Assembly: GCA_030148665.1 (NCBI GenBank)
Contig: JASBSZ010000007.1
Location: 1-64,000, forward strand
Reading direction: 5' to 3'
DNA length: 64,000 nt
Origin: Alphaproteobacteria bacterium
GTDB lineage: Bacteria > Pseudomonadota > Alphaproteobacteria > Rhodobacterales > Rhodobacteraceae
This document shows positions 1-64,000 of this stretch, in pieces. Every line of letters starts with the position of its first letter. The first letter of the stretch is position 1. Both the position numbers and the translations under genes were made by a program. The notes beneath the pieces were generated by a model. The model was not told where the DNA came from and searched no databases. It saw only the letters and a program-made list of their open reading frames with translations.

Positions 1-523
<523 letters not shown>

Positions 524-865
524 AAAAGCTGTTACCAGCTTATCCTTGACGTTCGAACCTCTGCACATCGTACCGGGTGTGACCCCGGTACAGTCATCTG
601 TTTGTTGTGCTTCAGGTTTCAGAAGAAACCGAAAGCCGCCAAACAGTGAAGCTGACCTTCCATCATCGAACCGAAGTCCTAGGAAGTCGATATGTAGAAG
701 TTTGTCCGTCGATTACGACCAAACCGCCCACATATCTCTTCAGATACCATCAATTTCAAAGAGCTCAGCGACAAAAAACCTTGGTAGCGCCTGTATTCCT
801 TGGCGCGCCCGCCGCTCGACTTGTCTCTGTTTTCGTTACCGTGGAGTGTTTCGCCCCGCCGGTGA
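524..865 (-). other. rRNA leader region with stem-loops
   Basis: This is the transcribed leader between the rRNA promoter and 16S, with no credible gene. It holds several hairpins that can fold on either strand: GTACCGGG paired with CCCGGTAC around 569-590, and a nested stem around 597-646 in which CTGTTTG pairs with CAAACAG outside a GGTTTC/GAAACC stem. Such stems are expected for RNase III processing and antitermination of rRNA transcripts. The assignment as leader rests on position and on the boxA and promoter noted separately. Confidence 0.7.
751..765 (-). promoter_or_regulatory. boxA-type antitermination signal of the rRNA leader
   Basis: Read on the minus strand the sequence is AGCTCTTTGAAATTG, close to the boxA consensus (TGCTCTTTAACA) and to the form common in alphaproteobacterial rRNA leaders. 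It lies about 110 nt downstream of the predicted start of transcription and 230 nt upstream of 16S, where NusB/NusE would load. Confidence 0.6.
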
Positions 866-870
866 AGGGG

Positions 871-899
871 TATTTACGGATTGATCGGGGGCACCGCAA
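871..899 (-). promoter_or_regulatory. rRNA operon promoter (sigma-70 type)
   Basis: On the minus strand TTGCGG (899-894) and TAAATA (876-871) are separated by exactly 17 nt, with the C before TTG that alphaproteobacterial promoters favour. A GC-rich discriminator follows the -10 box, which fits stringent and growth-rate control. The upstream stretch (about 900-1000) is rich in A and T runs and could act as an UP element. Confidence 0.6.
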
Positions 900-1046
900 G
901 ACCTTTTTTCAAAAAACCTTCATTTTTTTCCGCACGCCCCTGTCGCCCTCCAGATTTTGCGGTTTTGCTTTTGAAAACAACAAAAAACACCCTCGTTTTG
1001 AAACAAGATTATGGGTGCAGACGGCCGGAACCAGCCGCCGGTCGAG

Positions 1047-1116
1047 TTATCCACAGACTCACCCCTCGCAAAGGGTGGAATCACGGCCGTGAATCGCCAT
1101 CCAGGGCCGTGAATCG
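1047..1116. promoter_or_regulatory. DnaA-box match plus palindrome and direct repeats between msrQ and rrn
   Basis: The stretch 866-1121 has no gene. It contains a perfect DnaA-box match TTATCCACA at 1047-1055, a perfect 12-bp palindrome TCACGGCCGTGA at 1081-1092, and a direct repeat GGCCGTGAATCG at 1085-1096 and 1105-1116 with a 20-bp period. Whether DnaA or another protein binds here is unknown. A single 9-mer can also occur by chance. Confidence 0.4.
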
Positions 1117-1121
1117 ATTCC

Positions 1122-1766
1122 TCAGGCCGATTTTCCGGCCCTGACCGCCGAATTCAGGCCCTCCCGCAGTCGGCTCCAGGGGAATCGCAGCAGAATCAGC
1201 ATCACGGCAAGCGTGGCATACACGACCGGCCTGGGCGGCCATGCCTTGACCACCAGCAGATAATGAGCCGCGCCCAGCAGGACCGCCCCGTAGCTCAGCT
1301 GATGCAGGCGCCGCCAGGCAACCGGCCCCATCCGGCGAATCGACCACCCGTTCGATGTGGCCGCCAGAGGAAGAAGAATCACGAATCCCGTCATCCCGAG
1401 CACGATATAGGGCCGCTTGTAGAGATCGCGCAGGATCTCGTCCCAGAAGAACTGCTTGTCCAGGACCAGCCATGTCATCAGATGCAGCACGACATAGGCA
1501 AAGCTCAGCAATCCGAAGGCACGGCGAAACTTCAGCAGGTTCACCCCCACCATCCTGCGTAACGGGGTGACCAGCAGCGTCAGCATGAGCAACTGCAACG
1601 CCCAGCGCCCAAGCTGGCGTTCCAGCATGATCAGGGGATCGGCCCCCAGCTGGTTCGTGACCGCCCAATAGAAATAGACGACTGCCGGAACGGGCCCCAG
1701 CACATACAGCGGCCAGGCCGGGAGCCGTCGGATCACGGCATTGATGCGGCGCTTGAACCCCTCCAT
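1122..1766 (-). CDS. msrQ: MsrQ, haem-binding membrane subunit of the periplasmic methionine sulfoxide reductase
   Basis: This 214-aa integral membrane protein of the YedZ/ferric-reductase-like family has about six hydrophobic segments and the conserved histidines expected for haem (for example VVLHLMTW near residue 93 and the LHQLSYGA segment). MsrQ passes electrons from the quinone pool or a flavin reductase to MsrP, which repairs oxidised methionine in periplasmic proteins. Its ATG overlaps the msrP stop by one base (TGATG), so the two are translationally coupled. Length and order match msrPQ operons elsewhere. Family assignment is strong; the electron donor in this organism is not known. 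Confidence 0.93.
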   Translation of the reverse strand: MEGFKRRINAVIRRLPAWPLYVLGPVPAVVYFYWAVTNQLGADPLIMLERQLGRWALQLLMLTLLVTPLRRMVGVNLLKFRRAFGLLSFAYVVLHLMTWLVLDKQFFWDEILRDLYKRPYIVLGMTGFVILLPLAATSNGWSIRRMGPVAWRRLHQLSYGAVLLGAAHYLLVVKAWPPRPVVYATLAVMLILLRFPWSRLREGLNSAVRAGKSA

Positions 1767-2683
1767 CAGAAGTTCTTTTTCAGATCCATGCCGCGGTACA
1801 GCCCCGCGACCTGATCGGCATAGCCATTGAACATCAATGTCGGACGGCGGCGCGCGAACAGGCCGCCACCGATCGGCCGTTCCGAGGCCTGCGACCAGCG
1901 CGGATGATCGACGGTCGGGTTCACATTGGAATAGAATCCGTATTCACGCGGATTCTGCATGTTCCAGGTGGTCTGGGGCATCGTGTCGGTCAGAGTGATG
2001 CGCACGATCGACTTGATCGACTTGAACCCATATTTCCACGGCACCACCAGACGCAGCGGCGCACCATTCTGATTGGGCAGATCCTTTCCATATATGCCGG
2101 TGGCAATCATCGTCAGCGGATGCATGGCCTCGTCCAGCCGCAGCCCCTCGCGATAGGGCCAGTCCAGAATCGCCGATTTCTGCCCCGGCATCTCGGAAGG
2201 CCGCACAAGGGTCTCGAACGCCACATAGCGCGCGCCGCCCTGCACGCCGACCCGGCTCAACAGGTCGGATAACTGGAACCCATCCCAGGGAACCACCATC
2301 GACCAGGCCTCGACACAGCGAAACCGATAGATGCGCTGCTCGATTGTCATGCCCTTCAGGATATCCTCCAGCGCATAGCTGCCCGGCTTGTCCACCATTC
2401 CGTCGATGCGCACGCTCCAGGGGCGCGTCGTCAACCGGCCCGCATATCTGGCAGGATCACCCTTGCCGGTGCCGAATTCGTAGAAATTGTTGTAGCTGGT
2501 GATATCCTTGAAACTGTTGGGCTTGGCATCGACATCATATTTGCCGCGTGCCACTGCCTGACCCCCCATCACGCCAGAGGCCATGATCGCCCCCGCGCCG
2601 GTCATCAGCGCGCGGCGGTTGATGAAATCTCTTTCCGGGGTAACATCCGATTCCCGCAGATCGGTCTTGAAACGACAGGCCAT
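1766..2683 (-). CDS. msrP: MsrP, molybdopterin-dependent periplasmic methionine sulfoxide reductase
   Basis: This 305-aa catalytic subunit of the MsrPQ system belongs to the sulfite-oxidase fold. A twin-arginine signal ([11 protein letters not shown]) near the N-terminus directs folded export. The molybdenum-ligating cysteine is in [13 protein letters not shown], about residue 123. The start at 2683 is preferred over the in-frame ATG at 2689 because GGGAAG lies six bases before it; with the upstream ATG the ribosome site would touch the codon. It leads the msrPQ pair and diverges from the DUF302 gene. It repairs both R and S forms of methionine sulfoxide in the family members studied. Confidence 0.93.
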
Positions 2684-2784
2684 GTTCATCTTCCCATATT
2701 ATTGCCGCCTCTTCTCGGGGCGGATTTCCACCGTTGGTAAGGTTGTCAGAACCGGAAATCAAAACAACCCCCCTCACAAATGCG

Positions 2785-2802
2785 TTGAACAGTTTTGAAC
2801 AG
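2785..2802. repeat. Tandem direct repeat TTGAACAG x2 in the msrP/DUF302 divergent region
   Basis: TTGAACAG occurs at 2785-2792 and again at 2795-2802, a 10-bp period that places both copies on the same face of the helix. That spacing is typical of direct-repeat operators of OmpR-type regulators. The repeat lies about 100 bp upstream of msrP and 85 bp upstream of the DUF302 gene. No function is proven. Confidence 0.4.
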
Positions 2803-2886
2803 ACACCTTGACGCAGCCCGCCGAACACGGCCCTATGGTGGAAGAACCGATCATCGGCAAAGCTGCGCTTCGACCTGGGGAGGGAA

Positions 2887-3345
2887 ATGATGCGTGTGAT
2901 GCGTCTATTGATGGCGGCGGTCACGGCCGGGGCTTTCATGTCCGGCCCCGCGCCTGCGGGACAACCCGTCACCTATACCGTCAACGAAGATGTCGAGGAC
3001 GTGCTGTTCTCGGTAGAAAACGAAATCATCGGTCGCGGCTACAAGATCGACAACGTGAACCACGTCGGAGAGATGCTCGACCGCACGGCCAAGGATGTCG
3101 GTGCGACCAGACGGGTGTATCGCGAGGCGCGCATCTTCAACTTCTGCTCGGCAACCCTGTCGCGTGAAATGATGGAGGCCGATCCCAGGAACATCAATTT
3201 CTGCCCCTACCGCATATTCGTATATGCAACGGTAGCCGAGCCGGACAAGACCGTCGTCGGGCATGATACCTTTCCCGAAGGCGAGATGAAAAAGGTCGAG
3301 GCGCTGCTTGATTCGATCGTGCGCGACGCGCTGGGGCTGAACTGA
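2887..3345 (+). CDS. Secreted DUF302-family protein
   Basis: This 152-aa protein has an N-terminal Sec-type signal peptide (hydrophobic stretch ending near PAPAG, residue 25) followed by a DUF302 domain. The C-terminal half carries the family's FNFCSA and NINFCPYRIFVY segments with two cysteines. DUF302 proteins are small periplasmic or membrane-linked proteins of unknown biochemistry, often found near sulfur-oxidation or metal genes. GGGGAGGGAA precedes two consecutive ATGs (2887 and 2890), so the true start could be three bases later. The gene converges on the DUF962 gene with only three bases between them. Confidence 0.8.
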   Translation: MMRVMRLLMAAVTAGAFMSGPAPAGQPVTYTVNEDVEDVLFSVENEIIGRGYKIDNVNHVGEMLDRTAKDVGATRRVYREARIFNFCSATLSREMMEADPRNINFCPYRIFVYATVAEPDKTVVGHDTFPEGEMKKVEALLDSIVRDALGLN

Positions 3346-3348
3346 GCC

Positions 3349-3819
3349 TCAGTAGGGGACGTTCATCCACCTGTATACCAGATGCAACAGCCAGGCCGGG
3401 CCGATCAGCAGGAATCGGATATCCTTGAAAAAGGACGGCCTGTTGCCCTCGACAGCATGGCCCAGGAACTGGCCGACCCAGCCCAGAACGAACAGGACCA
3501 GCGCAAATTCCCACAAGGGGAACATGATGCTTGTCTCGTAAGCCCGGATCAGCGCCACACCGATCAGAGCCAGGAAAAAGAACCCCACCGCCAGCGTGGG
3601 CGAAAGCACGAGATAATAGACAAGAACCGGCGCAAGGATGATCGTCAGCCAGTTCAGCCCCGCCACGCCGGAAAAAGCACCGGGAACCGGCAGAGACCAC
3701 AACAAGGCCATCAGACTCCAGGCGATGAGCGGAACACACACCCAGTGAATCCCTTTGTTCACGGGGTTCCGATGGCTTTCGCCATATTCGGACAAGAGTG
3801 TGTCGATCCTTCTGATCAT
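3349..3819 (-). CDS. DUF962/Mpo1-like membrane protein
   Basis: This 156-aa membrane protein has the DUF962 (YGL010w-like) signature YGESHRNPVNKGIHWVCVP near the N-terminus, a second histidine motif FLGHAVEGNRPSFF near residue 125, and four hydrophobic segments. Yeast Mpo1 of this family is an Fe(II)-dependent dioxygenase of 2-hydroxy fatty acids; most bacterial members are untested. The histidines that bind iron in Mpo1 appear kept (H in SHRNP, H in IHW, H in GHAVE). The ATG at 3819 is used; a GTG three codons upstream (3828) is the alternative. Membrane location is clear, the reaction is inference. Confidence 0.75.
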   Translation of the reverse strand: MIRRIDTLLSEYGESHRNPVNKGIHWVCVPLIAWSLMALLWSLPVPGAFSGVAGLNWLTIILAPVLVYYLVLSPTLAVGFFFLALIGVALIRAYETSIMFPLWEFALVLFVLGWVGQFLGHAVEGNRPSFFKDIRFLLIGPAWLLHLVYRWMNVPY

Positions 3820-3889
3820 GGTTAACACCGCTCATGAATGACAGATACCCTACGTCATTTCCGCCCAATCACCAAACCGACAGGAAAGA

Positions 3890-3909
3890 CCCCGATCAAT
3901 CGACCGGGG
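3890..3909 (-). terminator. Weak hairpin terminator downstream of clpB
   Basis: CCCCG (3890-3894) can pair with CGGGG (3905-3909), and on the minus strand the stem is followed by TCTTTCC. It lies 40 bp after the clpB stop. The stem is short and the T-run interrupted, so termination may be partial. Confidence 0.35.
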
Positions 3910-3949
3910 CCCGTCCTCTTTTTGCCACATCGCACGGTTGTGAAAAGCG

Positions 3950-6529
<2,580 letters not shown>

Positions 6530-6603
6530 GGCAGTCTCCTTTCACAAGCGCCCGCCTTGCAACGCCCGGAATCGGCACGTTCGGCAGCAGGCCTTCCCTG
6601 TCT

Positions 6604-6633
6604 GAGATGGGTAGATCGCGCCCCGATGACAAG
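6604..6633 (-). promoter_or_regulatory. Candidate sigma-32 (heat-shock) promoter of clpB
   Basis: On the minus strand CTTGTCA (6633-6627) and CCCATCTC (6611-6604) resemble the alphaproteobacterial RpoH elements (CTTG, then 17-18 nt, then CYTATNT or CCCATNT). The spacing from CTTG is 18 nt. The -10 box is 75 bp before the clpB start, and clpB is a classic RpoH target. Confidence 0.5.
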
Positions 6634-6716
6634 GGCGTTACCGCCTGAAAAAATCCGAATCTTTCCCCGACGTTCCACCCGGGCGCCGCTGAACTACCAC
6701 AGCACATCGAGAAGAT

Positions 6717-6738
6717 GCCTTCTTCTTTGCAAAAATAC
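6717..6738. repeat. Intergenic repeat element, copy 1
   Basis: GCCTTCTTCTTTG followed by CAAAAATAC matches copy 2 at 25117-25138 at 19 of 22 positions. Both copies lie in the gap between two divergent genes, in the same orientation relative to the rightward gene. From memory, similar motifs are frequent between genes of Rhodobacteraceae. A copy count in the whole genome would decide whether it is a family. Confidence 0.55.
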
Positions 6739-6751
6739 TCATCCCTCACGC

Positions 6752-6780
6752 TTGACAGCCGCTGCACGGGCAGCGATTCA
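6752..6780 (+). promoter_or_regulatory. Possible pyrF promoter
   Basis: A perfect TTGACA (6752-6757), preceded by C, lies 48 bp before the pyrF start. The best -10 at 17-nt spacing is the poor GATTCA (6775-6780). The spacer holds a small stem-loop (CGCTGC/GCAGCG). Either the -10 is weak and regulated or the promoter is elsewhere. Confidence 0.3.
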
Positions 6781-6804
6781 CGACGCAACAGAGGAGCCAT
6801 CCCC

Positions 6805-7545
6805 ATGAACGACACCCAGGATCAGCACGCCGACGACCGTCTTATTGTCGCCCTCGACCTGCCCAACGCGCTGGACGCGCTTGACCTCGTGCAGCGGCTT
6901 GGCGACAGCGTATCCTTTTACAAGATCGGGCTGGGGATGTTGACCGGCGGCGGCCTCGCCCTGGCGGACGAACTGAAACAGGCCGGCAAGCGCGTATTCC
7001 TGGACATGAAGCTTTTCGACATCGGCGCGACCATCGAAAATGCCGTGCGCGGGCTTGCCAGGTACGACCTCGATTTCCTGACTGTCCATGGTGACCCTCA
7101 CGTCGTCAGGGCAGCCGTCGCCGGACGACGAGATCGCCCGACCCGGATTCTGGCGGTGACGATCCTGACCTCGCTTGATCGTGCCGACCTGGACGCAGCC
7201 CTCGTCAAACCGGGCGCACTGGACGATCTGGTGGTCGAAAGGGCGCGCCGGGCGATGGCCGCCGGGGCCGATGGTATCATTGCCTCGCCGCGCGAGGCCG
7301 CGCGAATCCGCGCTCTGGACGAATCCTCGGGCAAGCTGATCGTCACCCCTGGCGTCAGGCCGGCCGGTACCAGCCACGACGACCAAAAGCGCATTGCGAC
7401 CCCCCGGGCGGCCATTGCGGCGGGCGCCGATCATGTCGTTGTCGGCCGCCCCATCTGGCAAGCCCCAGATCCCCGGCAGGCAGCCCTGGACATTCTTGCC
7501 GATCTGCCCCCGCGTCAGGCCGGGTCTACTCTGCGGCCAGCCTGA
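6805..7545 (+). CDS. pyrF: Orotidine 5'-phosphate decarboxylase
   Basis: This 246-aa TIM-barrel enzyme catalyses the last step of UMP synthesis, OMP to UMP plus CO2, in the cytoplasm. It shows the catalytic DMKLFDIGATIENAV block (Asp-Lys-Asp charge network), VALDLPN near the N-terminus, and the phosphate-binding TPGVRPAG and VVGRPIW segments. The start at 6805 is set by GAGGAG eight bases upstream and by agreement with the family N-terminus; an open extension to 6715 has no support. Its 3' end overlaps the opposing amidohydrolase gene by 20 bp. Confidence 0.96.
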   Translation: MNDTQDQHADDRLIVALDLPNALDALDLVQRLGDSVSFYKIGLGMLTGGGLALADELKQAGKRVFLDMKLFDIGATIENAVRGLARYDLDFLTVHGDPHVVRAAVAGRRDRPTRILAVTILTSLDRADLDAALVKPGALDDLVVERARRAMAAGADGIIASPREAARIRALDESSGKLIVTPGVRPAGTSHDDQKRIATPRAAIAAGADHVVVGRPIWQAPDPRQAALDILADLPPRQAGSTLRPA

Positions 7546-8389
7546 CCCGACCTTCGCCCAGTCTGACGAGGTCGGAAACGATCCCCCTCATCAAGGTACG
7601 GAATTCCTCGAAATCCGCGCGTGGCTCGACCCTGGTTTCGTCCATGTACAGGGAACGGTCTATTTCAATCTGGATGGCGTGACGGCCAAGAGAAGGCCAG
7701 CCATATTGCTGGGTTACATATGCGCCGGCAAAAGGCAGGTTGCGCGACACCCTCAGCCCGGCGGCACGAAAGATCCGTTCGACCTCGTCAATGATGGGTG
7801 CGGCACAGGCCGCGCCGTAACGATCGCCAAGCACGATTTCGGGCCTGCTGTCATAGGCATAAGAGGTCGAAACCAGCGCCTCGTGCGGCATCGAGTGACA
7901 GTCGAACAGAATGACCTGACCAAAGGCCTGCTCGGTTTCCTCGACCAGACGCTTCAGACGGTCGTGATACGGGTGATAGCAATTGCGCAGACGGCGCCTG
8001 GCCTCGACCAGGCTGATCTTGCCCTGCCTGATCTCGCGGGCTTGCGCCACCACCCTGGGGATGACCCCCAGACCCGAAGCGATGCGCGGATTATGTCGCC
8101 GCCGCGCCACCCCCTTGATCAGTGCGGGGTCCAGCTCATCCGGCGCGCGGTTCAGATCGACATATGCCCGCGGAAAGTTCGCCGCAAGCAACGGCGCCCC
8201 GAATTCCGGCGCACAATCATACAGCCGGTCCACAAAGGCATCCTCGGACGAGCGCAGCGTCGTTTCATCCAGAACCGATGAACGCCTGAAGGACGCGGGG
8301 TAGTCTCGCCCGCTATGGGGCGAGGCAAATATGGTGGCGGTCCGGCGTTTTTCCGGCTGCAACAGGGTGTAGGGTTCGCGACTCATCAT
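7526..8389 (-). CDS. N-formylglutamate amidohydrolase family protein
   Basis: This 287-aa member of the FGase (HutG-like) family has the N-terminal metal/substrate motif [11 protein letters not shown], the [18 protein letters not shown] block and [10 protein letters not shown] in the centre. FGase hydrolyses N-formyl-L-glutamate to formate and glutamate at the end of histidine breakdown, but no other hut gene is near. The family also has stand-alone members of unknown substrate, so the exact reaction is uncertain. It converges on pyrF and is probably transcribed alone. Confidence 0.8.
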
Positions 8390-8438
8390 GGTTCGTCATT
8401 TTTTCACGCCAGACAGCATTTCACCAATGCAAAACCTC

Positions 8439-8467
8439 TTGAACCCAAAAGCGACTCTGATTATAGA
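8439..8467 (+). promoter_or_regulatory. Promoter of tRNA-Val
   Basis: TTGAAC (8439-8444) and TATAGA (8462-8467) are spaced by exactly 17 nt, about 60 bp upstream of the tRNA, with a GC-rich stretch after the -10 as in stable-RNA promoters. The transcript may continue into rpmJ, which lacks an obvious promoter of its own. Confidence 0.6.
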
Positions 8468-8525
8468 AGCGCGACGTGGGCGTTGCCGCTTTCCCACAGG
8501 ATCTGGCGACGCCCTTGCGATTTCC

Positions 8526-8600
8526 GGGCGTATAGCTCAGCGGGAGAGCACTTCGTTGACATCGAAGGGGTCACTGGTTCAATCCCAGTTACGCCCACCA
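8526..8600 (+). tRNA. tRNA-Val (anticodon GAC)
   Basis: All four arms can be drawn: acceptor GGGCGTA with TACGCCC, D arm GCTC/GAGC, anticodon stem CTTCG/CGAAG with loop TTGACAT (anticodon GAC), and T arm CTGG/CCAG with TTCAATC. The discriminator A and the CCA end are encoded. It reads GUC and GUU valine codons. Confidence 0.97.
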
Positions 8601-8669
8601 TTCCCCCCCTCGGGAGTGACCGGAACCGAAAACAGGGGCGCGATCGCGCCGCGAACAAGGAGAGAGGCC

Positions 8670-8795
8670 ATGAAGGTCAAGAACTCACTTCGCTCTTTGA
8701 AAGCGCGCCATCGCGATTGCCGTATCGTGCGCCGCAAGGGCCGTGTCTATGTCATCAACAAGACCCAGCCGCGCTTCAAGGCCCGTCAGGGCTGA
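8670..8795 (+). CDS. rpmJ: 50S ribosomal protein L36, zinc-free type
   Basis: This complete 41-aa protein contains [23 protein letters not shown] and the C-terminal PRFKARQG of the L36 family. Only one cysteine (C17) remains of the CxxC...C...H zinc ribbon, so this is the C-minus form, as in many alphaproteobacteria. AAGGAGAGAGG precedes the ATG. It follows tRNA-Val by 69 bp and is closed by a strong hairpin terminator. Confidence 0.95.
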
Positions 8796-8815
8796 GATAC
8801 GCCAACCGGTTGATG

Positions 8816-8849
8816 AAAAAGGGCCGCTTCCCATGGGAGCGGCCCTTTT
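8816..8849. terminator. Strong bidirectional terminator between rpmJ and the PaaK-like gene
   Basis: GGGCCGCT pairs with AGCGGCCC around a TCCCATGGG centre (8821-8845). It is flanked by AAAAA on the left and TTTT on the right, so it can stop rpmJ transcription rightward and the 17.3-8.9 kb operon leftward. Confidence 0.85.
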
Positions 8850-8870
8850 CCTGTTGGTCTGTCGGCAACG

Positions 8871-10100
8871 TCAGTCGTATTTCCGCTGGTCGTCGATCAC
8901 CTTGCCGTCATTGGGCAGACTGCCCGGTTCGACAACCTCGACAATTCCCCGCAGCTTGAGCGTTTCGCGCACTGCCGCCTCATAGGCATCGCTGGCATCG
9001 ACGGTTGATTCCACCCGCACCGTCATCACATCCTTTTCGTTCTCACGCGTCACGATGACCCGCGCCTTGGACACCTCGTCAAAGCGGGCAACAAAGGCCG
9101 CCACCTGTTCGGGACGCACGAACATGCCCTTGATCTTGGCGGTCTGATCGGCGCGCCCCATCCAGCCCTTGATGCGCATGTTGGTGCGGCCACAGGGGCT
9201 GATGCCCGGCAGAACGGCCGACAGATCACCTGTTGCAAAGCGAATCAGCGGGTAGTCAGGGTTGAGCGTGGTCACGACGACCTCGCCAACCTCGCCTTCG
9301 GGAACGGGATCGCCGGTGCCGGGGGTGACAATTTCGACGATCACACCCTCATCGACGATCATGCCCTCCATCGCCGGGGATTCGTAGGCGATATTGCCCA
9401 GATCCGCAGTTGCGTAATTTTGCAGGCAGGTGATTCCCCGATCCGCGTATTCCTGACGCAGCGACGGGAACAGGGCGCCGCCACCCACACCGGCCTTGGA
9501 GATACGTGACAGGTCCACACCCATCTCATCGGCCTTGTCGAGGATGATCTTCAGGTAATCGGGCGTTCCCGCATAGGCCGTCACCCCCAGATCGGCCGCC
9601 GCGCGCACCTGCAATTCGGTCTGCCCGGTACCGGCGGGAAACACCGTGGCCCCGACCGTCCGCGCGCCGCTTTCAAAGATCATGCCCGCAGGCGTCATAT
9701 GGTAGGAAAAGCAGTTCTGAACGATGTCCCCCTTGCCGATACCGCAGGCATGCAGGAACCGGCCCACCCGCCACCAGTCGCGCGTGGTGCGGCCGGGCTC
9801 GTAAATCGGGCCGGGCGACTGAAAGACATGCTCGAACGCGCTGGGTGCGATGGCGGTAAATCCACCAAAGGGAGGGGTGGCTGCCTGAGAGCGGCCAAGT
9901 TCGGATTTGCGCAGAACGGGCAGTCGGGCCAGATCCTCGCGTGTGGTGATCGTGGCCGGATCGACCTCGGCTAGGAGAACGGCCATGCCCGGCGCCTTTT
10001 CCCGTGCCCGGGCGACCTGTGCGGGCAATGCCTGCGCCAGATCGGCAGCCCTTTCATCAGGTGATCGCGTCTCCAGCGCGTCAAAAAAGTCGGTCATCAT
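8871..10100 (-). CDS. PaaK-like phenylacetate-CoA ligase family protein
   Basis: This 409-aa AMP-forming CoA ligase of the PaaK branch is a little shorter than typical PaaK (about 430-440 aa). Recognisable parts are an adenylation core with AGTPDYLK and NYATADLGNIAYES, the FATGDLSAV hinge region, and the C-terminal domain GRADQTAKIKGMFVRPEQVA. PaaK enzymes join an aromatic acid such as phenylacetate to CoA with ATP. No paaABCDE or other phenylacetate genes are near, so the substrate is open. It is the last gene of the transporter operon, 106 bp after livF, suggesting that the imported acid or a product of it is activated here. Confidence 0.82.
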   Translation of the reverse strand: MMTDFFDALETRSPDERAADLAQALPAQVARAREKAPGMAVLLAEVDPATITTREDLARLPVLRKSELGRSQAATPPFGGFTAIAPSAFEHVFQSPGPIYEPGRTTRDWWRVGRFLHACGIGKGDIVQNCFSYHMTPAGMIFESGARTVGATVFPAGTGQTELQVRAAADLGVTAYAGTPDYLKIILDKADEMGVDLSRISKAGVGGGALFPSLRQEYADRGITCLQNYATADLGNIAYESPAMEGMIVDEGVIVEIVTPGTGDPVPEGEVGEVVVTTLNPDYPLIRFATGDLSAVLPGISPCGRTNMRIKGWMGRADQTAKIKGMFVRPEQVAAFVARFDEVSKARVIVTRENEKDVMTVRVESTVDASDAYEAAVRETLKLRGIVEVVEPGSLPNDGKVIDDQRKYD

Positions 10101-10128
10101 TCATTCCTTTGCACAAGATGCAATCCCT

Positions 10129-10147
10129 GACCGGGCCGGGCCCGGTC
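10129..10147. other. GC-rich hairpin between livF and the PaaK-like gene
   Basis: GACCGGGC pairs perfectly with GCCCGGTC around a 3-nt loop. No T-run follows on the minus strand, so it is more likely an RNA-processing or stability hairpin than a full terminator. Confidence 0.45.
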
Positions 10148-10206
10148 TCCAACCCGGTTGATACGTTTTTTCGTTGTTCCCGCGTCCCTTGCCCGGGTGC
10201 GGTGTC

Positions 10207-11058
10207 TCAGCTCAGCCAGCGTTTGCGGCGGCGGTACGAACGCACGTCACGAAACGACTTGCGACCCTTCTCGGATACACCCAGGTAGAATTCCTTGACG
10301 TCCGGGTTTTCACGTAATTCGTCTGCCGGGCCATCCATGACCACACGCCCGGTTTCCAGAATATAGCCATAGTGGGCGTATCTCAGGGCGACATTGGTGT
10401 TCTGTTCGGCCAGAAGGAAGGATACCCCCTCCTTTTCATTCAGATCCTTGACGATGGTAAAGATTTCCTCGACCAGCTGCGGCGCGAGGCCCATCGATGG
10501 CTCATCCAGCAGGATCATTTCGGGTGACGACATCAATGCGCGCCCGATCGCCAGCATCTGTTGTTCGCCGCCCGAGGTATAGCCGGCCTGCGATTTTCGC
10601 CGCTGCTTGAGACGGGGGAAATAGGTATAGACCATATCCATGCTGCGCGAGACCGCGGCCGAGCCATCGCGGCGGGTAAACGCCCCTGTCAACAGGTTTT
10701 CCTCGACCGAGAGATGGCCAAACACATGGCGACCCTCCATGACCTGGATCACGCCGCGACGCACCAGATCGGCCGGGTTCAGGTCGTTGACGCGCTCTCC
10801 GCGGTAAGAAATTTCACCTTTGGTCACCTCTCCCCGTTCCGAATGCAGGAGGTTGGAAATCGCCTTGAGGGTGGTCGTCTTGCCCGCGCCGTTTCCCCCC
10901 AGAAGCGCGGTAATGCCGCCTTTGGGAACGGACAGGCTGACCCCCTTGAGAACGAGGATCACGTGGTTGTAGACAACCTCGATATTCCTGACCTTGAGTA
11001 TCTCTTCCGGCGTGGCCGCGGGTTGTGGTGCCTGGCTCATGTTTTCGGGTCCGGTCAT
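10207..11058 (-). CDS. HAAT-family ABC transporter ATP-binding protein (LivF-like)
   Basis: This 283-aa ATPase has Walker A GGNGAGKTT, signature SGGEQQMLAIG and Walker B ILLDEPSMGLAPQ. It is the LivF-type partner that drives import of an organic acid or amino acid across the inner membrane with the LivG-like protein at 14576-15388. It follows the binding-protein gene, separated by a strong hairpin, and precedes the PaaK-like ligase. An internal ATG at 11040 is an alternative start; neither has a convincing ribosome site. The C-terminus extends past the usual LivF end with a basic tail (RSYRRRKRWLS). Confidence 0.9.
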   Translation of the reverse strand: MTGPENMSQAPQPAATPEEILKVRNIEVVYNHVILVLKGVSLSVPKGGITALLGGNGAGKTTTLKAISNLLHSERGEVTKGEISYRGERVNDLNPADLVRRGVIQVMEGRHVFGHLSVEENLLTGAFTRRDGSAAVSRSMDMVYTYFPRLKQRRKSQAGYTSGGEQQMLAIGRALMSSPEMILLDEPSMGLAPQLVEEIFTIVKDLNEKEGVSFLLAEQNTNVALRYAHYGYILETGRVVMDGPADELRENPDVKEFYLGVSEKGRKSFRDVRSYRRRKRWLS

Positions 11059-11071
11059 CTGTTCAGGTTGG

Positions 11072-11099
11072 GGATCAGCCCCGCATCGGGGGCTGATCC
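11072..11099. other. 11-bp perfect stem-loop after the binding-protein gene
   Basis: GGATCAGCCCC pairs with GGGGCTGATCC around a 6-nt loop, 18 bp after the stop of the substrate-binding gene on the minus strand and before livF. No T-run follows. Such hairpins commonly protect the upstream message and reduce read-through, giving more binding protein than ATPase. Confidence 0.65.
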
Positions 11100-11116
11100 G
11101 GTTTTCATGGCTGCAA

Positions 11117-12421
11117 TTACTTGCAGGTCTGGGTCTGCCAGCCGGGCTTGTCCGCGACGTATTTGTCAGCGGCCTTGACCAGGGCGGCCCGCACCAGGTC
11201 GGTCATCGGCGTGATGCCGTCCGAGGTCCTGACCCATTTCTTGCCGTCCCACTGCTGCAGGAAGATCGCGCCACCGCTGCCGTGGTTCTTGCAGCTACCC
11301 TTGATGGGCAGGGCGAAATTCGGCAGGCCGATTTCCTTCATGCGCTCGGCGCTGAGGTCGAGGTTTTCAAAGCCCAGACGCATGTCGGAGCCGTCGATCA
11401 CCTTCTTGCCGGTCAGCTTTTGCGCGGCACGGATGGCCTCGACCACGGCAACCGCGTTATAGAGGCCGCGGTTGTACAGGACGGTGCCGACTTCGGAACG
11501 GTCCTTGACCTGGCTCTTGCCCTTGTCCACGACGTATTTCAGGACATCCTGGATGGCCGGGAAATCCGCACCCGAAGCAGCCATGTTGGCCGAGCGATAG
11601 CCCTTGGCAGCCGCACCGACCGGACGCAGGTCAACATCGGCACCGGACCACCAGTTGCCGATGAAGTGATCCATCGGATAGCGGATCTTGGCGGCTTCCT
11701 TGATGGCGGTGGTGTTCATCGCACCCCAGCCCCACATGATCATCCAGTCGGGACGTTCCTTGCGCACGTTCAGCCATTGCGAGGATTGCGACTGCATTTC
11801 CTTCACGCCGACGGGGAACTTGACCACCTTGAAGCCCATCTTCTTGGACAGGATGTCAAGCAGGGGGATCGGCTCGCGGCCATAGCCCACATCGAGGTAG
11901 ATAAAGCCGATCTTCTTGCCCTTGATGCCGCCATCCTGGCTGTCGATGAACTTGATGATCGAGGACATCTGATCCCAGTAGGTGGCCGGATAATTGAAGG
12001 TCCAGGGGAACTTCTCGCCGACGGCGGCGGCAGACAGGCCGTAACCCATCGAGAACACCGGAATCTTGTCAACCGGCGCTTTCGGGATCAGCTGCAGCGT
12101 GATGCCGGTGGAATACGGGTTGTAGACCAGCGCACCCTTGCCCTTGGTGGCCTCGTAACACTCGACACCCTTTTGCGAGTTGTAGCCGGTCTCGCATTCG
12201 TCGGTCTTGATCGGCACGCCGTTGATACCGCCGTCACGCGCGTTGATCATCGCCAGGTAGTCGCCAAAGCCGTTGGCAATCGGCGTCCCGCCGGCAGCAA
12301 AAGGCCCGGTGCGATAGCTGAGCTGCGGGACGTACAGCGACTCTCCCGCACTCGCACTTGTCACCTGCAAAGTCGCGGCCAGGGTAACGGCGACCGCTCC
12401 CATTGTTATTTTCTTGAACAT
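11117..12421 (-). CDS. Periplasmic substrate-binding protein of a HAAT-type ABC transporter
   Basis: This 434-aa LivK/Peripla_BP_6-like binding protein has a Sec signal peptide (MFKKITMGAVAVTLAATLQ..., cleavage near ASA-GE). The region with ANGFGDYLAMINARDGGING is typical of the family's first lobe. The start at 12421 is fixed by GGGAGGAAC seven bases upstream; an open extension to 12466 has no support. It captures the substrate for the neighbouring LivH/M/G/F proteins. Context with two CoA ligases favours an aromatic or aliphatic carboxylate rather than leucine; this is inference. Confidence 0.9.
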   Translation of the reverse strand: MFKKITMGAVAVTLAATLQVTSASAGESLYVPQLSYRTGPFAAGGTPIANGFGDYLAMINARDGGINGVPIKTDECETGYNSQKGVECYEATKGKGALVYNPYSTGITLQLIPKAPVDKIPVFSMGYGLSAAAVGEKFPWTFNYPATYWDQMSSIIKFIDSQDGGIKGKKIGFIYLDVGYGREPIPLLDILSKKMGFKVVKFPVGVKEMQSQSSQWLNVRKERPDWMIMWGWGAMNTTAIKEAAKIRYPMDHFIGNWWSGADVDLRPVGAAAKGYRSANMAASGADFPAIQDVLKYVVDKGKSQVKDRSEVGTVLYNRGLYNAVAVVEAIRAAQKLTGKKVIDGSDMRLGFENLDLSAERMKEIGLPNFALPIKGSCKNHGSGGAIFLQQWDGKKWVRTSDGITPMTDLVRAALVKAADKYVADKPGWQTQTCK

Positions 12422-12537
12422 AATGTTCCTCCCAGTTAGTGCGAACGGCACAGGTGCCCTCCGCAATTGCGTGAAACCTAGGTCTTTCCAACCAGCCAGT
12501 CAGGTTTCAGGACCGGCCTGACATTTGCATCCGGCCC

Positions 12538-13614
12538 TCAATAGGGGAAGGGCCAGACACGCAATTTCTGTTTCAGTATCGCCCACATGCGCGCAAGGCC
12601 GTGCGGCTCGATGATCAGGAAAAGGACGATCAGCGCGCCAACGATCATGAAGTTCAGCTGTTCGACGGTGGACGCGTTGATATCCATCCCCATGATCCGC
12701 GGAACGGCGCGGATGACGATCGGCAGGATCCAGATGAACGCCGCCCCCAGGAACGAGCCGACCAGACTGCCCAGACCGCCGATGATGACCATGAACAGGA
12801 TCTGGAACGAAACGTTGACGTCGAAACTTTCGACCTCGGCCGCCCCCAGCCACAAGAACACCATCAGCGCCCCGGCAACACCGGCATAGAACGACGACAC
12901 CGCAAAGGATGACAGCTTGGCGAAAAGGGGACGCACGCCGATCAGTTCGGCCGCGATGTCCATGTCGCGGATCATCATCCAGCTGCGCCCGATGCGCCCA
13001 TGTATGATGTTCGAGGCAATCCAGGTCATCACCACGACGATTGACAGCACGACGAAATATCGGCTCAGGACACTGGCGTCCGGGCCGGTGACGATGATGT
13101 TGAAGACCTCGCGCTGGGGAACCTCGATCGCGCCCGAGTCATTATAGTTGTAAAGCCAGGGGATGCGGATGAAGGCCCACTCCAGAAAGAACTGGGCGGC
13201 AAGGGTGGTGACGACCAGATAGAACCCCTTGATCTTGAGCGACGGCAGACCGAACACCATCCCCACTGCCGCAGAAAAGAATCCAGATAGCAGGATCAGC
13301 ACGACGACGTTCGTGTCGGGGAAATATGTGACCAGCTTGTAGGTGGAGTAGGCGCCCACCCCCATGAAGGCGCCATGTCCCAGCGATATCTGTCCGGTAT
13401 AGCCGGTCAGGATGTTCAGACCGATGGTGGCCAGCGCAAACACCAGGAACGGGATCATCACCGAATTGATGAGGAACTCGCTGCCGAAAAGCGGGATGAT
13501 GACAAAGGCCACGGCCAGATAGAACCAGATGGCGATTCGATCCTGCAGGATCGGGAAGATTGCCGAATCTTCCTTGTAGCTTGTCTTGTATTGACCGGCT
13601 TCGCGGTAAAACAT
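12538..13614 (-). CDS. HAAT-family ABC transporter permease (LivM-like)
   Basis: This 358-aa inner-membrane permease has about ten hydrophobic segments and the LivM/LivH hallmark GLNILTGYTGQISLGHGAFMGVGAY near residue 70. It pairs with the LivH-like permease encoded just upstream (five bases between stop and start). The start at 13614 removes a long upstream extension that only overlaps livH in another frame. The N-terminal cytoplasmic tail (FYREAGQYKTSYKEDSAIFP) is longer than in E. coli LivM's core. Confidence 0.92.
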   Translation of the reverse strand: MFYREAGQYKTSYKEDSAIFPILQDRIAIWFYLAVAFVIIPLFGSEFLINSVMIPFLVFALATIGLNILTGYTGQISLGHGAFMGVGAYSTYKLVTYFPDTNVVVLILLSGFFSAAVGMVFGLPSLKIKGFYLVVTTLAAQFFLEWAFIRIPWLYNYNDSGAIEVPQREVFNIIVTGPDASVLSRYFVVLSIVVVMTWIASNIIHGRIGRSWMMIRDMDIAAELIGVRPLFAKLSSFAVSSFYAGVAGALMVFLWLGAAEVESFDVNVSFQILFMVIIGGLGSLVGSFLGAAFIWILPIVIRAVPRIMGMDINASTVEQLNFMIVGALIVLFLIIEPHGLARMWAILKQKLRVWPFPY

Positions 13615-13619
13615 CTGAC

Positions 13620-14576
13620 TTATACCCTCTCGATGATCTTGTCGCCAAACAGGCCTTGCGGACGGAACAACAGGAATATCAGCGCAATCACATAGGCAAA
13701 CCAGCCCTCGACCCCGCCACCCATCAGGCCACCCCAGTAGACCTCGAACAGTTTTTCGCCAAAGCCCACGATGAGCCCGCCGACAATGGCGCCGGGGATC
13801 GACGTGAAACCACCCAGCATCAGAACCGGCAGCGCCTTGAGCGCAACGATCTGCAACGCAAACGACACGTCCGAGCGCGCGCCCCACATGATGCCGGTCG
13901 CCAGCGCGACGATTCCGGCGGCAAACCACACGATGGCCCAGATCTGGTTCAGCGAAATACCGACCGACAGCGCCGCCTGATGGTCGTCGGCGACCGCCCG
14001 CAGGGCGCGTCCGATACGGGTAATGTTGAAAAAGACCGCAAGCGCCACCACCATGATGACGGCTATGACCGCGGCCGCGATGTCGATATGCTGCAGGATC
14101 ACGATCCCGCCCGCGACATCGACGGTAGTCGAGCCTGTCGGCAGTCCCAGCTGCTCGGTAATCATGCTCTTGGTTTCACCGCCAAAGATCAGCTCGCCCA
14201 GCCCGATCAGGAAATAGCTGAGCCCGATCGTCGCCATGAAGAGGATGATCTCGTCCTGATTCACCATGTGACGCAGGATCAGCCTTTCGACCCCAACCGC
14301 CAGCAGGGCCATGATCCCGATCGTGATCAGCAGCGCCAGATAGGCGGGAACGCCGGCCTCGTACAGACCGACCAGCGTCAGCGCCGCAAACACCGCCATG
14401 ATCCCCTGGGCAAAGTTGAACACGCCCGATGCCTTGAAGATCAGCACGAACCCCAGCGCAATCAGCGAATACAGCGTACCGGCAACGAAACCCTCCCACA
14501 GCACCTGCAACAGAAAGTCCGGCGCCGACGCCATGTCGATGAAGGGTCCGATGAAAACGGAATAGAGAAAATCCAT
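13620..14576 (-). CDS. HAAT-family ABC transporter permease (LivH-like)
   Basis: This 318-aa inner-membrane permease has the conserved GFVLIFKASGVFNFAQG segment near residue 45 and about eight to nine transmembrane helices. Its start overlaps the livG stop by one base (TGATG), so translation is coupled. Together with the LivM-like protein it forms the channel of the importer encoded between 10.2 and 15.4 kb. Confidence 0.92.
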   Translation of the reverse strand: MDFLYSVFIGPFIDMASAPDFLLQVLWEGFVAGTLYSLIALGFVLIFKASGVFNFAQGIMAVFAALTLVGLYEAGVPAYLALLITIGIMALLAVGVERLILRHMVNQDEIILFMATIGLSYFLIGLGELIFGGETKSMITEQLGLPTGSTTVDVAGGIVILQHIDIAAAVIAVIMVVALAVFFNITRIGRALRAVADDHQAALSVGISLNQIWAIVWFAAGIVALATGIMWGARSDVSFALQIVALKALPVLMLGGFTSIPGAIVGGLIVGFGEKLFEVYWGGLMGGGVEGWFAYVIALIFLLFRPQGLFGDKIIERV

Positions 14577-15388
14577 CAGTGCGCCACTCCCAGATATGCG
14601 TCGATGACGGCTTGGTTGGACTGCACCTCCTGCGGGGTGCCGTCTGCTATCTTCTTGCCATAGTCCAGCGCCACCACGCGGTCGGCCAGGTCCATGACCA
14701 CGCCCATGTCATGCTCGATCAGGGCAATCGTCGTGCCGAATTCGTCATTCACATCCAGGATAAAGCGGCTCATGTCCTCTTTTTCCTCGACGTTCATGCC
14801 CGCCATCGGTTCGTCCAGCAGCAAGAGCGAAGGTTCGGCAGCCAGCGCCCGGGCCAGCTCGACCCGCTTTTGCAGGCCATAGGGCAGGCTGCCCACCGGC
14901 TTTTTGCGGATGCTCTGGATTTCCAGGAAATCGATGATCTTTTCCACAACCTTGCGGTGTTCGATTTCCTCTTGCAGCGCGGGGCCGTAACGCAGCATCT
15001 GCCAGAAGAAATTCTTGTGCATCTTCAGCGTGCGCCCCGCCATGATGTTGTCGAGCGTACTCATCCCCTGAAACAGGGCGACGTTCTGAAAGGTGCGGGA
15101 AATCCCCTGGCTGGCCGCCTCATAGGGGCGCATCCGCCTGCGGGTTTCGCCGCGAAAGATGATCTCGCCCTCCTGCGGGTGATAGAATCCGTTGATGACA
15201 TTCAGCATCGACGTCTTGCCGGCGCCGTTGGGCCCGATGATCGCCCTGATCTCGCCCTGCCGGATGTCGAACGAGATGTCCTTGATCGCGGTCACCCCTC
15301 CGAATCTCAGGGTGATGTTGCGCATCTCCATCAACACACCGCCGATGGTTCGCCCATCCGGTGTGGTATAGCTTTCGTCAAAGCTCAT
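14576..15388 (-). CDS. HAAT-family ABC transporter ATP-binding protein (LivG-like)
   Basis: This 270-aa ATPase has Walker A GPNGAGKTSM, a signature region GLQKRVELARAL (LSGGQ replaced by LPYGLQKR, as in some LivG proteins) and Walker B LLLDEPMAGM, followed by the LivG-type C-terminal extension ending in VIDAYLG. Its ATG overlaps the stop of the acyl-CoA synthetase gene by four bases (ATGA), placing the synthetase and the transporter in one operon. Confidence 0.92.
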   Translation of the reverse strand: MSFDESYTTPDGRTIGGVLMEMRNITLRFGGVTAIKDISFDIRQGEIRAIIGPNGAGKTSMLNVINGFYHPQEGEIIFRGETRRRMRPYEAASQGISRTFQNVALFQGMSTLDNIMAGRTLKMHKNFFWQMLRYGPALQEEIEHRKVVEKIIDFLEIQSIRKKPVGSLPYGLQKRVELARALAAEPSLLLLDEPMAGMNVEEKEDMSRFILDVNDEFGTTIALIEHDMGVVMDLADRVVALDYGKKIADGTPQEVQSNQAVIDAYLGVAH

Positions 15389-17349
15389 GCTGCTTTTGCC
15401 TCCCGTGGGAAAACCCTGGCTTCCCGAATTTCCAGCGTGGCCGAAATCGACCCCTTGCGGCCGTCCTCGTAAGTAACCTCGGTCGTGGTCGAAACCTCGG
15501 TCGAGCCATCATAGAGGGCCTGGATCAGATCGGCATATTTCTCGTCGATGATGCGCCGGCGCACCTTGCGGGTACGGGTCATCTCGCCGTCGTCGGGGTC
15601 GAGCTCCTTGTGCAGGATCAGAAAGCGATGGATCTGACAGCCGTTCAGCATCGGATCGGTTGCAAGCGATGCGTTCACCTCTTCGACATGGCCCTGGATC
15701 ATGTCCAGCACCTTGGGATGACCGGCCAGCTCCTGATACGAGCTGTATCCGATATTGTTCCGCTCGGCCCAGTTGCCCACGGCCGACAGGTCGATATTGA
15801 TGAAGGCAACACAGTTTTCGCGGTCAGCCCCGAACAGGACGGCCTCAAGGATGTTCGGATAGAACTTCAGCTTGTTTTCCACATATTTCGGTGCAAACAG
15901 GCTGCCATCGGCCAGCTTGCCGACGTCCTTGGCCCGGTCGATGATCTTCAGATGGCCGGTGCCTTCCTCGAAATAGCCGGCATCGCCCGTCGCGACCCAG
16001 CCCTCGGGATCCTTGGTCGAGGCGGTGCTTTCCGGGTTCTTGTAATACTCGACGAATGTCCCGGGCGAGCGGTAATAGACCTCGCCATTGTCGCCGATCC
16101 TGATCTCGACGCCGGGCGCAGGTACACCCACGGTATCGGCGCGCACCTCGCCATCGGGTTGTATGGTGATATAGACCGACGCCTCGGTCTGGCCATACAG
16201 CTGTTTCAGGTTTATCCCCAGGGAACGGTAGAATTCGAAAATCTCGGGGCCGATCGCCTCGCCCGCCGTGTATCCGATACGCACCCGGCTCATGCCCAGC
16301 TGATTCTTCAGCGGCGCATAGACCACGAAATCGCCAATGTTGTATTTCAGGCGATCCCACAGGCTGACAGGTTTGCCATCCAGCAGACGACTGCCCACCT
16401 TTTTGGCGTGATCCATGAAATAGTGGAATATCTTCCGTTTCAGCGGGCTGGCATCCTCCATGCGGATCATGACCGCGGTCAGCAGCCCCTCGAAGAATCG
16501 CGGCGGCGCAAAGAAATAGGTCGGGCCGATTTCCTTTAGGTCCGCCTGCATGGTATCGGCGCTTTCGGGGCAGTTCACGCAAAAGCCCGTCCAGTAACAC
16601 TGCCCGACCGAAAAGATGAAATCCCCGACCCATGCCATGGGCAGGTAGGCAAGAACGGAATCGTCTACCGTCAGCTTGTCGAACTCGACCGAAATGCGCG
16701 ACGATTCGATGATGTTGCGGTTGGACAGCACCACCCCCTTGGGCCGCCCCGTTGTCCCCGAAGTGTACAGAATGACACAGGTGGTGTCATAATCCTGCTG
16801 TTTCAGACGTTCGGCCAGGATCGGCTCAAGGCGCTGATGTCCGGCGGCGCCCTCGGCCTGGATGTCGCGCAACGCGTTCAGGCGGGTGTGGTCGTATTTT
16901 CGCATCCCGCGCTTGTCGTAATAGATGATCTGCTCAAGCTGCGGCAGGCGGTCTGAAACCTCCAGGACCTTGTCCACCTGCTCCTGATCCTCGGCAATGA
17001 CAAAGCGCGCGCCGCAATGATCGAGGACATAGGCCATCTCTTCGGCAACCGAGTCCTGATACAGGGGCACCGGAACCGCACCGACGGACTGGGCCGCGAC
17101 CATTGCCCAGTACAGCGCGGGCCTGTTGCGCCCGATGATGGCGACGTGGTCGCCCACCTGCATGTCAAGCTCCAGAAATCCCAGGGCGAGGTTGCGGATT
17201 TCCTTTTCGGTCTCGGCCCAGGTCCAGCTTTGCCAGATACCGAATTCCTTTTCCCGATAGGCGGGCTTGTCACCATATGTTCTGGCATTGCGGGCCAGCA
17301 GTCTGGGTATGGTGTCCAACTCGCCCTCGGGCGCTGCCTGTGATGTCAA
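15385..17349 (-). CDS. AMP-dependent acyl-CoA synthetase (FadD15-like long-chain type)
   Basis: This 654-aa enzyme carries the AMP-binding motif ILYTSGTTGRPKGVVLSNRN near residue 200, YGQTEASVYITIQ, the ATGDAGYFEEGTGHLKIIDR hinge and a C-terminal lid. It resembles the large FAA1/FadD15 group, which activate fatty or related carboxylic acids to CoA esters. The start is taken as TTG at 17349 because GGGAGGG lies seven bases upstream and the family N-terminus begins here. A much longer frame reaching 17583 has no support. It is the first gene of the operon; the histidine kinase diverges from it 214 bp away. Confidence 0.88.
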   Translation of the reverse strand: MTSQAAPEGELDTIPRLLARNARTYGDKPAYREKEFGIWQSWTWAETEKEIRNLALGFLELDMQVGDHVAIIGRNRPALYWAMVAAQSVGAVPVPLYQDSVAEEMAYVLDHCGARFVIAEDQEQVDKVLEVSDRLPQLEQIIYYDKRGMRKYDHTRLNALRDIQAEGAAGHQRLEPILAERLKQQDYDTTCVILYTSGTTGRPKGVVLSNRNIIESSRISVEFDKLTVDDSVLAYLPMAWVGDFIFSVGQCYWTGFCVNCPESADTMQADLKEIGPTYFFAPPRFFEGLLTAVMIRMEDASPLKRKIFHYFMDHAKKVGSRLLDGKPVSLWDRLKYNIGDFVVYAPLKNQLGMSRVRIGYTAGEAIGPEIFEFYRSLGINLKQLYGQTEASVYITIQPDGEVRADTVGVPAPGVEIRIGDNGEVYYRSPGTFVEYYKNPESTASTKDPEGWVATGDAGYFEEGTGHLKIIDRAKDVGKLADGSLFAPKYVENKLKFYPNILEAVLFGADRENCVAFINIDLSAVGNWAERNNIGYSSYQELAGHPKVLDMIQGHVEEVNASLATDPMLNGCQIHRFLILHKELDPDDGEMTRTRKVRRRIIDEKYADLIQALYDGSTEVSTTTEVTYEDGRKGSISATLEIREARVFPREAKAA

Positions 17350-17563
17350 TGCTTTCCCTCCCGTGCGCCGACTCCCAAACGGCGAAACGAATCCGCCCGG
17401 ATCTGCGAATCCGTCCTGATTTTTCACACCTCGACGGTGCAGGTCAAATGATACCTGAGTTTTTCGCGATTGTATCGAATTGTAACAAATTGCCGGATCG
17501 TATATCACGGCTTGCGCAAACACCGGAACCGCGTCAGATCGGGTGCCCAAAGGGGTATGACAG

Positions 17564-19498
17564 TTGAAAAAGCGGCGGGACAAGACCGAGAACCTGGTTC
17601 TTTCGGGGCTGAACCTGATTCAGCAGGCCCTGACCATCTATGATCACGACCTGCGCCTGGTGATCTGCAACAGTCGGTTTCAGGAAATGTTCGACCTGCC
17701 CGAGCACCTGGTGACACCCGGCGCGGGCTTTGCCGAAACGCTGCGTTTCCTGGCCGAACGCGGCGAATATGGCGAGGTCGGCGATATCGATGCCTTCGTG
17801 CGCGAGCGCGTGGAGCAGGCCCGTGCATTCGAGCCGCACTATATGGAGCGCCGCCGCGCCAACGGGCGGATGATCTCGGTCGAGGGCAACCCCTTGCGTC
17901 AGGGGGGGTGGGTCACCGTCTATACCGACATCACCGCGATCAAGCGGCAGGAAGAGCTGCTGCGCAGCCACTCGGCCCAGCTTTCGGACCAGCTGCTGTC
18001 CTATTCCGAGGAACTCGCCCGCGCCAATCGCGAACTGGAGGCAACGATTTCGGCGCTCGAGGCCACCAAGCGGCAGTTGACCGAGAGCGAGCATCTGGCC
18101 CGCATGACGACCGAGATGATGCCCGCCCACATCGCCCATCTGGACATGGATGAGTGTTATTCATATTCCAACCGGCGTCTGCCCGACATCGTGCCCGGCC
18201 GCCCCGAGACGATCGTCGGCCTTACCGCGCGCGAGGCCCTGGGCGCCGAGGTCTATGACAGGATCCGGCCCTATCTGGCCAAGGCGTATCAGGGTATTCC
18301 CAGCATTTTCGAATTCACCCATTCGCGCGGGGCACGCCGCGCCCGCGCCGCCTTTACGCCGGACATGGCCCAGGACGGTTCGGTTCACGGCGTCTACATC
18401 CTGTCAATGGACATCACCGAAGAGGCCATGGCCCGTGCCGCCCTGGCCCAGACCCACAAGCGCGAGCTTGCCGCGCAGCTGACCAGCGGGCTGGCGCATG
18501 ACTTTGCCAATCTGCTGACCATCATCCTGGGCCTTCAGGGCCGGATGGAGAAACTCGCTGGCCTGCCCGACGAGGCGCGCGAAATGATCGCGACCACCCG
18601 CGCCGCGGCCTATCGCGGGGGCGTGCTGCTCGATCGGCTGGCCAATATTTCGGGACCACGCGAGGTCAACCCCAAGGCAATCGACATGTCGCGCCTTCTG
18701 TCCGACATCAAGGCCATGGCAAGCCCCTCGATGCCATCCAACGTAACCTTGTCATGTAGCGTCACCAACGTCGCCGGCCCGGTCGTGCTGGATTCCGGCT
18801 TTCTGCAGGATTCGCTGCTCAACCTGCTGCTGAATGCGCGCGACGCAATCGGCACCTCCCAGGGCAGCATCCATGTCGGCGTGACAACCATCGAGGACAT
18901 ATGGCTGGAGATCCGCGTTTCCGATACCGGCCCCGGCTTTACCCCCGAAGCGCTGGAACATGCGCTGGACCCGTTCTTTACCAGCAAGCGCAATGACGAA
19001 GGGTCCGGCCTGGGGCTGTCAATGGTCTATGATTTCGCCCAGATTTCCGGCGGCCAGATCAAGATCGGGAACGACCCCGACGGCGGAGCTGTCGTAACCC
19101 TCAGGCTGCCGCTGAAATACGGCGAACCCAGCCCCGAGCCACGGCTGGTCCTGCTGGTCGAGGATTCGCCCGAAATCCGCATCAACACGCGCGAGATGCT
19201 GCGTGACCTCGGCCACAACGTGCTGGAAGCCACCAGCGCCGACGAGGCCGAGGCCCTGGCCGCCATTCCCGGCATCGACATCGTTTTGAGCGACATCATG
19301 CTGGACGGAACACGCACCGGGCTGGATCTGGCCCGCAGCCTGGCCCGCAAGGGGACGGCGCCGGCGATTTACATGATGACCTCGCTTCCTGTACACAATG
19401 CGACACGACGCCAGGCGGCGGCCGAATTTCCCCTGATCGGCAAGCCATTTGGCGCAGCCGACCTTGCGCATTTTCTTGAAACAGGTTCCCGAGCATGA
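17564..19498 (+). CDS. Hybrid PAS-domain sensor histidine kinase with C-terminal receiver
   Basis: This 644-aa protein has no clear membrane segment and so is probably cytoplasmic. Domains are a PAS (about 15-130, YDHDLRLVICNSRFQEMF), a coiled coil (about 140-190), a second PAS (about 190-290), a HisKA with the phospho-acceptor H312 in GLAHDFANLL, and a HATPase with NLLLNARDAIG, DTGPGF and GSGLGLSMVYDF. A receiver domain (about 528-640) has Asp577 and the conserved Lys in IGKPF. It starts with TTG, the first possible start after an in-frame stop, with AAGGGG upstream. It diverges from the CoA-ligase/transporter operon and likely senses a related metabolite. Confidence 0.9.
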   Translation: MKKRRDKTENLVLSGLNLIQQALTIYDHDLRLVICNSRFQEMFDLPEHLVTPGAGFAETLRFLAERGEYGEVGDIDAFVRERVEQARAFEPHYMERRRANGRMISVEGNPLRQGGWVTVYTDITAIKRQEELLRSHSAQLSDQLLSYSEELARANRELEATISALEATKRQLTESEHLARMTTEMMPAHIAHLDMDECYSYSNRRLPDIVPGRPETIVGLTAREALGAEVYDRIRPYLAKAYQGIPSIFEFTHSRGARRARAAFTPDMAQDGSVHGVYILSMDITEEAMARAALAQTHKRELAAQLTSGLAHDFANLLTIILGLQGRMEKLAGLPDEAREMIATTRAAAYRGGVLLDRLANISGPREVNPKAIDMSRLLSDIKAMASPSMPSNVTLSCSVTNVAGPVVLDSGFLQDSLLNLLLNARDAIGTSQGSIHVGVTTIEDIWLEIRVSDTGPGFTPEALEHALDPFFTSKRNDEGSGLGLSMVYDFAQISGGQIKIGNDPDGGAVVTLRLPLKYGEPSPEPRLVLLVEDSPEIRINTREMLRDLGHNVLEATSADEAEALAAIPGIDIVLSDIMLDGTRTGLDLARSLARKGTAPAIYMMTSLPVHNATRRQAAAEFPLIGKPFGAADLAHFLETGSRA

Positions 19499-20205
19499 CC
19501 CAGTCAGCCCCTTTGGTCGCCATTCTCGACGACGAGCCGCAGATCCGTCTCATGCTGTCCGAAGCCCTTCAGGAGGCGGGTTTCCGCACCGCCAATTTCA
19601 GCCGCGCCACCGAATTCGAGGCCGCTCTTGCGGGGCTCTCCCCCCAGATCTGTCTTGTCGATCTCGGCCTGCCGGACAAGGACGGCCTTGCGCTGGTCCA
19701 TCGGCTGGCCATCGAAAGCGGAGCCGCCATCATCATCATCTCGGGGCGCGCGCAGGTCCAGGACAAGGTGACCGGACTCGACCTGGGGGCAGACGACTAC
19801 ATCATCAAGCCGTTCGACCCGGCCGAGGTCGTCGCCAGGGCCCGGGCACTGTTGAGACGCGGCCGGCAGGCGCGCCGGGATTTGCAGAATATCGCCCGTT
19901 TTGCCGGCTGGACGGCGCGTTTCGACCAGTTCCTGCTCGAGGCCGATGACGGCGAGACAGTCCCGTTCAGCCAGGCCGAGGGCGAAGTTCTGCGCCTGTT
20001 TCTGGAATCGCCCAACCGCCTGATATCGCGCGCGCACATGCAGGAAAGCCTTGGCGGTACTGCCGGCGAGACATTCGACCGGGCCATGGATGTACGCATC
20101 TCGCGCCTCAGGGCGAAACTGCGCGAAGACCCGAAGAACCCGACCCTGATCAAGACGATCTATGGTGCCGGATACATCTTTCTCGGCGAGGTGACCTGGA
20201 GCTGA
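19495..20205 (+). CDS. OmpR/PhoB-type response regulator
   Basis: This 236-aa regulator has a receiver domain with acidic DDE, phospho-acceptor Asp56 (CLVDLGLPDKDG), the conserved Thr/Ser position as IISGR and Lys in IIKPFDP. The C-terminal winged helix ends in RISRLRAKLREDP and TIYGAGYIF, the classic OmpR DNA-binding end. Its ATG overlaps the kinase stop by four bases, so the two are a cognate pair. The nearest target is the divergent operon starting at 17349; this is inference. Confidence 0.93.
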   Translation: MTQSAPLVAILDDEPQIRLMLSEALQEAGFRTANFSRATEFEAALAGLSPQICLVDLGLPDKDGLALVHRLAIESGAAIIIISGRAQVQDKVTGLDLGADDYIIKPFDPAEVVARARALLRRGRQARRDLQNIARFAGWTARFDQFLLEADDGETVPFSQAEGEVLRLFLESPNRLISRAHMQESLGGTAGETFDRAMDVRISRLRAKLREDPKNPTLIKTIYGAGYIFLGEVTWS

Positions 20206-20208
20206 GCG

Positions 20209-20373
20209 ATGGATCTTTTCGCACTGATATACTGGGGCCTGCTCGGCGCGTTTCTCGGCTGGGGTCTGCCCAAGCTGGAAACGACGTTCAGGCGCATTCT
20301 CTTTGGCCTGTGTCTGGGCCTGATCGCCCAGACGGCCCTGCCCTTTGTCGAGGCGTGGCTGATCGGCGGCTGA
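20209..20373 (+). CDS. Small membrane protein (54 aa) downstream of the two-component pair
   Basis: An ATG three bases after the regulator stop opens a 54-codon frame that starts MDLFALIYWGLLGAFLGWGL and holds two hydrophobic segments (about 4-20 and 29-51) joined by a short basic turn (KLETTFRR). It ends at a hairpin. I do not recognise a family. The tight spacing suggests co-transcription and possibly a role near the sensor or transporter. It could also be a remnant; conservation in relatives would settle that. Confidence 0.6.
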   Translation: MDLFALIYWGLLGAFLGWGLPKLETTFRRILFGLCLGLIAQTALPFVEAWLIGG

Positions 20374-20374
20374 C

Positions 20375-20402
20375 CGCCCCGTGACCAGAGGGTCGCGGGG
20401 CG
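20375..20402. terminator. Hairpin between the small membrane protein and the 5'-nucleotidase gene
   Basis: CGCCCCG pairs with CGGGGCG and the inner GACC with GGTC. Neither side has a real T-run, so it may act as a weak or Rho-assisted terminator for both converging units. Confidence 0.5.
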
Positions 20403-20424
20403 ATCACCGTTTCTGCGGATCCCG

Positions 20425-21963
20425 CTACTGGGACAGGCGCGTGATGCGGCCCTCGACCCTGGCGTTGATCGTGCCCATCGCGGCCAGATAGCTGATCACG
20501 TCATTGGCCATCAGATTGCCATTGCCCTTGTTGATCAGCACGCGGCCCTTGCGCAACATGCGATAACCGTCTCCGCCCCGCAGCATGTAGTCATTCGTGG
20601 CCAGCCTGTAGGTCGCATTCGGATCCAGAGGCGCATCGCCAACCTTGACCGAAACGACCCTCGCGCCAGCCGGTGCCGCAGGATTCCAGACGACCGTCAT
20701 GCCCGAGACCTGCGGAAAGCGCCCGGCCCCCTTTTCGACCTTGGAAAATCCGTTTTCCAGCGCCGCCAGAACCTGCTTGCCGGTGACCTCGGTCATCACC
20801 GTGACATTGCCAAAGGGCAGCTCGGTCAGCACGTCGCGCCGGGTGATGCTGGTGCCCGGGTCATAGGTGCGGTCGCCGCGTATTCCTCCGCCATTGGTAA
20901 TCGCGATGTCCGCCCCCGTCGCCTTGCGCATGGCATCGACGATCAGGTCGGCAAAGGCCGATTCCTGGCTGCGCACCGTGTTGCGCCGGGTATCCAGGGC
21001 GGTCTCGGTGGTCGCGATCACCACGTTCAGTTCCTTGTCCAGCCTGGCCTGATAGGCGTCGACCCTGGCCTGAGTTTCAGGATCGGGCTGCACGGTCATG
21101 GTATCGATGAACCGGAAATTCGGCACCCAGCGCACCTTGCGCTTGCCACGCTTTTCGCCAATCGTCACGGTGATGTCCAGCGGCGACAGAAAGCGCCCGT
21201 CGATCGAAGTTTCGACATAGGCAACCTTGCCATCATAAAAGGTCGCATAGCTGTGGTCGTCACCGGAAATGACTATGTCGAATGCACCGCTTGCAATCAG
21301 CTTGCGATCGTTGCTCTGATCGGTCTGCACCACCCCGATCACCAGATCGGCGCCGTCCTTGCGTGCGCGCCGTGCGGCGGCGACCCCGCTCTTGACGGTA
21401 GGACCAAAGACCAGGTTTCCGGTACTCGAAACCTCGGGCGAGGTATCCTGCGCAACCGGCACCAGGGCAACCTTGACGTCACCGAACTGCTTGAACATCA
21501 CCCCGCCCAGCACCTTGAGCGGCGTCCCGTCAGGCCGCGTGATGTTGACCGCCGCCCATGGATATTTCGAGGCCTTTGCCTTTTCGATGAAATTCCTGAC
21601 CCCGAAATCGAATTCATGGTTTCCGGGGACCGCGATGTCAAAGGGTACCAGATTGGTCAGCTCGACCATGTTCTGCCCCTTGTCGAAACCCGACAGGATT
21701 GACGGCGACAGCATGTCACCATCGAAAACATACAGCATGTTCGGATTGGCCGCCTTTTCTGCCTTGGCCACGGCATTCAGGCGGGCAACGCCCCCGCGCC
21801 CCCGCTTGTCGGCAAAATTGTATATGTCGCCAATCCCCAGAATGGTGATCTTGACCGTCTCGGCTGCCCTGATCACCGGCGCCGTCAGCGACAGGCCCAG
21901 AACGGCCGCCCCCAGTGCAAGCCCCAGTTTCCGAGAAACAGATCGATAAACAGATATCGTCAT
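20425..21963 (-). CDS. Secreted 5'-nucleotidase / UshA-like metallophosphatase
   Basis: This 512-aa exported enzyme has a signal peptide (about 1-32, hydrophobic LGLALGAAVLGLSLTAPV). A calcineurin-like metal domain follows with GDIYNF, FDGDML, GNHEFDFG and a GDDHSY block in place of the usual GHxH. The C-terminal 5'-nucleotidase domain has ITNGGGIRGD and TNDYMLRGGDGY. Such enzymes release phosphate and nucleosides from nucleotides in the periplasm, which could feed the nucleoside importer at 36-41 kb. The start at 21963 has GGAAGGAA upstream; an open extension to 22038 has none. Confidence 0.87.
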   Translation of the reverse strand: MTISVYRSVSRKLGLALGAAVLGLSLTAPVIRAAETVKITILGIGDIYNFADKRGRGGVARLNAVAKAEKAANPNMLYVFDGDMLSPSILSGFDKGQNMVELTNLVPFDIAVPGNHEFDFGVRNFIEKAKASKYPWAAVNITRPDGTPLKVLGGVMFKQFGDVKVALVPVAQDTSPEVSSTGNLVFGPTVKSGVAAARRARKDGADLVIGVVQTDQSNDRKLIASGAFDIVISGDDHSYATFYDGKVAYVETSIDGRFLSPLDITVTIGEKRGKRKVRWVPNFRFIDTMTVQPDPETQARVDAYQARLDKELNVVIATTETALDTRRNTVRSQESAFADLIVDAMRKATGADIAITNGGGIRGDRTYDPGTSITRRDVLTELPFGNVTVMTEVTGKQVLAALENGFSKVEKGAGRFPQVSGMTVVWNPAAPAGARVVSVKVGDAPLDPNATYRLATNDYMLRGGDGYRMLRKGRVLINKGNGNLMANDVISYLAAMGTINARVEGRITRLSQ

Positions 21964-22250
21964 GTGATTTCCTTCCTTGTTGGACGTCCGGTGTGTTTCT
22001 TCAAGCCCGGGAGACGTATTGATCCGATCCCGCCACACCTGTTTTCCTGAAACGAATTTGCCAGGTCACGATGTCGTATTCATGTATCGCTTTCATGTCG
22101 GCACCGCTTGTCCGGCCAAACCTCTGGCGGCGCAATTCCACCACCGATCTACCCCTTACTGATCCGGCGACTATGCGCCAATGCCATCCATGTTTTCAAG
22201 CAAAACAAGGGCGTCTCGCCACGGCGCTCGCGCTCGTGCCCGGTGCGGCG

Positions 22251-25025
22251 CTACTCGGCCGCCACCTTGCCGGTCGCCTTTTCCACCCTGACGGCGGAAA
22301 ACTTGAACTCGGGGATCTTGCCCACCGGATCCAGCGCCGGGTTGGTCAGGATATTGGCCGCTGCCTCGACATAGGCGAAGGGCACGAAAACCATATCCTC
22401 GGCCACGGCCCGGTCGGCGCGGGCCATGATCTCGATACAGCCACGCCGCGTGGTCAGGCGCACATATTCCCCCGGCCTGACCCCCAGCCGCGCCAACGTG
22501 GCCGGGTTCAGCGAACAGTTTGCCTCGGGCTCGACCGTATCCAGCACATGCGCCCGCCGCGTCATCGACCCGGTATGCCAATGTTCCAGCTGCCGCCCCG
22601 TGGTCATGATCATGGGGAATTCCTCGTCAGGCCGATCATCGGGCGGCACGATGCCCGCAGGCGCAAAACGCGCGCGGCCGTCAGCGGTCGGGAACCCATC
22701 GCCAAACACGACCGCCTGCCCCGGATCGTCCGGTGCCAGGCTCGGATAGGTCACAGATTCGCGTTCGAGCCGCTCCCAGGTGATGTTGTTCAGGCTTTTC
22801 ATGCCGCGCTTCATCTCGGCAAATACCTCGCGCGGATGATCGTATTTCCAGCCGAGCCCCAGGCGCCGCGCCAGATCGACCGTGATGCGCCAATCCTCGC
22901 GCGCCTCGCCCGGCGGCACCAGGGCCGGGCGCACCATCTGCACCTGCCGGTTGGTGTTGGTCACGCTACCCGCCTTTTCGGCCAGCGCGCTGGCGGGCAG
23001 GATCACATCGGCAAACATCGCGGTTTCGGTCAGAAAGATATCCTGCACGACAAGGTGATCCAGCCGGGCCAGCGCCGCGCGGGCATGTTCGACATCGGGG
23101 TCCGACATAGCCGGGTTTTCGCCCAGAATATACATGCCGCGTATATCGCCCGCATGGATCGCCTGCATGATCTCGACCACGGTCAGCCCCTTTTCGGCGC
23201 TGAAATCCTGGGTGCTGGACCAGATCTCGTTGAACCGGCCGCGCGCGCTGTCATCCGCCACGCTTTGATAATCGGGCAGGAACATCGGGATCAGCCCCGC
23301 ATCCGAGGCACCCTGCACATTGTTCTGCCCCCGCAGCGGGTGCAGCCCGGTGCCCGGCCGGCCCACATTGCCCGTCATCAGTGCCAGGTTGATCAGACAG
23401 CGCGCATTGTCGGTGCCATGCACGTGCTGGCTCACCCCCATGCCCCAAAAGATCATCCCCGCCTTGCCGGTCGCAAAGGTCCGGGCCACCGCGCGAATGG
23501 TGTCGGCATCGATGCCACAGATCGGCGCCATGCGCTCGGGGGCATAGTCGCCAAGATGCGCAACCATCGCATCCCAGTTGTCGGTAAACCGCGCGATATA
23601 GGCATCATCCTGCAACCCCTCATCCACGATCACATGCATGACCGCGTTCAGCAGCGCCACGTCCGAGCCGGGGCGGAACTGCACCATGTGGGTGGCAAAC
23701 CGGCCCAGCGCCACACCGCGCGGATCCATCACGATCAGCTTGCCGCCACGACGGGCAAACTGCTTGAAATAGGTTGCCGCCACCGGGTGGTTTTCAACCG
23801 GGTTGCAGCCGATCACCAGCGCCACATCGGCATGTTCGATCTCGTTGAATGTGGCGGTCACGGCGCCGGAGCCGATATTCTCGATCAACGCCGCGACCGA
23901 GCTTGCATGACACAGCCGCGTGCAATGATCGACATTGTTGTGCCCAAAACCCTGGCGGATCAGTTTCTGAAACAGATAGGCCTCTTCATTGGTGCATTTG
24001 GCACTGCCGAATCCGGCCACGGCACGCCCACCATGTTCGTCACGCAGAAAGGCCAGCCCCTCGGCGGCATAATCCAGCGCCTCGTCCCAGCTTGCCTCGC
24101 GGAAATGGGTCCAGGGGTTGGCGGGATCGACATTCATCCCCTTGGGCGGCGCATCCGCCCGCCGGATCAACGGGCGCGTCAGACGATGCGGATGGTGGAT
24201 ATAGTCGAAGCCGAACCGCCCCTTGACACAAAGCCTGCCCTCATTGGCGGGCCCGTTCAGCCCCTCGACCGCAACGATCCTGTCACCGCGCAGTTTCAGG
24301 CTGACCTGACATCCCACACCGCAAAACGGGCAGATGCTGGCAACCTCGCGGTCAAAACCGGCGCTGTCGCCGCGCCCGTCGGCGTCAATCAGCGTCGCCG
24401 GCATCAGCGCGCCTGTCGGGCAGGCCTGCACACATTCGCCACAGGCCACGCAGGTGCTGGCGCCCATCGGATCAAACAGATCGAACACCGGCCAGCTGTC
24501 ATGCCCACGCCCGCCCATGCCCAGCACGTCATTGACCTGCACCTCGCGGCAGGCCCGGACACACAGGTTGCACTGGATACAGGCATCCAGATTGACCTTC
24601 ATCGCCACATGGCTGTCATCCAGCAAGGGCACGCGCGTGGATTCAATTGGCGGAAAGCGGCTGCTGTCCACACCCGCCTGCCGCGCCATCGCCGCAAAAT
24701 GCGCGCTGCGGTCATGGGCCGCCTCTGGCTGGTCGGCCAGCAACATCTCGAACACCACCTGCCGGGCCTTTTGCGCGCGCGTGCTTTCACTGCGCACGAC
24801 CATCCCCTCGGCAGGCTTGCGGATACAGGACGCCGCCAGCACGCGCTCACCCTCGATTTCCACCATGCAGGCACGGCAATTCCCATCCGCCCGATAGCCC
24901 GGCGCATCGCGATGACACAGATGGGGAATCACCTTGCCCTCGCGCCGCGCGACCTGCCAGATCGTCTCGTCCGGCGCGGCGGAAACTTCCTTGCCGTCCA
25001 GGGTAAAGCGGATGCGGTTGCTCAT
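22251..25025 (-). CDS. fdhA: Formate dehydrogenase alpha subunit (molybdenum, Cys type)
   Basis: This 924-aa enzyme has, in order, an N-terminal [2Fe-2S] domain (CHRD...CRAC...C), two [4Fe-4S] motifs (CIQCNLCVRAC and CVACGECVQACP), the CPFCGVGC cluster of the molybdopterin domain, and the active-site cysteine C372 in HCTRLCHASSV (selenocysteine in E. coli FdhF). It should oxidise formate to CO2. No fdsB, fdsG, fdsD, fdhD or electron-transfer subunit is adjacent, so its partner is unknown. Its 287-bp downstream gap shows no gene and no obvious terminator. The start at 25025 has GGGAGAG seven bases upstream. Confidence 0.9.
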   Translation of the reverse strand: MSNRIRFTLDGKEVSAAPDETIWQVARREGKVIPHLCHRDAPGYRADGNCRACMVEIEGERVLAASCIRKPAEGMVVRSESTRAQKARQVVFEMLLADQPEAAHDRSAHFAAMARQAGVDSSRFPPIESTRVPLLDDSHVAMKVNLDACIQCNLCVRACREVQVNDVLGMGGRGHDSWPVFDLFDPMGASTCVACGECVQACPTGALMPATLIDADGRGDSAGFDREVASICPFCGVGCQVSLKLRGDRIVAVEGLNGPANEGRLCVKGRFGFDYIHHPHRLTRPLIRRADAPPKGMNVDPANPWTHFREASWDEALDYAAEGLAFLRDEHGGRAVAGFGSAKCTNEEAYLFQKLIRQGFGHNNVDHCTRLCHASSVAALIENIGSGAVTATFNEIEHADVALVIGCNPVENHPVAATYFKQFARRGGKLIVMDPRGVALGRFATHMVQFRPGSDVALLNAVMHVIVDEGLQDDAYIARFTDNWDAMVAHLGDYAPERMAPICGIDADTIRAVARTFATGKAGMIFWGMGVSQHVHGTDNARCLINLALMTGNVGRPGTGLHPLRGQNNVQGASDAGLIPMFLPDYQSVADDSARGRFNEIWSSTQDFSAEKGLTVVEIMQAIHAGDIRGMYILGENPAMSDPDVEHARAALARLDHLVVQDIFLTETAMFADVILPASALAEKAGSVTNTNRQVQMVRPALVPPGEAREDWRITVDLARRLGLGWKYDHPREVFAEMKRGMKSLNNITWERLERESVTYPSLAPDDPGQAVVFGDGFPTADGRARFAPAGIVPPDDRPDEEFPMIMTTGRQLEHWHTGSMTRRAHVLDTVEPEANCSLNPATLARLGVRPGEYVRLTTRRGCIEIMARADRAVAEDMVFVPFAYVEAAANILTNPALDPVGKIPEFKFSAVRVEKATGKVAAE

Positions 25026-25116
25026 GAATGACTCTCCCATCGGTGCGTATAAATCTTAGACCACAAAACCCGGCGGCCGCAAATCACCAAACCCGACAAT
25101 CGCATGGCCGATCCCG

Positions 25117-25172
25117 CCTTCTTCTTTGTCCAAATACGTCCGGGGGGCCCGAAGGGCGGGGGCAGCGCCCCC
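25117..25172. repeat. Intergenic repeat element, copy 2, with GC-rich hairpins
   Basis: The core 25117-25138 (GCCTTCTTCTTTG, then TCCAAATAC) matches the element at 6717. Here it continues into two hairpins: GCCC-gaa-GGGC (25147-25157) and GGGGGC-agc-GCCCCC (25158-25172). It lies between divergent fdhA and the LYS1-like gene. The hairpin part is absent at copy 1. Confidence 0.55.
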
Positions 25173-25266
25173 TCTGCGCCCGGCATTCTGCCGCAACGGC
25201 CGCACTCGGCCCCCATTGGCAAGCCGGGCACGCGGCGCTAATCCTGATCACCGGAAAGGAGTCCCC

Positions 25267-26343
25267 ATGACTGCACATCTCTGGGTCCGCGCCGAACAGC
25301 GGGAAAACGAACAACGGGTCGGCCTTGCGCCCGAAGGCGCCGCCGAGCTGATCGCGCAAGGCATCCGCGTCACGGTCGAGGAATCATCCTGCCGCGCCAT
25401 CCCCATCGACGGCTACCGACAGGCCGGCGCCGAGATCGCCCCCGAGGGCAGCTGGCCCGACGCCCCCGATGACACCGTCATCTTCGGCCTCAAGGAACTG
25501 CCCGACGATGGCACGCCGCTGCGCCACCGCCACATCATGTTCGGCCATGCCTTCAAGGGCCAGGCCGACGGCCCCGCCCTGCTGCGCAGGTTTCGCGCGG
25601 GCGGCGGCGTGCTGTATGATCTGGAATACCTGACCCATGACGATGGCCGGCGCGTTGCCGCATTCGGCTATTGGGCGGGCTATGCCGGTGCCGCCGTGGG
25701 CCTCAAGGTCTGGGTGGCGCAACAGGCGGGCGATCTGCCCGGCCCCGCGCGTGTGGGCACCTATGCCGACAGGCAGGCGCTGCTGGATGAACTGGCAGAC
25801 GACATGAAAGCGGCACTTTCCAATGGCGCCGCAATGCCGCGTGCCATCATCATCGGTGCCAAGGGGCGGGTCGGCAGCGGCGCGGGCGATCTGCTGCAAC
25901 AGATGGGACTGGAAATCACCCGCTGGGATATCGAGGAAACCGCCTCGGGCGGCCCTTTCCCCGAGGTTCTTGAGCACGAGATCTTTGTCAACTGCGTGAT
26001 GGCGCTGCCCGGCATCCCCGTATTCGTGCCCAAATCCGCGCTTTCCGCCCCGCGCCGCCTGAGCGTGGTTGCGGATGTATCCTGTGACCCCAGCAGCGAC
26101 TATAACCCCGTGCCGATCTATGACCACGCGACCAGCTTTGACGCCCCGGTGATCCGCACAACCGACGGCCCGCCGCCGCTGGATGTCATGGCCATCGACA
26201 ACCTGCCCTCGATGCTGCCACTGGAAAGCAGCCAGGATTACGCGGCACAGCTGCTGCCGGCGCTGCGAACCATCACCGACATGAACAGCGGCATCTGGGC
26301 GCGTGCAGCGGCCATATTCGAGGAACACGCCGCCAAGGCCTGA
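25267..26343 (+). CDS. Saccharopine dehydrogenase, L-lysine-forming type (LYS1-like)
   Basis: This 358-aa protein of the alanine dehydrogenase/LYS1 superfamily has an N-terminal RAEQRENEQRVGLAPEGA block, FGHAFKGQ, and a C-terminal Rossmann part (IIIGAKGRVGSGAGDLL). LYS1 interconverts lysine plus 2-oxoglutarate and saccharopine using NAD(H). In an organism that uses the diaminopimelate route it more likely runs toward saccharopine, as lysine breakdown. The start follows GGAAAGGAG closely. The partner gene begins 12 bp downstream and supplies the second half of the pathway. Confidence 0.87.
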   Translation: MTAHLWVRAEQRENEQRVGLAPEGAAELIAQGIRVTVEESSCRAIPIDGYRQAGAEIAPEGSWPDAPDDTVIFGLKELPDDGTPLRHRHIMFGHAFKGQADGPALLRRFRAGGGVLYDLEYLTHDDGRRVAAFGYWAGYAGAAVGLKVWVAQQAGDLPGPARVGTYADRQALLDELADDMKAALSNGAAMPRAIIIGAKGRVGSGAGDLLQQMGLEITRWDIEETASGGPFPEVLEHEIFVNCVMALPGIPVFVPKSALSAPRRLSVVADVSCDPSSDYNPVPIYDHATSFDAPVIRTTDGPPPLDVMAIDNLPSMLPLESSQDYAAQLLPALRTITDMNSGIWARAAAIFEEHAAKA

Positions 26344-26355
26344 AAGGATGACGAG

Positions 26356-27513
26356 ATGAGCAGAATTCACTGGATCGGCACCGGCCTGTCAGCCATCCCC
26401 GGCCTGCGTCGGCTGATCGAGCGCGGCCATGACATCACCGTCTGGAACCGCACCCTTGACAAGGCCCGCGCGGCCGTGGGCGACCTGACCGACAACATTC
26501 GCCCCTTTACCATCGAGGCCGTGGGCGACGCCCTGAACCCCGGCGATATTCTGGTTTCCATGCTGCCCGGCGACTGGCATGTGCCCCTGGCGCAGCTCTG
26601 CCTTGCAAAGGAGGCGCATTTCGCATCGACCTCGTATATCTCGCCCGAGATGCGCGCGCTTGACGCCACGGCCCGCGACAAGGGGCTGGCGCTGGTCAAC
26701 GAGGTCGGGCTTGACCCCGGCATCGACCATGTGATGGCCCATTGGCTGATGGCCGATTACCGCGCATCCCCTGCCTTTGACGCCGAAAACGAGCTGTCCT
26801 TCATTTCCTATTGCGGCGGCATTCCGAAACACGAAAACCCCTTCCGGTACAAGTTTTCCTGGTCACCGCTGGGTGTGCTGAAGGCGCTGAAATCGCCGTC
26901 ACGTTCGATTCAGGACTTTCGCGAATATGAGGTTGATCGCCCCTGGAACGCCATTTCCAGCTACACCGCGCCCCTGCAACAGCCCGAGGAATTCGAGGTT
27001 TACCCGAACCGCGACTCGATCCCCTTCATGGCGGAATACGGGTTTGATCCCAGCTGGAAGGTCAGGCAATTCGTGCGCGGCACCCTGCGCCTGAACGGCT
27101 GGGCCGAGGCCTGGGCCGATGTGTTTCGCGAAATCGAAACCCTGCAAGGTGAAACAGGCGAGGCCCGCCTGAAAGAGATGTCCGACCAGTTCTGGCGCGA
27201 CAACGCCTATGGCAAGGGCGAGCCGGATCGCGTGGTGCTGTGCGTCGCACTAAAGGCAGACCGCGACGGCAGAGTGGTCTATCACAAGACCTATGCGCTG
27301 GATGCCTTTGGTAATGAACAGGGCAGCGCGATGGCGCAGCTCGTTTCGATCCCGCTGTCTCTGACCATCGAGGCCGTGCTGAACGGTGAAATCGCCGCCG
27401 GGGTTTCGGCAGCCCCCAGCGATCCGAAACTGGTCACCCGCTGGATGGAAACCGTCGGCGGGATCGCGCAACATCTGGCGGTGGTGGATCATCTGGCAGC
27501 GGGCAACGCCTGA
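26356..27513 (+). CDS. Saccharopine dehydrogenase, L-glutamate-forming type (LYS9-like)
   Basis: This 385-aa NAD(P)-dependent enzyme has an N-terminal Rossmann fold (IHWIGTGLSAIPGLRRLIERG), the STSYISPEMRAL motif and ALVNEVGLDPGIDHVMAHW, both characteristic of saccharopine reductase/LYS9. It splits saccharopine into glutamate and 2-aminoadipate semialdehyde. The dinucleotide glycine motif is slightly altered (GTGLSAIPG instead of GAGfVa.P), but the fold is clear. It is transcribed with the LYS1-like gene. No aminoadipate semialdehyde dehydrogenase is in the window. Confidence 0.86.
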   Translation: MSRIHWIGTGLSAIPGLRRLIERGHDITVWNRTLDKARAAVGDLTDNIRPFTIEAVGDALNPGDILVSMLPGDWHVPLAQLCLAKEAHFASTSYISPEMRALDATARDKGLALVNEVGLDPGIDHVMAHWLMADYRASPAFDAENELSFISYCGGIPKHENPFRYKFSWSPLGVLKALKSPSRSIQDFREYEVDRPWNAISSYTAPLQQPEEFEVYPNRDSIPFMAEYGFDPSWKVRQFVRGTLRLNGWAEAWADVFREIETLQGETGEARLKEMSDQFWRDNAYGKGEPDRVVLCVALKADRDGRVVYHKTYALDAFGNEQGSAMAQLVSIPLSLTIEAVLNGEIAAGVSAAPSDPKLVTRWMETVGGIAQHLAVVDHLAAGNA

Positions 27514-27554
27514 CCGGAGTATGGCAGGGGGCGGGTGCGAACAAGACATGCCCG

Positions 27555-30500
27555 CTAGAAATCCTCGACCTCGACGACGCCCGGCAGGTGGCGCAGGGCG
27601 CCCCTGACCTGTGGGTTGACGGCGAACTCATCGCCAAGCGCCATCTCGACCTCTCCGGGCAGGGCTGGATCAACGAGGCACAGCCGCACCGGCCCGCGCG
27701 TGCGCCGCGATGCCCCCTCGCCCGCCTTTGCCAGTGTTTCGGCCAGCACCGGAATGCCGGCGGCGTCATTTATCCTGACCACCAGCCCCATCGCCGCGGC
27801 ATCGGCCACCGCCACATCGACCGGCTGAACCGAGCGCGCCAGCAGTTTCAGCTGGTCGCCCTCGATATCGGCCTCGACCGCCAGCACCACATTGTTGCCC
27901 ACCTCGAGATGGGCGCGATACCGTTCCAGCGTGTCGGAAAATACCGTCACCTCGTATCGCCCGGTCGCATCTGACAGCTGCACAAAGGCAAAGCGGTTGC
28001 CGCGGGCGGATTTGCGTTCCTGCTTGCCCTCGATGGTGCCGGCGATCCTGGCCGCCACACGCGCGCCCTGCGCCTTTTGGCGCAGCTCGGCAAGCGTCAG
28101 CACGTTCTTGCGCGCAAGCGGCCCGCGATAGTCATCCAGCGGATGGCCCGACAGATAGAACCCGATCGCCTGATGTTCCTGGCCAAGACGTTCGACCGGC
28201 AGCCAGTCGGCAACATTGGGCAGGCGCGGCGGCGGCAGATCCTCGCCGCTGTCGCCGAACAGCCCGCCCTGGGCCGAGGCGCGTTCCTCATGCAGGGCGG
28301 CCGACCATGCGGTCAGCTTGTCAATCGACTGAAACACCTTGAGGCGATTGCGTTCCAGCGCATCAAAGGCCCCCGCGCGCGCCAGCATCTCCAGCGGGCG
28401 TTTGCCGATGCGCTTCATGTCCACGCGGCGGGCGAAATCGAACAGGTCGGTGAACGGGTGGTCGCCGCGGCCCTGTTCGATCAGGCGCATGGCCTCGACC
28501 CCGACATTTTTCAGCGCGCCCAGCGCATAGTGGATCTGCCCGTCATGCACGCTGAACAGGGCTTCGGATCGGTTCACGCAGGGCGGCACCAGCGGGATTT
28601 CAAGGCGCTTGACCTCTTCGATATAGATGCCCAACTTGTCGGTCAGGTGGATGTCGCAATTCATCACCGCGGCCATGAATTCCACCGGGTAATTGGCCTT
28701 GAGCCAGGCCGTCTGATAGCTGACCACGGCATAGGCGGCGGCGTGCGACTTGTTGAAACCGTAATTGGCGAATTTTTCCAGCAGATCGAACACCTCGACC
28801 GCCTTTTTCTCGTCCACGCCGTTCTTGCGCGCGCCAGAGATGAATTTCGGGCGCTCGGCGTCCATCGCCTCCTTGATCTTCTTGCCCATGGCGCGGCGCA
28901 GCAGGTCGGCGCCGCCCAGCGTGTAACCCGCCATTTCCTGGGCAATCTGCATCACCTGTTCCTGATAGACGATGATGCCCTGGGTTTCGTCAAGAATATG
29001 GTCGATCGAGGGGTGCAGGCGGTCGCGTTCCTCGACCCCGTTCTTGACCTTGCAGAATTTTGGGATGTTTTCCATCGGCCCCGGCCGATACAGCGCCACC
29101 AGTGCCACGATATCCTCGATGCAGGTGGGCTTCATCTGGCGGAGCGCGTCCATCATGCCGCTGCTTTCAACCTGGAACACGGCAACGGTTTTGGCGCTGG
29201 CATATAGCTGATAGGTCTTTTCATCGTCCAGCGGGATATGGCCGATATCCACCTCAACCCCGCGCAGCTTCAGCAGATCCAGCGCGTTCTTGATGACAGT
29301 CAGGGTTTTCAGACCAAGAAAGTCGAATTTCACCAGCCCCGCCTGTTCCACCCATTTCATGTTGAACTGGGTCGCCGGCATGTCGGATCGCGGATCCTTG
29401 TAAAGGGGCACCAGTTCGTCGAGCGGCCGGTCGCCAATCACCACGCCGGCGGCGTGGGTCGAGGCATTGCGCAACAGCCCCTCGACCTGCTGGGCGTAGG
29501 TCAGCATGCGGTTGACCACCTCTTCGGCGGCGGCCTCTTCGCGCAGGCGGGGTTCTTCGGCAAGCGCCTTTTCGATGCTGACCGGCTTGACCCCCTCGAC
29601 CGGGATCAGCTTGGACAGGCGATCGACCTGCCCATAGGGCATTTGCAGCACGCGCCCCACATCGCGCACCGCCGCCTTGGACAGAAGCGCGCCAAAGGTG
29701 ATGATCTGCGCCACCTTTTCACGGCCATATTTCCGCTGCACATATTCGATCACCTCTTCGCGGCGATCCATGCAGAAATCGATGTCGAAGTCGGGCATCG
29801 ACACCCGCTCGGGGTTGAGGAAGCGTTCGAACAGCAGCTTGTAGCGCAGCGGGTCAAGGTCGGTAATCGTCAGCGCATAGGCCACCAGCGACCCCGCGCC
29901 CGAGCCCCGCCCCGGCCCCACCGGAATATCGTGATCCTTGGCCCATTTGATGAAATCGGCCACGATCAGGAAATAGCCCGGAAAGCCCATGCTTTCGATG
30001 ATGCCCAGCTCGAATTCCAGACGTTTTTCGTATTCTTCCACGGGCGCCGCATGGGGAATGACGGCAAGGCGCGCCTTCAACCCTTCGTGCGCCTGACGGC
30101 GCAGTTCTTCGACCTCGTCATCGGCAAAACGCGGCAGGATCGGCTTGCGTTTTTCCACCTTGAAGGCACAGCGGCGCGCGATCTCGACGGTGTTCTCGAT
30201 CGCCTCGGGCAGATCGGCGAACAGCACCGCCATTTCCTCGGGCGTCTTGAAATAATGCTGGGGCGTCAGCTGGCGGCGCGGCTCCTGCTGATCGACATAG
30301 GCGCCATCGGCGATGCACAGCAATGCGTCATGGGCCTCGTACATTTCCGCCTTGGGGAAATGCACGTCGTTGGTGGCGACCAGGGGCAGATCCATGTCGT
30401 AGGCGAGTTCGACAAACGCACGCTCGGTCAGGCGCTGGGCCTCGGGCAGTTGCCCATCCTCGGCCGGATGGCGCTGGAGTTCGACATACAACCGGTCACC

Positions 30501-31004
30501 AAACCAGCCCGACAGCTCACGCATCAGCGCCTGCGCCTGATCGTTATGCCCCTCTTGCACCAACGCGCCGACAGGGCCCTCCGCGCCGCCGGTCAGGCAG
30601 ATCACGCCCTCGCAGTGATCGGCAAGCGCGGCCAGCGGCACCCGCGGCATGCCATCGGGGTTTTCCAGATAGGCGATGCTGTTCAGCTTCATCAGGTGGC
30701 CATAGCCGGCCTCGGACTGGGCCAGAAACACCATCGGCCGGGGCGGCGGCGGGCGGTCGCCCGGATGGGCGGCGGGCGCATATTCGATATCCATCTGACA
30801 GCCGATGATCGGCTGGATGCCGACACCTGCCGCCAGTGTCGAAAACTCCAGCGCGCAGAACATGTTGTTGGTGTCGGTGACGGCCACGGCAGGCATGCCC
30901 GCGTCGGCACACATGCCGGGCAGTTTCTTGACCCGCACCGCCCCTTCCAGAAGGGAATATTCGGTATGCAGGCGCAGATGGATGAATCGGGGACTGTCGC
31001 TCAT
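27555..31004 (-). CDS. dnaE: DNA polymerase III alpha subunit
   Basis: This 1149-aa replicative polymerase has an N-terminal PHP domain (FIHLRLHTEYSLLEGAV), the catalytic palm with PDFDIDFCMDRREEVIEYV, the PGRGSGAGSLVAYAL motif, the thumb/finger block GFNKSHAAAYAVVSYQTAW, an HhH segment and a C-terminal OB fold (RVAARIAGTIEGKQERKSARG). Length fits DnaE1. The start at 31004 matches the family's first residues; an open extension to 31148 overlaps the divergent gene's promoter and is rejected. It converges on the LYS9-like gene. Confidence 0.97.
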   Translation of the reverse strand: MSDSPRFIHLRLHTEYSLLEGAVRVKKLPGMCADAGMPAVAVTDTNNMFCALEFSTLAAGVGIQPIIGCQMDIEYAPAAHPGDRPPPPRPMVFLAQSEAGYGHLMKLNSIAYLENPDGMPRVPLAALADHCEGVICLTGGAEGPVGALVQEGHNDQAQALMRELSGWFGDRLYVELQRHPAEDGQLPEAQRLTERAFVELAYDMDLPLVATNDVHFPKAEMYEAHDALLCIADGAYVDQQEPRRQLTPQHYFKTPEEMAVLFADLPEAIENTVEIARRCAFKVEKRKPILPRFADDEVEELRRQAHEGLKARLAVIPHAAPVEEYEKRLEFELGIIESMGFPGYFLIVADFIKWAKDHDIPVGPGRGSGAGSLVAYALTITDLDPLRYKLLFERFLNPERVSMPDFDIDFCMDRREEVIEYVQRKYGREKVAQIITFGALLSKAAVRDVGRVLQMPYGQVDRLSKLIPVEGVKPVSIEKALAEEPRLREEAAAEEVVNRMLTYAQQVEGLLRNASTHAAGVVIGDRPLDELVPLYKDPRSDMPATQFNMKWVEQAGLVKFDFLGLKTLTVIKNALDLLKLRGVEVDIGHIPLDDEKTYQLYASAKTVAVFQVESSGMMDALRQMKPTCIEDIVALVALYRPGPMENIPKFCKVKNGVEERDRLHPSIDHILDETQGIIVYQEQVMQIAQEMAGYTLGGADLLRRAMGKKIKEAMDAERPKFISGARKNGVDEKKAVEVFDLLEKFANYGFNKSHAAAYAVVSYQTAWLKANYPVEFMAAVMNCDIHLTDKLGIYIEEVKRLEIPLVPPCVNRSEALFSVHDGQIHYALGALKNVGVEAMRLIEQGRGDHPFTDLFDFARRVDMKRIGKRPLEMLARAGAFDALERNRLKVFQSIDKLTAWSAALHEERASAQGGLFGDSGEDLPPPRLPNVADWLPVERLGQEHQAIGFYLSGHPLDDYRGPLARKNVLTLAELRQKAQGARVAARIAGTIEGKQERKSARGNRFAFVQLSDATGRYEVTVFSDTLERYRAHLEVGNNVVLAVEADIEGDQLKLLARSVQPVDVAVADAAAMGLVVRINDAAGIPVLAETLAKAGEGASRRTRGPVRLCLVDPALPGEVEMALGDEFAVNPQVRGALRHLPGVVEVEDF

Positions 31005-31071
31005 GCCGGGCAGAATAGGGACAAGAGGCAGCGCGTGAAAGTGCCCATTGGCGGGATTTCCGGAAAACCGA

Positions 31072-31099
31072 TTGCGCTTTCCCGATGCACCGCTAACCT
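31072..31099 (+). promoter_or_regulatory. Possible promoter of the 5-hydroxyisourate hydrolase gene
   Basis: TTGCGC (31072-31077) and TAACCT (31094-31099) are 16 nt apart and 31 bp upstream of the start codon. The match is moderate. Confidence 0.3.
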
Positions 31100-31129
31100 G
31101 TTGGCAGCACGGAAAAAAGGAAATCTCGC

Positions 31130-31477
31130 ATGGGAAAACTGACGACACATGTTCTGGACACGGCGCTGGGCAGGCCCGCCGCGGGTCTGAGGATCGAGCT
31201 GTTTCGCCTGTCGGGCGAACGCATCAGGCTGGCCGACGTCACGACCAACGCCGATGGCCGGGTCGATGCCCCGCTGCTGGAGGGTGACGCCTTTGCCCCC
31301 GGCGAATACGAGCTGCTGTTTCACGCTGGCGATTATCTCGAACAGACGGGGCAGAATCTGCCCGAGCCGAAATTCCTTGATCTCATCCCTCTGCGCTTTG
31401 GCATTGCCGAGGACAGCCACTATCATGTTCCACTGTTGCTGTCGCCCTTTGGCTATTCAACCTACAGAGGAAGCTGA
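31130..31477 (+). CDS. uraH: 5-Hydroxyisourate hydrolase (transthyretin-like)
   Basis: This 115-aa complete protein has the N-terminal [12 protein letters not shown] motif with its catalytic histidine, the central LRF...[10 protein letters not shown] block and the C-terminal YRGS tetrapeptide that defines hydrolases rather than true transthyretins. It opens the ring of 5-hydroxyisourate during urate breakdown. No signal peptide is visible, so it is cytoplasmic. It stands directly before xdhABC, so the two steps of purine oxidation are neighbours, but urate oxidase and OHCU decarboxylase are not in the window. Confidence 0.95.
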
Positions 31478-31534
31478 CAAAAAACTTGTCAGCGGGGGGA
31501 GTGTCGGCTTAACCTTTCGCTCAGTCTGACAGAC
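31473..31534. promoter_or_regulatory. Hairpin and palindrome upstream of xdhA (candidate operators)
   Basis: GCTGACAA pairs with TTGTCAGC around AAAAC (31473-31493), overlapping the uraH stop codon. A perfect palindrome GTCTGACAGAC follows at 31524-31534. Both share the CTGACA/TGTCAG half-site and lie 85-145 bp before xdhA. The first could also be an attenuating hairpin. Confidence 0.4.
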
Positions 31535-31618
31535 AGGGAGGGTCGCGCATCTGCTTTACGTCGCATCGGGCAGTGCGCAAATGACCAGACGCAAAAGAAG
31601 GCGGCGGTATATGACAAG

Positions 31619-33019
31619 ATGGAGATCGCGTTTCTTCTGAATGGAGAGACCATTCGACTTCGGATTCAGTCGGCAACGACCAGCCTGCTCGAATGGCTGA
31701 GGGAATCGCAAAACCTTACCGGAACCAAGGAAGGATGCAACGAGGGCGACTGCGGCGCCTGCACGGTGATGGTGACAAGCCTCGCCGATGACGGCAGCGT
31801 GCGCAGGCAAGCCATGAACGCCTGCATCCTGTTTCTGCCCCAGCTGCACGGCAAGGCGGTCCGCACGGTCGAAGGCGTGGCCCTGCCCGACGGCAACCTG
31901 CATCCGGTGCAGCAGGCGATGGTTGAACATCACGGCAGCCAGTGCGGTTTCTGCACGCCGGGGATCGTGATGTCCCTGACCACGGCACATGCTCAGGGCA
32001 GGGATGATTTCGATAATGTGCTGGCCGGCAATCTGTGCCGCTGCACGGGTTATGCCCCGATCATCCGCGCCGCCGAGGCCGCCCATGACGCCCCCGTGCC
32101 GGAATGGGCGCAGGAAGATATCGACAAGTTGCGCATGCTGAAAGGCGGGGACGGCGGCGATGCATACCGCCCGAGGGATCTCGACCAGTTCGCCGGCTGG
32201 TATGCCGACAACCCCGACGCAACCCTGATCGCCGGGGCAACCGATGTCGGGCTGTGGGTGACCAAGCGCCTGCAGGATCTGCCCAAGGTCTGTTTCCTTG
32301 GCGGTATTGCGGAATTGCAGCGCGTCGAGACGCGCGACGATCACCTATGGATCGGCGCGGGCGTCAACCTGAACGACCTGCGCGAATTCATTGCCCCTTT
32401 CCACCCGGATTTCGCCGAACTGATCCGTCGTTATGGCTCGATGCAGGTGCGCAATGCGGCGACCATTGGTGGCAATATCGCCAATGGTTCGCCCATCGGT
32501 GACGGCCCGCCGGCGCTGATCGCGCTGGGTGCCACGCTGCATCTGCGGCGCGGAAATGACCGGCGCGCGATCCCGCTCGAGGATTTCTTTGTCACCTATG
32601 GCAAGCAGGATCGCCAGGCGGGCGAATTTGTCGAGGGGGTTTCGATCCCGCGTCAGGCGGACAATCTGAGATGCTACAAGATTTCCAAACGCTTCGATCA
32701 GGATATCTCGGCGCTCTGCGGTTGTTTCAACATCGCGGTAGAGGATGGTCGCGTCACCAGTGCCCGCATCGCCTTTGGCGGCATGGCAGCAACGCCCAGG
32801 CGCGCCCTGAATGTCGAGGCGGCCCTTGTCGGCAAGGCCTGGGATGAGGCCACGATCCGCGCCGCGCAGCCCGCCTTTGCCGATGATTACGCCCCCATTT
32901 CCGACATGCGGGCATCGGGCGAATACCGGCTGATGACGGCACAAAACCTGCTGCTGCGCGCCTATCACGAAAGCCACCCCGACCACGGCCCCACCCGTGT
33001 GCTGGAGGTGCAGCCATGA
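31619..33019 (+). CDS. xdhA: Xanthine dehydrogenase small subunit (FeS/FAD)
   Basis: This 466-aa cytoplasmic subunit has two [2Fe-2S] clusters: CNEGDCGACTV near residue 40 and CGFCTPGIV...NLCRCTGY in the second domain. An FAD-binding domain follows (TLIAGATDVGLWVTK, RNAATIGGNIANGSPIGD) with a CODH-type C-terminal domain. It passes electrons from the molybdenum site of XdhB to NAD+. The start ATG has only a weak ribosome site (GGCGGCGG). Its stop overlaps xdhB by four bases. Confidence 0.95.
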   Translation: MEIAFLLNGETIRLRIQSATTSLLEWLRESQNLTGTKEGCNEGDCGACTVMVTSLADDGSVRRQAMNACILFLPQLHGKAVRTVEGVALPDGNLHPVQQAMVEHHGSQCGFCTPGIVMSLTTAHAQGRDDFDNVLAGNLCRCTGYAPIIRAAEAAHDAPVPEWAQEDIDKLRMLKGGDGGDAYRPRDLDQFAGWYADNPDATLIAGATDVGLWVTKRLQDLPKVCFLGGIAELQRVETRDDHLWIGAGVNLNDLREFIAPFHPDFAELIRRYGSMQVRNAATIGGNIANGSPIGDGPPALIALGATLHLRRGNDRRAIPLEDFFVTYGKQDRQAGEFVEGVSIPRQADNLRCYKISKRFDQDISALCGCFNIAVEDGRVTSARIAFGGMAATPRRALNVEAALVGKAWDEATIRAAQPAFADDYAPISDMRASGEYRLMTAQNLLLRAYHESHPDHGPTRVLEVQP

Positions 33020-35328
33020 GTGTCAACAAACCCCTGCCCCATGACGCGGCACGGCTGCATGTAACAGGTGCGGCCCGCTATACCGACGATCTGCCGACGC
33101 CTGCAAACACCCTGCATCTGGCCTTTGGCCTGTCGGAAATCGCCTGCGGCGTGATCCGGTCGATCAACCTCGATGCCGTGCGCACCGCCCCCGGCGTGGT
33201 TTCGGTTCTGACCGCCGATGACCTGCCCGGCGAAAATGACGTTTCCGCCGCCGCCCATGACGAGCCGCTCTTGTCTGACGGCAGCATCCATTATGCCGGG
33301 CAGCCGATCTTTCTGGTGATTGCGGGCAGCCACATGGCCGCGCGCAAGGCGGCGCGGCTGGCGGTGATCGAATATGACGAACTGCCCGCCCTGCTGAGCA
33401 TCGACGACGCGATCGAGGCCGACAGCTGTTTCGAGGAACCGCTGCAATTCCTCAAGGGCGACCCGGACAGCGCGATTGCCTCGGCCCCGCACAGGATCGG
33501 CGGAACGCTGGAAATGGGCGGGCAGGAACATTTCTATCTGGAGGGCCAGGTCGCACTGGCCCTGCCGCAGGAAGACGGCGACATGCTGGTGCATGCCTCG
33601 ACCCAGCACCCCAGCGAGATCCAGCACAAGGTGGCCGAGGCGCTGGCCATGCCCTTCAACGCGGTGCGTGTCGAAACGCGGCGCATGGGCGGCGGCTTTG
33701 GCGGCAAGGAAAGCCAGGGCAACGCGCTGGCTGTGGCCTGTGCGGTGGCCGCGCGCCTGACGGGACGGCCCTGCAAGATGCGCTATGACCGCGATGACGA
33801 CATGATCATCACCGGCAAGCGCCATGATTTTCGCATCAAATACCGGGTCGGGTTCGATGACGAGGGGCGCATCCTTGGCGTGGATTTCACCCAATATGCG
33901 CGCTGTGGCTGGGCGCAGGATCTTTCGCTGCCGGTCGCCGACCGCGCCATGCTGCATGCCGACAACGCCTATCACCTGCCCAATGCACGGATCATTTCGC
34001 ATCGTTTGCGCACGAACACCGTGTCGAACACCGCCTATCGCGGATTTGGCGGCCCGCAAGGCGTGCTGGGGATCGAGCGCGTGGTTGACCATATCGCCCA
34101 CGCGCTGGGCCTTGACCCCCTGGTCGTGCGGCAACGGAATTTCTATACCTCTTTCAACAAGCTGAACGATGGGCAGCGGCCACAAACCACGCCCTATCAT
34201 CAGAAAATCGAGGATTCGATCATTGACGAGCTGGTCGCGGCCTTGGTCGAGAAATCCGACTATCACGCCCGCCGCAAGGCGATTGCCGACTGGAATGCAC
34301 AAAACCCTGTCCTGAAAAAGGGCATCGCGCTGACGCCGGTGAAATTCGGCATTTCGTTCACGCTGACCTTTCTGAACCAGGCGGGCGCGCTGGTGCATGT
34401 CTATTCGGATGGCTCGATCCACCTGAACCACGGCGGCACCGAGATGGGCCAGGGCCTGTTCACCAAGGTCGCGCAGGTGGCCGCGCAATCCTTTGGCCTG
34501 CCGCTTGAGGCCGTCAAGATCACCGCAACCGATACCGGCAAGGTGCCCAATACCTCGGCCACGGCGGCAAGCTCGGGCTCTGATCTCAACGGCATGGCGG
34601 TCAAGGCGGCCTGCGACACGCTGCGCAGCCGGATTTCCGATTTCCTGCGCGATCATTTCGATGCGCCGGAATCGGATGTCACCTTTGCCGATGGCAAGGT
34701 GCGCGTGGGCAACCACGAGCTGCCCTTTGCCGAGGTCGCGCAGCTGGCCTATCAGAACCGGATATCGCTGTCGTCAACCGGGTTTTATGCAACACCCGAC
34801 ATCCAATGGGATCGCGTCAAGGGCCGCGGTCGCCCGTTCTATTATTTCGCCTATGGCGCCGCCGTGACCGAGGTCGTGATCGACACCCTGACCGGCGAAA
34901 ACCGTATCCTGCGCACCGATATCATCCATGATGTGGGGCGTTCCCTGAACCCGGCGCTGGATATCGGTCAGATCGAGGGCGGCTATGTGCAGGGCGCCGG
35001 CTGGCTGACCACCGAAGAACTGGTCTGGGACGACAAGGGCCGGCTGACGACGCACGCGCCCTCGACCTACAAGATCCCGGCCTGTTCCGACCGCCCACGC
35101 ATCTTCAACGTCGCGCTGTGGGAAGGTGGCGAGAACCGCGCCGAGACAATCTATCGCTCCAAGGCGGTGGGCGAGCCGCCCTTCATGCTGGGCATCTCGG
35201 CCTTCATGGCGCTGAGCGACGCGCTGGCAGCCTGTTCAAACGGCGCATATCCGGCACTTGACGCGCCCGCCACGGCGGAACGCATATTGACGACCTTGAG
35301 CCGCCTGCAAAGCGGAGGCGCTGGATGA
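33016..35328 (+). CDS. xdhB: Xanthine dehydrogenase large subunit (molybdenum)
   Basis: This 770-aa molybdopterin subunit oxidises hypoxanthine to xanthine and urate. It contains MGGGFGGKESQGN and AYRGFGGPQG for cofactor binding, GGTEMGQGLFTKVAQ, and the catalytic glutamate E720 in SKAVGEPPFMLG. Length fits bacterial XdhB (about 770-780 aa). Starts and stops overlap both xdhA and xdhC by four bases, so the three are coupled. Confidence 0.96.
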   Translation: MSVNKPLPHDAARLHVTGAARYTDDLPTPANTLHLAFGLSEIACGVIRSINLDAVRTAPGVVSVLTADDLPGENDVSAAAHDEPLLSDGSIHYAGQPIFLVIAGSHMAARKAARLAVIEYDELPALLSIDDAIEADSCFEEPLQFLKGDPDSAIASAPHRIGGTLEMGGQEHFYLEGQVALALPQEDGDMLVHASTQHPSEIQHKVAEALAMPFNAVRVETRRMGGGFGGKESQGNALAVACAVAARLTGRPCKMRYDRDDDMIITGKRHDFRIKYRVGFDDEGRILGVDFTQYARCGWAQDLSLPVADRAMLHADNAYHLPNARIISHRLRTNTVSNTAYRGFGGPQGVLGIERVVDHIAHALGLDPLVVRQRNFYTSFNKLNDGQRPQTTPYHQKIEDSIIDELVAALVEKSDYHARRKAIADWNAQNPVLKKGIALTPVKFGISFTLTFLNQAGALVHVYSDGSIHLNHGGTEMGQGLFTKVAQVAAQSFGLPLEAVKITATDTGKVPNTSATAASSGSDLNGMAVKAACDTLRSRISDFLRDHFDAPESDVTFADGKVRVGNHELPFAEVAQLAYQNRISLSSTGFYATPDIQWDRVKGRGRPFYYFAYGAAVTEVVIDTLTGENRILRTDIIHDVGRSLNPALDIGQIEGGYVQGAGWLTTEELVWDDKGRLTTHAPSTYKIPACSDRPRIFNVALWEGGENRAETIYRSKAVGEPPFMLGISAFMALSDALAACSNGAYPALDAPATAERILTTLSRLQSGGAG

Positions 35329-36257
35329 GTTTCGACCCGACCCTTGTCGCAACAGCCATCGAACGGCTTGGCCCGGTGATCCGGGTGGTGGTTGCCGATA
35401 TCCGCGGCTCGACCCCGCGCGAGGTCGGGGCGGCCATGCTGGTTGGCGCAGATGGACAAGAGGGAACGATTGGCGGCGGCACGCTGGAATATCGGGCAAC
35501 CCAACAGGCGCGCGAGATGCTGAAAGCGGGCCAGAACGGCCCGATGTTGCGCAAGATCCCCCTCGGCCCCGAGCTGGGCCAATGCTGCGGCGGCGCCGTC
35601 ACCCTGCTGTTTGAACATTTCGACGCGGGCCGGATTGCAACCATTGCGGACGAGGTCACAAGCAGCGGGCTTTTCCGCCGCCCCGTCACGGCCGACGCAG
35701 CAGCCACCCCACCGCGCGGGCAGGGGATGGTTTCCGGCTGGATGATCGAACCGCTTGCGCCAAAGTCGCCGCATGTCTGGATCTATGGCGCCGGCCATGT
35801 CGGCCGCGCGCTGGTAAACGTGTTGGCGCCGCTGGGCGCGCGGATGACCTGGGTCGATACTGCGCAGGAACGCTTTCCCGATGACACGCCTGCGCAGGTG
35901 ACCACGCTGGTGGCGGCCAAGCCTGCGCATGTGGTGCAATATGCCGAACCGGACGCCCATCATCTGGTGATGACCTATTCCCACGCAATGGATCTGGAGA
36001 TCTGCCACGCGCTGCTGGGTCACGCATTTGCCAGCGCAGGCTTGATCGGCTCGGCCACCAAATGGGCACGTTTCCACAACCGTCTTGCCGCGCTGGGCCA
36101 TACGCGCCAACAGATCGACCGCATCACCTGCCCGATCGGCATGCCCGAGCTTGGCAAGGCGCCGGAATTCGTTGCCTTGGGGGCGGCGACCGCGCTATTC
36201 AGGGAAATCGCCGCCAGCAAGAGCGGCACGCAACACGACAGGGAGATCGCCAGTTGA
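35325..36257 (+). CDS. xdhC: XdhC, molybdenum cofactor chaperone for xanthine dehydrogenase
   Basis: This 310-aa protein has the N-terminal XdhC domain (IGGGTLEYRATQQA, LGQCCGGAVTLLFE) and a C-terminal Rossmann-type domain (WIYGAGHVGRALVNVL, LIGSATKWARFHNRL). XdhC binds and sulfurates the molybdenum cofactor and hands it to XdhB. Its last codons overlap the TTG start of the ABC transporter ATPase, tying cofactor loading and nucleoside uptake into one transcript. Confidence 0.95.
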   Translation: MSFDPTLVATAIERLGPVIRVVVADIRGSTPREVGAAMLVGADGQEGTIGGGTLEYRATQQAREMLKAGQNGPMLRKIPLGPELGQCCGGAVTLLFEHFDAGRIATIADEVTSSGLFRRPVTADAAATPPRGQGMVSGWMIEPLAPKSPHVWIYGAGHVGRALVNVLAPLGARMTWVDTAQERFPDDTPAQVTTLVAAKPAHVVQYAEPDAHHLVMTYSHAMDLEICHALLGHAFASAGLIGSATKWARFHNRLAALGHTRQQIDRITCPIGMPELGKAPEFVALGAATALFREIAASKSGTQHDREIAS

Positions 36258-37765
36258 CCACACTGCTATCGCTGAAAGGTCTGACCAAGGCCTATCCCGG
36301 TGTCGTTGCCAACAACAATGTCAGCTTTGACATAGACGAGGGGCAGATCCACGCCCTGTTGGGGGAAAACGGCGCCGGGAAATCGACACTTGTCAAGATG
36401 ATCTACGGCCTTGTGCGCCCCGACAGCGGGCAGATGACGCTGGCCGGACAACCCTATCAACCGCACGAACCACGCGAGGCCCGCGCCGCCGGCGTTGCCA
36501 TGGTGTTTCAGCATTTCTCGCTGTTCGACGCGCTGACGGTGGCCGAGAACATCACGCTGGGCATGGAAAACGCCCCGCCCCGGCGCGAGCTGTCCCAGCG
36601 TATCCGCGATGTTTCGACCGCATATGAGCTGCCTCTCGACCCGGATGCGATCATCGGCGACCTGTCGGTTGGCGAACGTCAGCGGGTCGAGATCATCCGC
36701 TGCCTGCTGCAGGAACCCAAACTGCTGATCATGGACGAGCCAACCTCGGTTCTGACCCCGCAAGAGGTCGAAGTGCTTTTCAAGACATTGAACCGCCTCG
36801 CCGGCGAGGGAACCGCGATCCTGTATATCTCGCACAAGCTGGAAGAAATCCGCACACTTTGCCACCACGCGACCATCCTGCGCCAGGGCGAGGTGGTGGG
36901 AGAGACCGATCCGACCCGCAGCACCGCGCGTGAACTGGCCGAGATGATGGTCGGCGAAGCCCTGAGTTCACCGACACGCAAGAACACCCGCCCCGGCAAG
37001 GTCGCCCTGGAAATCCGGGGGTTGAGCGCGCGATCCGGCAACCCCTTTGGCACCGATCTGGACGAAATCGACCTGGATGTCCGCGAAGGCGAGGTGATGG
37101 GGATTGGCGGGGTTGCCGGCAACGGGCAGGACGAATTCATGCTGGCGCTGAGCGGCGAGGCCCCGGTTGCGCGCGCAATGGTTCGCGTGGATGGCGTCGA
37201 TGTGGGCGACCTGACCCCGAACGAGCGACGCGAAATAGGTCTGCTGACCGCCCCCGAGGAACGCCTCGGACATGCCGCGGCACCGAACATGACGTTGTTT
37301 GAAAATGCCCTGATGACAGGCAATGTCCGGCGAAACCTGTCACGGCACGGTTTCATCCGGTGGAAGGCCGCCATGGCGTTTGCCGACGAGATCGTCCATG
37401 CCTTTGACGTGCGCACCCCCAGCGTGCGGAACACCGCGAAATCGCTGTCGGGGGGGAATCTGCAGAAATTCGTGATCGGTCGCGAGGTGTTGCAGACCCC
37501 GCGGGTTCTGGTTGTCAACCAGCCGACCTGGGGGGTCGATGCCGCTGCGGCCGCCGCGATCAGGCAGGCCCTGATGGACCTTGCCGAGGCCGGTGCCGCG
37601 GTCGTGATCATCAGCCAGGATCTGGATGAGCTGCTCGAAGTGTCCGATCGTCTGGCAATCCTGCATGCCGGCAGGCTTTCGCAACCGAGAGCGACGGACG
37701 AACTGACAATGGAGGAAATCGGTCTGATGATGGGTGGCATGGAGGCGCAACATGTTTCGGCTTGA
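36254..37765 (+). CDS. Purine/nucleoside ABC transporter, double ATPase subunit
   Basis: This 503-aa sugar/nucleoside-type ATPase carries two nucleotide-binding domains. The first has a canonical Walker A (GENGAGKSTLVK), signature SVGERQRVEI and LLIMDEPTSVLTP. The second has GVAGNGQDEF and signature SGGNLQKFVIG. It starts with TTG at 36254, overlapping the xdhC stop (TTGA). A longer frame beginning inside xdhC is rejected. It resembles the NupO/YufO family of nucleoside importers, which use BMP-type binding proteins. Confidence 0.92.
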   Translation: MTTLLSLKGLTKAYPGVVANNNVSFDIDEGQIHALLGENGAGKSTLVKMIYGLVRPDSGQMTLAGQPYQPHEPREARAAGVAMVFQHFSLFDALTVAENITLGMENAPPRRELSQRIRDVSTAYELPLDPDAIIGDLSVGERQRVEIIRCLLQEPKLLIMDEPTSVLTPQEVEVLFKTLNRLAGEGTAILYISHKLEEIRTLCHHATILRQGEVVGETDPTRSTARELAEMMVGEALSSPTRKNTRPGKVALEIRGLSARSGNPFGTDLDEIDLDVREGEVMGIGGVAGNGQDEFMLALSGEAPVARAMVRVDGVDVGDLTPNERREIGLLTAPEERLGHAAAPNMTLFENALMTGNVRRNLSRHGFIRWKAAMAFADEIVHAFDVRTPSVRNTAKSLSGGNLQKFVIGREVLQTPRVLVVNQPTWGVDAAAAAAIRQALMDLAEAGAAVVIISQDLDELLEVSDRLAILHAGRLSQPRATDELTMEEIGLMMGGMEAQHVSA

Positions 37766-38834
37766 GGCGCGGCCCCAACCGTCACGTTTCTGGATCGCTG
37801 TCACGCCGATTCTGGCGGTCATCGCAACCATGATCGCGGGCGGCCTGATGTTTGCGGTGCTGGGCAAGGACCCGCTGGCCTCGATCCGCATGATCTTCTG
37901 GGATCCGCTGATGGGGGAATACGCGTTCTACTATCGGGGGCAGCTGCTGACCAAGGCCGGCCCGCTGATCCTGATCGCGATAGGTCTTTCAATCGGCTTT
38001 CGCGCCGGAATCTGGAACATTGGCGCCGAGGGACAATACATCATCGGGGCGATCTGCGGAGCAGGCGTCGCACTGGCCGCCTATCCGGTTCAGGCATGGT
38101 ACATCTTTCCGCTGATGGTTCTGGCCGGAGGGCTTGGCGGGTGGGCCTGGGGAATGATCCCGGCCATCCTGCGCAACAGGTTCGGGACTAACGAGATCCT
38201 GGTCTCGCTGATGCTGGTCTATGTGGCGCAGCACCTGTTGTCGTCGATGGCGCTGGGGCTGATGCGCAACCCCGAGGGCATGGGCTTTCCCGGTTCGCGC
38301 AACCTGCAGCAATATCCCAGCGCCGCCAACCCCGAGCTGATCGCCGGGACGGGCATTCACTGGGGCGTGGTCGCGGCCTTTCTGTCGGTCATCGTCGCCT
38401 ATGTGTTCATGAGCCGCCACATGACGGGATTCCAGATCCGCCTGATGGGCGAATCCCCACGCGCGGCGACATTCGCCGGGGTGATCCCCAAGAGGGTCGT
38501 CACCTTTACCCTGGGCCTGTCGGGGGCGCTGGCCGGGCTGGCCGGTCTGTTCGAGGTCTCGGGCCCGGCCGGACAGATCACCATCGACTTTGCCTCGGGT
38601 TACGGGTTCACGGCGATCATCGTCGCCTTTCTGGGGCGCCTGCACCCGATCGGGATCATGCTGGGCGGCCTGTTGATGGCGCTGACCTATGTCGGCGGCA
38701 ACCTGGTGCAGCAACAGGCGGGTCTGCCCGCCGCTGCCATCCAGGCCTTTCAGGGAATGCTGCTGTTTTTCCTGCTGGCATTCGATCTGTTGTCGGCCTA
38801 TCGCGTCCGCCTCGTGAAAAGGGAGCACAGATGA
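37752..38834 (+). CDS. Nucleoside ABC transporter permease 1
   Basis: This 360-aa BPD_transp_2 permease has about ten transmembrane segments and the motif SIGFRAGIWNIGAEGQYIIGAICG. GGAGG lies six bases before the ATG at 37752, inside the 3' end of the ATPase gene (14-bp overlap). It is the YufP/NupP-like half of the channel. Confidence 0.92.
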   Translation: MFRLEARPQPSRFWIAVTPILAVIATMIAGGLMFAVLGKDPLASIRMIFWDPLMGEYAFYYRGQLLTKAGPLILIAIGLSIGFRAGIWNIGAEGQYIIGAICGAGVALAAYPVQAWYIFPLMVLAGGLGGWAWGMIPAILRNRFGTNEILVSLMLVYVAQHLLSSMALGLMRNPEGMGFPGSRNLQQYPSAANPELIAGTGIHWGVVAAFLSVIVAYVFMSRHMTGFQIRLMGESPRAATFAGVIPKRVVTFTLGLSGALAGLAGLFEVSGPAGQITIDFASGYGFTAIIVAFLGRLHPIGIMLGGLLMALTYVGGNLVQQQAGLPAAAIQAFQGMLLFFLLAFDLLSAYRVRLVKREHR

Positions 38835-39754
38835 TGGACCTTTCCGCAATCAGCCCGGCGGCGCTGGTCGCCGCCCTCATCGCGGCCTCGACACCCATCC
38901 TGCTGGCCGCCATAGGTGAGCTGGTGGTCGAGAAATCCGGCGTTCTGAACCTTGGCGTCGAAGGCATGATGATCACCGGCGCGATCTTTGGCTTTGCCGC
39001 ATCGGTGGAAACCGGGTCTCCGTGGCTGGGCCTGGTGGCAGCCATGATCGGCAGCGCGATCCTGGCGCTGATCTTTGGCGTTCTCACCCAGTATTTCCTG
39101 ACCAACCAGGTAGCCACCGGGCTGGCCCTCACCCTGTTCGGGCTGGGTTTCTCGGCGCTGATCGGGCAGGGGTACACGGGAATCAAGCCACCGCCCTTTC
39201 CCCGTCTCGATATTGCAGGCCTGAGCGGAATTCCCTTTTTCGGACGCGCGTTGCTCAGCCATGACTATATTGTCTATCTGTCGATCCTGCTGGTTGCGGC
39301 GGTCTGGTATTTCCTCAAGTACACGCGCCCCGGCCTTGTGCTCAGGGCGGTTGGCGAAAACCATGATGCTGCCCATGCCATCGGCTACAACGTGACCCGC
39401 ATCCGCCTGATGGCAGTTGCCTTTGGCGGCGCCTGCGCGGGGCTGGGCGGGGCATATCTGGCACTGGTTCAGGTGCCCCAGTGGACCGAGGGCATGACCG
39501 CCGGTGCAGGCTGGATTGCGCTTGCCCTGGTCGTGTTCGCCTCGTGGAAACCCTGGCGGGTGGTGCTGGGGGCCTATATTTTCGGGGGGGTCTCGATCCT
39601 TCAGTTGAATCTTCAGGCGGTGGGTGTGAATATACCCGTCGCCTATCTGTCGATGGCCCCCTATATCGTGACGATCATCGTTCTGGTCATAATGTCGGGG
39701 GATCGTACAAGCGCTCCGGCCTCGCTGGGCCGCGTATTTCATGCCTCAAGCTAG
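38831..39754 (+). CDS. Nucleoside ABC transporter permease 2
   Basis: This 307-aa second permease of the same family has the GELVVEKSGVLNLGVEGMMI motif near residue 33 and about eight to nine transmembrane segments. It overlaps the first permease gene by four bases. Both permeases are needed for BMP-type nucleoside importers. Confidence 0.92.
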   Translation: MMDLSAISPAALVAALIAASTPILLAAIGELVVEKSGVLNLGVEGMMITGAIFGFAASVETGSPWLGLVAAMIGSAILALIFGVLTQYFLTNQVATGLALTLFGLGFSALIGQGYTGIKPPPFPRLDIAGLSGIPFFGRALLSHDYIVYLSILLVAAVWYFLKYTRPGLVLRAVGENHDAAHAIGYNVTRIRLMAVAFGGACAGLGGAYLALVQVPQWTEGMTAGAGWIALALVVFASWKPWRVVLGAYIFGGVSILQLNLQAVGVNIPVAYLSMAPYIVTIIVLVIMSGDRTSAPASLGRVFHASS

Positions 39755-39808
39755 GGGCAAAACCTTATCCGGGCTGTTCTGCCAGCCCCCAACAGGAGGA
39801 AGAAATCA

Positions 39809-40885
39809 ATGAAATCCCTGAAATCAATTGCGGTGGGCGTCGCGCTTGCCCTCGGCCTGGGGGGGGTTGCCGCCCATGCCGCAGAAAAGCTGAAGGTCGG
39901 GTTCATCTATGTCGGGCCCGTCGGCGATCTCGGCTGGACCCACCAGCATGATCAGGGCCGCAAGGCTGTGGAAAAGGCGTTCGGCGACAAGGTCGAAACA
40001 ACCTATGTCGAAAGCGTCCCCGAAGGGGCCGACGCCGAGCGCGTCATGACCCAGATGGCATTGTCGGGGGCCAAGCTGATCTTTGCCACCTCGTTCGGGT
40101 ACATGGACGCGGTGCAGAACGTCGCCAAGAAATTCCCAAACGTTAAGTTCGAGCACGCCACGGGCTACAAGACCGCGCCCAATGTATCGACCTATTCGGC
40201 CCGTTTCTACGAGGGCCGCATGGTCATCGGCCATATCGCCGGCAAGATGACCAAGACCAACAAGATCGGCTATATCGCATCCTATCCAATCCCCGAGGTC
40301 ATTCGCGGCATCAATGCCGCCTATCTGGCAGCCAAGGCCGTGAACCCGAACGTCCAGTTCAAGATCGTCTGGGTGTTCACCTGGTTTGACCCCGCGAAAG
40401 AGGCCGATGCGGCCAACGCGCTGATCGAACAGGGCGTTGACGTCATCATGCAGCACACCGACAGCCCGGCAGCGCTGACCATCGCCGAAAAGAAAGGCAT
40501 CTATGCCTTCGGTCAGGCTTCGGACATGAAGAAATTCGGCCCCAACGCCCGGCTGACCTCGATCATCGACAACTGGGCGCCCTATTACATCCAGGAAGTC
40601 AAGGCCGTCATGGATGGCACCTGGAAGAGCCACGCGACCTGGGACGGCATCAAGCAGGGGATGGTCAAGATCGGCGATTTTTCGGACAAGATGCCGGCCG
40701 ACGTCAAGGCCTCGGCCCAGAAGATCATCGACGGCCTCAAGGCGGGCACGCTGCATCCCTTTACCGGGCCGATCAACAAGCAGGACGGCTCGGTCTGGCT
40801 GAAACCGGGTGAAGTTGCCGACGACGCCACGCTGGCCGGCATGAATTTCTATGTCGAGGGAATCGAAGGCCAGATTCCCAAGTGA
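39809..40885 (+). CDS. BMP-family substrate-binding protein of the nucleoside transporter
   Basis: This 358-aa exported protein has a signal peptide (about 1-24, ending AAHA-AE) without a lipobox cysteine, so it is probably soluble in the periplasm. The BMP/PnrA fold is seen in KVGFIYVGPVGDLGWTHQHD, RFYEGRMVIGHIAGKM and FGQASDMKKF. Members bind purine nucleosides or bases. It is last in the xdh/transporter operon, preceded by AGGAGGAAG and followed at 25 bp by a strong terminator. Confidence 0.92.
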   Translation: MKSLKSIAVGVALALGLGGVAAHAAEKLKVGFIYVGPVGDLGWTHQHDQGRKAVEKAFGDKVETTYVESVPEGADAERVMTQMALSGAKLIFATSFGYMDAVQNVAKKFPNVKFEHATGYKTAPNVSTYSARFYEGRMVIGHIAGKMTKTNKIGYIASYPIPEVIRGINAAYLAAKAVNPNVQFKIVWVFTWFDPAKEADAANALIEQGVDVIMQHTDSPAALTIAEKKGIYAFGQASDMKKFGPNARLTSIIDNWAPYYIQEVKAVMDGTWKSHATWDGIKQGMVKIGDFSDKMPADVKASAQKIIDGLKAGTLHPFTGPINKQDGSVWLKPGEVADDATLAGMNFYVEGIEGQIPK

Positions 40886-40909
40886 TCGCAGGAAATTGCG
40901 CAACACGAA

Positions 40910-40934
40910 GGCCCGCATTGCTGCGGGCCTTTTT
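40910..40934 (+). terminator. Rho-independent terminator of the xdh/nucleoside-transport operon
   Basis: GGCCCGC pairs with GCGGGCC around a 6-nt loop (40910-40929) and is followed by TTTTT. It lies 24 bp after the BMP gene. Confidence 0.9.
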
Positions 40935-41014
40935 CGTTCAACGGTATTCCCCGATGCCCCTCGCATCCTGTCGGTTGCCTGGCCTGCGGATCATGTCGCC
41001 CGATACGGCTGCCT

Positions 41015-42097
41015 TCAGTCGAACACGATCACGTTGCGCCGCGCATTCCCCGCCTTCGTGTCGGCGATCGCCTCGTTGATCTGGTCCAGGCGATAGCGTC
41101 GGGTGACCAGTTCATCCAGCTTGAGGCGGCCCTGACGATACATCTCGACCAGCCATGGGATATCGCGTGCAAGCAAGGTATCACCCATGTTCGAGCCCTT
41201 CATCGTATGGCTTGAAGCGGCGACCATGACCGGCTCGTAAGTGACCTTGGCCCCCGAGGGCGGCATGCCGACCATGACCAGTGTGCCGCCCACGCACAGA
41301 TATTTCGGCGCATCCTGATAGGCCCTTGCCGATCCCACGGTGACGAACACGAAATCGACCCCCCGCCCGCCATTCAGCGCCTTGACCTGGCGATGGGGTT
41401 TGTCACTGTTGGCCAATACGCCATGGGTTGCGCCGAATTCCATCGCCGTGTCCAGCTTGTCCTCGGCTATATCGACGGCAAAGATACGCGCCGCGCCCGA
41501 TATGGCCGCCCCCTGGATGGCATTCAGCCCGACACCGCCCGCTCCGATGACGACGACCGAGGCACCGGCCGGAACCCGTGCCGTGTTGGTGACCGCGCCC
41601 ACCCCGGTAATGACCCCGCAGGACAGCAGGCAGGCGGCCTCCATCGGAATGTCGTCGGGAATCGGGGCAAGCTGGCTCTGGTCCACCACGACACGCTCGG
41701 CAAAGGCGCCGGTCTGCAGACCCTGCCCTAATACGCCCCCGTCAGGCATCGACAGCGGACCGCTGGCCGGATCATTGCCGGTTTCACAGCGGGCCGGCCT
41801 GCCTCCGGCGCAGCTGGGGCAATGGCCACAGGCGCGCAGCAGCGTCACCAGAACGGTATCGCCGGGTGCGTAGCCCCCCGTCACGCCATCGCCGGTTGCA
41901 CGCACCACGCCGGCGGCCTCGTGCCCATAGACGGCGGGCAGGACACCGCCCCACGCCCCCTCGGCATACAGGATATCGGAGTGGCAGATCGCGCAGGCCT
42001 TGATCTCGACCTCGACCTCGCCGGCTTGGGGCGCACGAAGATCGACATCCTCGATAACCAGCGCCTCACCAAACGCGCGACAGACAGCAGCCTTCAT
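41015..42097 (-). CDS. Zinc-dependent alcohol dehydrogenase
   Basis: This 360-aa medium-chain dehydrogenase has the catalytic zinc site CHSD and GHEAAGVV, structural zinc cysteines in CGHCPSCAGGRPARC, and the NAD-binding GAGGVGLNAIQGA. It resembles class III/S-nitrosoglutathione-type and related alcohol dehydrogenases but is shorter; the substrate cannot be told. It lies 155 bp downstream of soxT on the same strand. Whether it belongs to the sox transcript is uncertain. Confidence 0.88.
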   Translation of the reverse strand: MKAAVCRAFGEALVIEDVDLRAPQAGEVEVEIKACAICHSDILYAEGAWGGVLPAVYGHEAAGVVRATGDGVTGGYAPGDTVLVTLLRACGHCPSCAGGRPARCETGNDPASGPLSMPDGGVLGQGLQTGAFAERVVVDQSQLAPIPDDIPMEAACLLSCGVITGVGAVTNTARVPAGASVVVIGAGGVGLNAIQGAAISGAARIFAVDIAEDKLDTAMEFGATHGVLANSDKPHRQVKALNGGRGVDFVFVTVGSARAYQDAPKYLCVGGTLVMVGMPPSGAKVTYEPVMVAASSHTMKGSNMGDTLLARDIPWLVEMYRQGRLKLDELVTRRYRLDQINEAIADTKAGNARRNVIVFD

Positions 42098-42252
42098 GGA
42101 AAAATCCCCCTACATCCCCCGCCGGACCGAAACGATGCGTTGCACGCTACAGTTAGGCAAATCGCCCCGCAAAGGGCAAGAGGGCCAGGGCCCGGTTACG
42201 TGCCGTCACGCGATGACCTGGTACATGTTGGCATGATCGGCCTGCGGCGCGG

Positions 42253-43299
42253 TCACTCGGGCTGAAATCCCGAAACGAGGCGACGCAACCCGATCAGCGC
42301 ACCGACAACGATCGAACCCAGCGCAACCGGGGCCGAGTATGTCAGCGTCGAAAACGCCGACAGGCCCTGCCCGATGGTGCAGCCCAGCGCGATGACACCG
42401 CCCACGCCCATCATGGCGGCGCCGAACATCTGGCGACCCAGTTCCTGGGCATCCTCGCAGGCCTCCCAGCGGAAATGGCCCTTGATCAGCGAACCCAGGA
42501 ATCCGCCCAGTATGACACCGGCCACCGAGCCCACCGAAAAGTTGATGCCGCCCGCGGTTGAGGTCATGAGAAAGATCAGCGATCGGCCCAGAGGGGCGGT
42601 GTAGGAATAGCTCTGCACATCTACCGCGCCCAGGCTGGCCTCGTTCACGGCGCTGGTTCCCCACCAGCCGCTGACAATGGCCAGCCCCACCATTGCGGCC
42701 CAGAAGATGGATACCGGGGCATTGCGCAGATCGCGATTCCGCAGCCCCCACACCAGAAAGGCCACCCCGATGCCAATGGCGATGGCATAGACGGGTACCG
42801 ACGTCCAGCCCGACAGAAGATGCGCGATCCCCTGTGTCGTCGTCGCCTGTGATTCCGGGAACAGGAATGTCCGCAGCGGCGCAATCGGCCCGCCCAGGGT
42901 CATGAAGCTGAAAATGCCGATCACGATGACGGCGACCAGTGCGCGCAGATCGCCACCACCGATTCGCGCAAGGCTGGAAAAGGCGCAATTGCCCGTATAG
43001 GCCATGCCATAGCCGAACATCAGCCCCCCGACGATACTGGCCAGGGGATTCCATTTCAGCGAATAATAGAAGGTCGCGTGAAAATCGAGGATCCCGATCT
43101 GCGCCAGGGTAAAGGTTCCGATGATGGCAACCCCCAATGCCACCCCCCACATGCGCAAACGTTTCTGGTTCTGGCCGTAAAAGGCCGATTCGATGGCGCC
43201 AAGCGTGCAGAAATCCCCCAGCCGGGCGGCCAGCCCCAGCACGGTTCCCCCGCCAAGACCAACCAGTGCAGCCAGCATCCCTGCCGATATCTGTTCCAT
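42253..43299 (-). CDS. soxT: SoxT-type YeeE/YedE sulfur-compound transporter
   Basis: This 348-aa inner-membrane protein of the YeeE/YedE (sulf_transp) family has about nine to ten transmembrane helices and repeated cysteine/glycine motifs (GLAARLGDFCTLGA, GYGMAYTGNCAFSS, GGVIALGCTIGQGLSAFS). E. coli YeeE imports thiosulfate. Linked to soxR and soxS it corresponds to the SoxT proteins of other sox clusters, thought to move sulfur compounds or signal to SoxR. The ATG at 43299 is set by GGAGGG; a GTG at 43311 is the alternative. Confidence 0.88.
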   Translation of the reverse strand: MEQISAGMLAALVGLGGGTVLGLAARLGDFCTLGAIESAFYGQNQKRLRMWGVALGVAIIGTFTLAQIGILDFHATFYYSLKWNPLASIVGGLMFGYGMAYTGNCAFSSLARIGGGDLRALVAVIVIGIFSFMTLGGPIAPLRTFLFPESQATTTQGIAHLLSGWTSVPVYAIAIGIGVAFLVWGLRNRDLRNAPVSIFWAAMVGLAIVSGWWGTSAVNEASLGAVDVQSYSYTAPLGRSLIFLMTSTAGGINFSVGSVAGVILGGFLGSLIKGHFRWEACEDAQELGRQMFGAAMMGVGGVIALGCTIGQGLSAFSTLTYSAPVALGSIVVGALIGLRRLVSGFQPE

Positions 43300-43311
43300 G
43301 ATGCCCTCCAC

Positions 43312-43701
43312 TCAGCCGGTTGCCGACCGCTTTTCCTGCAGTTCGTCATCGGGTTCGTCACCCTCGGCGTCCGGGCAGCAGAAAAGTTCATAGACCATGT
43401 CGATGACCTTGCGCGCCTTGTCGTCATTCAGGGAATAATAGATGGTTTTCCCCTCGCGCCGATACTTGACCAGCCCCTCAAGCCGAAGACGGGCGAGTTG
43501 CTGCGATACCGCGGCCTGACGCGAGTGCAGCAGATTTTCGAGATCCGAAACCGATTTTTCACCCGAGGTCAGATGGCACAGGATCAGCAGACGCCCCTCA
43601 TGGGCAACGGCCTTGAGGAAATCGGCCGCGCCCACGGCATTCTCGATCATGAGGGCCATCTGCTGGTCACTCAGCCCTTGATCGTAATCCGGTAGGGGCA
43701 T
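43312..43701 (-). CDS. soxR: SoxR, ArsR-family repressor of sox genes
   Basis: This 129-aa winged-helix regulator has the DNA-recognition segment SVSDLENLLHSRQAAVSQQLARL, the beta wing GLVKYRREGKTIYYSL, and cysteines in LCHLT and LFCCPD that fit a thiol-based persulfide sensor (SqrR/BigR/SoxR group). It would repress sox genes until thiosulfate-derived sulfane is present. The start at 43701 trims a long upstream frame without support. It lies between soxS and soxT on the leftward arm. Confidence 0.9.
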   Translation of the reverse strand: MPLPDYDQGLSDQQMALMIENAVGAADFLKAVAHEGRLLILCHLTSGEKSVSDLENLLHSRQAAVSQQLARLRLEGLVKYRREGKTIYYSLNDDKARKVIDMVYELFCCPDAEGDEPDDELQEKRSATG

Positions 43702-43716
43702 TGTCGGCCTCGCCTG

Positions 43717-43772
43717 CTCTGATTCAGAGGCATGTTGTCTGTCAGACCCGCCGGACCACAAATTCTGGTGGT
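43717..43772. promoter_or_regulatory. Palindromes upstream of soxR (candidate operators)
   Basis: CTCTGATTCAGAG (43717-43729) is a perfect 13-bp palindrome just before soxR. Farther up, ACCACAAATTCTGGTGGT (43755-43772) has matching 5-bp ends around AAATTCTG. The reverse core AGAATTTG is shared with the soxS/soxV promoter region. No good promoter boxes were found here, so autoregulation is only suggested. Confidence 0.4.
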
Positions 43773-43858
43773 GGCGAAAAGTCAGTGCGGTTCCTGCAAC
43801 CACTGCCACACGCGGCAGTAAAGTTCAACATTTTCCCACGGATCAGCGTCCCTGTGTC

Positions 43859-44233
43859 TCAGGAACCACCCTCTTTTCTGTCGATATCCTCAAGCATCCT
43901 GTCAAGCATGCCCCAAAAAAAGGCCTCGCCGGGATAGCCGACGATCCGGCTTTGCTCGACTCCATCCTTGACCAGCACGAATGTTGGCGTGAACCGCGCC
44001 TTGGACTTGATCTTCAGGGTCTTGGGAATCGGTTCGTAAAGATCGAGAACCAGCAGCGGCGCTCGTTTCCCCTCTTCCGTCTTTGCATAGATCACGCCGA
44101 CATCCTTGCGCCAGCGGGCGCACCAGATGCAACCCTCCTGCTGGAACATGACGAGGCGAAGCTCGGCACGCGCAGGATGTGTCGCGGGTACAAGCAACAG
44201 GACGGTGGCAAGGATGAACAGAAGGGGCCGCAT
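43859..44233 (-). CDS. soxS: SoxS, periplasmic thioredoxin-like protein
   Basis: This 124-aa exported thioredoxin-fold protein has a signal peptide (about 1-23) and the redox pair C35-C38 in EGCIWCARW, with a TPTFVLVKDG cis-Pro-like segment. In Paracoccus, SoxS keeps SoxY active by reducing its wrongly oxidised carrier cysteine. Here it leads the leftward arm, divergent from soxV. GGAGA lies seven bases before the ATG. Confidence 0.9.
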   Translation of the reverse strand: MRPLLFILATVLLLVPATHPARAELRLVMFQQEGCIWCARWRKDVGVIYAKTEEGKRAPLLVLDLYEPIPKTLKIKSKARFTPTFVLVKDGVEQSRIVGYPGEAFFWGMLDRMLEDIDRKEGGS

Positions 44234-44254
44234 GCTGGGGTCTCCGGGTTTCTG

Positions 44255-44299
44255 TTGTTTACATAGTCAAATTCTAATATGATTGTGCGATCAAAGCAA
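44255..44299. promoter_or_regulatory. Divergent soxS/soxV promoters with candidate SoxR operator
   Basis: Rightward (soxV): TTGTTT (44255-44260), 17 nt, TATGAT (44278-44283). Leftward (soxS): TTGCTT (44299-44294), 17 nt, TAGAAT (44276-44271). Between them lies CATAGTCAAATTCTAATATG (44262-44281), whose ends CATA/TATG are inverted. The TAGAATT core recurs at the soxX -10 box. An ArsR protein bound here would block both promoters. In Paracoccus, SoxR is known to bind this same intergenic region. Confidence 0.55.
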
Positions 44300-44308
44300 G
44301 GAATACCC

Positions 44309-45046
44309 ATGTTCTTGGACATATCCCTTGGCGGCGCGGCATTGGGCGGGTTGCTTTCCTTCCTGTCACCCTGCGTGTTGCCGCTGGTACCGTTCTATTT
44401 CTGTTATATGGCCGGCATATCGATGGCCGAGCTGCGCGAAGACGGAATCGCACCGGGTGCGCAGCGCCGTCTTTTCGTTCTGGCAATCTTCTTTGCCATC
44501 GGCGTGACCACGATCTTTGTCTTTCTGGGCATGGCGGCAACCGCCATCGGCCAGGCCTTTGGCGACTGGATTCGCCCGCTGTCATACGTGGCCGCCCTGA
44601 TCCTGTTCCTGTTCGGGCTGCATTTCCTGGGCGTCCTGAAAATCCCGCTGCTTTACAGGCAGATGACCTTCGAGACCCGGCGCCAACCGTCAACCATTGT
44701 CGGTTCCTACGTGACGGGGCTTGCCTTCGGCTTTGGCTGGACGCCCTGTGTCGGGCCTGCGCTGGCGGCGGTTCTGATGGTGGCCAGCACGCAGGACAGC
44801 GTAAGCCGCGGTGCCCTGCTGCTGCTGGTCTACGGGCTGGGCATGACCCTGCCATTCGTGATCGGTGCGCTTTTCTGTCGGCCCTTCCTGAACTGGATGC
44901 AACGCAAGCGGAAATATCTCGGCCATATCGAAAAGGCGATGGGCGTCTTTCTGATCATCTTTGCGGTGCTGATCGCAACCAATACGGTGACACGCATCTC
45001 GCAATTCCTGATCGACTATTTCCCGGGGCTCACCGCGATCGGCTGA
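44309..45046 (+). CDS. soxV: SoxV, CcdA-type thiol-electron transporter
   Basis: This 245-aa inner-membrane protein of the DsbD/CcdA family has six hydrophobic segments, with the two redox cysteines C22 (SFLSPCVLPLVPFY) and C147 (FGWTPCVGPAL). It carries electrons from cytoplasmic thioredoxin to periplasmic Sox thioredoxins. SoxW, its usual partner downstream, is absent here; SoxS across the promoter region is the only visible acceptor. The start at 44309 follows AAGGAA; a frame from 44279 overlaps the promoter and is rejected. Confidence 0.93.
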   Translation: MFLDISLGGAALGGLLSFLSPCVLPLVPFYFCYMAGISMAELREDGIAPGAQRRLFVLAIFFAIGVTTIFVFLGMAATAIGQAFGDWIRPLSYVAALILFLFGLHFLGVLKIPLLYRQMTFETRRQPSTIVGSYVTGLAFGFGWTPCVGPALAAVLMVASTQDSVSRGALLLLVYGLGMTLPFVIGALFCRPFLNWMQRKRKYLGHIEKAMGVFLIIFAVLIATNTVTRISQFLIDYFPGLTAIG

Positions 45047-45052
45047 CAATCA

Positions 45053-45072
45053 CGCACGGCCGGGTCCGTGCG
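45053..45072. terminator. Hairpin after soxV
   Basis: CGCACGG pairs with CCGTGCG around CCGGGT, 7 bp after the soxV stop. It has no T-run, so it is probably an attenuator or stability hairpin. Confidence 0.4.
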
Positions 45073-45168
45073 CCCCATTTCACATCGTATCCGTTTGATT
45101 CGATGCAGCCCGGACACGGCGTTTCACGAACAATCATTACCGACGTATTCACATCTTTGAATTTTTTG

Positions 45169-45197
45169 TTGTGTAAAAGGGGATTCTCACATAGAAT
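45169..45197 (+). promoter_or_regulatory. Promoter of soxXYZABCD with AGAATT motif
   Basis: TTGTGT (45169-45174) and TAGAAT (45192-45197) are 17 nt apart, about 30 bp before the soxX start. The sequence CATAGAATTGAAC covering the -10 box resembles TTAGAATTTGAC at the soxS promoter. It is therefore a second candidate SoxR site, in the position where Paracoccus SoxR binds (before soxX). Confidence 0.55.
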
Positions 45198-45225
45198 TGA
45201 ACGGGCATGAAACAGGGAGGAATAA

Positions 45226-45684
45226 ATGAAGCCGTATCAACTGGCACTCATCCCGGCGTCATTTCTCGCAATGGCAACATTGGCCTCGGCCGGTACGATC
45301 AAACCGGATGATGTCGTATTCGCACCAAACGGCGCGGTGTCCACATCGTTGACCGGCACCCCGGGAGACCCGGCAAACGGCCGCAAGGTCTTTGCCAACC
45401 GCAAGCTGGGCAACTGCCTGGCGTGTCACAAGAACTCGGATCTGTCGGAACAGCAGTTCCACGGTGAAATCGGCCCCGCCCTAGACGGTGTCGCCGAGCG
45501 ATATGACGAAGCGCAACTTCGCGGAATTCTGGTGAATTCGAAAAAGACCTTCGAAGGCACCATCATGCCATCCTTTTACCGCCTCAAGAACGGCGCGCGG
45601 ACCATGAAGAAATTCCAGGGCAAGACCATACTGACAGCCCAACAGGTCGAGGACGTGGTCGCCTATCTCAAGACACTCAAGTAA
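45226..45684 (+). CDS. soxX: SoxX, monohaem cytochrome c
   Basis: This 152-aa periplasmic subunit has a signal peptide (cleavage after ASA, residue 22) and one haem site C64-x-x-C67-H68 (NCLACHKN), with the Met ligand probably in TIMPSFYR. SoxX pairs with SoxA to attach thiosulfate oxidatively to the SoxY carrier cysteine. GGGAGGAATAA precedes the ATG. It is the first gene of the core sox operon. Confidence 0.95.
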   Translation: MKPYQLALIPASFLAMATLASAGTIKPDDVVFAPNGAVSTSLTGTPGDPANGRKVFANRKLGNCLACHKNSDLSEQQFHGEIGPALDGVAERYDEAQLRGILVNSKKTFEGTIMPSFYRLKNGARTMKKFQGKTILTAQQVEDVVAYLKTLK

Positions 45685-45695
45685 CGGAGACATCC

Positions 45696-46124
45696 ATGAA
45701 CCTGTCCAGAAGACAAGCACTGGCACTTGGTGGAGCGGTCGTCACTGTCAGCCTCGTCCCCATCGATTTCGCGATGGCCGCATCCGATGAGGCCACCAAG
45801 GAGGCGATCAACGCCTTTACCGGCGGGGCCGATATCGCTGACGGTGGCGTCAAGCTGACCACCCCGGAAATTGCCGAAAACGGCAACACGGTGCCGATAT
45901 CGGTGTCCGCGCCCGGCGCGGTCAGCATAATGATCATCGCCACCCGCAACCCGAATCCGGGGGTCGTGACCTTCAACTTCGGCGCCATGGCGAAACCCGC
46001 TGCGGCAACCCGCATCCGCCTGGCCGGCACACAGAACGTGATCGCCGTGGCCAAGATGGCGGATGGAACATTCAGGAAAACCAGCAACGCCGTCAAAGTC
46101 ACGATCGGCGGTTGCGGCGGCTGA
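45696..46124 (+). CDS. soxY: SoxY, sulfur-carrier protein
   Basis: This 142-aa carrier has a twin-arginine type signal (SRRQALALGGA) and the C-terminal swinging arm GGCGG, whose C140 holds the growing sulfur intermediate. It forms a heterodimer with SoxZ and is exported folded with it. It starts 11 bp after soxX, and length and both ends match the family. Confidence 0.96.
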   Translation: MNLSRRQALALGGAVVTVSLVPIDFAMAASDEATKEAINAFTGGADIADGGVKLTTPEIAENGNTVPISVSAPGAVSIMIIATRNPNPGVVTFNFGAMAKPAAATRIRLAGTQNVIAVAKMADGTFRKTSNAVKVTIGGCGG

Positions 46125-46149
46125 CCCCAAGGATACGGAGACCCAGGAA

Positions 46150-46479
46150 ATGGCAAAAATCAAACCTCGTGTGAAAGTTCCCAGATCGGTCAAGGCGGGC
46201 GAATTCTTTACCGTCAAGACACTGATCAATCACAAGATGGAATCCGGTCAGCGCAAGGACAAGAAAACCGGCAAGAAGATCCCGCGCAAGATCATCAATT
46301 TCTTCGAGGCGAGCTTCAACGGAACCCCGGTATTCACGGCCGATATCCAGCCGGCGGTTTCAAGCAACCCGTTCTTCCAGTTCTCGATGAAGGTCGACGG
46401 ACCCGGCAAGCTGGCGTTCAAGTGGGTTGATGACGATGGCTCGGTCTACGAGACGGCAAAACCTATCAAGATTGGCTGA
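46150..46479 (+). CDS. soxZ: SoxZ, sulfur-carrier partner protein
   Basis: This 109-aa immunoglobulin-like protein has no signal peptide, as expected because SoxZ is carried out with SoxY by the Tat system. Recognisable parts are PRVKVPRSVKAGEFFTVKTL and the C-terminal FKWVDDDGSVYETAKPI. The start at 46150 (GGAAATGG) is chosen because it gives the family's usual length; a frame from 46063 only overlaps soxY. Confidence 0.95.
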   Translation: MAKIKPRVKVPRSVKAGEFFTVKTLINHKMESGQRKDKKTGKKIPRKIINFFEASFNGTPVFTADIQPAVSSNPFFQFSMKVDGPGKLAFKWVDDDGSVYETAKPIKIG

Positions 46480-46509
46480 AAACAAAAACACAACAGGGAG
46501 TTTAAAGCC

Positions 46510-47373
46510 ATGAAAAAAACAACAAGAACGGCCATGATCGGCGCTTTCCTCGCGGCCTCGCTTGCCTTTTCGGCACAGGCCGGTGGAATGAACACCGAGC
46601 TGGTCATCGACACCGACAATGGCCCGGTCAAGATCATCACCCATGTCAAGAACCCGCCAAAGGGTTCTCCGCTGAGCGAGCTGTATTCAGGCTGGGTCTT
46701 CCGTTCCAAGGAAACCCAGGCGCTGGAAACGGACGATTTCGACAACCCCGGCATGATATTTGTCGAGCAGGCCCGCGACGCATGGAACACACCCGACGGA
46801 ACGGTCGGGAAATCATGCGCCGATTGCCACGGCGACCCCTCCAGCATGAAGGGCCTGCGCACGGTCCTGCCACGGTGGGACGCAAAGCTGGGCAAGCTGA
46901 TGACGCTTGAGGACTATGTCAACGAAAGCCGGGTCAAGTACATGGGCGCCAAGCCGTGGAAATATGGCGGCGGGCAGCTGACGGCCATGGTCGCGCTGAT
47001 CTCGATGCAGTCGCGCGGAATGCCGGTCAACGTCAAGACAGACGGCCCCGTACGCAAGTTCTGGGAGCTGGGCAAGAAGCTGTATTACACCCGTGTCGGA
47101 CAGCTGGACATGGCCTGTTCGAACTGCCACGAGGACAATTACGGCAAATACATCAGGGCCGACCACCTGTCACAGGGCCAGATCAACGGCTTTCCGGCCT
47201 ACCGGCTGAAGAATGCCAAGCTGAACTCGGTCCACGGGCGGTTCAAGGGCTGCATGAAGAACATCCGCGCAACCCCTTACAAGGTGGGCTCGGACGAATT
47301 CAAGGCGCTTGAACTGTATGTCGCCTCGCGCGGCAACGGGCTGTCCGTCGAGGCGCCCTCGGTGCGCAACTGA
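46510..47373 (+). CDS. soxA: SoxA, dihaem cytochrome c L-cysteine S-thiosulfotransferase subunit
   Basis: This 287-aa periplasmic catalytic subunit of SoxAX has a signal peptide (about 1-24). There are two haem sites, C103-C106-H107 (SCADCHG) and C203-C206-H207 (ACSNCHE), and C248 in GRFKGCMKN as the cysteine-persulfide haem ligand at the active site. The dihaem form matches Paracoccus SoxA. It is followed by an unusual 275-bp gap before soxB. Confidence 0.96.
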   Translation: MKKTTRTAMIGAFLAASLAFSAQAGGMNTELVIDTDNGPVKIITHVKNPPKGSPLSELYSGWVFRSKETQALETDDFDNPGMIFVEQARDAWNTPDGTVGKSCADCHGDPSSMKGLRTVLPRWDAKLGKLMTLEDYVNESRVKYMGAKPWKYGGGQLTAMVALISMQSRGMPVNVKTDGPVRKFWELGKKLYYTRVGQLDMACSNCHEDNYGKYIRADHLSQGQINGFPAYRLKNAKLNSVHGRFKGCMKNIRATPYKVGSDEFKALELYVASRGNGLSVEAPSVRN

Positions 47374-47648
47374 TCACCTCTGGCGGGGGGCCTGAAATGG
47401 GCCCCTCGCAACCTGCCGCCGCCGGGTATTCCCGACGTGTCGCGGGCCCTTTGACTTTCCCGTTGTCGCCACCTGGCCCACGCCACGGAACCATCGGTCC
47501 GATCCGGTGTCTTGCGCATGATCCCTTCCTTCATGCGCCCTGGCGCGACCAGACACGCAACGGCCGGCCAATGACGGATTGATGCGCCATACCGCGCCCC
47601 ATGCATGGGGCGACGCAAACGGACAGACCACAACAGGAGTTTCTCCAC
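47374..47648 (+). other. soxA-soxB intergenic region with two hairpins
   Basis: This gap breaks an otherwise tight operon. It holds a stem GGGGCC/GGCCCC just after soxA (about 47383-47403) and a perfect 18-bp palindrome CGCCCCATGCATGGGGCG at 47595-47612, 36 bp before soxB. I see no convincing gene, and no promoter with both boxes. The hairpins may regulate the relative amounts of SoxXYZA and SoxBCD. Confidence 0.5.
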
Positions 47649-49346
47649 ATGATTTCCCGACGTGATTTTCTGCAGGCTTCCATGGCTGCTTCGGCCATCT
47701 ACGGCAGCTCGGCCTTTGGCAACTGGGCGCGCCTCGCCGCCGCCCAGCGCCTGAGCCAGGACGAATTGCTGAAATTCGAAACCTATGGAAATGTCTCGCT
47801 GATTCACGTCACCGACATTCATGGCCAGCTGAAGCCGATCTATTTCCGCGAACCCGAGATCAATATCGGGGTCGGCGCCAACCGGGGCAAGGTGCCCCAT
47901 GTTACCGGCGCAGCCTTTCGCAAGCTGTATGGAATCAAGCCGGGCAGCGCCGACGCCTATGCCCTGACCTATGACGATTTCACCGCCCTGGCCAGGGCCT
48001 ATGGCCGGATGGGTGGGCTCGATCGGGTGGCGACGGTCATCAACGCCATTCGTGCCGACCGGCCAGATGCGCTGCTGCTGGATGGCGGCGATACATGGCA
48101 TGGCTCATATACCTGCTACCAGACGCAGGGGCAGGACATGGTCAACGTGATGAACGCATTGAAACCCGACGCGATGACCTTTCACTGGGAATTCACCCTG
48201 GGCAGCGAGAGGGTGCAGGAAATCGTTGACGGCCTGCCCTTTGCCGCGCTGGGCCAGAACATATTCGACAAGGAATGGGACGAACCCGCGGATCTGTTTG
48301 CCCCCTACAAGATGTTCGAACGCGGCGGTGTCAAGATCGCCGTGATCGGGCAGGCATTTCCCTACATGCCGATTGCCAATCCGGGCTGGATGTTCCCCGA
48401 ATACAGTTTCGGCATCCGCGAGGAACACATGCAGGAAACCGTGGACGAGGTGCGCGCAAAGGGTGCCGAACTCGTCGTCCTGCTCAGCCACAACGGTTTC
48501 GACACCGACAAGAAGATGGCCGGTCGGATCAAGGGTATCGATGTCATCCTTTCCGGCCACACGCATGACGCCATTCCCGAACCCGTCCTGGTGGGCAAGA
48601 CGGTCATCGTCGCATCCGGCTCGAACGGCAAGTTCGTCAGCCGTGTCGATCTGGACGTGCGGAATGGCCGGATGATGGGTTTCCGGCACAAGCTGATTCC
48701 GATCTTTTCCGACGTCATCAGCGCGGACAAGGAAATCACCACGCTGATCGACGAACAGCGCGCGCCATTTCTTTCGCAACTGTCCGAGGTGATCGGCAAG
48801 ACCGACAGCCTGCTATACCGGCGTGGTAACTTCAACGGCACCTGGGACGACCTGATCTGCAACGCACTGATCGACGAACGCGACGCCGACATCGCACTGT
48901 CGCCCGGCTTTCGCTGGGGTCCCAGCCTGGTGCCCGGCCAGGACATCACCCGCGAAGACCTGTTCGGCGCCACAGCGATGACCTATCCGGCTGCCTACCG
49001 GGTGGAAATGACCGGCGCGCGGCTGAAACTGATTCTCGAAGACGTCGCCGACAACCTGTTCAACCCCGATCCCTATTATCAGCAGGGCGGTGACATGGTG
49101 CGCGTCGGGGGCATGGGTTATTCCATCGATGTCGGCAAGACGATCGGAAACCGCATCTCGAACATGACCCTGTTGAAAACCGGCAAACCGATCGATCCCG
49201 GCAAGACCTATGTCGTTGCGGGTTGGGCGTCGGTCAATCAGGGGACCAAGGGCCCGAACATCTGGGATGTGGTCGAAAACTACATCCGCCGGCAGGGCAC
49301 GGTCACCATCGACCCGAACAAGACCGTAAAGGTGACCGGCACCTGA
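47649..49346 (+). CDS. soxB: SoxB, thiosulfohydrolase
   Basis: This 565-aa dimanganese enzyme of the 5'-nucleotidase superfamily is exported by Tat (MISRRDFLQASMAASAIYG). The metal site is spread over VTDIHGQLK, DGGDTWHGS, and SHNGFDTDK...LSGHTHDAIPEP. It removes the terminal sulfonate of SoxY-bound intermediates as sulfate. The start at 47649 is set by the Tat signal and CAGGAGTTT upstream. Confidence 0.96.
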   Translation: MISRRDFLQASMAASAIYGSSAFGNWARLAAAQRLSQDELLKFETYGNVSLIHVTDIHGQLKPIYFREPEINIGVGANRGKVPHVTGAAFRKLYGIKPGSADAYALTYDDFTALARAYGRMGGLDRVATVINAIRADRPDALLLDGGDTWHGSYTCYQTQGQDMVNVMNALKPDAMTFHWEFTLGSERVQEIVDGLPFAALGQNIFDKEWDEPADLFAPYKMFERGGVKIAVIGQAFPYMPIANPGWMFPEYSFGIREEHMQETVDEVRAKGAELVVLLSHNGFDTDKKMAGRIKGIDVILSGHTHDAIPEPVLVGKTVIVASGSNGKFVSRVDLDVRNGRMMGFRHKLIPIFSDVISADKEITTLIDEQRAPFLSQLSEVIGKTDSLLYRRGNFNGTWDDLICNALIDERDADIALSPGFRWGPSLVPGQDITREDLFGATAMTYPAAYRVEMTGARLKLILEDVADNLFNPDPYYQQGGDMVRVGGMGYSIDVGKTIGNRISNMTLLKTGKPIDPGKTYVVAGWASVNQGTKGPNIWDVVENYIRRQGTVTIDPNKTVKVTGT

Positions 49347-49380
49347 AAACACCGCAACCCCGAGAAAGCAGAGCCTTGCC

Positions 49381-50649
49381 ATGTCCGAAAGGGAAAAGAC
49401 GGTCAGAACCCGCAGGACATTCCTGAAAGGATCCGTGGCCGCCCTCGGCGGGGCCGCCGCCACCCCCGCGCTGGCGGGGCAGCTTCCTGATCCGGCCATC
49501 ACCGAGGTTCAACCCTGGCGCCGTCGTCTGGGCCCGGGCGTCGATGCGTCCCCTTACGGCCTGCCCAGCCCGTTCGAATCGCATGTCCAAAGGCGCAACG
49601 TGCCCTGGCTGACGGCGGAAACCCGCAGTTCCATCAACTTTACCCCGCTGCATCAGCTCGATGGCACGATCACCCCCAACGGCCTGTGTTTCGAGCGCCA
49701 CCACAGCGGCGTGGCCGAAATCGACCCCTCCAGACACCGCCTGATGATCAACGGGCTGGTCGAGCAGCCGTTGGTCTTTACACTTGACGACATCAGGCGT
49801 TTCCCTCGTGAAAACCGCATCTATTTCATGGAATGCACCGCCAATGGTGGCATGGAGTGGCGCGGCCCGCAGATGAACGGTGTCCAGTTCACCCACGGCA
49901 TGATCCACAACGTCATGTATACCGGCGTGCCGCTGCGGCTGATCCTGCAAGAGGCGGGTATCAGGCCAAATGCGAGCTGGCTGCTGGCCGAAGGGGGCGA
50001 CGCGGCGGCGATGACCCGTACGCTCCCACTGGAAAAGGCGCTCGATGATTGCATGGTTGCCTTTGCCCAGAACGGCGAGGCCCTGCGCGCCGAGAACGGC
50101 TATCCGCTGCGTCTGCTGGTGCCCGGTTGGGAAGGCAACATGTGGATCAAGTGGCTGCGCCGGCTTGAGCTGGGCGACAAGCCCTGGATGCAACGCGAGG
50201 AAACCTCGAAATACACCGACCTGATGCCCGATGGAACCGCACGCCGGTTCACCTGGGTCATGGATGCCAAATCGGTCATCACCAGCCCCAGCCCGCAGGC
50301 CCCCATCACCCACGGCAGGGGGCCGCTTGTCATCACCGGGTTGGCCTGGTCGGGTCACGGGATCATCACCAGGGTCGATGTCACGCTGGATGGCGGGCGC
50401 AACTGGATCGAGGCGCGCATTGACGGCCCCCGCCTGCCAAAATCACTGCATCGCTTTTACCTTGAAATCGACTGGGACGGCCGGCCGATGCTGCTGCAAT
50501 CGCGGGCGATTGATGAAACCGGCTATGTGCAGCCGACGATGAAAGCGCTCAGGGCGATCCGGGGTGAAAATTCGGTCTATCATAACAACGGCATCCAGAC
50601 CTGGCATGTGCGGAAAAATGGCGAGGTGGAAAATGTCGAGGTTTCATAA
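49381..50649 (+). CDS. soxC: SoxC, molybdenum sulfane dehydrogenase subunit
   Basis: This 422-aa sulfite-oxidase-fold protein has a Tat signal (RTRRTFLKGSVAALGGAAA), the molybdenum ligand C152 in IYFMECTANGG, and the C-terminal dimerisation domain with VDVTLDGGRNW. With SoxD it oxidises the SoxY-bound sulfane so that no free sulfur accumulates. It overlaps soxD by 17 bp. Confidence 0.95.
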   Translation: MSEREKTVRTRRTFLKGSVAALGGAAATPALAGQLPDPAITEVQPWRRRLGPGVDASPYGLPSPFESHVQRRNVPWLTAETRSSINFTPLHQLDGTITPNGLCFERHHSGVAEIDPSRHRLMINGLVEQPLVFTLDDIRRFPRENRIYFMECTANGGMEWRGPQMNGVQFTHGMIHNVMYTGVPLRLILQEAGIRPNASWLLAEGGDAAAMTRTLPLEKALDDCMVAFAQNGEALRAENGYPLRLLVPGWEGNMWIKWLRRLELGDKPWMQREETSKYTDLMPDGTARRFTWVMDAKSVITSPSPQAPITHGRGPLVITGLAWSGHGIITRVDVTLDGGRNWIEARIDGPRLPKSLHRFYLEIDWDGRPMLLQSRAIDETGYVQPTMKALRAIRGENSVYHNNGIQTWHVRKNGEVENVEVS

Positions 50650-51256
50650 CCTTCTGGCGGTTGCGCTCGTCCTCGTGCCTCTGCCTGCCGGTGCCGGCAA
50701 GCTGGGCCTCGGCCGCCCTGCCCTGCCGGCCGAGATCCGCGCCTGGGACAGGGACGTCCGCCCCGACGGGCAAGGCCTGCCTGATGGCAAGGGCAGCGTG
50801 GCCCAGGGCGAGGAAATCTACCAGGAACGCTGTGCCGCCTGTCACGGCGATTTCGGCGAGGGTGTGGGGCGCTGGCCGGCGCTGGCCGGCGGGCAGGACA
50901 GCCTGACCGATGATCGTCCGCTGAAAACCGTCGGTTCGTACTGGCCGTATCTTTCGACTGTGTGGGACTATGTTAACCGGGCCATGCCATATGGCGATGC
51001 GGCAACGCTGAGCGCAGATGAAACCTATGCGCTGGTCGCCTATATCCTGTATCTCAACGATATCGTCACCGAAGAGGATTTCGTCCTGACGCGCGAGAAC
51101 CTTCCGTCAATCCAGCTGCCCAACAGGCCGGGTTTTCGCGATGATGACCGGCCACAGGCCGAGTACCCCCTGTTTCGCGACCATTGCACAAAGGATTGCA
51201 AGGCCGACGTCAGAATTCTGAGGCGTGCCGAAAATCCCGACCTTACGCCAAAATAA
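50633..51256 (+). CDS. soxD: SoxD, short monohaem cytochrome c subunit of sulfane dehydrogenase
   Basis: This 207-aa exported cytochrome has a signal peptide (about 1-21, ending AGA) and one haem site C67-C70-H71 (RCAACHGDFGEG). The SoxD signature PNRPGFRDDDRP follows, and the protein ends in DLTPK with a real TAA stop. Paracoccus SoxD is about 380 aa with a second cytochrome domain; that whole domain is missing. The start lies inside soxC after GGTGGAAA. No frameshift remnant of a second haem domain is seen downstream, where a CoA ligase gene begins 97 bp later. Confidence 0.93.
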   Translation: MSRFHNLLAVALVLVPLPAGAGKLGLGRPALPAEIRAWDRDVRPDGQGLPDGKGSVAQGEEIYQERCAACHGDFGEGVGRWPALAGGQDSLTDDRPLKTVGSYWPYLSTVWDYVNRAMPYGDAATLSADETYALVAYILYLNDIVTEEDFVLTRENLPSIQLPNRPGFRDDDRPQAEYPLFRDHCTKDCKADVRILRRAENPDLTPK

Positions 51257-51353
51257 CCGCGCCCGTGACCGCGCGCCGGCCCCGCCAACATGTTGCCCCT
51301 GACCGCTCACCCGGCTAGCCTGTGTGCAATCGGGCCATGTCGGGTTGAGGGAA

Positions 51354-52886
51354 ATGAACGCATATACAGGCAACCATCTGGCGCAGAGCATCCGAAAGGC
51401 CAGCCTGGGCCGCAAAGACACGCCTTTCATACACCATGCAGGCGGCGAGACCCTTTCCTATGGCCAGTTCTTTGCCAATGCCGAGCGCATGGCCGCCACC
51501 CTGATCGACGCTGGCCTGCAACCGGGCGACCGGGTGGCCGTGCAGGCTGCCAAGACGGTTGCGATGCTCGAACTTTATGTGGGAACGGTTCTGGCGGGCG
51601 GCACCTTTCTGCCCCTGAACCCCGCCTATACAACCAGCGAAATCGACTATTTCCTGAACGATGCCGCCCCGCGCGTGTTTGTCTGCGATCCAGCGCGCAC
51701 CGATGATCTGGCGCCCGTCGCGCGTGCTGCCGGAACCAGCCATCTGTGGACCCTTGGCGCAGACGGGAAAGGCAGCCTGACCGACCGGCGCGATACATAT
51801 GCGCCCGGCTTTCACGCCGTCAAACGCGGCCCCGAGGATCTGGCAGCGATCCTCTATACATCGGGCACGACCGGGCGTTCCAAGGGGGCCATGCTGTCCC
51901 ACCGGGCGCTTGAATCAAACTCGCAAACCCTGCGGGCGCTGTGGCGATTCACCTCTGACGACGTGCTGATCCACGCCTTGCCGATCTTTCACACCCACGG
52001 CCTGTTCGTTGCCACCAATATCACCATGATGGCCGGCGGCAGCCTGATCTTTCTGCCGAAATTCGATGCTGACACGATCATCCGGGAAATGCCCCACGCC
52101 ACGGCCATGATGGGGGTGCCGACCTTTTACACCCGCCTGCTGGAACAGCCCGGCCTGGCGCAGGCCGCACGCAACATGCGGCTGTTCATTTCCGGCTCGG
52201 CCCCGCTGCTGGATGAAACCCACCGCCGTTGGCAGGCCGTCACCGGGCATGCGATTCTGGAACGATACGGCATGACCGAAACCAACATGACCACCTCGAA
52301 CCCCTATGAGGGCGAACGTCGCCCCGGCACCGTCGGCTTTGCCCTGCCGGGGGTCGAGATCAGGGTTTGCGACGACAGCGGTGCCCAGCTGCCCCAGGGC
52401 GAAATCGGCGTGCTCGAGGTCCGGGGGCCGAACCTGTTTTCAGGCTATTGGCAAATGCCGGAAAAAACGGCCGAGGAAATGCGCGAAGATGGTTTTTTCA
52501 TCACCGGCGATGTGACCCGCATCGACAGTGACGGATATCTGCAGATCGTTGGCCGTGCCAAGGACATGATCATTTCCGGCGGCCTGAATGTTTACCCGAA
52601 AGAGGTTGAAAGCCTGATCGACGCCATTGACGGCGTTCTGGAAAGCGCCGTCATCGGCGTGCCCCACCCGGATTTCGGCGAGGGCGTCGTTGCCGTGGTG
52701 GTGCCGGAACGGGGAGCGGAGCTTGATGTGGCGCAGATCATGGCGCCGCTTGAAAAATCACTGGCAAGTTTCAAGCAGCCAAAGAAGGTGATTTTTGTCG
52801 AGGCGTTGCCACGAAACACCATGGGCAAGGTGCAGAAAAACGCCCTGCGAAAGGATTACGCCCGGCTATTTTCTGCACAAGCCTGA
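51354..52886 (+). CDS. matB: Malonyl-CoA synthetase
   Basis: This 510-aa AMP-forming ligase has ILYTSGTTGRSKGAMLSHRA, the MatB hallmark RYGMTETNMTTSNPYEGERR (arginine for the second carboxylate), GRAKDMIISGGLNVYPKEVE, and the catalytic lysine near the end in LPRNTMGKVQKN. It makes malonyl-CoA from malonate, ATP and CoA. No malonyl-CoA decarboxylase (matA) is adjacent. It follows soxD on the same strand by 97 bp but is functionally unrelated. The start follows TTGAGGGA. Confidence 0.92.
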   Translation: MNAYTGNHLAQSIRKASLGRKDTPFIHHAGGETLSYGQFFANAERMAATLIDAGLQPGDRVAVQAAKTVAMLELYVGTVLAGGTFLPLNPAYTTSEIDYFLNDAAPRVFVCDPARTDDLAPVARAAGTSHLWTLGADGKGSLTDRRDTYAPGFHAVKRGPEDLAAILYTSGTTGRSKGAMLSHRALESNSQTLRALWRFTSDDVLIHALPIFHTHGLFVATNITMMAGGSLIFLPKFDADTIIREMPHATAMMGVPTFYTRLLEQPGLAQAARNMRLFISGSAPLLDETHRRWQAVTGHAILERYGMTETNMTTSNPYEGERRPGTVGFALPGVEIRVCDDSGAQLPQGEIGVLEVRGPNLFSGYWQMPEKTAEEMREDGFFITGDVTRIDSDGYLQIVGRAKDMIISGGLNVYPKEVESLIDAIDGVLESAVIGVPHPDFGEGVVAVVVPERGAELDVAQIMAPLEKSLASFKQPKKVIFVEALPRNTMGKVQKNALRKDYARLFSAQA

Positions 52887-52893
52887 CACGGGC

Positions 52894-53988
52894 TCAGCCA
52901 TAGAACGCCCTGATCGCCGCCGTGATCCTGTCAACCTGCGCATCCGTCAGCTGGCTGGCCGAGGGCAGCCACAGCCCGCGCGCGCCGACCTCCTCGGAAA
53001 CGGGGTAGCTGCCGGGCAACCTGTAAGCCTCTTGCCTGTTGATCGGCGGATACATGACGCGGGTGCCGATGCCGGCCTCTTTCAGATGGGCCTGCAGGGC
53101 CGCGCGGTCGTCAACCATCACGTCGATGAACCAGGGCGTGGTGTGGTCGAGATCCTGTTCAAAGAACGAGACCTGCGAAACCCCTGCCAGGCCTTCCTTG
53201 TAACGACGGTAAATCTCGCGCTTGCGTTCGACCCGCCAGGGCAGTTTCTTCATCTGTTCCTGCCCGATCACGGCCTGAAGCTCGGTGAACTTGAAATTAT
53301 AGCCGATCACGTCATGGATATCATTCCCACCCTGCGCGCGGCCGAAATCCTTGAGGCGGCGCAGACGCGCGGCGACGTCGTCATCATCGGTGATCAGCGC
53401 GCCACCCTGGCCCGTGGAAATGATCTTGGGCGCGGAAAAGGAAAACGAGCCCACCAGCCCCTTGCGCCCGATATGGGTGCCGTCGGGATAACGCGAGCCC
53501 AGCGATTGCGCGCTGTCCTCGATCAATATCAGCCCGTGTTCGGCGCACAGATCCTGAAACGCCTGAATCCCTGCGCGCGGAGTGCGGCCATTGGCGCTGA
53601 CCAGCATGATCGCGCGGGTCTTTGGCGTAATCGCGGCGCGGGCGGCGTCGATATCCATGCACAGGGTTTCGCGCTCGACATCCACAAATACCGGCTGGGC
53701 GCCGAACAGGCGCACCGAATTGGGGGTCGCGATCATGGTGAAATTGGGCACGATCACCTCGTCGCCCGCCTGCACGCCGGTTGCCAACGCCGCCAGTGTA
53801 AGGCTGATCGTGCCATTATTGGTGACGATGCAATGGCGCGCGCCAGTATATTCGGCAATCGCGTCCTCGAACGCGGCCGTGCGGCGGAATTCGGTCAGAA
53901 AGCCGTCTTCCTCCATGTATTCGGCCAGCGCGCGCTTTTCCTCGGGCCCGAACCAGGGGCGCATCTGCATGATGAATTCTTCAGACAT
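52894..53988 (-). CDS. DegT/DnrJ/EryC1 aminotransferase (sugar 4-amino type)
   Basis: This 364-aa PLP enzyme has the Schiff-base lysine K188 in SFSFSAPKIISTGQGG, cofactor ring contacts EDSAQ (157-161), and NFTMIATPNSV. It resembles GDP-perosamine synthetase-type sugar aminotransferases, which use GDP-4-keto-6-deoxymannose, the product of Gmd encoded in the same operon. The exact nucleotide sugar is inference. The start (53988) overlaps the methyltransferase stop by eight bases. It is the last gene of the operon and converges on matB. Confidence 0.88.
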   Translation of the reverse strand: MSEEFIMQMRPWFGPEEKRALAEYMEEDGFLTEFRRTAAFEDAIAEYTGARHCIVTNNGTISLTLAALATGVQAGDEVIVPNFTMIATPNSVRLFGAQPVFVDVERETLCMDIDAARAAITPKTRAIMLVSANGRTPRAGIQAFQDLCAEHGLILIEDSAQSLGSRYPDGTHIGRKGLVGSFSFSAPKIISTGQGGALITDDDDVAARLRRLKDFGRAQGGNDIHDVIGYNFKFTELQAVIGQEQMKKLPWRVERKREIYRRYKEGLAGVSQVSFFEQDLDHTTPWFIDVMVDDRAALQAHLKEAGIGTRVMYPPINRQEAYRLPGSYPVSEEVGARGLWLPSASQLTDAQVDRITAAIRAFYG

Positions 53989-54535
53989 TCTTGGTGGCCT
54001 CGACATTCAGGCTGATGAGCAGGCCGTTTTCCTTGTCCATATGGGGGAAATAGGCCTGGCTGTGATCGTCGTAATCCTTGTGGATGGTTTCTTGCCAGTC
54101 ATAGCGGCGCACATCGGTGAACCCGTTTTCGACAAGCAGGGTTTCAAGGTCGGCGAAATTGTAAACCGTCTTGTGATACAGGATCTTCGGCCCCTGTTCG
54201 GTTTCGATTTCCATCCGCCCGTAAAGCGGGCCAAGGATGCGGCCAAGTTCGCCCGTCTGTGCATAGACCTTGAGCAGCGCGTCGAAATCGGGCACCGCAA
54301 GGCGCAGCGTGCCGCCGGGCCTCAACACGCGCCGCCATTCGGCCAGCACAAGGGCGGCCTGCTGGCGGTCAAAATATTCGAAACTGTGGCTGGAATAGAT
54401 CAGATCGGCCGAGGCATCGTCGAACATCGACAGATCGTCGATCGAGGATTTGTAATCGATATGCGGCATGTCGCACAGATCGACATGCACCCAGCCGGGG
54501 ATATGACGGTGCCAGCAACCGAGGTGGAGTTTCAT
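53981..54535 (-). CDS. SAM-dependent methyltransferase, class I (small)
   Basis: This 184-aa cytosolic protein begins with KLHLGCWHRHIPGWVHVDL, motif I of Methyltransf_11/predicted SAM-dependent enzymes often found in sugar and LPS clusters. It continues with LIYSSHSFEYF and the RVLRPGGTLRLAVPDF motif. It probably methylates a sugar or glycan end; the acceptor is unknown. The start at 54535 has GGGAAAAC upstream; an extension into the GC-rich gap is rejected. Confidence 0.85.
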   Translation of the reverse strand: MKLHLGCWHRHIPGWVHVDLCDMPHIDYKSSIDDLSMFDDASADLIYSSHSFEYFDRQQAALVLAEWRRVLRPGGTLRLAVPDFDALLKVYAQTGELGRILGPLYGRMEIETEQGPKILYHKTVYNFADLETLLVENGFTDVRRYDWQETIHKDYDDHSQAYFPHMDKENGLLISLNVEATKNV

Positions 54536-54570
54536 GTTGATGTTTTCCCTTCGTTGCCCTGTATTCCATC

Positions 54571-54621
54571 GCCCGGGATGAAATCCCGGGCAGCGCCCGC
54601 CCCGCCCCCCAGGCGGGCGCT
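54571..54621. repeat. Pair of strong hairpins between cupin and methyltransferase genes
   Basis: GCCCGGGAT-gaa-ATCCCGGGC (54571-54591) is followed at once by AGCGCCCGC paired with GCGGGCGCT (54592-54621). They fill most of the 137-bp gap, the only real gap in the operon. Partial attenuation of the last two genes, or a REP-like insertion, would explain them. Confidence 0.5.
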
Positions 54622-54672
54622 TCGCACCCCCCTCGGGGCAGGCGCTGCCCTCATGTGGATAGATTCCATCCC

Positions 54673-55080
54673 TCACCCCTCGAATTTCGTCTTGTCGGTT
54701 TCGACATCCACAAAGGGGCCGTTCTTGCTCTCGATGATCTGGGTGCCGTCCTCAAGGATCTCGTATCCATGCCCGCCATAGGCAAACACCGCCAGATCGC
54801 CCTCGTTCAGAACGTAATCCTGCAGGAAGGTGCGGTCCTCGGCGTAAAGCAGCACCCGCATGGAGCCGCGGCGCACATAGACGCTTTCCATCGTGCGGCC
54901 GCCGGGGCGGTCGAAATCGTTGTGGATGTGGCTGGCCAGCTTCTTGCCCTTGTCATACCACCAAGTGCCGACCTGCACGAACAGATCATTGGGGGTGATG
55001 AAATCCAGCCCCTCTTTCCAGTCGTCATTGCGATGGATGATCGAGATGATCTTTCGGTCATGTTCGATGATCTCAGTCAT
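54673..55080 (-). CDS. Cupin-domain protein of the nucleotide-sugar operon
   Basis: This 135-aa single-domain protein has cupin-type strands with a possible metal/substrate site (ASHIHNDFDR, ESVYVRRGSMRVLLY, FAYGGHGYEILEDG). WbuC/FdtA-like cupins in glycan loci are isomerases or of unknown role. I cannot name its reaction. Its ATG overlaps the RmlC-like stop by four bases, so it is translationally coupled to it. Confidence 0.78.
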   Translation of the reverse strand: MTEIIEHDRKIISIIHRNDDWKEGLDFITPNDLFVQVGTWWYDKGKKLASHIHNDFDRPGGRTMESVYVRRGSMRVLLYAEDRTFLQDYVLNEGDLAVFAYGGHGYEILEDGTQIIESKNGPFVDVETDKTKFEG

Positions 55081-55610
55081 GCAAGCCTCGCGTCGCGCGC
55101 CGAAAGGATGGGGTCATCCGTCGGCCAGTCGATATTCAGGCGCGGATCGTTCCACGCCACGGTGAATTGCTGGTCGGCGTCGATATAGGCGCCCTCATAG
55201 GCCAGCTTGTAGTGATAGACCGCCTCGGGCGAGCTAACATAATAGGCGTTGCCCATGCCCGGCGGGATCAGGATCAGCCGCTGGTTCTGGCGGTTAATGA
55301 CGATGCGCTGGAATTTCAGATATGTGGGCGAGTCTTCACGCATGTCTGCCACCACCTGATGCACCTCGCCATAGACGCATGTGACCAGCTTCCACGATTT
55401 GTGATCGCCATGCAGCCCGCGCAGCACGTTGTTATATGACAGCGAAAACTTGTCATGCTTGAAGCGCAGGCCCTCGGGCAGCAGCGCGCCGATCTGATCG
55501 TCAAGAAACGATGTCCAGATGGTGCCGCGGCTTTCCTCGAACACGTCGGGGGTGATGATCTTGACGCCGTCCAGAACGGGGCTGTCCTGAATCTGGAAAT
55601 CGAAGCTCAT
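55077..55610 (-). CDS. RmlC-like dTDP-sugar epimerase family protein
   Basis: This 177-aa cupin of the RmlC family shows [33 protein letters not shown] (with the family's His in GLHxD), and the [20 protein letters not shown] block. Family enzymes epimerise C3 and/or C5 of 4-keto-6-deoxy sugars, normally on dTDP. Here the only sugar dehydratase is GDP-specific Gmd, so it may act on a GDP sugar. It overlaps gmd and the cupin gene by four bases each. Confidence 0.87.
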
Positions 55611-56644
55611 TCCTGCCCCCCGAAACCGTCATTTTCCAGATCATATTTCACCATGCAGGCCACCAGTTCGCGAAAGCTGACCTCGCGTTTCCAGCCAAGC
55701 TCGGCTTCGGCCTTTGACGGGTCGCCCAACAGCAGCTCGACCTCGGCCGGGCGGAAATATTGTGGGTCGATCTCGACCCGCAGCTTGCCGGTGGCGGCGT
55801 CATAGCCCTTTTCATCGACACCCTCGCCGCGCCATTCAATGGTGACACCGACCTCGGCAAAGGCCGCCTCGACGAATTCACGCACGGTATGGGTCTCACC
55901 GGTGGCGATCACATAATCGCGGGGTTCGTCTTGCTGCAGCATCAACCACATCGCCTGCACATAATCCCGCGCATGGCCCCAGTCGCGCTTGGCGTCGATA
56001 TTTCCAAGCCGCAGCACCTCTTGCCGGCCCTGATGGATGCGGGCCACCGCCTGGGTGATCTTTTTCGTGACAAAGGTTTCGCCCCTGCGCGGGCTCTCGT
56101 GGTTGAACAGGATGCCATTGCAGGCATACATCCCGTATGCCTCGCGGTAGTTCACCGTCACCCAATAGGCATAGAGCTTGGCCGCGCCATAGGGCGATTT
56201 GGGGTAGAACGGGGTGGTTTCCGACTGGGGCTCGGTCCCCGGAATGCCGCCGAACAGCTCGGATGTCGAGGCCTGATAAAAGCGGCATTGCACCTTGCTG
56301 TCGCGGATCGCGTCCAGCAGGCGCACGGTGCCGATGCCGGTGACCTCGGCCGTGTATTCGGGCACCTCGAAGCTGACACCAACATGGCTTTGCGCGCCGA
56401 GATTGTAGATCTCGGTCGGGTTGATCTCGGAGATCAGCCGATGCAGGTTCGAGCTGTCGGCAAGGTCGCCATGATAGGTATGCAGGCGCGGATGTTCCAG
56501 CAGATGGTCGATGCGCGGCGTGGTGAATACGCTGGCCCGACGCTGGATCGCGTGAACCTCGTAACCCTTGTCGAGCAGCAGTTCGGCCAGATAGCTGCCG
56601 TCCTGGCCCGTGATGCCGGTGAGAAATGCGGTTTTTTCTGTCAC
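55607..56644 (-). CDS. gmd: GDP-mannose 4,6-dehydratase
   Basis: This 345-aa short-chain dehydrogenase-fold enzyme has the nucleotide motif [38 protein letters not shown] with the catalytic Ser/Thr, [10 protein letters not shown] with the Tyr-Lys pair, [16 protein letters not shown], and [17 protein letters not shown]. It converts GDP-mannose to GDP-4-keto-6-deoxymannose. GTG at 56644 is chosen as start because the family begins there; a TTG at 56674 is the other option. It heads the five-gene sugar operon. Confidence 0.95.
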
Positions 56645-56776
56645 TGTTCCAATCCCGATTTTGCCGATACCCAAACCATATTTCGCGACGTTACACCAGC
56701 CATGTTTTCATGCGCGCCTTGACCGGGGCGCGCCGGTGTATTTCCATAGCCTTGCACCCCGGACAAGGATCCGCCG

Positions 56777-58036
56777 ATGACCAATTCACGAATACCCGGA
56801 TTTCACAACCTCGACCGCAATCAGCGTCTGGAGCGTATCGCCCGTGAAACGGGGCTTGAGGCCGATGATCTGGCGCGCTTCAAGGCGGCCTCGGAAGCCG
56901 AGGGCGATCTGGCCGACAACCTGTCGGAAAACGTGATCGGGGTGATGTCGGTGCCGCTGGGCATTGCCACCAACCTGATCGTCGATGGCGTTGACGTTCT
57001 GGTGCCGATGGCGACCGAGGAAAGCAGCGTGGTTGCGGCTGTCTGTAACGGCGCGCGCGCCTGCCGCGATGCGGGGGGTGTGATGACTTCGGCCGACGCC
57101 CCGCGAATGATCGCGCAGGTGCAGGTGACGGAGGTTGCCGACCCTGCCGGCGCACGGGCGCGTCTGTACGAAAAACATGGCGAAATCAAACGCCTGTGCA
57201 ACGAATGCGACCCGATGCTTGTGAAACTGGGCGGCGGGTTTGTCGATATCGAGCTGCGCCTTGTCGCCGACATGGTGGTGCTGCACCTGATCGTTGATGT
57301 GCGCGACGCGATGGGGGCAAACGCCGTCAACACCATGGCCGAAAAACTCGCCCCCCATGTCGAGGAATGGACCGGCGGGCGTGTGGGGCTGCGGATATTG
57401 TCGAACCTTGCCGACAGGCGCCTCGTGCGGGCGCGCGCCACATGGCCGGCCAGCGTGATCGGGGCCGACACCGTTGACGGCATCATCAATGCCTACCGCT
57501 TTGCCGCCGCCGATCCCTATCGTGCGGCCACCCACAACAAGGGCATCATGAACGGCGTGTCGGCCGTGGCGCTGGCAACCGGCAACGATACCCGCGCGCT
57601 CGAGGCCGGGGCCCATGCCTTTGCCGCAATCGGCGGCTATGGCCCGCTATCGCGCTGGGAAAAGACCAAGGCCGGTGATCTGTCCGGCGTCATCGAGCTG
57701 CCGCTGGCAATGGGTATAGTCGGCGGCGCCACGCGGGCGCATCCAACCGCGCAGATGGCGCTAAGGATCATGGGCGCCGACACTGCCGACCGTCTGGCGC
57801 GCGTCACGGCGGCGGTCGGGCTGGTGCAGAACTTCTCGGCCCTCAGGGCACTGGCAACCGAAGGCATCCAGCGCGGCCATATGGGGCTGCACGCCCGCAA
57901 CGTGGCGATCGCCGTCGGCGCCAAGGGGGACGAGATCGACGCGGTTGCGCGAAGGATCATCGCCCGCGATGTCGTGCGCGAGGATGCGGCCTGCGAGGTG
58001 CTGGAGGAATTGCGGGCGAGCGGGGCGGAATCCTGA
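56777..58036 (+). CDS. mvaA: Class II hydroxymethylglutaryl-CoA reductase
   Basis: This 419-aa soluble bacterial-type HMG-CoA reductase carries the class signature ENVIG at 51-55. Probable catalytic residues are E82 (TEESSVVA), K255 (THNKGIMNG), D271 (GNDTR) and H372 (GLHARNVA). Class II enzymes often run from mevalonate to HMG-CoA in mevalonate degradation. No other mevalonate-pathway gene is in the window, so direction is open. It diverges from gmd and converges on a HAAT transporter operon. Confidence 0.93.
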   Translation: MTNSRIPGFHNLDRNQRLERIARETGLEADDLARFKAASEAEGDLADNLSENVIGVMSVPLGIATNLIVDGVDVLVPMATEESSVVAAVCNGARACRDAGGVMTSADAPRMIAQVQVTEVADPAGARARLYEKHGEIKRLCNECDPMLVKLGGGFVDIELRLVADMVVLHLIVDVRDAMGANAVNTMAEKLAPHVEEWTGGRVGLRILSNLADRRLVRARATWPASVIGADTVDGIINAYRFAAADPYRAATHNKGIMNGVSAVALATGNDTRALEAGAHAFAAIGGYGPLSRWEKTKAGDLSGVIELPLAMGIVGGATRAHPTAQMALRIMGADTADRLARVTAAVGLVQNFSALRALATEGIQRGHMGLHARNVAIAVGAKGDEIDAVARRIIARDVVREDAACEVLEELRASGAES

Positions 58037-58098
58037 CCCCGAGGGCGCGCGTCCTGCAAGATCATTCCATCGCAAACGGGTCGCGGCCTCGCGCACCC

Positions 58099-58797
58099 TC
58101 AAACCCCCACATACCGGTGCACAAGGCTTTCATTCGCGCGCAGGTCGTCAGGCGTGGCCTCAAGCGCGTTGCGGCCGTTTTCGATGAAGATCACCCTGTC
58201 GGCAACCTCAAGCACGGCCTCGACCCGCTGCTCGACCAGGATGATCGCCACCCCTTGCGCCCGCAGCTCGACCACCGCCGCGCGGATCATTGCTATCATC
58301 GAGGGTTGCAGCCCTTCGGTCGGCTCGTCCAGCAACAACACCCTGGGACGAAGGCACAATGCGCGCGCGGTCGCCAGCATCTGCTGTTCGCCGCCTGAAA
58401 GCGTCTCGGCGCGTTGATCCATGCGCTCGCGCAGGCGGGGAAACATGGTCAGGACGTGTTCCAGCACCTCATCCCCCTGCCCGCGGGTCATCAGCCCGAC
58501 CTGCAGGTTCTCGGCCACCGTCAGTTCGGCAAACAGACGCCGGCCCTGCGGGATATAGCCGACACCCTGGCGGGGCACCTTATAGGCGGGCAGGTCGTTC
58601 AAAGGCACACCCTCCAGCAGGATTTCGCCGCTGCGCGCACGCACCAGCCCCATGATGGTTTTCAGCAAGGTCGTCTTGCCGGCCCCGTTGCGCCCCAGCA
58701 GGCACAGGATTTCACCTGCCTTGACGCCCAGCGACAGGTCGTGCAGCACCTGCACCTTGCCGTAACCCGCGCTTATGTGCCGAACCTCCAGCATCAT
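58099..58797 (-). CDS. HAAT-family ABC transporter ATP-binding protein (LivF-like), second system
   Basis: This 232-aa ATPase has GRNGAGKTTLLK, TLSGGEQQMLATAR and VLLLDEPTEGLQPSM, and fits LivF in length. It is the last gene of the second HAAT operon, overlapping livG by four bases. It ends 62 bp from the converging mvaA. Confidence 0.92.
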   Translation of the reverse strand: MMLEVRHISAGYGKVQVLHDLSLGVKAGEILCLLGRNGAGKTTLLKTIMGLVRARSGEILLEGVPLNDLPAYKVPRQGVGYIPQGRRLFAELTVAENLQVGLMTRGQGDEVLEHVLTMFPRLRERMDQRAETLSGGEQQMLATARALCLRPRVLLLDEPTEGLQPSMIAMIRAAVVELRAQGVAIILVEQRVEAVLEVADRVIFIENGRNALEATPDDLRANESLVHRYVGV

Positions 58798-59513
58798 CCC
58801 CCCAGATAGGCGGCCTGCACCACCTCGTTTGCGTGGATTTCCTCGGGCGTGCCCTCGGCGATGATGGCGCCGAAATTCATCACCGTGATCTTTTGCGCCA
58901 GCGCCATGACCACGTCGATATTATGTTCGATCAGCAGAACGGTGGTGTCGCGGGCGACCTCGCGGATCAGGCGGATGAAATCGGCGATTTCCCCATCCGA
59001 CAGCCCCTGCGTCGGCTCGTCCAGAATCAACAACCGGGGCCGCTGGCCCAGCCCCATGGCGATTTCCAGCAGGCGCTGGTGGCCATAGGCCATGTCTGCG
59101 GCCACCTGCTCGGCGCGATCCAGCAGGCCGACACGTTCCAGCAGGGCATCAGACGCGGCGGCCAACTGCCCCCGATCCGCACCAAGGCAGCGCTGGACGG
59201 ACAGTTCGACATTTTCCCGCACGCTCAGCGCATCAAAGATCGAGGTGATCTGAAAGGTATAGGCAATGCCCATCTGCACCCGCTTGTGGGCAGGCATGCG
59301 CGTGACATCGCGCCCGGCAAAGGTGATCTGCCCGTTTGATGCCGGTATGCGCCCGCACAGCATGGAAACGAATGTGGTCTTGCCCGCACCATTCGGCCCG
59401 ATCAGGGCGCGGATCTCGCCCTCGGGCAGGTCGAAATCGACGTTCTCGACCGCGCGCAACCCACCGAAATGGCGGGAAAGGCCGCGGGTGGAAAGCAGGA
59501 TCACGGCAGCCAT
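58794..59513 (-). CDS. HAAT-family ABC transporter ATP-binding protein (LivG-like), second system
   Basis: This 239-aa ATPase has GPNGAGKTTFVSM, a signature replaced by MAYGHQRLLEIA, and ILDEPTQGLSD. The ATG at 59513 is used; a GTG at 59522 is possible. It lies inside the 3' end of livM and overlaps livF, so the operon is compact. Confidence 0.9.
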   Translation of the reverse strand: MAAVILLSTRGLSRHFGGLRAVENVDFDLPEGEIRALIGPNGAGKTTFVSMLCGRIPASNGQITFAGRDVTRMPAHKRVQMGIAYTFQITSIFDALSVRENVELSVQRCLGADRGQLAAASDALLERVGLLDRAEQVAADMAYGHQRLLEIAMGLGQRPRLLILDEPTQGLSDGEIADFIRLIREVARDTTVLLIEHNIDVVMALAQKITVMNFGAIIAEGTPEEIHANEVVQAAYLGG

Positions 59514-60436
59514 TTCGCCCACCTTTCCCTGACCACCCCCATGATGCCGCGCCGGGCATACATCGTCAGCAGCACCAGAACGATACCTGCGACCAGCAAA
59601 TGCGCATCGGTAAACGAGGACGAGATATCGCGCAGATAGAACATGAACAGCGTGCCGACAAACGGCCCGATCACCGTGCCCGGCCCGCCCAGCAGAACAT
59701 ACAGCAGCGGCAGGATGGAAAACGGCACTTCGGCGAAACTGGCGCCGACCGAGCCGAACAACAGCCCATAGGCCGCCCCTGCAGCGCCCGCCATTGTGCC
59801 CGACAGCACCACCGCAAACAGCTTGTGCGCCCAGCTGTCATAGCCCAGCATCCGGGCGCGTTCCTCGTTTTCGCGAATGGCGACCAATACGCGGCCCGTG
59901 CGCGAACGCACCAGCCAGACCATCCCCAGAAGGGCGATCGCAAACAGCAACAGCGCCGCGAAATAGCGCGTGGTCGGGTCGGACAGGTCAAACCCCGCAA
60001 CCTGGCGCACCGCCTGCGGAATGACAAAACCCTCATCCCCCCGGGTCAGCGGGTTGAAATACAGGATCAACAGATAGATCGCCTGGCTGAACATCAGCGT
60101 CACGATCATGAAGGCCACGCCGATGGTGCGCAGCGCCAACAGGCCGACGCCAAGCGAGAACAGGATCGACGCGATGATCCCGATACCAAAGGCCGGTGCC
60201 GCAGCCATGTCAAACAGCCTGATCGACAGCCCCGCGCCATACATGCCCACGGCAAAGAACATGGCGTGGCCCAGGCTCAGCAGCCCGGTATAGCCGAACA
60301 TCACGTTATAGCCCATGGCATAGACCGCCAGCACCATGATGCGGGCCAGATTGCCCGAATGGTAAACCGGCAGTATGAACTGCAACACCGCAAGCACGAT
60401 GATCGCGCCGATATGAAATGTCAGCGCGCGGCTCAT
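59501..60436 (-). CDS. HAAT-family ABC transporter permease (LivM-like), second system
   Basis: This 311-aa inner-membrane permease has the motif GYNVMFGYTGLLSLGHAMFFAVGMY near residue 40 and about nine hydrophobic segments. It overlaps the upstream livH by four bases. Confidence 0.92.
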   Translation of the reverse strand: MSRALTFHIGAIIVLAVLQFILPVYHSGNLARIMVLAVYAMGYNVMFGYTGLLSLGHAMFFAVGMYGAGLSIRLFDMAAAPAFGIGIIASILFSLGVGLLALRTIGVAFMIVTLMFSQAIYLLILYFNPLTRGDEGFVIPQAVRQVAGFDLSDPTTRYFAALLLFAIALLGMVWLVRSRTGRVLVAIRENEERARMLGYDSWAHKLFAVVLSGTMAGAAGAAYGLLFGSVGASFAEVPFSILPLLYVLLGGPGTVIGPFVGTLFMFYLRDISSSFTDAHLLVAGIVLVLLTMYARRGIMGVVRERWAKWLP

Positions 60437-61359
60437 GCGGGCTTTTTCCCGAACAGGCCCTGCGGGCGATAGACCAGCACCATCGCCACCAGCAATGTCG
60501 CCAGGATCTTGGCCAGCGTCGGCGAGAAAAAGACCGAGATGATGCCGTTGCTCATCCCGATCAGGATGGCCGCCAGAACCGTACCGCGCAGGCTGCCCAG
60601 CCCGCCGATGATGACGACGATAAAGCTCAGCAACAGGGGATCGCCCCCCATCAGGTAATGCGCCTGCTGGATCGGCACCACCAGCACCGCCCCCAGCGCC
60701 GCCAGCGCCGCGCCAAAGCCGAAGGTCAGCGCATAGACCCGCTGCACCGGAATACCGAATGCCAGTGCCGTTTCGCGGTCAAGCTGGGTTGCCCGCAGGA
60801 TCAGCCCCAGCCGCGAGCGCGCCATCAGCAGCCATACCCCAAGGCCCGCAACGATGGCCGCCGCCACGACAAACAGCTTGTATGACGTGGTGGACAGCCC
60901 CCAGGGGAAATAGAATTCCAGCCCCTTGTCGGTGAATTCGAACCACGGGATCGCGATGCGCTGGTTGAAGGGCGGAGTCACCGGATGCGCATCGGGGCCA
61001 TAGGTCATCAGGGTGATCTGCTGGATGACATAAAGCATGCCGATGGTGGCAACGATGGTGCGCTCGGGGTCATGATCCAGCCGCCGCAGGATCAGCCAGT
61101 CGGCCGCAGCCGCCAGCACCCCCACCAGCAACGGCGCAACGATCAGCGCGGCGACAAAACCGACGACCGGCGCGCCGCCGATGCTATTGGCCACGCCATA
61201 GGCGAACACCGCGCCGAGCATGAAAAACTCGCCATGGGCAACATTCACCACCCGCATGACCCCGAACACCAGCGACAGGCCCAGCGCCGTCAGCGTCAGC
61301 ACCGAGGCCTGGACCAGCCCTTCGAGGATCGCAAGTATCAGGTGAGGTCCGAATTCCAT
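60433..61359 (-). CDS. HAAT-family ABC transporter permease (LivH-like), second system
   Basis: This 308-aa inner-membrane permease has LSLVFGVMRVVNVAHGEFFMLGA near residue 25 and about eight helices. It follows the binding-protein gene by 79 bp, which hold a strong hairpin. Confidence 0.92.
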   Translation of the reverse strand: MEFGPHLILAILEGLVQASVLTLTALGLSLVFGVMRVVNVAHGEFFMLGAVFAYGVANSIGGAPVVGFVAALIVAPLLVGVLAAAADWLILRRLDHDPERTIVATIGMLYVIQQITLMTYGPDAHPVTPPFNQRIAIPWFEFTDKGLEFYFPWGLSTTSYKLFVVAAAIVAGLGVWLLMARSRLGLILRATQLDRETALAFGIPVQRVYALTFGFGAALAALGAVLVVPIQQAHYLMGGDPLLLSFIVVIIGGLGSLRGTVLAAILIGMSNGIISVFFSPTLAKILATLLVAMVLVYRPQGLFGKKPA

Positions 61360-61401
61360 TCGGGAAAGCCGCCCGTCGTCAGGTATGATCGGATAACATC
61401 A

Positions 61402-61433
61402 GCCGGGCCACCCCGTTTACAGGATGGCCCGGC
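61402..61433. other. Stem-loop between the second binding-protein gene and livH
   Basis: GCCGGGCCA pairs with TGGCCCGGC, with CC/GG inside, 6 bp after the binding-protein stop on the minus strand. It mirrors the hairpin after the first transporter's binding-protein gene at 11072-11099. Confidence 0.6.
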
Positions 61434-61438
61434 CCTGT

Positions 61439-62731
61439 TCAGAACGACATCTTGGTGTAGTCCACCTCGTCGGGGTAAAAGGTATCCTCGATCGAGGTCC
61501 GGTGCACCACTTCCAGACGCCCGCCATTGACCCGGCTGATATACTGGTGCCCGAAAACCTGATGGGTGCGCCCGTTGAATATCTTGGCGCCCTGCGGATG
61601 ATCGCGCCCCTCGGCCATGTCGGTCATGGCCTCGACGGCCTCGATCAGCGCGGCGCGATCCCCGGGCCCGCGATAATTGGCGGCCTCCATCCCGGCCTTG
61701 ACGACATTCAGTGTCTCCCAGCAGCCCCACATATGGGCATAGGTGGAAACATCCCTGGGATCGTCGATTGATGCACCGTTGTCATCGACCCCGACAGCGG
61801 CACGATAGAACCTGTCATACTCGGTCTGGTTCTTTTGCGCATAACGCGGGTTGCCTTCCCAGAAATAGGTGCCCTCCAGGAATTCGAGCCCGGGTGTTTT
61901 CAGGTCAACCGCCTCGAGGCTGTCGATAAAACCAAAGATCTCGGGCCGGGAGGGGCCAAAGAATTCGCCCATCTCCTTGACAAAGGTCAGTACCGACGGC
62001 CCCACCATGACATGGTACAGAACCTCGGTATCGCGGGGAATCTTGGCGAAATACTTGGTAAAGCTGGTTTCCGTCGGCGGAATGGCGATCTTGGCGATCA
62101 CATTGCCGCCCTGCTTTTCGATTGCCGCGCTGAAATAGTCGCGGTGGTCATGGCCAAAGGCAAAATCGGGAAAGATCATGGTGACCTTCTTGCCCAGATT
62201 GGCGGCGACAAAGGGGGCCATCGCCTGAACCTGGCTTTTCACGTCGGTGATGCCGGGTTGCAATGTCCAGCGGTTCAGCATGCCGCTGGCAACGTGATGG
62301 CCCTCGGACACCACGAAATACGGGATCTTCAGCTCGCCCGCACGCGGGGCCGAGCCGATCACCACATGGCTGAACAGCGTACCGAAAGCGATATCGGCCT
62401 TGTGCTGGGTGGCGAATTTCTCGACCACCTCGGCACCGCGTTTCGGATCGGTGCCGTCATCCTCGGCGATGATCTCGACCGGACGGCCGTTGATGCCGCC
62501 ATTGTCATTGATGTATTTTGCAACCGCATTGGTGGTGCGTTCGTACCAGCGTCCATAGGCGGCACCTATTCCGGTGCGGTGCACCTGAAAGCCGATCCTG
62601 ATCGGCTGATCCGTGGCGGCCTGGGCAAAGGGCACAAGGCCCGGCATCGTACTGGCGGCACCGATTGCGGCCATGCCTTTCAGTACCTTGCGCCGGCTGG
62701 CAATGACATTGTCGCGTTTCTCAGGTTTCAT
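61439..62731 (-). CDS. Tat-exported substrate-binding protein, second HAAT system
   Basis: This 430-aa Peripla_BP_6-like protein has a twin-arginine signal (SRRKVLKGMAAIGAAS). Lobes show FQVHRTGIGAAYGRW, VSEGHHVASGML and GYWETLNV-like WGCWETLNVVKAG. The start at 62731 has GGGAGAAG upstream. Tat export of a HAAT binding protein is less common than Sec. The substrate cannot be read; nearness to HMG-CoA reductase suggests a branched organic acid such as mevalonate, as inference. Confidence 0.9.
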   Translation of the reverse strand: MKPEKRDNVIASRRKVLKGMAAIGAASTMPGLVPFAQAATDQPIRIGFQVHRTGIGAAYGRWYERTTNAVAKYINDNGGINGRPVEIIAEDDGTDPKRGAEVVEKFATQHKADIAFGTLFSHVVIGSAPRAGELKIPYFVVSEGHHVASGMLNRWTLQPGITDVKSQVQAMAPFVAANLGKKVTMIFPDFAFGHDHRDYFSAAIEKQGGNVIAKIAIPPTETSFTKYFAKIPRDTEVLYHVMVGPSVLTFVKEMGEFFGPSRPEIFGFIDSLEAVDLKTPGLEFLEGTYFWEGNPRYAQKNQTEYDRFYRAAVGVDDNGASIDDPRDVSTYAHMWGCWETLNVVKAGMEAANYRGPGDRAALIEAVEAMTDMAEGRDHPQGAKIFNGRTHQVFGHQYISRVNGGRLEVVHRTSIEDTFYPDEVDYTKMSF

Positions 62732-63001
62732 GGCAGCTTCTCCCTCGCAGCGTCGGCTCCGGGCCTGTCGGGGTGCAAGTTCAGCCCCCAACGGTACCCG
62801 GACGGTGAATGTGTGAACAGGAACTCCGGTCTTTCCCCCTCACCCCGTGTTACAGGACAAAGGGCGATGTCGGCAACCTTGACCGGCCTGAGGGCGGCAA
62901 TCTCGCACCTTGCTGACCGCAGGTAATCCTTGGAGCTGCCCCGCGCATGGATTACCCTTGCACCATCCGCCATGCGGCCTAGCCACAAGGACAAGACCGA
63001 A
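62732..63001. other. Divergent intergenic region between binding-protein and iorA-like genes
   Basis: This 270-bp region holds no credible gene. The best rightward promoter-like pair is TTGCAC, 16 nt, TAGCCA (about 62959-62986), which is weak. No repeat or riboswitch fold was recognised. Confidence 0.3.
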
Positions 63002-63460
63002 ATGGAACTGACAGTCAACGGCAAGACATACAACGTCGATGTCCCGCCAGACATGCCGCTGTTGTGGGTCTTGCGCGACGAGCTGGGCCTTGCAGGTACG
63101 AAATTCGGCTGCGGCGTTGCGGCCTGTGGTGCCTGCACCGTACATGTCGGCGGGCAGGCGGTACGATCATGCGTGACGCCGGTGGCCGACGTCGATGGCC
63201 CGGTGACCACGATCAAGGGGATCGGCACGCCGCAGGCATTGTCGATCATCCAGCAGGCATGGATCGAAAACCAGGTTGCCCAGTGCGGATATTGCCAGTC
63301 CGGGCAGATCATGCAGGCCGCGGCATTGCTGGCCGAAAACCCCGCGCCGACCGATGACGATATCGACGCGGCAATGGAGGGGAACCTCTGCCGCTGTGGC
63401 ACCTATCCACGTATCCGCGCCGCAATTCATGCCGCCGCGCGACGTCTGCAGGAGGGCTGA
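63002..63460 (+). CDS. [2Fe-2S] subunit of an isoquinoline 1-oxidoreductase-type molybdenum hydroxylase
   Basis: This 152-aa ferredoxin-like subunit has cysteines in [15 protein letters not shown] and [13 protein letters not shown]...[15 protein letters not shown], giving two [2Fe-2S] clusters. Such subunits hand electrons from a molybdenum subunit directly to cytochromes, without an FAD subunit. The ATG at 63002 is chosen; an upstream frame lacks support. The large subunit starts three bases downstream. Confidence 0.92.
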
Positions 63461-63463
63461 TCC

Positions 63464-64000
63464 ATGGGACGGGCCGGAACCATCGCGCGTCGCAGCTTCA
63501 TGATCGGCTCGGCCGCCATTCTGGGCGGCATCGCCTTTGGCGCGTACAAGCTACGACAGGAACCGCCCAACCCCCTTGTGCCGGGCAAGGGGCAGGAAAC
63601 GCTGAATCCCTATATCCTGATCGACGGCGACGGCGTGACCATCATCACCCCGCGCGCCGAAATGGGACAGGGCAACCAGACGACCCTGGCGGCCATGGTG
63701 GCCGAGGAACTCGACCTCGCCTGGGGCAGCTTTCGCATCATGCACGGCCCGCCTGCGGCCGCCTACGCCAACCGGGTACTGCTGGGCGCGGGGCTGCCGT
63801 TCAAGGATTACGAGGAACGTTCCTCGATCCAGCAGATGTTCGAACGCGTTCTGGAGGACGTGCCCAAGCTGCTGGCGCTGCAGGTCACCGGCGGATCAAC
63901 TGCCATGCGGGACGGCTTCGTCAAGATGCGCGTGGCCGGGGCATCTGCGCGCGCGGTGTTGATGGAAACGGCCGCCCGCAAATGGGGTGTCGAGGCAACA
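63464..64000 (+). CDS. Molybdenum subunit of isoquinoline 1-oxidoreductase-type hydroxylase (partial)
   Basis: This open frame of 179 codons runs off the right edge. It begins MGRAGTIARRSFMIGSAAI, a Tat-type signal or anchor, then YILIDGDGVTIITPRAEMGQGNQTT, the N-terminal cofactor segment of IorB-like xanthine-oxidase family subunits. GGAGGG precedes the ATG. These periplasmic enzymes hydroxylate heterocycles or aldehydes; the substrate is unknown. The rest of the gene is outside the window. Confidence 0.9.
   Translation, partial: MGRAGTIARRSFMIGSAAILGGIAFGAYKLRQEPPNPLVPGKGQETLNPYILIDGDGVTIITPRAEMGQGNQTTLAAMVAEELDLAWGSFRIMHGPPAAAYANRVLLGAGLPFKDYEERSSIQQMFERVLEDVPKLLALQVTGGSTAMRDGFVKMRVAGASARAVLMETAARKWGVEAT

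Follow-up and report, generated by a model that had tools for sequence, protein, structure and literature searches.

The window, that is, the whole stretch of 64,000 nucleotides analysed here (Rhodobacteraceae, assembly GCA_030148665.1), contains a sox cluster which reads, from left to right, as genes for a YeeE-type transporter, soxR and soxS on the minus strand, followed by soxV, X, Y, Z, A, B, C and D on the plus strand. Query Sox proteins were taken from a Paracoccus pantotrophus record devoid of annotation (L108, NZ_CP038206.1), to which we assigned the sox gene names according to gene order. The YeeE/YedE-type sulfur transporter (42253..43311) is 58% identical to its Paracoccus neighbour. 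The ArsR-type regulator gene soxR (43312..43809) and the periplasmic thioredoxin-like gene soxS (43859..44233) were named by position; the product of the latter, 45% identical to the Paracoccus neighbour, found no match in Pfam or NCBIfam. The DsbD-type membrane protein encoded at 44279..45046 shows 62% identity to the Paracoccus protein here named SoxV. All of soxXYZABCD are present, i.e., a complete Sox core: soxX (45226..45684, one CxxCH, TIGR04485), soxY (45696..46124, GGCGG end, TIGR04488), soxZ (46150..46479, with an inferred start, the open reading frame opening at 46063, TIGR04490), soxA (46510..47373, two CxxCH, TIGR04484), soxB (47601..49346, possibly starting at 47649, TIGR04486) and soxC (49381..50649), the molybdenum subunit of 422 aa. 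SoxX, Y, Z, A, B, and C each pass the curated NCBIfam cut-offs; SoxC reached 643.9 bits with its own model (TIGR04555, cut-off 420) vs. 152.8 bits with that of SorA (cut-off 600) and 129.3 bits with that of SorT (cut-off 570). Elsewhere in the window, distant SoxC-like (23-28%) and SoxB-like (27%) matches at 1892-2482 and 20599-21840, on the minus strand, are probably other proteins of the molybdopterin and 5'-nucleotidase families.

The last gene of the cluster, soxD (50633..51256, plus strand), overlaps the 3' end of soxC by 17 nt and encodes 207 aa up to a TAA stop. No NCBIfam model matched its product above cut-off, and the gene owes its name to its location and to its similarity to Paracoccus SoxD; the SoxC score and a SoxD haem-1 core directly after soxC assign the pair to SoxCD. 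As the earlier note had read it, SoxD stops after the first cytochrome domain, with a single CxxCH motif (CAACH, residues 67-71, 50831..50845). Aligned with 11 further SoxD, among them short, long and permuted ones, the window protein shares 52 invariant columns; Met118 (50984..50986), a candidate distal haem ligand, and Cys185 and Cys189 of the C-terminal CxxxC of the core (51185..51199) are conserved in all 12 sequences. Among the nearly invariant columns, the window protein deviates at a handful of positions, including 186, where Thr replaces Met. SoxD of P. pantotrophus (384 aa, dihaem), likewise encoded directly after soxC, is 59% identical to it over the haem-1 core; unlike the window protein, it continues into a linker and a haem-2 domain, for which the window SoxD has no equivalent.

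The short form is natural and intact, as had been proposed, and is equivalent to the haem-1 portion in the PDB 2xts structure: residues 23-206 align nearly end to end with residues 2-185 of chain B (205 aa, one haem domain; E 2e-72), which is part of a dihaem protein, whereas the window SoxD is a whole gene product. In both sister loci, L003 and L004 (the same sequences as L084 of genome G008 and L083 of genome G001), SoxD is also 207 aa long and 73% identical to that of the window. This equal length and the alignment with 2xts chain B indicate that soxD carries no frameshift, and since its stop-to-stop frame spans only 237 aa, no additional domain is hidden upstream. The next plus-strand gene begins 97 nt past the soxD stop, provided that the ATG at 51354 is used. 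The haem-2 model detected no class I haem domain in the six frames of the whole window (open reading frames of at least 85 aa), and no SoxE, SoxF or haem-2 match was found within 5.5 kb downstream of soxD. The earlier note had named a frameshift or an assembly error concealing a second domain as what could undo its reading; we found no point in favour of such an error, the sister loci, the alignment with 2xts chain B and the six-frame search all speak against it, and its probability appears negligible. Annotators should indeed not take a short SoxD as the sign of a broken gene.

The cluster also differs from that of Paracoccus in its accessory genes, the gene order being the same except that, in P. 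pantotrophus, soxW precedes soxX and soxEFGH follow soxD. In the window, the 182 nt between the soxV stop and soxX (45044..45225, plus strand), the site of soxW in G001, G002, and G008, gave no tblastn match to Paracoccus SoxW. The absence of soxW at this place, already remarked upon, now extends to the window's own assembly (G000), in which soxW was not found, the best tblastn match in the window having an E value of 0.08. Within the genus, SoxW is present in G001, G002, G003, G004, G005, and G008, absent from G006 and G007, and represented in G009 by one match only (E 5.5e-4). The observation that soxEFGH do not follow soxD can be broadened for two of these genes, SoxE and SoxF being found nowhere in the assembly; SoxH had one match only, at 27% (six genomes searched). 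SoxF gave only two weak matches in G000 (E 1.1e-6 and 1.2e-5), vs. E < 1e-160 in 16 of the 30 genomes searched, and the SoxE search yielded a single match there, a class I cytochrome of 147 aa encoded on contig C46, which a tree separates from the SoxE group. As the assembly is 94.09% complete, the absence of soxW, soxE and soxF is probable rather than certain.

One-haem SoxD is by no means rare, contrary to what the earlier note implied. Counting haems as CxxCH motifs only, we surveyed the genome of the window together with 60 relatives (SoxD threshold E 1e-20), and found SoxD in 26 of these 61 genomes, short in 9 (G000, G001, G002, G005, G008, G009, G018, G032, and G047) and long in 17. Ten genomes of the window's genus were searched, six had SoxD, and all six had the short form. 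In the family outside the genus, only 2 of 19 SoxD-bearing genomes had it, the other 17 having two haems or, in one of them, three. That most relatives share the short form, which the earlier note had named as a refutation of its reading, is true of the genus but not of the rest of the family. A wider sample, in which relatives of the window protein are over-represented and MAGs frequent, combined the best 80 of 223 relatives with 42 of 386 genomes of the class and 52 of 397 of the phylum, the DNA of the class and phylum samples being examined for part of those genomes. It yielded 205 SoxD-like frames and, after removal of copies, of L001 and of L027 (cut by a contig end), 183 distinct rows, the best 80 of 223 relatives included. 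Of these rows, 91 have one haem and 1 has three, while the second haem is C-terminal in 76 and N-terminal in 15. A count of 106 one-haem rows among the 183 was rejected, as in 15 of these the SoxD core is preceded, within one frame, by a haem domain; they make up the permuted class. The 37 rows scoring below 240 (26 one-haem, 11 dihaem), which may partly be SoxCD-like paralogues, were left out of the set regarded as SoxD proper. The remaining 146 rows, scoring at least 240 and likewise including the best 80 of 223 relatives, comprise 65 one-haem, 65 C-terminal, 15 N-terminal and 1 three-haem SoxD. In three of the 26 low-scoring one-haem rows (L144, L145, and L147), a one-haem domain resembling SoxD opens a very long frame, which extends past the end of the DNA examined, and a SoxC-like gene is adjacent; behind the SoxD-like domain lie Fer4_5 iron-sulfur domains, as identified with Pfam on L145.

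The second haem of Paracoccus SoxD is reportedly dispensable for catalysis, according to the title of a 2005 study cited in PMC9959259. Given this and the 65 of 146 SoxD-proper rows devoid of haem 2, we do not treat the second haem as defining SoxCD; in the short SoxD, a form that has been investigated in Paracoccus finds a common, natural equivalent. We know of no clear answer to the question of why Paracoccus SoxD has a second haem that catalysis can do without. Passages of reviews describe SoxD as dihaem (PMC5023260, PMC5061964), and the accessible part of the open-licence literature, outside which most subscription journals lie, yielded no description of monohaem, permuted or split SoxD.

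Regarding the origin of the short form, a tree of SoxC+SoxD places the window in a clade of 21 rows (support 99), 20 of them one-haem and one, L095, dihaem. Three of the 20 short rows have a separate one-haem gene of the haem-2 type about 180-310 nt past the short soxD stop, namely L009 (8325-8789), L010 (8811-9263) and L005 (7335-7790), all with inferred starts; by eye, its product shows an apparent signal peptide as well as an Ala/Thr/Glu stretch resembling a linker. Two others (L013 and L075) have a SoxE-type domain downstream instead, and 15 showed no haem-2-type domain within the 857 to 12747 nt downstream. The three rows belong to the window's subclade on the outgroup-bearing tree and to the other half of the clade on the midpoint-rooted one. 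Their separate haem domains nest with the fused haem-2 domains of L007, L012, L021, and L048 (99/94), and the same nesting among fused domains appears in a domain tree of 178 rows. None of 200 bootstrap trees united the 28 fused domains in a clade that excludes the separate gene, and an AU test placing this gene outside the fused-domain clade was borderline (p 0.0531). Judged from these sequences, the separate cytochrome may have arisen by fission of SoxD. Besides these rows, we noted in L192 (reverse complement, 3725-4183 and 5964-6518) a short SoxD after which come a one-haem protein whose match to SoxE is limited to the C-terminal half of the latter, then SoxF, then a separate class I cytochrome.

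That three clade rows possess such a gene, and that the G000 assembly is 94% complete, raises the question of whether the window's organism has a haem-2 domain elsewhere in its genome, as a missed separate cytochrome that would leave SoxCD functionally dihaem. A search of G000 with the L009 cytochrome returned a single match (C46:173075-173401, E 1e-10), which clusters among class I cytochromes from relatives and lies outside the SoxD haem-2 group. Two matches each in the sisters G001 and G008 also fall outside this group, and we consider a missed haem 2 improbable.

The C-terminal dihaem groups branch outside the window's clade and L095 lies inside it, which favours the loss of haem 2 in the window's lineage over its retention. 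The short rows L208 and L209, lying inside dihaem groups, favour further losses. Retention would mean that a one-haem SoxD is ancestral in alphaproteobacteria and was kept here, that the other Rhodobacterales gained haem 2, and that the separate cytochrome of L009, L010, and L005 represents the state before fusion. It agrees with the outgroup alphaproteobacterial rows, which are largely one-haem, and with the restriction of the separate gene to three of 20 short clade rows. The matching tree was also tolerated by an AU test in which 42 rows (40 dihaem, L208 and L209) were held apart from 44 others, i.e., the window clade, one-haem and permuted rows, with L095 and L086 left free: the constraint cost 18.2 log units and was not rejected (p 0.213). 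Against it stand the dihaem L095 within the window's clade, the short L208 and L209 within dihaem groups, the nesting of separate domains within fused ones, and two dihaem groups parted from the window's clade, on the outgroup side, by branches supported at 96-97. The midpoint root was used in one SoxC+SoxD tree, its outgroup side being taken from the outgroup-bearing tree, and both AU tests were set after the trees had been seen. With p values of 0.213 and 0.053, loss is favoured, not proven, and we hold retention to be rather unlikely, though less so than a missed second haem.

By count, short SoxD tends to coincide with a missing soxF, though not demonstrably more than kinship would explain. 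Among the 26 SoxD-bearing genomes, SoxF occurs in 1 of 9 with short vs. 14 of 17 with long SoxD (p 0.0008), and among 71 loci scoring at least 240 with at least 4 kb downstream, it accompanies 10 of 31 one-haem, 24 of 30 C-terminal dihaem and 1 of 10 permuted SoxD. Only four independent pairs underlie this co-loss, with a median p of 0.5, and a causal tie was rejected on this ground. Nor is there support for one deletion spanning soxD to soxEF as the cause, since soxF is still present in two rows of the window's clade, L013 and L075. That one cluster shows several losses could also be taken as decay, with haem 2, soxW and soxEF disappearing as the pathway is abandoned. This seems very improbable: the core sox genes are intact and above cut-offs, SoxC remains about 90 and 92% identical to that of the two sisters (73% for SoxD), and these sisters, G001 and G008, retain soxW.

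We rather consider it likely that the window encodes a working monohaem sulfane dehydrogenase, which has lost a modular haem 2 and whose haem 1 passes electrons to a soluble class I cytochrome. In the periplasmic Sox pathway, SoxXA ties thiosulfate to a SoxY cysteine, SoxB cleaves off the sulfone sulfur in the form of sulfate, and the SoxC molybdenum centre oxidises the remaining sulfane sulfur, the electrons then passing to haem 1 of SoxD. The SoxC molybdenum domain, SoxD haem 1 and the SoxY carrier are all recognisable by sequence in the window, and these steps would proceed there with all core genes and a SoxD reduced to its haem-1 domain: thiosulfate would be bound to the SoxY cysteine, sulfate released by SoxB and the sulfane sulfur oxidised at SoxC. 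Electrons would then run from SoxC through the single SoxD haem directly to a soluble class I cytochrome, with no built-in second haem in between. The most likely acceptor would be the class I cytochrome at C46:173075-173401, a candidate drawn from an incomplete assembly and, as such, a guess. Activity, electron acceptor and order of events are all inferred. The route would be of the same kind as in SorA/SorT-type sulfite dehydrogenases, which associate a molybdenum subunit with a monohaem cytochrome. Rhodobacter sp. CZR27 (L243, NZ_CP023549.1) has a one-haem SoxD like that of the window, of 211 aa, and, unlike the window, an annotated FAD-dependent oxidoreductase 53 nt after soxD, in the position of soxF.

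The haem-2 domain of Rhodobacterales SoxD would be a cytochrome module joined to the haem-1 core, which the window's lineage lost, possibly via a separate-gene stage as in L009, L010, and L005. In most Rhodobacterales rows, the second haem is C-terminal. By contrast, the 15 permuted rows (L035, L039, L041, L049, L052, L054, L056, L058, L059, L060, L065, L068, L078, L127, and L164) have a class I haem domain ahead of the core; 13 of them are in named records, which we take to be Hyphomicrobiales, including Nitratireductor soli, N. pacificus, Pseudaminobacter arsenicus and Pseudohoeflea suaedae. Seven permuted frames, inspected in part by eye (signal, linker), consist of a signal peptide, the haem domain, an Ala/Pro/Glu-rich linker and the SoxD core, so that haem 2 of these Hoeflea/Nitratireductor-type bacteria lies between signal peptide and core; Pfam indeed recognises two Cytochrom_C stretches in L035. 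On a tree of 58 chosen domains, N-terminal and Rhodobacterales C-terminal haem-2 domains group together (88/87), along with the three separate domains and that of L192, apart from SoxE and nine other class I rows. The same group in the 178-row tree (88) additionally holds three SoxE-marked rows and six others. In the 11 low-scoring distant dihaem rows, the second domain, also C-terminal, is of another kind, the Rhodobacterales haem-2 model failing to match it at E 1e-6. The three-haem SoxD of L089 (1207-2922) has two haem-2-type domains in tandem.

Such diversity suggests a modular second haem domain, which underwent gain, relocation, separation or loss on several occasions. We lean, somewhat less firmly than for the monohaem enzyme, towards haem 2 being an interchangeable acceptor module, C-terminal or N-terminal, replaced, duplicated, freed by fission, or lost as in the window's lineage, whose free and fused forms would indicate the partner of haem 1. 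Natural one-haem, permuted, split and three-haem SoxD offer ready-made enzymes for probing the role of haem 2, with which the setting of the acceptor, of the rate or of the potential could be told apart. Finally, a Paracoccus-type, C-terminal dihaem SoxD was also encountered on a Rhizobiaceae plasmid, that of Ciceribacter thiooxidans (L242, 4072-5220), possibly acquired from Rhodobacterales.
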